The translations under genes and the position numbers were made by a program. The notes below the pieces were generated by a model. The model had not been told where the DNA came from. It made no database searches and saw only the letters and a program-made list of their open reading frames with translations. Positions 1 through 22,947 of a DNA stretch of 22,947 nt are shown in pieces; positions within the stretch are counted from its first letter, which is position 1, and every line of letters begins with the position of its first letter. The stretch is from an uncultured Nocardioides sp. (GTDB lineage: Bacteria; Actinomycetota; Actinomycetes; Propionibacteriales; Nocardioidaceae): positions 1 through 22,947 of the forward strand of contig NZ_CAMPGZ010000044.1 in the NCBI RefSeq assembly GCF_946885725.1. The letters are read 5' to 3'.

Positions 1-939
1 GTCGGTACGGCGCAGCGGCTGCTCGCGATGCTCGAGGAGCACAAGGCCGAAGACGCCTCGCCGCGGCTGGCGTGGAACCCGGAGTTCCTGCGCGAAGGCT
101 TCGCGGTCAAGGACACGCTGCAGCCCGACCGGCTGGTGTTCGGCGTGACGGAGCCGTCCGCCGAGGCGACGCTGCGCGAGGTCTACGCCAAGGTGCTCGC
201 CGACGGCACCCCGTGCGTCGTCACCGACCTGGCGACGGCCGAGATGGTGAAGGTGTCGGCCAACGCCTTCCTGGCCACGAAGATCTCCTTCATCAACGCG
301 ATCGCCGAGATGTGCGAGGTCGCGGGCGCCGACGTGTGGGACCTGGCCGAGGCGATCGGCCACGACGCGCGGATCGGCCGCAAGTTCCTCAACGCCGGCA
401 TCGGGTTCGGCGGCGGCTGCCTGCCCAAGGACATCCGCGCGTTCCAGCACCGGGCGGGCGAGCTGGGTGTCGACCATGTCACGAGCCTCATGCGTGAGGT
501 CGACTCGATCAACCTCCACCGTCGAGAGCGGGTGGGACTCATCGCCGCCGAGATGCTCGGCGAAGTGGCTGGCGCGCGCGTCGCCGTGCTGGGCGCGGCC
601 TTCAAGCCCGACAGCGACGACGTCCGCGACTCTCCTGCCCTCGCCGTTGCGGGTCAGCTGCACCTCGCCGGCGCGAACGTCTCGGTCTACGACCCCAAGG
701 CCAACGCCAACGCCGCCAAGCGGTTCCCGACCCTGACCTACGCCGACTCCGCGCTCGAGGCCTGCCGCGACGCGGACCTGGTGCTGCACCTGACCGAGTG
801 GCCGGAGTTCCGCGCGCTGTCGCCGGCCGACCTCGACGGTGTCGTACGGCGCAAGCAGATCCTCGACGGCCGCAACCTGCTCGACGCCGACCGGTGGCGC
901 GAGGGCGGCTGGACGTTCCGCAGCATGGGACGGCGTTGA
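1..939 (+). CDS. ugd: UDP-glucose 6-dehydrogenase, 5'-truncated
   Basis: The reading frame is open from base 1, so the gene begins before the window; the first ATG at 28 is internal. The 312 visible codons lack the N-terminal NAD-binding Rossmann core. Family hallmarks follow in order: NPEFLREGFAV, the central helix EMVKVSANAFLATKISFINAIAEM (split here only by family variation), the catalytic-cysteine motif GFGGGCLPKD with Cys encoded at 418-420, the C-terminal UDP-binding domain starting VAVLGAAFKP, and LHLTEWPEF. The enzyme oxidises UDP-glucose to UDP-glucuronate in the cytoplasm using two NAD+. It is the first gene of a run of envelope glycosyltransferases and its stop overlaps the next start (TTGA), so it probably supplies UDP-glucuronate, or a sugar made from it, to the wall polymer assembled by its neighbours. 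A related UDP-ManNAc-type dehydrogenase is possible but the motifs fit Ugd better. Confidence 0.93.
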   Translation, partial: VGTAQRLLAMLEEHKAEDASPRLAWNPEFLREGFAVKDTLQPDRLVFGVTEPSAEATLREVYAKVLADGTPCVVTDLATAEMVKVSANAFLATKISFINAIAEMCEVAGADVWDLAEAIGHDARIGRKFLNAGIGFGGGCLPKDIRAFQHRAGELGVDHVTSLMREVDSINLHRRERVGLIAAEMLGEVAGARVAVLGAAFKPDSDDVRDSPALAVAGQLHLAGANVSVYDPKANANAAKRFPTLTYADSALEACRDADLVLHLTEWPEFRALSPADLDGVVRRKQILDGRNLLDADRWREGGWTFRSMGRR

Positions 940-2633
940 GCCTCGACCTGCACGTCGCCGACCTGACGGCACTGCGCCGCGCGGTCGAACGCCTCGACCG
1001 CGCGGAGACCGCGTCGACCTTCACCATCGAGGTCGACGCCTGTACGACCACCCCCACCCTCACGCCACACCCCTCGTGGCCGCGTCTCTCTCGGCTCGCC
1101 GTGACGACGAAGGGCGATGGCGCGCTGCTGGAGGCCGAGTTCGCCGATGAGGCCCCTGTGCGGGCGGTCGTGGCGGCGGTCGCGCGGTCCGTCGCTCCCG
1201 GCGCTCTCGACTGGCCGGGCTGGCCGGACACCGCGGTGGGCGTGACCCAGGTGGACGGCAGCGCCGACTTCCCGCCCGACCTTGTCATCGCCGAGCAGGC
1301 ACCCTTGGTGAGGGACCTGCCCGACCCGCATCCCGTCCTCGCCCGCGCACCCGTGGTCGTCACGACCGGACCCGAGCCGACCTGGGCCGAGGCCGCGGAG
1401 GTGACGGGCGGGCCGCTCGCGCTCGGCCCGCTCGACCACCGCACGCTCAACCCGGTCGGGTTCAAGCGCCAGCACCGGCAGCCCGTCGCCCACCTGCTCG
1501 CCCACGAGGACGCCGACAGGCTCACGCTCCGCACCGCCAAGGGCGAACTCGCGATCGACGCCCGGCACGGGCCCTCCGACGCGGACATCGACCGACTGAG
1601 ACGGGTCGCGGCCGTGCACGTGGGTTGGGAGGGGGCCCACGGACCGCACGCCTACGCCCGCGTCGTCGCCGGTCTCGCGATGGCCGGCGTCCCCCTGCTC
1701 GCTGATGACGTCCCAGGCTGGGCTCGACAGCTGCTGGCCCCCGACCTCGTCGACGGCCTCACCCAGCAGCCCGAAGACCTCGACGACATCGTCGAGCGCG
1801 AGGCGCACAGCATCCGGCTGCGCCGCGCCGCTCTCCGCGCGCACGGCGCCGCGGGCTGGCGCCGAACGGCCGGCGCGGCCCACAGCCTGCAGACCACGCC
1901 TCCGCCGAGGGTGTCCGTGCTGCTGCCCACGCGTCGCCCCGAGCAGGTCCCGTTCGTCCTCCGCCAGGTGGCCCGCCAACGCGGCGTCGACCTGGAGCTG
2001 GTCCTCGTGACGCACGGTTTCGCGGCTGACGAGACCGCCCTCGCCGCGTTCCGCGCCGCCGGCGCACCTCTCACAGCCCTCGAGGCCCCGGCCGACGAGC
2101 CGTTCGGCGCCATCCTCAACCGCGCCGTACGTGCCGCCGGCGGCGACGTGCTGCTCAAGGTGGACGACGACGACTGGTACGGCCGCGACTTCGTCGCCGA
2201 CCTGCTCCTGGCCCGCGAGTACTCCGGCGCCGACGTCGTCGGAACCCCGCCCGAGTTCACCTTCGTCGAGCCGCTCTGGCTCACCGTGCGCCGGCAGGAC
2301 GCGACCGAGGCCTACCGCCCCGTCGTCGCCGGCGGCACGATGCTGATGGACCGCGGCACGGTCGCCGCAATCGGCGGGTTCCGCGAGACACGCAAGTTCG
2401 TCGACGCCGGACTGCTGCGCGCGGTCACCGACGCCGGCGGCAGCATCTACCGCACCCACGGCCACGGTTACGTCCTGCGCCGCGGCGCACAGGGCCACAC
2501 CTGGGACCCCGGCCTCGGCTACTTCGTCGGCCGCAAGCTGTCCTGGCACCAGTGGCGCGGCTTCACCCCCAGCCCGCTGCTCGACCCCGACGACGAGGAC
2601 CTGCCCCGCCGACGCCCGGAGGAGCCGACTTGA
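936..2633 (+). CDS. Glycosyltransferase family 2-like protein with long N-terminal region
   Basis: Start chosen as TTG 936, which overlaps the ugd stop as TTGA with GGGACGG just upstream; the frame is open further left but only inside ugd. Gives 565 aa. Residues about 1-320 match no family I recognise with certainty. Near residues 240-290 a segment rich in AGVPLLADDVPGW resembles the donor-side end of a GT-B fold, so this half may be a diverged glycosyltransferase. Residues about 322-520 are GT2-like (GT-A fold): VSVLLPTRRP, then an acidic metal-binding motif KVDDDDWYG near 407, then GGFRETRKFVDAGLL. The C-terminus is Pro/Arg/Asp rich. It probably transfers a sugar onto a lipid-linked or polymer acceptor at the inner face of the membrane; donor and acceptor cannot be told from sequence. 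It is translationally coupled to genes on both sides. Confidence 0.85.
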   Translation: MSLDLHVADLTALRRAVERLDRAETASTFTIEVDACTTTPTLTPHPSWPRLSRLAVTTKGDGALLEAEFADEAPVRAVVAAVARSVAPGALDWPGWPDTAVGVTQVDGSADFPPDLVIAEQAPLVRDLPDPHPVLARAPVVVTTGPEPTWAEAAEVTGGPLALGPLDHRTLNPVGFKRQHRQPVAHLLAHEDADRLTLRTAKGELAIDARHGPSDADIDRLRRVAAVHVGWEGAHGPHAYARVVAGLAMAGVPLLADDVPGWARQLLAPDLVDGLTQQPEDLDDIVEREAHSIRLRRAALRAHGAAGWRRTAGAAHSLQTTPPPRVSVLLPTRRPEQVPFVLRQVARQRGVDLELVLVTHGFAADETALAAFRAAGAPLTALEAPADEPFGAILNRAVRAAGGDVLLKVDDDDWYGRDFVADLLLAREYSGADVVGTPPEFTFVEPLWLTVRRQDATEAYRPVVAGGTMLMDRGTVAAIGGFRETRKFVDAGLLRAVTDAGGSIYRTHGHGYVLRRGAQGHTWDPGLGYFVGRKLSWHQWRGFTPSPLLDPDDEDLPRRRPEEPT

Positions 2634-4219
2634 GCAACCCCGACCAGCCCCGCGTCCGCGGCAACGACTGGCCCGGCCTGTCCCCCGCGAAGCTCGGTGA
2701 GTGGACACCCACACTGTCCGTGACGGTCGTGATCCCGGCGTACGGCGCGCAGCGGACGCTGCCATACGCACTGGCCGCGCTCGCCGTGCAGACCTACCCC
2801 GAGGACCTGCTCGAGGTCGTCGTGGTCGACGACGGCAGCGAGCCGCCGCTGGAGCTGCCCGACCGGCGCCCGCCGAACACCAGGATCGTGCGCACCACCG
2901 AGTCCTGGGGGCGCGCCCACGCGTGCCACACCGGCGCGATCGCCGCGAAGGGCGAGGTGCTGCACTGGCTGGACGCCGACATGCTGCCGCACCGCGACGA
3001 GGTCGAGGCGCAGATGCGCTGGCACCACGTCATCGACCACGCGGTCGTGCTCGGCCACAAGCTGTTCGTGGACGTCGCCGACGACGCGGGCGGGCTGCCC
3101 GACCTCGACGCCACGCTGACGGAGCTGGCCGAGGACCGCGCACGCGAGCTGTTCGGCGACCGCTGGACGTCCGAGCACGACTGGGTCGTCGAGCAGATCG
3201 CCAAGACCGACGGGCTGACGGCGAACCCGACGCGCAGCTACCTCGTGCACACCGGCGCCAGCGCGTCCGTGCGGCGGGACCTCTACGACGCCGCCGGAGG
3301 GATGGACTCCCTGCTCAAGCTCGGCGAGGACGTCGAGCTCGGTTACCGCCTCGCCCAGCAGGGCGCGGTGTTCGTGCCCGACGACGACGCGCGCTCCTGG
3401 CACCTCGGGCGCACCACCCTGATGCAGCAGCAGGACGACGTGAACCGCTACAACCGGCCGTTCGTCACCGACCGGGTCCCCGACCTGCGGCACTGGCGCA
3501 CCAAGGGCCGGTCCTACTCGGTCCCGTGGGTCACGGCGGTCATCGAGGCCGAGGGCCACACCCTCGAGGAGGTCCGGCACTCGATCGACGCGTTGCTGAC
3601 CGCGTCGTTCCACGACGTCGACGTGGTGCTGGTCGGTCCCTGGAGCCGGCTCGGCGACGAGCGCCGCTCCCCGCTGCGCGACCCCGACCGTGAGCTCCGG
3701 CTCGTGCAGGCGGAGTACGTCGGGGAGGGCCGCGTGCGCTTCGAGGAGGAGGCACCGGCCACGGCCTTCCCGGCGCCGTACCTCCTGCGCCTGCCGACCG
3801 GATGGGCCCCCGCCACCGACACCGTCGCGCGGCTCGCCCGCGAGATGATGAAGCTCGACCGCGGCCTGTCGTCCGTGCTGCTGCCCGACGGCGACGTCGC
3901 GCGGCTCGAGCGCACGTCGGCGTTCACCCGGGCGGCCCGGGTCGTCGGCCCGGGTGAGGACCTCGACGACGCCGTCGACGCGGTCAGCGGCACCTGGTGG
4001 TTCGAGGGCCGGGAGGAGGGCTTCACCTGGCACGCCGACCCGAGGCCTGAGCCCGAGTCAGCCGAGAAGGGCCCTCGCAAGCCCCAGGACCGCGGCGGCC
4101 CCGACCGGAACGCTGTCGACACGAAGCAGGCGGAGCCGCAGCCGAAGCAGGCCGCGCCCGCCCCGGCCCCGAAGCAGAAGCAGAAGAGGTCGTTGCGGCA
4201 ACGCCTGACCGGCGGATGA
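2630..4219 (+). CDS. Glycosyltransferase family 2
   Basis: TTG 2630 is chosen as start because a strong GGAGGAG lies 5 bases upstream and the codon overlaps the previous stop (TTGA); this gives 529 aa. The GT2 domain spans about residues 30-260: [20 protein letters not shown] (nucleotide-binding Asp), HWLDADML (DxD metal site, about 113), [15 protein letters not shown] (general-base ED, about 231) and SWHLGR. All key motifs are present, so it should be active. Residues about 300-480 form a second region of unclear fold. The last 50 residues are a Lys/Gln/Pro/Ala-rich low-complexity tail ending in a basic stretch, which could bind anionic polymer or phospholipid head groups (inference). There are no membrane segments. 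Likely adds sugars to the envelope polymer made by this cluster. Confidence 0.9.
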
Positions 4220-4229
4220 CCGTGCGAGG

Positions 4230-5450
4230 ATGACCGACGTGGCACCGGACAGGCGCGAGCAGGTCGTCGTCGGGATCGGCGACGGGGCGGCGGGCTTCGC
4301 GGGGCACGACCGCGGCGGCGGGACACCCGGAGGCCTGGCCACGCAGGACATGGTGCTCAACATCGGTCCGCAGCACCCCGCCACCCACGGCGTCCTCCGG
4401 CTGAAGCTGACCCTCGACGGCGAGCGGATCGTCGAGTGCGAGCCGATCATCGGATACATGCACCGCGGCGCCGAGAAGCTCTTCGAGGTCCGCGACTACC
4501 GCCAGATCATCGTGCTGGCCAACCGGCACGACTGGCTCTCGGCCTTCTCCAACGAGCTCGGCGTCGTGCTCGCTCTCGAGCGGATGCTCGGCATGGAGGT
4601 GCCGGTCCGCGCCGTCTGGCTGCGCACGATGCTGGCCGAGCTCAACCGAGTGCTGAACCACCTGATGTTCCTGGGCTCCTACCCCATCGAGCTCGGTGCG
4701 ATCACGCCGATCTTCTACGCCTTCCGCGAGCGGGAGACCCTCCAGGCGGTGATGGAGGAGATCTCCGGCGGCCGCATGCACTTCATGTTCAACCGCGTCG
4801 GCGGGCTCAAGGAGGACATGCCTGCGGGTTGGGTCGACCGCGCCGAGGCCGCCGTCCGCGCCGTACGCAGCCGGATGCCGCAGATCGAGGACCTGGTCTT
4901 CGGCAACGAGATCTTCCAGGCCCGGACCAAGGGCGTCGGCGTCCTCCCCCGCGAGCTCGTCGACGCGTACGGCGTGAGTGGCCCGATCGCCCGCGCCAGC
5001 GGTGTCGACTTCGACCTGCGTCGCGACGAGCCGTATCTCGCCTACCAGGAGCTCGTCGACGACGGGGTGATGCAGGTGATCACCCAGGAGGAGGGCGACT
5101 GCTACGCGCGGTTCGGCATGCTGCTGGACCAGGTCCAGGTCTCCCTCGACATCGTCGAGGCCTGCGCCGAGCGGCTTCGCTCGCTGGACCGCGGTCCGAT
5201 CAACGTCCGGCTGCCGAAGATCCTCAAGGCGCCGGAGGGTGCGACGTACGCCTGGACCGAGAACCCGCTCGGCATCAACGGCTACTACCTCGTCTCGCGC
5301 GGCGAGAAGACCCCGTGGCGGATGAAGCTGCGCACGGCGTCGTTCAACAACATCGCGGTGCTGCCGGAGGTGCTGACCGGTTGCGTGGTGGCCGACATGG
5401 TGGCGGTGCTGGGCTCGATGTTCTTCGTGGTCGGCGACATCGACAAGTAG
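4230..5450 (+). CDS. nuoD: NADH-quinone oxidoreductase subunit D-like protein (NuoD2 type)
   Basis: 406 aa, full length for NuoD, the 49-kDa-type subunit of complex I that forms the quinone pocket with NuoB. After a Gly/Ala-rich leader of about 40 residues come [14 protein letters not shown] (residues 41-54, with the pocket His53), [33 protein letters not shown], and the terminal FFVVGDIDK that matches the conserved C-terminus of the family. The Tyr that contacts quinone in Thermus Nqo4 (Tyr87) aligns without gaps to Trp102. It lies 10 bases after the glycosyltransferase, in the same direction and with no other nuo gene in view. The sequence resembles, from memory, the second NuoD of streptomycetes rather than the operonic one. 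ATG 4230 has only GCGAGG directly against it, so the start is less certain. It may be a respiratory subunit paralogue or have a new role. Confidence 0.93.
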
Positions 5451-5465
5451 CAGGACAAGTAGCAG
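5442..5465 (+). repeat. 12-bp perfect tandem duplication across the nuoD stop
   Basis: GACAAGTAGCAG occurs twice in direct succession (5442-5453 and 5454-5465). Each copy carries an in-frame TAG, so the second provides a backup stop. Probably a replication-slippage duplication. Confidence 0.85.
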
Positions 5466-5579
5466 ATCGCGCTGTCCGGCACACCGTCGATGGAGCCGAC
5501 CCGTCTGAGCCGGGCGACATCGAGAAATGACCGGGGTCACGGCGCCTCGGGCGAGTCTCGGATCTGGCTGAACGGCCGG

Positions 5580-5585
5580 TATCGT
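5580..5585 (+). promoter_or_regulatory. Candidate -10 element for a leaderless sulfotransferase mRNA
   Basis: TATCGT fits the actinobacterial TANNNT -10 pattern and ends 7 bases before ATG 5593, which would put the transcription start at the start codon. No convincing -35 and no Shine-Dalgarno sequence is present. This favours ATG 5593 over the in-frame GTG 5584, which falls inside the hexamer. Confidence 0.4.
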
Positions 5586-5592
5586 GCAGCCC

Positions 5593-6660
5593 ATGTCCCC
5601 CGAGTCCGAGCGCACGCTGGTGATCGTCACGGGTTCGGGCCGCAGCGGCACGAGCACCGTCACCGGCAGCCTGAAGATGCTCGGCTGCTACGTCCCGCAG
5701 CCGGAGATCCCCGCCAACGAGGCCAACCCGCGCGGCTACTTCGAGCCGAAGTGGACCGTCGAGTTCCAGAAGCGGGTCCTCGCCGACGCCGGCGTCCGCA
5801 CCCTCGACGCCCGGCCCGAGGCCTACGACCTCATGCAGCCGACGTGCGCGAAGGCGGAGTTCCGCGACGAGCTGCGCGAGTGGTTCGCGACGCAGCTCAA
5901 GGCGCCGCAGATCGTGGTCAAGGACCCGCGCTCGTTCTGGCTGCGCAACCTCTGGGTCCCGGTCGCGAGCGACCTCGGGGTCGAGACCCGGTTCCTGACC
6001 ATGCTCCGCCACCCGGCCGAGGTCGTCGGGTCCCGCGACATGCACTACCTCAAGAACGCCGACGAGTCGCGTCGGCTGGCGCGCGAGACCGGAAACCTCG
6101 GCGGATGGATCAACGTCGCGCTGACCAACGAGTACGTCGGCCGCGAGAGCCCCCGCGCCTTCGTGCACTACACCGACATGATCAGCGACTGGCGCAAGGC
6201 CATGCTCGACGCCGGCGAGAAGCTCGGGCTGACGTACGACGCCGACCTCACCAGCGACGCGCACCACCCGATCGACGACTTCATCGACTCGAGCCTGCGC
6301 CGCTCCCAGCTCGACTACGACGACCTCGACGTGCCCGACCAGCTCGTCGAGATCGCCAAGACCGTCTGGGAGAACCTCGACGCGCTGTCGAAGGACCCCT
6401 ACGACGAGGCAGCGATGAAGAGCAACGACGAGATGCGCGAGGCCTACGGCCAGCTGCACACCTGGTCAGTGGCGCTGACCCAGGATCACACGAACTACTC
6501 GGTCGACGTCGCCCGCGCACAGACCCGCCGCAAGGTCACCCGCGAGCTGGGCGCCCAGGCGGCCCAGCCCGCGCAGCCGGCGGCGTCGCTGCCGCGCCGC
6601 GTCGTACGCAAGGTCCGGTCGCTGGCTCGCCAGGCTCGACCCTCCCGCACCGGGGCGTGA
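5593..6660 (+). CDS. Sulfotransferase family protein
   Basis: 355 aa from ATG 5593 (GTG 5584 is an alternative). The N-terminus carries a P-loop-like 5'-phosphosulfate-binding motif, GSGRSGTST (residues 14-22), and RHPAEVVGSR (139-148) supplies the Arg-x7-Ser spacing of the PAPS 3'-phosphate site. Both cofactor-binding signatures are therefore intact. Such enzymes move sulfate from PAPS to a hydroxyl or amine of a carbohydrate, lipid or protein. No signal peptide or TM segment is seen, so it acts in the cytoplasm before export. The last 35 residues are Ala/Gln/Arg rich. The gene sits between envelope glycosyltransferases and a TagF-like polymerase, and its stop overlaps or nearly touches the next start, which suggests that the substrate is the wall polymer or its lipid precursor (inference). 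Confidence 0.87.
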   Translation: MSPESERTLVIVTGSGRSGTSTVTGSLKMLGCYVPQPEIPANEANPRGYFEPKWTVEFQKRVLADAGVRTLDARPEAYDLMQPTCAKAEFRDELREWFATQLKAPQIVVKDPRSFWLRNLWVPVASDLGVETRFLTMLRHPAEVVGSRDMHYLKNADESRRLARETGNLGGWINVALTNEYVGRESPRAFVHYTDMISDWRKAMLDAGEKLGLTYDADLTSDAHHPIDDFIDSSLRRSQLDYDDLDVPDQLVEIAKTVWENLDALSKDPYDEAAMKSNDEMREAYGQLHTWSVALTQDHTNYSVDVARAQTRRKVTRELGAQAAQPAQPAASLPRRVVRKVRSLARQARPSRTGA

Positions 6661-9302
6661 GCGTGTCCGACCCCCAGGTCCCCAGCGTCGTCGGGGCTGT
6701 GCGGCGGCGCCTCGCGCTGCGCACCCGCGCCCGTGCGGCCCGTGAGTCGGTCACCCAGGCCCGCTACGCCCGGTGGCGCGAGAAGCCCGTCGTCCCCGGC
6801 ACGGTGCTCTACGAGTCGTTCTCCGGAAACGGCATGCTCGACAACCCGGAGGCGATCTTCCGGCACCTGCTGACGCAGCCGGACATGGAGCACCTGGAGC
6901 ACATCTGGGTGCTCGACGACCTCGAGAAGCACCCCGAGGTGCTGCAGGAGTTCGAGAGCCACCCGCGGGTGCGGTTCGTGCAGATCCGCTCCGACGCGTA
7001 CTTCAAGGCGCTCGCCACGTCGCAGTACCTCATCAACAACGCGACGTTCCCGCAGGAGCTCGCGAAGCGGCCCGGGCAGACCTACCTCAACACCTGGCAC
7101 GGCATTCCGCTGAAGTACATGGGCTTCGACATGCCCAACGGCGGTCCGAACTCCCGGAACATCACCCGCAACTTCCTGCAGACCGACTTCATGATCGGCG
7201 CCTGCCAGTACATGACCGACACCATGTACCGCCGCGCCTACCGCATGCAGGGCATCTACCGCGGCGCCGTGATCGAGGAGGGCCACCCGCGCACCGACCG
7301 CCAGGTCGAGGCGCTCAAGGACCCCGGCCCGACGATTCAGCTGCTCGAGGAGCGCGGCTGCCGCATCGACGGCCGCAAGGTTGTCCTGTTCGCCCCCACC
7401 TGGCGCGGCGACTCCTTCCAGGACCCGCGGGTCAACGCCGGCCAGCTGCTCGCGACGGTGAAGGACCTGCAAAAGGCCCTCGACCCCAGCGAGTACGTCG
7501 TTCTGCTCAAGGTCCACCAGGTCGTGTACGACGCCGTGAAGCAGCGTGTCGGCGACGGGGTCGACTTCCTGGTCCCCAACAGCGTGCCGACCAACCAGAC
7601 GCTCGCGGTGGCCGACCTGCTCGTCACCGACTACTCGTCGATCTTCTTCGACTACCTGGCCACCGGGCGGCCGGTCGTGCACTACGTGCCGGACCTCGAC
7701 GACTACCGCGGCAGCCGGGGGCTCTACCTCGAGGAGTCCGACCTCCCCGGCCCGGTGTGCGCCACGGTGCCCGACCTCGTCGACGCCGTACGGTCCGCGC
7801 TCGCGGAGGGCACGTCCGAGCGGTCGCTCGAGCTCGCCGAGGTCTACAACCCCAAGGACGACGGCGCGGTGTGCGAACGCGTCGTGGACATCGTCTTCCG
7901 TGGCAAGGAGGACCCGTCCTACACGGTGCGACGCGACTTCGGCACCGACAAGGAGACGCTGCTGATCTACCTCGGCAGCCTCAAGACGCAGGGCATCACC
8001 ACGTCGGCGCTCAACCTGCTGCGCAACCTCGACTACGACCGCTACGACGTCACGGCGTTCTACACGTTCTCCAAGGGCCCCGACCGGCTGAAGAACGCCG
8101 CGCTCGTCGACGACCGTGCGCGCGTCATCCCGCGGGTCGTGCAGTTCAACGGCAACCCCGCGCGGGTGCGTCGCGAGACGCGCAAGCTGATGCAGGAGGG
8201 CCTGCCCGAGCAGCTCAGCGCCGACCACGTGAAGTTCTGGACCGACGAGTGGCAGCGCGTCTTCGGGCACGCCCGGTTCGACCACCTGATCGACTTCAGC
8301 GGCTACGGCTGCTACTCGCCGTTCCTGTTCTCGGTGACCGAGGCCAAGCACAAGTCGATCTGGCTGCACAACGACATGTACGCCGACATGCAGCGCGAGA
8401 CGATCGGCGAGAAGCACCTCGAGGACCGGCTGCAGGCCGTGTTCACGACGTACAAGTACTTCGACCACCTCGTCTCGGTCTCCCCCGAGCTCGACGCGGT
8501 CAACCGCAAGCACCTCGCGGAGTACGCCCCGCCCGAGCGGTTCACCTATGCCGTCAACACGATCGACGGCGACCGGATCCTGCGGCTCTCCGGCCTGACC
8601 GCCGAGCAGGTGGCGGCCAAGGCGCGCGGCGAGGGCGTCAAGAGCGTCGGCCCGGCCGAGAAGGTCGAGATCGACGCCGGCAACCTGACCCAGGCGATGA
8701 ACGTGCTCCTCGAGCACTTCGACGTGCGCGACGTGCTGCGCGAGGCGCGCGGCCGGCTGCGGCTGGCCAACCAGCCCGCGCCGACGAAGGACGCCGTGAC
8801 GTTCGTGACCGTGGGCCGGCTGTCCCCGGCGAAGAACCACGCGCGGATGATCAAGGCGTTCGCCAAGGTGCACGAGACCAACCCGCACATCCGGCTGATC
8901 ATCATGGGCTACGGCCCGCTCGAGGCCGAGCTGCAGGCGCTGATCAACAGCCTCGGCATGGACTCCGCGGTGACGCTGGCGGGCCTGGTCGACAACCCGT
9001 TCGCGATCCTGGCCGAGAGCGACTGCTTCGTGCTGTCGAGCGACTGGGAGGGCCAGCCGATGGTCATCCTCGAGGCGCGCGTGCTCGGCCTGCCGATCGT
9101 GACCACGGCCTTCTCCTCCGCCACCGACTCCGTACCCCCGGAGGCCGGCATCGTCGTGCCCCAGTCGGTCAAGGGCCTGGCCGAGGGCATGCGACGCTTC
9201 CTCGACGGCGACGTGAAGTGCATCCCGCTCGACGCCGCGGAGTACAACGCGATGGCGATGCGTCAGTTCGATGCCGCCATCCACCACCGCCCGGGCGCCT
9301 GA
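6657..9302 (+). CDS. TagF-like CDP-polyol polyolphosphotransferase fused to GT4 glycosyltransferase
   Basis: 881 aa from GTG 6657, overlapping the sulfotransferase stop as GTGA; GTG 6663 is an equally good start with GGGG 7 bases upstream. The N-terminal half (about 45-420) is a CDP-glycerol/ribitol polyolphosphotransferase domain: NTWHGIPLKYMG with His148, LFAPTWRGD, LLKVHQV with His287, and VADLLVTDYSSIFFDYL. The spacing of 139 residues between the two His agrees with the two essential His of Bacillus subtilis TagF (474 and 612). The C-terminal half (about 430-870) is a GT-B/GT4 domain with VTVGRLSPAKNHARMIKAF, SDCFVLSSDWEGQPMVILEA and a conserved Glu. The protein may both polymerise polyol-phosphate units and glycosylate them. 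The family acts at the cytoplasmic membrane face; no TM segments are seen. CDP-glycerol versus CDP-ribitol cannot be decided. Confidence 0.9.
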   Translation: MSVSDPQVPSVVGAVRRRLALRTRARAARESVTQARYARWREKPVVPGTVLYESFSGNGMLDNPEAIFRHLLTQPDMEHLEHIWVLDDLEKHPEVLQEFESHPRVRFVQIRSDAYFKALATSQYLINNATFPQELAKRPGQTYLNTWHGIPLKYMGFDMPNGGPNSRNITRNFLQTDFMIGACQYMTDTMYRRAYRMQGIYRGAVIEEGHPRTDRQVEALKDPGPTIQLLEERGCRIDGRKVVLFAPTWRGDSFQDPRVNAGQLLATVKDLQKALDPSEYVVLLKVHQVVYDAVKQRVGDGVDFLVPNSVPTNQTLAVADLLVTDYSSIFFDYLATGRPVVHYVPDLDDYRGSRGLYLEESDLPGPVCATVPDLVDAVRSALAEGTSERSLELAEVYNPKDDGAVCERVVDIVFRGKEDPSYTVRRDFGTDKETLLIYLGSLKTQGITTSALNLLRNLDYDRYDVTAFYTFSKGPDRLKNAALVDDRARVIPRVVQFNGNPARVRRETRKLMQEGLPEQLSADHVKFWTDEWQRVFGHARFDHLIDFSGYGCYSPFLFSVTEAKHKSIWLHNDMYADMQRETIGEKHLEDRLQAVFTTYKYFDHLVSVSPELDAVNRKHLAEYAPPERFTYAVNTIDGDRILRLSGLTAEQVAAKARGEGVKSVGPAEKVEIDAGNLTQAMNVLLEHFDVRDVLREARGRLRLANQPAPTKDAVTFVTVGRLSPAKNHARMIKAFAKVHETNPHIRLIIMGYGPLEAELQALINSLGMDSAVTLAGLVDNPFAILAESDCFVLSSDWEGQPMVILEARVLGLPIVTTAFSSATDSVPPEAGIVVPQSVKGLAEGMRRFLDGDVKCIPLDAAEYNAMAMRQFDAAIHHRPGA

Positions 9303-9363
9303 CAACGATTCGTCTGCGGTCCGCCCGCGTGGATCACCCCGTAAGTCGCAGACGAATCGTTGT
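9302..9363. terminator. Perfect 17-bp inverted repeat between convergent genes, likely bidirectional terminator
   Basis: The left arm ACAACGATTCGTCTGCG (9302-9318) is the exact reverse complement of 9347-9363, with a 28-base loop. The left arm starts on the last base of the + strand stop, and the right arm ends directly against the - strand stop (9364-9366), so each transcript enters the hairpin as soon as translation ends. There is no U-tract, as is common for actinobacterial terminators. Confidence 0.75.
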
Positions 9364-12300
9364 TCAGCCCCACTCCGACGCGACGACGCGCTCGGCGGCG
9401 TGGCCGTCGTCGAGCGGGAGCAGGCGCGCGCGGAGGGCGTCGCGCCCGGGGTAGTGGTTACCGAGGCCGTCGGTGAGCCACGGGACGAGCCCCTCGGTGG
9501 TCGTCGCGACCGGGCCCGGCGGGTCGGCGAACAGGTCGACGAACCAGCCCACGTCCTCGAACTCCTCCCGGTCCGGCACGAACAGCGCCAGCGGGGTGTC
9601 GGAGGCGAGCACGTCCACGACGAGTGACGAGAAGTCGCTGACCACCGCGTCGGCGAGCAGCACCAGGTCCGACAGCTCGGGGTAGAGCGTGACGTCCAGC
9701 ATCCCTGACTCCGGCCCGAGCACCGCGCGGTTGGCGGTGTTGGGGTGACCGCGGTGCAGCACGGTGAGGCCGGGTACGGCCTCGCGCAGGGCGGCGACGT
9801 CGAGGTCGACGACCTTGTCTCGGCGGGTGTGCGCGCGCACGGCGTGCCGGGTGGTCGGGGCGTAGAGCAGCACCGGGCCGTCGCCGATCCCGAGCCGGCG
9901 GCGGGCCTCCGCGGCGCGGGCGGCGCGGTCGTCGGCTCGGTAGGCGTCGACCGCGGGATGGCCGACCTCGCGCACCTCGCCCTCGTAGTGCGTCGCCTCC
10001 CGGAACCATGCGGTCGCCTCGGCGCTGCCGGTGCAGAGCACGTCCCAGCGCGCGGCGTCACCAGCCAGCTGGCGCTGCCCGGGGCCGTAGCCGGTCTCCC
10101 CCGGCGGTACGGCGTACCCGAAGCGCAGCAGCGGCGTGCCCGTCCACAGCTGCACGATCCGCTGGCCCGGGGGCTTGCGGTGCCAGCGCGGCAGCGTCCC
10201 GTTGGTGAGCACGTGCGAGGCGGTGGCGAGGTGGCCGTACCAGGCGGCCGACCCGCGGGACACCGGCGTGACACCGGGCGGGGGCGGGAGCGACTCGTCG
10301 CGGAGGGCCCAGACGACCTGGAGGTCCGGGCGGTGCTCGCGCAGCGCCGTCACGACCGCGCCGGGGGCGTGGAACGGCCCACGCCCGACGAACGCGTCGA
10401 CGAGAACCTTCGGCCGCCGTTCACCGGCCAGGCCCTCGGCGTACACGCCCGTCTGCAGCTGCTGCTGCCCGTGCCGGGTCTGCTCCTCGAGCTCTCCATC
10501 CCGTGTGCGCTCGACGGCCAGCGTTCCGCTGTCGAGCAGCCGCACCGCCCACTCCGGGACGACGTCGCGGGGAGCGTCCGGCGGGTCGAGGCTCGGGACG
10601 CCGATGACACCGGGCACCTGGTAGGTGTCGCGCGGGAGCGGGAGGGGGCGGCCGTCGAGCACCGACGGCAGGACGGTCGGCACGACGGCCTCCCAGCGGT
10701 CACCGTCGACCGTGACGGGTGCGGACGCGCGGGCGCGGGGCCCGACCAGCTCCAGGGTCTTGAGGGCCGGCCCCGACACGGGACCCGTGATCCGGACGGC
10801 GCCCTGCTCGAAGGTCACCTCGGTCGCGCGCATCCGGTCCGGCCGGCCGCCCACGCGGACGTAGCCCTCGAAGGAGTCGTCCTCGGCGTCGTCCGCCCCG
10901 TCGAGCGCGGCCAGGTCGAGCAGCGGCTGCGGACGGCCCTTTCCCGTGTCGACGAGGAGTCTCCGGCCGAGGTCCGCGTCGTTCGCCGGGAGCACAGCGC
11001 GAAAGGTGCCGTCGCCGACCGGCTCCACGGTCGCCACCTGCTCCCGCTGCACGAGCAGGGCGGTCGGTGTCACACCCGCCGCGGTGCGCAGGTGGAGCGT
11101 GTCGCCGTCCCGTCCGCTCAGCACGACCCAGTCGCGGCGCACGGTCACGACGAGGCCGAGCCGGTCCGACCAGGTCACCTCGACGAGCACGTCGCCGAGC
11201 AGGTGGCGCAGCGGGTGCAGCGCCGAGCCGTGCTCGACGCGCTCCCGGAACACCGCGCTGCGCGTCCTCCCGAGCGTCGTACAGCTGACCCGGGTGTGCC
11301 AGACCGTGCGTGCGCCGTCCGAGGCGGCCACCAGCGCCTCCAGCGGCACGCGAGCGGCGAACCCGTCGTCGCGGTGGTCCTCGTAGGTGCGGTTGGCGAA
11401 GTCGTTGGCGTCCTCGACGTGCTCGCCGCGGGTCGCGATGCTGACCGGGTCGCCGCCCGCCCTCCGCTGGAACGTCAGCGTCACCTCGTGCGGCAGGCTG
11501 CTGTCGACGTACCGGGTGAACGCGACGCCGCGCACCACCAGCGCGTCGCCGTCGACGGCCAGGGTGTCCATGCGCGCCTCGACGAGGAGGTCGCGCTCGG
11601 AGACGGCGAGCAGCTCGGGTGGTACGTCGCCGCGCAGGCCGAGCCGGTCGGGGTCGGCCTCCAGGCGGTCGCCGCGCGTGCGCACCGGCACGTTGCCGCC
11701 GAGCAGCGGCGACTCCAGCACGCTGATGAGCGTCTCGCGGCCCTCGTGCACGAGCGCCCAGGCCGCGATCCGGTGCCGCAGGTCGACGTTGTCCCACGCG
11801 TCGGCCGGAGCGTTGTCGAGGACGTGCGACACCGTCTCCGCGAGCGTGGCGTAGTAGTCGTCGTCGGCGTCGACCGCGGCGCGGATGTAGGCGAACAGGT
11901 CGAACTCGAAGACCTTGCCGTACCAGCCACGCAGCACCACCGGGCTCTGCCGCTCGACCACGAGGCGGCGCACCTCGTCGACCGCGAGGAGCCGGTCGTG
12001 CAGGTCGTCCTTACGGGCCTTCTGCTGGGTGATCGAGGAGCCGTCCCTGCGGCTCCGCCAGCGGTAGACGATGTCGGGGAGGATGTCGAAGGTGTTTGCC
12101 AGGAGGTATGCGCGGGTGATCGGCACCTGGTCCTCGTAGCGGACGCCGACCGGGAAGCGCAGCCCGATCCGCTCCAGGAAGTCGGCGCGGAAGACCTTGG
12201 TGCACGCGAAGACGTTGGCCATCGCCTCCGGCGCCTCCTCGAGGTGCACCCCACGACGGAGCACCTCGTGGAGCCGGCGCGACCAGGGCTTCTGGAGGTA

Positions 12301-12822
12301 CGTCGACTCGCTCTGCTGGCGCTCCAGCGCGCCCACCGAGAAGTCGGAGCCGGAGCGCACCAGCTGGCGGACGTGGGCGGCGATCGCGTTGTCGGGGATG
12401 GTGTCGTCGGAGTCGACGAACGTGACCAGGTCGCCCCGGGCCTCGTCGATGCCGCGGTTGCGAGCGGCACCCAGGCCGGCGTTCTCCTGGTGCACGATCC
12501 GGATGCGGTCGTCCTTGGCGGCGTACTGCTCGACGATCTCCATCGACCCGTCGGGCGAGCCGTCGTCGACGACGACCACCTCGAGGTTGCGGTAGGTCTG
12601 CGCCAGGATCGAGTCCAGGCACTCGGCGATGTAGCGCTCCACGGCGTACACCGGGACCACCACGCTGACCAGCGGCTCGTCCGGCAGCGCCCGAGGCTGC
12701 GCGTCCTCGTTGGCGGCACGCTCGGTCGCCTGCGGTTCCGCCGTCGGCGCAGGCTCGCGCCGCAGCCTCCTGGCCAGTCGCCCCGCCAGTCCCGTGCGCT
12801 CACCCGCCACGGTGGCGACCAT
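9364..12822 (-). CDS. GT2 glycosyltransferase fused to TagF-like domain (TagF His replaced)
   Basis: 1152 aa from ATG 12822; GTG at codon 5 is an alternative and neither has a clear SD. Residues about 52-270 form a complete GT2 domain: VSVVVPVY (52-59), VVVVDDGS (82-89), ENAGLGAARNRG, FVDSDD (DxD, 135-140) and RYEDQ (general base, 228-232). Residues about 430-780 are a strand-rich region with no catalytic motif I recognise. Residues about 810-1150 are TagF-like: LLYAPTTRH, LHRGHPN with His1026, LADAVVSDFSSLVVDVL. Where the family has TWHGTP, this protein reads LWTGTP, so the first catalytic His is Thr894 (ACG at 10143-10141). The polymerase half is therefore probably inactive or altered, while the glycosyltransferase half should work. 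It lies 21 bases after its paralogue and is probably co-transcribed with it. No TM segments. Confidence 0.88.
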   Translation of the reverse strand: MVATVAGERTGLAGRLARRLRREPAPTAEPQATERAANEDAQPRALPDEPLVSVVVPVYAVERYIAECLDSILAQTYRNLEVVVVDDGSPDGSMEIVEQYAAKDDRIRIVHQENAGLGAARNRGIDEARGDLVTFVDSDDTIPDNAIAAHVRQLVRSGSDFSVGALERQQSESTYLQKPWSRRLHEVLRRGVHLEEAPEAMANVFACTKVFRADFLERIGLRFPVGVRYEDQVPITRAYLLANTFDILPDIVYRWRSRRDGSSITQQKARKDDLHDRLLAVDEVRRLVVERQSPVVLRGWYGKVFEFDLFAYIRAAVDADDDYYATLAETVSHVLDNAPADAWDNVDLRHRIAAWALVHEGRETLISVLESPLLGGNVPVRTRGDRLEADPDRLGLRGDVPPELLAVSERDLLVEARMDTLAVDGDALVVRGVAFTRYVDSSLPHEVTLTFQRRAGGDPVSIATRGEHVEDANDFANRTYEDHRDDGFAARVPLEALVAASDGARTVWHTRVSCTTLGRTRSAVFRERVEHGSALHPLRHLLGDVLVEVTWSDRLGLVVTVRRDWVVLSGRDGDTLHLRTAAGVTPTALLVQREQVATVEPVGDGTFRAVLPANDADLGRRLLVDTGKGRPQPLLDLAALDGADDAEDDSFEGYVRVGGRPDRMRATEVTFEQGAVRITGPVSGPALKTLELVGPRARASAPVTVDGDRWEAVVPTVLPSVLDGRPLPLPRDTYQVPGVIGVPSLDPPDAPRDVVPEWAVRLLDSGTLAVERTRDGELEEQTRHGQQQLQTGVYAEGLAGERRPKVLVDAFVGRGPFHAPGAVVTALREHRPDLQVVWALRDESLPPPPGVTPVSRGSAAWYGHLATASHVLTNGTLPRWHRKPPGQRIVQLWTGTPLLRFGYAVPPGETGYGPGQRQLAGDAARWDVLCTGSAEATAWFREATHYEGEVREVGHPAVDAYRADDRAARAAEARRRLGIGDGPVLLYAPTTRHAVRAHTRRDKVVDLDVAALREAVPGLTVLHRGHPNTANRAVLGPESGMLDVTLYPELSDLVLLADAVVSDFSSLVVDVLASDTPLALFVPDREEFEDVGWFVDLFADPPGPVATTTEGLVPWLTDGLGNHYPGRDALRARLLPLDDGHAAERVVASEWG

Positions 12823-12843
12823 ATCGGGCGACCGGAGCGGCTC

Positions 12844-15800
12844 TCAGACCTGGGACAGCAGCCAGTCCACGGTGCGCGCCGAGGCCCGGCCGTCGTCCCA
12901 GGGGCAGAACCGCTCCCGGAAGGCCTTGCGACGGTCGGCGTACGCGTCGTCGGCGACCAGCGCCGCCGCCACTTCGTCGGTGGTCGTGACCATCGGACCG
13001 GGCGCGGCCTCCTCGAGGTCGAAGTAGAAGCCGCGCTCGACGTCGCGGTACTGGTCGAGGTCGGGCACGAGAAGCACCTGCGGCTTGTCCGTCAGCGCGA
13101 AGTCGAACATCACCGAGGAGTAGTCGGAGACCAGCGCGTCGGCGGCGAGGTACAGGTCCGCGATGTCGGGGTAGCGGGTCACGTCGTGGATCCGGGACTC
13201 GCCCCGGAAGGCATCCGCCTGGTGAGTCGCGTTGTAGTGGCCGCGCACCAGCACGACCGCGTCGGGCACGGCCCGCACCAGCGCCTCGGCGTCGAGGTAC
13301 AGCGGCTTGGGGTCACGGACGCCGACGTACTCCCGCCAGGTCGGGGCGTAGAGCACCACCCGGTCCGCGTCGGACAGCCCCAGACGGCTCCGCACGTCGG
13401 CCCGCAGCCGCGGCCCGCGCTCGGCGTCCAGCAGGACGTCGTTGCGGGGGTAGCCGACCTCGAGGAACCTGCCGTCGAACCGGAACGCGCTGCGGAAGTG
13501 CTCGGAGCAGAACGGGCTCGGCGAGATCATCGCGTCCCAGCCGGCCGCCTGCAGCGCGATCCGCCGCCGGTGCCGCCAGGTCTGGAAGTCGCCGGGTCCG
13601 CGGTCCTCGCCGATCCTCTTCAGCGGGGTGCCGTGCCAGGTCTGCAGGTGGATCTGGCCGGTCTTCTTCGTGAACCAGTACGGCGCCCCGGCGTTGCCGA
13701 CGTAGGCGCGGGCCCGGCCCAGCGCGTCGTACCAGCGCTCCGACCGGCGGGGCAGGGCGCGCGTGCCCTCCGGGACGACCACACTGGGGTCGTCGACGAC
13801 CCAGGCCAGGTCGAGGTCGACGCCGCGGTCGAGCAGCTCCCGACAGATTGCGCCGGGGTTGTCACCGACGCTGCGGCCGCGGAAGGTCTCCAGCACCACA
13901 GTCGCGTCGTACGTCGGCCGCGGAGGCGCGGCGTAGACGTGGGTCTGCAGGCGCTGCTGGTCGTAGGCGCTGCGCTCGTCCTTCCGCAGCGGCGCGGAGA
14001 CGGCGAGGACCGGTCCGTCCGGGCCGTCCGCGGGCACCACCCGGAGTCGCTCGGCGACCAGCTCCTGGCCATGCCTGTGCTCCCAGGCGGCCGCGACCGG
14101 GGTGCCGGCACGGTCGCGGAGCTCCACGGCGTAGCGGCCGGCGGGCAGTAGCACGTCCTGGCCGAACAGGTCGGTCACCAGCGGCACCCTGGCGACCCAC
14201 GTGCGGCCCTTCTGCTCGACGTCGGCGGCCGGCGTGCCGCCCTTGCCGCCCTCGAGCAGCACCCGGGCGGGGGCGGGACCGGTGCCGTCCAGCACCAGCA
14301 CGGGGGTGGGCCCGTCGTCGAGGCCGGCTGCGGCGAGCCGGGGGGGTGGGCCGGCGTCCGGAGCGGCGAGGACGACGTCGTGGGAGCCGGCGCGGCGGCC
14401 GAGGTGGACGTCGACGCGCCAGCGGCCGCTCGGGCTCGGCGGCTCAGTGCCCGGGTCGAGCCGGGCGGTGAAGCCGCCGCCGGACCGGTCCTCCCAGGCG
14501 CGCTGGGCCCAGAGGTTGACCTCGGGGTCGTGCCGGGGCTCGACGATCATCGGCACCGAGCGGCCGCCCGGTGCGGTCAGGACCACCGAGGGCAGCGTGC
14601 TGCGCTCGCCGTACTCGACGAACGCGGCGCCGTTGATGGTCAGTCCGCCGAGGTCGTCGCGGCGCAACGTGCCCACCACCGTGCGCAGCACGCGGTCGAC
14701 CTGCTCGATCCGGCGGACCGCGTCGGGGACGGGGATGCCGAGGCCGGCGGGGAGGACGACGACCTGCACACCCTCGGCCGAGCGCTCGGTGGGCAGGCCG
14801 TGGGGGTTGTCGGCGATGAGGTCCTGCACCAGCGCGAGGTCGTGCAGCGAGCCCTGCGACGCGCGCGCGAGCATCCGGGCCGCCACCGGCACCTCGGCGA
14901 GTGCGCCCGGCCCCGTGTCGCCGACGAGGTCGCGCACGAACGGCGCGAGCACCTCCAGCGACCGGTTGCCGCCGCCGACGGCGTCGACCAGCAGCGGCGG
15001 AACGACGTGGGTGAGGGTGAGGACCAGCCAGCGTCGGTAGACCGCGCTGTCGGTCTCGGCCACGAGCGCGGCGACCTGGCGGAGCGCACCGACCTCGACG
15101 GCGACCACGCTCGGACGGAACCGCGGCTGCTCGTCCACGGGCAGGGAGGCGGTGCGGTCGTGGCGGAGGTACGCCGTGCCGGGCACCACGTCGAAGGTCG
15201 AGGTGAGCAGAAGGTGCGCGGCCGTGACGGCGCGCACGGACCAGTCGGCGAGCGAGATGCCGCCGGCCCGCCAGGAGGCGGTGCGGACCACGGCGCCGGT
15301 GAGGGCGGCGCCGACGAGCACGTCGGGGCACGAACCGACCTGCTGGCGGGTCAGGTGGCCGGCGTACAGCGTGTCCGCCCAGCTCGGTGGGGTCGTGCGG
15401 CCGCCACGCACCTGTGCGACCGGACCGACCGCGACGTCGGAGCCGCTGGCCTCCAGGCTGGCAACGAGCCGCGGCAGCGATCCCGGGGCGAGCTGGTCCG
15501 CGCTGTCGGCGAACGCGAGGTAGTCGCCCTCCGCAGCGGCGACCGCGGCGTCGAGGCCTCGCGGGGCGAGCGGGAGCACGCGCACCCGTCGGTCGGCGAG
15601 GTGCCGGCTGGCCGCGGCCGCTTGGCCCGCGGCGGGGTCGGCGGGAGCGATCAGCACCTCGACCGCGCGGTGACCGGCGTCCAGCACCGAGGCGACGCAG
15701 TCGTCGACGTGGGCCTTCGACGCCGTGCCACCCCGCACCACCACGACGACGCTGACCCGCGGCCCCGAGGCCGGGCCGCGGACCCGCTCACCCAGCTGCT

Positions 15801-15867
15801 CGGTCGACGCACGCACGCGGCGGCGCAACCGCCCGGCCCACCTGCGCACGTCGCTCACGGGTCCCAT
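12844..15867 (-). CDS. TagF-like polyolphosphotransferase with degenerate N-terminal GT2 domain
   Basis: 1007 aa from ATG 15867; GTG 15858 (codon 4) has a better SD-like GGATGGG upstream and may be the true start. Residues about 37-260 align in layout with GT2 domains, but VDDGS is replaced by LIAPADP (71-78), the DxD region reads ADSAD (120-124), and the ED general base is absent (SLADWS), so sugar transfer is unlikely. Residues about 380-640 are strand rich. Residues about 665-1000 are an intact TagF domain: LETFRGRSVGDNPGAI, QTWHGTPLKRIG with His745, VLYAPTWRE, LVRGHYN with His877, and ADALVSDYSSVMFDFAL. The family polymerises polyol phosphate from CDP-polyol onto a lipid-linked primer at the inner membrane face. 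It is the first gene of a two-gene leftward unit with the preceding paralogue. Confidence 0.88.
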   Translation of the reverse strand: MGPVSDVRRWAGRLRRRVRASTEQLGERVRGPASGPRVSVVVVVRGGTASKAHVDDCVASVLDAGHRAVEVLIAPADPAAGQAAAASRHLADRRVRVLPLAPRGLDAAVAAAEGDYLAFADSADQLAPGSLPRLVASLEASGSDVAVGPVAQVRGGRTTPPSWADTLYAGHLTRQQVGSCPDVLVGAALTGAVVRTASWRAGGISLADWSVRAVTAAHLLLTSTFDVVPGTAYLRHDRTASLPVDEQPRFRPSVVAVEVGALRQVAALVAETDSAVYRRWLVLTLTHVVPPLLVDAVGGGNRSLEVLAPFVRDLVGDTGPGALAEVPVAARMLARASQGSLHDLALVQDLIADNPHGLPTERSAEGVQVVVLPAGLGIPVPDAVRRIEQVDRVLRTVVGTLRRDDLGGLTINGAAFVEYGERSTLPSVVLTAPGGRSVPMIVEPRHDPEVNLWAQRAWEDRSGGGFTARLDPGTEPPSPSGRWRVDVHLGRRAGSHDVVLAAPDAGPPPRLAAAGLDDGPTPVLVLDGTGPAPARVLLEGGKGGTPAADVEQKGRTWVARVPLVTDLFGQDVLLPAGRYAVELRDRAGTPVAAAWEHRHGQELVAERLRVVPADGPDGPVLAVSAPLRKDERSAYDQQRLQTHVYAAPPRPTYDATVVLETFRGRSVGDNPGAICRELLDRGVDLDLAWVVDDPSVVVPEGTRALPRRSERWYDALGRARAYVGNAGAPYWFTKKTGQIHLQTWHGTPLKRIGEDRGPGDFQTWRHRRRIALQAAGWDAMISPSPFCSEHFRSAFRFDGRFLEVGYPRNDVLLDAERGPRLRADVRSRLGLSDADRVVLYAPTWREYVGVRDPKPLYLDAEALVRAVPDAVVLVRGHYNATHQADAFRGESRIHDVTRYPDIADLYLAADALVSDYSSVMFDFALTDKPQVLLVPDLDQYRDVERGFYFDLEEAAPGPMVTTTDEVAAALVADDAYADRRKAFRERFCPWDDGRASARTVDWLLSQV

Positions 15868-15880
15868 CCAAACCGATGCC

Positions 15881-15898
15881 GGTCCCCGGATCGGGACC
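15881..15898 (-). terminator. Short hairpin after the binding-protein gene
   Basis: GGTCCC and GGGACC form a 6-bp GC-rich stem with a 6-base loop, 9 bases after the - strand stop at 15908. There is no U-tract. It may end or attenuate the transporter transcript before the TagF-type gene, whose start is only 13 bases further on. Confidence 0.35.
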
Positions 15899-15907
15899 CA
15901 GGGTGGG

Positions 15908-16891
15908 TCAGCCGTCGATGAGGCCCGCCTGGGTGAGGTACTCCTTGGCGACGTCGGCGGGGAGCTGCCGCTCGAGGTCCACCTGGCCGATCATCCGGGT
16001 GAGATCCAGGGTGGTGAGCTGCTCGGACATCTTGTTGAGCACGTCGGCCACGTCCGCGTTGTCGGCGAGGAAGTCGCTGTTGACCATCGGGACGAGGTTC
16101 TCGGCGTTCTGCAGCTCCTTGTCGTCCTCGAGGATGACGATGCCGAGCTGCTCCAGGGTCGCGTCCGTCGTACCGACCTGGCCGAGCGTGACCTCGCCCT
16201 TGCGCAGGGCGTCCTTGGTGGCCTCGGTGCCGAAGCCGAGCGGCTCGACCTTGGAGATGTTCAGGCCGTAGGTCTTCTCCAGGCCGAGCTTGCAGTCGCC
16301 GCGCTCGGGGCAGTCCTCGGCCGCTGCGAGCGTGACCGGCTTGCCGAGGTCCGCCAGGTCGCTGAGCGTGGTCACGGAGTTCTCGTCGGAGAACTCCTTG
16401 GTCACCGCGAACGCGTTGGCGTCCTGGGCCTCGGCCGGCTCCAGCGGCTCGATGCCGGTCGGCTCGGCGAGCTTGCGCAGCTCCTCGAGCGTCGCGTCGG
16501 TGTCGTGGGAGGCGACCGGTTCGGCGTCGGGGCCGTTGGCCTGGGCGTTGAGGTACTCGGTCATCGAGGAGAGGTAGTCGGCCGAGACGTCGACGTTGCC
16601 CTTCTGCATCTGGGGTGCGTAGACGTCGCGGCTCTCGACCAGCTTGAGCGTGACGTCGTAGCCGGCGTCCTCGAGAAGCGCCTTGTAGATCTCGCTCATG
16701 ATCTGCATCTCGGTGTAGTTCTGGCCGCCGATGACGACCTCGCCACCACCTCCGCCTCCCTCGGAGCCGGAGTCGGGCTGGTCGAGAGCGTCCTCGCCCG
16801 CGCAGGCGCCGACGAGCGCCAGCGGCACGAGCGCCGCGGCCGCCGCGATCCGACGCGTGAGTGCTGAATGGGTGAACAGGCTGCTACGCAT
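15908..16891 (-). CDS. Osmoprotectant (glycine betaine/choline) ABC transporter substrate-binding lipoprotein
   Basis: 327 aa. The N-terminus is a lipoprotein signal: basic MRSSLFTHSALTRR, a hydrophobic core, then LVGAC with Cys30 as the lipidated residue, followed by a Gly-rich linker (GSEGGGGGG) that spaces the domain from the membrane. The mature part fits the OpuAC/OpuBC fold: VVIGGQNYTEMQIMSEIYKALLE, VDVSADYLSSMTEYL, LEKTYGLNISKVEPLGFGT, GQVGTTDATLEQLGIVILEDD, and a C-terminal helix pair ending LTQAGLIDG. It captures a quaternary-amine compatible solute outside the membrane and delivers it to the two permeases encoded just upstream. The exact ligand cannot be read: the aromatic box residues are not safely assignable. 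A purine-rich AAGGCGGGG precedes the start, and a separate promoter seems to serve it. Confidence 0.93.
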   Translation of the reverse strand: MRSSLFTHSALTRRIAAAAALVPLALVGACAGEDALDQPDSGSEGGGGGGEVVIGGQNYTEMQIMSEIYKALLEDAGYDVTLKLVESRDVYAPQMQKGNVDVSADYLSSMTEYLNAQANGPDAEPVASHDTDATLEELRKLAEPTGIEPLEPAEAQDANAFAVTKEFSDENSVTTLSDLADLGKPVTLAAAEDCPERGDCKLGLEKTYGLNISKVEPLGFGTEATKDALRKGEVTLGQVGTTDATLEQLGIVILEDDKELQNAENLVPMVNSDFLADNADVADVLNKMSEQLTTLDLTRMIGQVDLERQLPADVAKEYLTQAGLIDG

Positions 16892-16975
16892 GTGCCGCCC
16901 CGCCTTCTGTGTCCCGCGACAGTTCGTCGTCGCGCGTGTCCGGCGGGCGCCAGTGGTCGAGCACCCGCGACACGC

Positions 16976-17003
16976 AGACTACGCCCGGGCACCGACGGTG
17001 CAA
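16976..17003 (-). promoter_or_regulatory. Candidate promoter of the substrate-binding protein gene, with embedded palindrome
   Basis: On the - strand TTGCAC (17003-16998), a 16-base spacer and TAGTCT (16981-16976) form a sigma-70-like promoter about 85 bases before ATG 16891. A perfect 13-bp palindrome, GCACCG-A-CGGTGC (16989-17001), overlaps the -35 and spacer and could be an operator, or a weak terminator for the permease transcript. Confidence 0.45.
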
Positions 17004-17020
17004 GTGATCCGATCGGGTTG

Positions 17021-17761
17021 TTACGAACCCTCAATCGGGAGGGGACGAACCCGGCGAACGGGCCTCGACCTCGCGCGGCGGCGCGCCCGGGCGACCGGGT
17101 CGAGGAGGTACTGGAGAGCGACCAGGACCACCTCGAGCAGCAGCGCGCAGACCGCGATGACCAGGGCGCCGCCCACGATCATCGCGATGTCCTGCCGGAC
17201 GAAGCCGAGAGTGACGATCCGGCCGAGGCCGGGGCCGGCGACGAGCGCGGCGATCGTGGCGGTGGCCCAGACCTGGACGACGGCGAGCCGCAGCCCCGCC
17301 ATGATCAGCGGCAGCGCGAGCGGTATCTCCACGCGGCGCAGCAGCTGGCGGCCGGCCATCCCCATCCCCCGCGCGGCCTCGACGGTGTCGCGGTCCACCT
17401 CCCGCATCCCGACGTACGCGTTGGTGACGATCGGCGGCAGCGCGAAGAGCACGAGCGCGACCAGCGTGGCGAGGCCGGCGCGGCCGTAGGGACCGAGGTA
17501 CGACGAGCCGATCGGGCCGAGCGCGAGCAGCAGCAGGACCGCGAACGTCGGAACCGCGCGGCCGACGTTCGTGATGTTCACGGCGAGCAGGCCGCCGCGG
17601 CCGATGTGGCCGAGCCAGATCGCCAGCGGCAGGCCGACGAGCGCGGCGACGATCGTCGCGGTGAGCGTGAGCAGCCCGTGCTCGAGCAGGCGGTTGAGGA
17701 TCCCGTCCTCGCCCTGCCAGTTGGCGGGGTCGGCGTACCAGGCCCAGACCGAGCCGATCAC
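17021..17761 (-). CDS. Osmoprotectant ABC transporter permease (second)
   Basis: 246 aa from GTG 17761, which overlaps the stop of the first permease as GTGA and has GAGGG 7 bases upstream. The frame is open further upstream, but that part is only a shadow of the first permease. About five or six hydrophobic helices are seen, beginning with HGLLTLTATIVAALVGLPLAIWL. The EAA cytoplasmic loop reads EAARGMGMAGRQLLRRVEIPLALPL (split by family spacing), the contact site for the ATPase. A very basic Arg-rich tail follows the last helix. Together with the first permease it forms the membrane channel of an OpuC/ProW-type importer. The 129 bases between this gene and the binding protein hold the candidate promoter. 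Confidence 0.9.
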   Translation of the reverse strand: MIGSVWAWYADPANWQGEDGILNRLLEHGLLTLTATIVAALVGLPLAIWLGHIGRGGLLAVNITNVGRAVPTFAVLLLLALGPIGSSYLGPYGRAGLATLVALVLFALPPIVTNAYVGMREVDRDTVEAARGMGMAGRQLLRRVEIPLALPLIMAGLRLAVVQVWATATIAALVAGPGLGRIVTLGFVRQDIAMIVGGALVIAVCALLLEVVLVALQYLLDPVARARRRARSRPVRRVRPLPIEGS

Positions 17762-18450
17762 GACGCCGCCCTCGCCCGGGTCCACGGTGTGAGCAGCCGT
17801 TGCAGGCCGACCAGCAGCACGTCGAAGAAGACGGCCAGCACCACGCAGAGCGCTCCGGATGCCAGGACCTGGGCCTTGAACTGGCTGTCGACCGCCTGCA
17901 GGAGCAGGTTGCCGAGGCCGCCGTACCCGACGATGGACCCGACCGTCGCCAGGGCGACCGTCGACACGAACGCGACCCGCAGACCGGCCATGAGGGTCGG
18001 CAGCGCCAGCGGCAGCTCGACGCCGAGCAGGAGGCGGACGCGGCCGTAGCCCATGCCGAGCGCGGACTCGCGCACGTCGGCCGGGACGGCCTTGAGCCCC
18101 TCGACGATGTTGCGGACCAGGATCGTCAGCGAGTACAGCGCGAGCCCGATGATCACGGTCGCGGGCGTCAGCCCGGTGAACGGCAGCAGCAGGGCGAAGA
18201 GGGCGAGCGAGGGGACGGTGTAGATCGCGGTCGTCGCGCCGACGATGATTCCTTCGAGCCTTCGGTAGCGTCTGGCCAGCAGGGCCAGGGGAAACGCCAG
18301 TGCGAGACCGAGCAGGACGGACACCACCGTGATCCAGACGTGCTGCACCAGGGCATCGGTCAGGATGTCCGACCGGGTGCGGAAGTACTCCGCACACACC
18401 CACTCGTTGTCGACCAGGCAGCTCGGTGCCGCCGTCGAGGGGATCGCCAC
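17758..18450 (-). CDS. Osmoprotectant ABC transporter permease (first)
   Basis: 230 aa from GTG 18450. The leader SCLVDNEWVCAEYFRTR precedes the first helix and resembles, from memory, the N-terminus of related actinobacterial permeases, which supports this far-upstream start; GTG at codon 18 is the fallback. Five to six TM helices follow, with the binding-protein-dependent EAA loop ESALGMGYGRVRLLLGVELP. It imports compatible solutes as a heterodimer with the next gene. Its start codon touches the divergent ATPase start with no base between them. No SD is visible, but TACGGT lies 7 bases upstream, which suggests leaderless translation. Confidence 0.9.
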   Translation of the reverse strand: MAIPSTAAPSCLVDNEWVCAEYFRTRSDILTDALVQHVWITVVSVLLGLALAFPLALLARRYRRLEGIIVGATTAIYTVPSLALFALLLPFTGLTPATVIIGLALYSLTILVRNIVEGLKAVPADVRESALGMGYGRVRLLLGVELPLALPTLMAGLRVAFVSTVALATVGSIVGYGGLGNLLLQAVDSQFKAQVLASGALCVVLAVFFDVLLVGLQRLLTPWTRARAAS

Positions 18451-19482
18451 GTGAGTGACCGTAGCCCAGCCGGCCCCGGCCGTGACGCCGCCGGCTCCGA
18501 CGACTTCGCGATCCGCCTCGTCGGCGTGGGCAAGACCTACGACGACGGCACGGTCGCGGTGCAGGCACTCGACCTCGACGTGCCCCGCGGCCGGACGGTC
18601 TCGCTCGTCGGGCCGTCAGGGTGCGGCAAGTCGACGACGCTGAAGATGGTCAACCGGCTGATCGAGCCCACGACCGGCCGGATCTTCCTCGAGGGCGAGG
18701 AGATCACCCGGGCCGACCCCGTCGCCCTGCGGCGGCGGATCGGCTACGTGATCCAGCAGGTCGGTCTGTTCCCGCACCAGTCCGTCCGCACCAACGTCGC
18801 GACGGTCCCGACCCTGCTGGGCTGGGAGCGGAAGAAGGCGCAGGCGCGGGCCGACGAGCTGCTGGAGCTGGTCGGCCTGGACCCGGCACAGTACGCCGGC
18901 CGCTACCCCCACGAGCTCTCCGGCGGTCAGCGGCAGCGTGTGGGCGTCGCGCGGGCGCTCGCCGCCGACCCGCCGGTGCTGCTGATGGACGAGCCGTTCG
19001 GCGCCGTGGACCCGGTCGTGCGGGCCCGGTTGCAGGACGAGTTCGCCCGGATCGCGCGCGAGCTCGACAAGACCGTCCTGTTCGTCACCCACGACATCGA
19101 CGAGGCGATCCGGATGGGTGACCGGGTGGCGGTGTTCGCGACCGGTGGGCGGCTGGCGCAGTACGCCGAACCGGCGACGCTGCTGGGGCGGCCGGCCGAC
19201 GACTTCGTGGCCGAGTTCGTCGGCGCCGGCCGCGGGTTGCGGAGGCTGTCGGTGACGCCGATCGAGGAGCGGCACCTGGTGCGCCACGACGGTGAGCCGC
19301 CGTCGGCCTCGGTGCCCCTCGGCGGCACGCTCGAGGACGCACTGGCCACGATGATGCGTCAGGACGACGCCCGCGTGGCCGTCGTGCGCGACGGCACCAT
19401 GCTCGGCGTGCTCACGCCCGGCGCGGTGCACCGCGCGCTGCGGGCGTCGGTGGCGGAGGACGAAGAGGCAGCCTCTAGGTAA
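18451..19482 (+). CDS. Osmoprotectant ABC transporter ATP-binding protein with C-terminal CBS-like domain
   Basis: 343 aa. GTG 18451 is the first start in frame and has GAGGGGA 7 bases upstream, lying inside the divergent permease gene. Walker A is GPSGCGKST (54-62), the signature LSGGQRQR starts at residue 156, Walker B is LLMDEP (Asp180, Glu181), and the switch His is His214 in FVTHDID. After the Q-loop (VIQQVGLFPH) the fit is to the OpuCA/ProV subfamily. Residues about 255-335 resemble one CBS motif (ALATMMRQDDARVAVVRDG, then LGVLTPGAVHRAL); in OpuA-type importers CBS domains sense ionic strength, so gating by salt is plausible. It energises the two leftward permeases. Its end overlaps the convergent acetyltransferase by 8 bases. 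Confidence 0.94.
   Translation: MSDRSPAGPGRDAAGSDDFAIRLVGVGKTYDDGTVAVQALDLDVPRGRTVSLVGPSGCGKSTTLKMVNRLIEPTTGRIFLEGEEITRADPVALRRRIGYVIQQVGLFPHQSVRTNVATVPTLLGWERKKAQARADELLELVGLDPAQYAGRYPHELSGGQRQRVGVARALAADPPVLLMDEPFGAVDPVVRARLQDEFARIARELDKTVLFVTHDIDEAIRMGDRVAVFATGGRLAQYAEPATLLGRPADDFVAEFVGAGRGLRRLSVTPIEERHLVRHDGEPPSASVPLGGTLEDALATMMRQDDARVAVVRDGTMLGVLTPGAVHRALRASVAEDEEAASR
18458..18463 (-). promoter_or_regulatory. Candidate -10 for leaderless permease transcript
   Basis: On the - strand TACGGT (TANNNT type) ends 7 bases before GTG 18450. It lies inside codons 3-5 of the divergent ATPase gene. No clear -35 is seen. Confidence 0.35.
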
Positions 19483-20545
19483 CTGGCACTTCCTTGTGCC
19501 AGGACTGGGTGACATAGCGGGTCTCCCAGCCCATCGACCGGTAGAGCCCGTCGGCCCCGGTCGGCGAGTCCGCGTCGACCTCGAGCCCGACCCGGTCGCG
19601 GCCGCGGCGGGCGGCGTCGGCGATCACGGTCGCCAGCAGCGACTTCGCGACGCCGCGGCCGCGTGCATTCGCCAGCACGCCGATGTACTCCACGTAGCTC
19701 CCGCCGGGCCGGTCGTCCTCGCCGTCGCTCTCCGCCGCGACCAGGGCGCCGGCGGGCTCCGCCGTACCGGTGGAGGGGTCGGTGATCTCGGCGATCCACC
19801 AGTGGTCCCAGCGGTGGCCGGGGTCCTCGCGCAGCCGGAAGACGAACTCGTCGAACGTCTCCTCGTGGCTGTTGAAGTGGTCGGCGAAGGCGCTCTCGAG
19901 GACGTCGTGGACGATGCGCAGGTCCTCCTCGGACGGCATGCCCGAGCCCTGCCGCTCGACGAGCCGGATCGTGACGCCGTCGCGGGGCGCGTAGTCCCCG
20001 CTCTGGTCGAGCGTCGCCTCGTCCGGCGACACCGGCCGCGACATCTGCCACCAGGTGCGGACCTTTTCGAAGCCGGCCCGCTCGAGCCAGCCGTGCTGAC
20101 GCGGGTCGTCGGCGAACGCACCGGAGTCGATCTGCTGGACCTCCAGGCCGCGCTCCTCGCCGATCCTGCGGGCGGCCTCGTCGCCCCAGGCGAACAGCAC
20201 CTCAGCGACCCGGTCGGCCGTCTCGGGGTCGGTCTCGTCGAGCCGCGGGTCGACCACGACGACGAGCAGCATCCGGCCGGCGGCCCGGTCGTGGGCGCTG
20301 GCCCACCCGCGCAGCTCGCCCTCGGCGTCGCGCAGGATGACGTTCTCGCGGGTGATGTAGCCGCGCGCCGACACCTCGATCAGCACGTCGTCCTCGCCCG
20401 CGCTGGCCCACCCTCGCCCTCGCTCCTCGTGCCGCCGCAGCAGCGCGGTGATCTCCGGGGCGTCCCCCGCGTCGGGCTCGGACGCCGACCACCCCTCCGG
20501 CAGTCGGTGGAGCAGCGCGTCGGTCAACAGGTCGCTGGAAGTCAC
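19475..20545 (-). CDS. GNAT family N-acetyltransferase, two tandem domains
   Basis: 356 aa from GTG 20545. The frame is open back to GTG 20611, but the extra 22 residues (Trp, Cys, aromatic) look non-coding; the SD is weak for both. The C-terminal half has a clear acetyl-CoA-binding motif A, YIGVLANARGRGVAKSLLATV, then GLEVDADSPTGADGLYRSMGW typical of GNAT motif B. The N-terminal half has a weaker GNAT layout (GRMLLVVVVDPRLDETDPE, then HGWLERAGFEKVRTWWQM), giving a duplicated architecture like that of mycothiol synthase MshD, although the specific MshD motifs are not evident. The substrate is unknown. It stands alone, converging on the transporter ATPase with overlapping stops. Confidence 0.85.
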   Translation of the reverse strand: MTSSDLLTDALLHRLPEGWSASEPDAGDAPEITALLRRHEERGRGWASAGEDDVLIEVSARGYITRENVILRDAEGELRGWASAHDRAAGRMLLVVVVDPRLDETDPETADRVAEVLFAWGDEAARRIGEERGLEVQQIDSGAFADDPRQHGWLERAGFEKVRTWWQMSRPVSPDEATLDQSGDYAPRDGVTIRLVERQGSGMPSEEDLRIVHDVLESAFADHFNSHEETFDEFVFRLREDPGHRWDHWWIAEITDPSTGTAEPAGALVAAESDGEDDRPGGSYVEYIGVLANARGRGVAKSLLATVIADAARRGRDRVGLEVDADSPTGADGLYRSMGWETRYVTQSWHKEVPVT

Positions 20546-20627
20546 GCCTTGCAGTGTTCCGCATCGCGCGACCGGCCAACCCTCGGCGTACCACGACGTG
20601 ACGCTCCGCACAGGCGCCGGCGGACAT

Positions 20628-20699
20628 ATGTAAAGCGGAGTTATCGCGACCTCGAGCCCGCCGAGACGGGTGCCGAGTCGCAGTAACTCCGCTTTACAT
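20628..20699 (-). terminator. Long hairpin, likely terminator of the downstream-strand operon
   Basis: ATGTAAAGCGGAGTTA (20628-20643) is the exact reverse complement of 20684-20699. After one G-T wobble and one mismatch, the stem continues for 5 more pairs (20646-20650 with 20677-20681). The 26-base loop contains its own CCCG/CGGG mini-stem. It begins 14 bases after the - strand stop at 20714 and 83 bases before the acetyltransferase start. No U-tract. Confidence 0.65.
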
Positions 20700-20713
20700 G
20701 ACGTGAGTGGCGG

Positions 20714-21394
20714 TCAGGCCTCCTTGGCCTCCGGCGGCAGCGCGGCCTTGGTGATCGCGCCGACCTTCTCCTCCCAGGCCATCAGGTCGACGACGGTCTC
20801 GAAGCCGTCCCAGGTGGCCAGGCCCTCGTCGGGCTCCTGTACGGCGCGAGCGGCCTGCTCGGCCTTCTCGTCCTCGAGCTGCTTCAGACGCTGCTGCAGC
20901 TCGAGGACCTGGTTGTCGGCGGCCAGGGCGCGCTGCGCCTCGCGCTTGACGCGGGACTCCGCCTCGGCGGCGCGGCGCTGGGCCGCGACGATGCTGTCCT
21001 GGAGCTCGGCCACCTCGGCGTCGGCGCGGCGCATCCGGTCGGTCATCGACGTGGTGAACGCCGCGTGCTCGACGGCGCGCTCGGCGAACATCTCGCGGTA
21101 GGCCTGCGCCTGCTGCGCCCGGTCGCGCGCGTTGTCGCGGCGGGACTGCGCCAGCTCGGTGTACACGATCCGAGCGGCGGCCCAGCCGCAGGCGAGGGCG
21201 AGGACGGACGAGAAGGTCAGCCAGACGGGCGACTGTGTGGGGACCGTGAGCACGACCGCGACGGTCGCGAAGGCCAGCAGCGCGACCGCGACGGTCACGC
21301 GCACGCTCCGCTGCCGACGACGGGACGGCGTGGCCGTTGCTGGTGTTGCGTTTGGGGAAGAAGTGGCCATGCGAAAAGGGTAGGGGTCACTCAT
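20714..21394 (-). CDS. Membrane-anchored coiled-coil protein, function unknown
   Basis: 226 aa from ATG 21394, overlapping the DUF3180 stop by 8 bases. ATG 21370 (codon 9) is a serious alternative because TACCCT sits 6 bases before it. No family is recognised. A short Ser/Thr/Pro/Arg cytoplasmic leader precedes two hydrophobic helices (about 32-50 and 57-77: VTVAVALLAFATVAVVLTV and WLTFSSVLALACGWAAARIV, approximate ends). Residues about 80-185 are highly charged heptad-like sequence rich in Ala, Arg, Glu and Gln (REMFAERAVEHAAF, ELQQRLKQLEDEK), a likely coiled coil. The C-terminus contains Trp-rich DGFETVVDLMAWEEKVG. It may be a scaffold at the membrane. The position after folB-folK-DUF3180 suggests co-transcription. 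Confidence 0.8.
   Translation of the reverse strand: MSDPYPFRMATSSPNATPATATPSRRRQRSVRVTVAVALLAFATVAVVLTVPTQSPVWLTFSSVLALACGWAAARIVYTELAQSRRDNARDRAQQAQAYREMFAERAVEHAAFTTSMTDRMRRADAEVAELQDSIVAAQRRAAEAESRVKREAQRALAADNQVLELQQRLKQLEDEKAEQAARAVQEPDEGLATWDGFETVVDLMAWEEKVGAITKAALPPEAKEA
21377..21382 (-). promoter_or_regulatory. Candidate -10 inside the start region of the coiled-coil gene
   Basis: On the - strand TACCCT (TANNNT type) ends 6 bases before ATG 21370. It would give a leaderless internal transcript beginning at codon 9 of the longer reading. No -35 is recognised. Confidence 0.3.
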
Positions 21395-21887
21395 CGTCGC
21401 GCCGGACCCGACACGCTCGTTCCAGCGCCAGCGATGCCAGGACGATCGTCACACCGGCGATCCCGGCCAGCGCGGAGCGCAGCAGCCGCTCCCCCGCGAG
21501 CTCCTGCTCGTCGATCCCGACCCACGCCAGGGCGTAGCCCAGGTACCCGCCGGCGACCGCCGCGCCGGCGATCGCGCACGCCTTGGCGAGCACGAGGCGG
21601 TTGACGGCCTGGTGCGGTTCGATCGTGAGCCGTCGTACGTGCAGGGTGCGGTACGTCGTCCAGGCGACCGCGGCCATGATGACCGCGACCAGCACCAGCG
21701 CGAACACCTGCAGCCACGTCACGCGCGGGGCGGTGCCCAGCCACCTGATCGTGGCCGGTCGCAGCGCCCAGCCCAGCACGAGCGTCACGAGGCCGATCCC
21801 GAGCAGCATGGTGGGACTGGTCGTGCGGATGGTGCCTTCGGGCTCCGGCTCCGGATCGGGCTCGGGAGGCAGCGACGGATCCCTCAC
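21387..21887 (-). CDS. DUF3180 family membrane protein
   Basis: 166 aa from GTG 21887, 10 bases after folK and without a clear SD. A Pro/Glu/Asp-rich leader (PPEPDPEPEPEG) is followed by four TM helices at about 27-45, 57-77, 98-123 and 133-155, with an Arg-rich loop after helix 2 and an acidic/basic C-terminus. This size, helix pattern and position directly after folK are typical of the actinobacterial DUF3180 family, whose role is unknown. Co-transcription with folB and folK is likely, but a folate function does not follow from that. Confidence 0.85.
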   Translation of the reverse strand: MRDPSLPPEPDPEPEPEGTIRTTSPTMLLGIGLVTLVLGWALRPATIRWLGTAPRVTWLQVFALVLVAVIMAAVAWTTYRTLHVRRLTIEPHQAVNRLVLAKACAIAGAAVAGGYLGYALAWVGIDEQELAGERLLRSALAGIAGVTIVLASLALERACRVRRDDE

Positions 21888-21897
21888 CGGCGTTGGC

Positions 21898-22464
21898 TCA
21901 GGAGAGGCTCAGCGTTAGGTCGTCGCGGCGGGCGATGCCGTCCTTGTCGGCCTTCGCGAGCAGCTCGGCGACGGGACCCTGGTCCGGGATCTCGGCGTCG
22001 GGCTCGATGTCGTTCCAGGGCGCGAGCACGAAGGCGCGCTCGTGGGCCTTCGGATGCGGGAGCCGCAGGTCCGGCTCGTCGGCACGCCGGTCGCCGACGA
22101 CGATCAGGTCGACGTCGAGCGTGCGCGGGGCGCCCGGCTCGCTGCGTTCGCGGCCGAAGGCGTCCTCGATCGCCAGCGCCCGGTCGAGCAGCGTGTGGGC
22201 GGACAGCGTGGTGTCGGCGAGCACGACCGCGTTGAGGAACTTCTTCGACCCCTCGGGCGCGTCCACGGGCTCGGTCTCGTAGACCGGCGACACCTCGGTC
22301 ACCCACACCTCCGGGGTGTCGGCCAGCGAGGCCAGCGCCCCCTGCAGGTAGTTGAGCCGGTCGCCGAGGTTGGAGCCCAGCGCCAGCACGCAGCGCCGGA
22401 TCGGGTGCATCTCCCCGGTCAGCGTGTCGGTGTCGACGATGTTCGGGTTGGGGGTCTCAGTCAC
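21898..22464 (-). CDS. folK: 2-amino-4-hydroxy-6-hydroxymethyldihydropteridine diphosphokinase
   Basis: 188 aa from GTG 22464, whose first bases overlap the folB stop as GTGA; the frame is open further upstream, but that part is a shadow of folB. After a leader of about 20 residues come the HPPK signatures: LALGSNLGDRLNYLQGAL, VSPVYETEPVD (pterin-binding loop), KFLNAVV, the ATP/Mg-binding GAPRTLDVDLIVVGD with the paired Asp, and LPHPKAHERAFVLAPW. The enzyme transfers diphosphate from ATP to 6-hydroxymethyl-7,8-dihydropterin, the step before dihydropteroate synthase in folate synthesis. The length is slightly above the usual 160-180 because of the N-terminal leader. Confidence 0.96.
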   Translation of the reverse strand: MTETPNPNIVDTDTLTGEMHPIRRCVLALGSNLGDRLNYLQGALASLADTPEVWVTEVSPVYETEPVDAPEGSKKFLNAVVLADTTLSAHTLLDRALAIEDAFGRERSEPGAPRTLDVDLIVVGDRRADEPDLRLPHPKAHERAFVLAPWNDIEPDAEIPDQGPVAELLAKADKDGIARRDDLTLSLS

Positions 22465-22895
22465 GGTCGGCTCCGATGAATCGTCAGGGCGACGTCCGAG
22501 AACGTCGCTTCGATGGGCGCGTCGGGCTTGTGCACGGTGACCTCCGTCCACGCGACTCGCGGATCGGCGAGGCACACGTCGGCGATGCGCTGGGCCAGCG
22601 TCTCGATCAGGTTGACCGGGTCGTGCTCGATGGCCCGTTTCACCGCGGCCACGAGGGTCCCGTAGTCGACCGTGTCCTGCAAGTCGTCACTGGCGGCCGC
22701 GCCTCGCGTGTCCACGCCGAGCACCAGGTCGGCGCGGAAGACCTGCCCGTCACACCGCTCGAACTCGAAGACCCCGTGATGACCGACCGCCTCGATGCCC
22801 ACGACGGCCAACCGGTCCAGCGGCGCGTCGGGGCCGCGACCGGCGACGGGGAGGGAGCCGCCGGAGGCGGTCCCGGCGACGGGGGAGTCAGTCAT
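22461..22895 (-). CDS. folB: Dihydroneopterin aldolase
   Basis: 144 aa from ATG 22895. The core from about residue 27 matches FolB: GIEAVGHHGVFEFERCDGQ, VDYGTL, LIETLAQRIAD and VTVHKPDAPI, whose Lys is the catalytic base position of the family. It cleaves 7,8-dihydroneopterin to 6-hydroxymethyl-7,8-dihydropterin and glycolaldehyde, giving the FolK substrate. A Gly/Ser/Pro-rich leader of about 25 residues precedes the core and is longer than usual (typical length about 120), so translation could start later. It is the first gene in view of a leftward unit folB-folK-DUF3180-coiled-coil protein. The 31 bases upstream hold a small hairpin and TACTGT, a possible -10. Confidence 0.95.
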   Translation of the reverse strand: MTDSPVAGTASGGSLPVAGRGPDAPLDRLAVVGIEAVGHHGVFEFERCDGQVFRADLVLGVDTRGAAASDDLQDTVDYGTLVAAVKRAIEHDPVNLIETLAQRIADVCLADPRVAWTEVTVHKPDAPIEATFSDVALTIHRSRP

Positions 22896-22902
22896 GGTCT
22901 GG

Positions 22903-22919
22903 CCCCGACAGTACCGGGG
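22903..22919. promoter_or_regulatory. Small GC hairpin between folB and a possible divergent gene
   Basis: CCCCG (22903-22907) and CGGGG (22915-22919) form a 5-bp stem with loop ACAGTAC. The right arm overlaps the GGGGAGG Shine-Dalgarno sequence of the rightward start at 22927. On the - strand the loop holds TACTGT, a possible -10 for folB. Confidence 0.3.
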
Positions 22920-22926
22920 AGGCGTG

Positions 22927-22947
22927 ATGGATCCACAACCGCCAGCC
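22927..22947 (+). CDS. Possible start of a rightward gene, truncated by the window
   Basis: ATG 22927 has GGGGAGG 4 bases upstream (22916-22922), and the seven visible codons read MDPQPPA with no stop. GTG 22924 is an adjacent alternative. Only the start signal supports it; the product is unknown. Confidence 0.3.

Follow-up and report, generated by a model that had tools for sequence, protein, structure and literature searches.

Two neighbouring genes of an uncultured Nocardioides sp., here called A and B, encode proteins of the same GT2-middle-TagF layout, and each has kept the catalytic motifs of the half that the other has lost. On balance we favour a reading in which the two products, drawn from a family of bifunctional GT2-TagF polymerases, would now be complementary single-action transferases acting on one teichoic-acid-like surface polymer, a state reached through stepwise losses that left the dead domains as folded modules. 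The genes lie within a 22,947-nucleotide stretch (hereafter the window), on one strand, with B upstream of A and a gap of 21 bases between them (12823-12843; Table 1). Their position, shared layout and complementary damage, all proposed in a first-pass annotation made from the letters of the window, were borne out by profile searches and by nine A and 18 B orthologue clusters.

Table 1. Features of the window discussed in the text, with positions counted from its first base
Feature	Position	Strand	Remarks
Gene A, GT2-middle-TagF protein, 1152 aa	9364..12822	-	complete GT2 motifs; Thr in place of the TagF catalytic-base His
A residues 48-320, GT2 (GT-A) domain	11863..12681	-	PF00535 132 bits; DDGS, DSDD, YED intact
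A residues 321-790, middle region	10453..11862	-	
A residues 803-1148, TagF domain	9379..10416	-	base lost; second His and donor-phosphate motif kept
A residue 894, site of the missing TagF base	10141..10143	-	
Gene B, GT2 relic-middle-TagF protein, 1007 aa	12844..15867	-	TagF motifs intact
B residues 36-300, GT2 relic	14968..15762	-	DD and ED lost, DxD incomplete; fold retained in prediction
B residues 651-1003, TagF domain	12859..13917	-	TWHGTPLK, GYPRND, RGH, SDYSS intact
Gene C, convergent to A, TagF then GT4 domain	6666..9302	+	PF04464 264 bits, PF00534 95 bits; start codon approximate
Sulfotransferase-like gene, upstream of C	5584..6660	+	no Pfam match at 0.01 in the window
Perfect 17-nt inverted repeat where C and A converge	9302..9363	.	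candidate bidirectional terminator

Both Pfam domains are found in both proteins above the curated cut-offs (23.3 bits for PF00535 and 22.1 bits for PF04464), with A scoring 132 and 166 bits and B scoring 37 and 318 bits, respectively, and in each chain the GT-A domain precedes the TagF domain. Neither A nor B holds both active sites complete; together they make up one full set. The GT2 domain of A has DD, DxD and ED, and its TagF domain has threonine (LWTGTP) at the site of His444 of Staphylococcus epidermidis TagF, reading TGTP where active enzymes read HGTP; the second histidine (His584 site) is still present, as are R in APTWR and, in DYSS, the D and first S. In B it is the TagF domain that keeps WHG (TWHGTP), the second histidine (RGH) and DYSS (SDYSS), and the GT2 region that reads PAD- in place of DD and DSAD without the last D of DxD, with ED absent. 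The damage to TagF in A is narrow, touching the base and a small number of further motif residues, whereas the damage to GT2 in B is broad. According to excerpts of PMC11666461, His444 is the likely base of TagF and His584 contacts the donor pyrophosphate, and excerpts of PMC5974469 describe how mutating their equivalents in Cps1B, or the DxD pair, brought activity to control level. Loss of this histidine is no proof of inactivity, because Cps7A, an active priming PF04464 transferase, has tyrosine at the His444 site (PMC11666461, in part); we nonetheless strongly infer from the motifs that the TagF domain of A is inactive. Loss of the DYSS serine, considered as an early marker of damage in the A lineage, was dropped, the last position being A, G or S even where WHG is intact.

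These motif states are conserved. In the nine clusters of A orthologues (P0001-P0009, P0001 being that of the window), the base site holds T or S and the full GT2 set is present in every case, as is the histidine at the His584 site. Across 18 near-complete clusters of B orthologues (P0121 being that of the window), a set that omits the fragments or frame-broken sequences P0132, P0136, P0141 and P0145-P0147 and the more distant P0142-P0144 and P0148, WHG and the second histidine are kept throughout, DD is gone and ED incomplete throughout, DxD survives in four, and none has a complete GT2 catalytic set. Conservation of this kind reflects neither chance nor sequencing error, and judged by these clusters the damaged states of both A and B are old. 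In four of the omitted B-lineage sequences (P0136, P0145, P0146 and P0147), either the sequence or its match ends early in the TagF domain, near the NAGAP motif, through either frame errors or something real.

The dead domains are under purifying selection. Between the window and the related genome G001, both of which have frames open throughout, dN/dS in these domains is 0.17-0.24, and mean identity is 72% for the TagF domain of A (nine clusters) and 64% for the GT2 relic of B (11 clusters), with few gaps. Their predicted folds are retained, although the AlphaFold2 model of B has a pTM of 0.52 and its domain arrangement is accordingly unsure. This selection argues against simple decay, in which redundant domains would drift and the pattern would carry no functional meaning, a reading we hold to be very improbable even though changes of the TagF histidine are frequent and some relatives have broken genes: the histidine-less genes of G332 (L068 7539-11079) and G098 (L090 3592-7582) have their GT2 and TagF parts in different frames, and the B-type gene of G105 (L043 10316-13564) carries an in-frame TGA, each the result of either decay or sequencing error.

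We give somewhat more credence, though still little, to the idea that the TagF domain of A has been re-purposed, so that without the usual base it would still bind CDP-polyol or polymer, or would catalyze a different or single transfer. Consistent with this are a dN/dS of 0.24 for this domain, the active Cps7A with its tyrosine, and the fact that all 19 clusters of the A clade and the neighbouring clade, which we term WRG, share the second histidine, R in APTWR, and the D and first S in DYSS. In the WRG clade (10 clusters), however, the base site holds R or P, and none of the residues found there in the two clades (T, S, R or P) is an obvious general base; several other lineages have lost further motifs, and P0089, whose GT2 domain places it with the WRG clade, does not match PF04464. 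Together with P0037, which is sister to the A clade and has no recognizable TagF active site, P0089 perhaps represents a next stage of TagF loss.

The first-pass annotation attributed the pair to duplication and subfunctionalization. Judged by sequence, A and B are paralogues, with 38% identity over 374 columns in their C-terminal parts and 23% over 438 columns in their N-terminal parts. They look like older paralogues rather than fresh duplicates. A TagF tree of 67 rows places A in an A-lineage of 27 rows (SH-aLRT 100) and B in a B-lineage of 20 rows (SH-aLRT 99). Recent tandem duplication is disfavoured by the TagF and GT2 trees, short of strict exclusion, as an AU test does not quite reject A clade and B clade as one clade (p 0.074). 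The part of the proposal that holds up is subfunctionalization, with which a conserved and apparently recurrent reciprocal loss is in keeping. Histidine-bearing A-lineage sequences fall outside the histidine-less group in the TagF tree, and 16 further A-lineage clusters retain the base. On a GT2 tree of 75 rows, 25 of them lacking the TagF histidine, the histidine state requires six changes (bootstrap range 6-7), which is also the minimum forced by well-supported branches; this tree includes 30 of P0001-P0040, omits Humibacillus, genes without a TagF match above 150 bits and P rows beyond P0040, and contains the G110 gene at 3612120 as a long branch. Since regaining a whole active site is unlikely, we infer that the six changes are losses, and the tree suggests that reciprocal loss arose several times among relatives.

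The GT2 half has likewise been lost to different degrees. The other branch of the B-lineage has suffered less GT2 damage than B: G332 and G079 lack ED only, and G085 and G078 have lost more than these two. The order of losses looks less tidy in G332, where the histidine is already gone from an A-like gene split over two frames and the B-lineage partner lacks only its ED site. By profile comparison, the N-termini of 12 TFHGYP-type partners (97.8%) and four B-type partners (99.7%) show GT2 similarity, against control values of 0.5% for TagF regions and 0.4% for middle regions; no GT2 similarity was found by this comparison in the N-termini of the b3 group (G108, G109, G110, G111 and G112; 0.1%) or in the N-terminus of the B protein of G103 taken alone (0.1%). 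The notion that all GT2-less TagF partners are GT2 relics is thereby ruled out for the b3 group. In three genomes we also came upon TagF-family proteins, each near a TagF-active gene, that are apparently dead in both halves, since the WHG site reads TTTGGP or TGAGHP and the GT2 catalytic residues are missing (L107 8520-11042, L108 11552-14071 and L109 4321-5397); the last of these has no GT2 match whatsoever. Elsewhere, intact GT2-TagF genes have as neighbours GT2 genes of this family that show no TagF match (L071-L076), possibly marking another route to loss of the TagF half.

To place the pair among its relatives, 341 genomes of the family were searched with an alignment of B and again with P0022, an A-lineage protein, with at most two candidates scored per genome in each search; the regions read, around selected hits among the matches listed, are a chosen sample. 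In this sample at least one GT2-TagF gene was scored in 54 genomes or records, counting the window and a Humibacillus record. Ten of the 54 carry a GT2-intact gene that lacks the TagF histidine (the window, G001, G095, G098, G108, G110, G112, G188, G197 and G332), and all ten also carry a TagF-active gene in which GT2 is lost, absent (G108, G110 and G112) or without ED (G332); for eight of them, the regions read revealed no gene intact in both halves. A further 32 genomes have an intact gene and no histidine-less gene, and 21 of these have a TagF-active partner that is GT2-dead or GT2-less, one of the 21 being Humibacillus, where a C-type gene was wrongly paired with a GT2 fragment (20 of 31 without this record). 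GT2-dead TagF proteins are often found in the same genome region as enzymes with both halves intact. In four more genomes of the order, there is one intact gene and no such partner within 20 kb.

Counted by gene, with all P rows left out, 45 GT2-intact genes were read, of which 11 have lost the TagF histidine and 34 have kept it. The correlation of motif states across pairs that the first-pass annotation led one to expect has the right direction and falls short of significance: a TagF-active partner with broken or absent GT2 is present in the same genome for 11 of 11 histidine-less genes versus 25 of 34 intact ones (Fisher p 0.087), and an independent-pairs test corrected for kinship is nearly powerless. 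Partner status in these counts was scored per genome and not by adjacency, so that the partner lies on another contig in G333 and G279, and in G340, which has two intact genes, one of them lies about 2 Mb from its counted partner; G118 and G329 count as partnered though the TagF gene is cut or has no clear N-terminus.

A strict rule that A never occurs without B, or the reverse, is not upheld. On a 4.44-Mb contig of G103, a sulfotransferase-like gene, C and B are found with no A-like gene, and the three PF04464 matches on that contig are B, C and a partial one; here the earlier expectation that a damaged gene would always have its partner fails in part. On contigs of at least 20 kb, paired by equal length, a listed B cluster stands alongside in three of five A-clade clusters and a listed A-lineage cluster in four of ten B-lineage clusters (the B of the window not counted), figures that rest on one contig per 90% cluster and on 120 of 579 clusters and may hide partners.

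This bears on an alternative in which A and B are not halves of one cycle: B would be a priming or transition transferase resembling TagB or TarF, or a second phosphotransferase serving C, and A would be a separate decorating glycosyltransferase. TarS and RmlT decorate wall teichoic acid, and the GT half of A matches both, with residues of about 50-658 (GT2 and the first part of the middle) aligning to their full-length structures. To our knowledge, primases of the PF04464 family normally have no GT2 relic, which speaks against such a role for B. TagB and TarF are PF04464 transferases whose step precedes that of the polymerase (PMC11666461, in part), and besides the B and C of G103 that lack an A, C and B are convergent neighbours in both G002 and G103. 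Set against these observations, A and B are adjacent and on the same strand in the window and in G001, and all 11 histidine-less GT2 genes have a TagF-active partner in the genome, though so do most intact genes. Separate roles seem to us unlikely, if a good deal less so than re-purposing or decay.

The surroundings of the pair can be described briefly. The TagF-then-GT4 layout of C resembles that of Cps3D and HS1.09, capsule polymerases for which this domain order is known (PMC11924219, in part). A protein of G103 at the place corresponding to the sulfotransferase-like gene matches Sulfotransfer_3, below cut-off. The inverted repeat forms a predicted RNA hairpin of -38 kcal/mol (z -7.0) and is perhaps a bidirectional terminator of C and A; no second copy was found in the window with up to three mismatches allowed, and none was reported between the corresponding genes of G001. 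Between a glycosyltransferase gene and the sulfotransferase-like gene lies a gene for a NuoD-like protein (complex I 49-kDa subunit; 4230-5450), and an ORF of the same length, matched by length and position, sits at the equivalent point of the N. iriomotensis locus (L001 20815-22035). Directly upstream of B is an osmoprotectant (glycine betaine-type) ABC transporter (15908-19482), which looks like ordinary housekeeping beside the polymer cluster.

In the division of labour that we favour, A would add a sugar to a teichoic-acid-like polymer, either as a backbone unit, as in Cps1B products, or as a side group in the manner of TarS and RmlT, and B would add a polyol-phosphate (or sugar-phosphate) unit to the same polymer. 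GT2 catalysis would have been lost in the B lineage, and the A-lineage TagF site, redundant beside a TagF-active partner, would have lost its catalytic base. The dead domains would persist in folded form, probably because they bind polymer or donor, associate with the membrane or help to assemble the partners. It is plausible that the TagF domain of A is a donor- or polymer-binding pseudo-domain, given the donor-site residues kept in A and the existence, by their titles, of H444N TagF structures with CDP-glycerol. A complex of A and B is possible and not needed, since mixing suffices both for engineered single-domain mutants and for single-action transferases taken from different serotypes (PMC8262930, in part). 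A bolder version, which we advance tentatively and think rather doubtful, is that in Nocardioidaceae a single-chain GT2-TagF polymerase repeatedly gave way to an obligate co-polymerase of two chains whose pseudo-domains are reciprocal. The dead TagF of A would then still bind donor or polymer and pass the chain to B, and the pair would be the fully reciprocal, bacterial equivalent of EXT1-EXT2. In either form the locus offers a natural repeated experiment in how polymerases with two active sites divide into specialized partners. As the pairs in related genomes range from intact through half-split to fully split, it can be tested in what order the losses came and whether a complex is required. 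The A orthologue P0002 is named 'bifunctional glycosyltransferase/CDP-glycerol:glycerophosphate glycerophosphotransferase', and such names can mislead for one half.

Several described systems resemble the pair in part. Like the capsule polymerases of the Cps1B type, A and B have an N-terminal GT-A domain and a TagF-like domain. Excerpts of PMC5974469 report that engineered single-domain mutants of Cps1B and Cps7D regain wild-type activity by simple mixing, and for Cps1B, a copy with DxD knocked out mixed with a copy lacking the His restores polymer (PMC5974469 and PMC8262930, both in part). Natural enzymes of this type are active in both domains and their split is man-made, whereas the split between A and B is natural and fixed; A and B are moreover actinobacterial, with a TarS-like middle. 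The TagF fold is shared with S. epidermidis TagF (3l7i-3l7m), residues 5-108 of which, a GT2-like N-terminal stretch in the deposited sequence, align with A; unlike A, that enzyme is an active polymerase in a single protein, and the H444N change present in some of its structures falls at the site where A naturally has T or S. The GT-A and C-terminal domains of TarS and RmlT appear from predicted folds to be present in the pair, though TarS and RmlT have no fused TagF domain and the copy of this fold in B is without the catalytic set. No paper on natural reciprocal GT2-TagF pairs, or on teichoic acid genes of Nocardioides, was found among the openly licensed PMC papers listed, judged by title and start of abstract. 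The earlier statement that no described system is built this way was nonetheless too strong. In human EXT1-EXT2, a heterodimeric heparan sulfate polymerase built from two paralogous bi-domain transferases, EXT2 carries a folded, inactive pseudo-GlcA-transferase domain (PMC9675754, in part), and A and B are similarly paralogous bi-domain transferases, each with a domain that its motifs mark as probably inactive. EXT1-EXT2 is a physical heterodimer, where A and B are known here from sequence; it is eukaryotic, belongs to the GT47 and GT64 families, and shows one-sided loss, EXT1 keeping both activities (PMC9675754, in part), so that it resembles the intact-plus-GT2-dead pairs of the relatives and not A and B. 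EXT1-EXT2 is the nearest described system known, matching the one-sided pairs best. Both the components and the idea of dividing such an enzyme were known before, and, set against the literature searched, the new element is a reciprocal split that is natural, fixed and apparently repeated.
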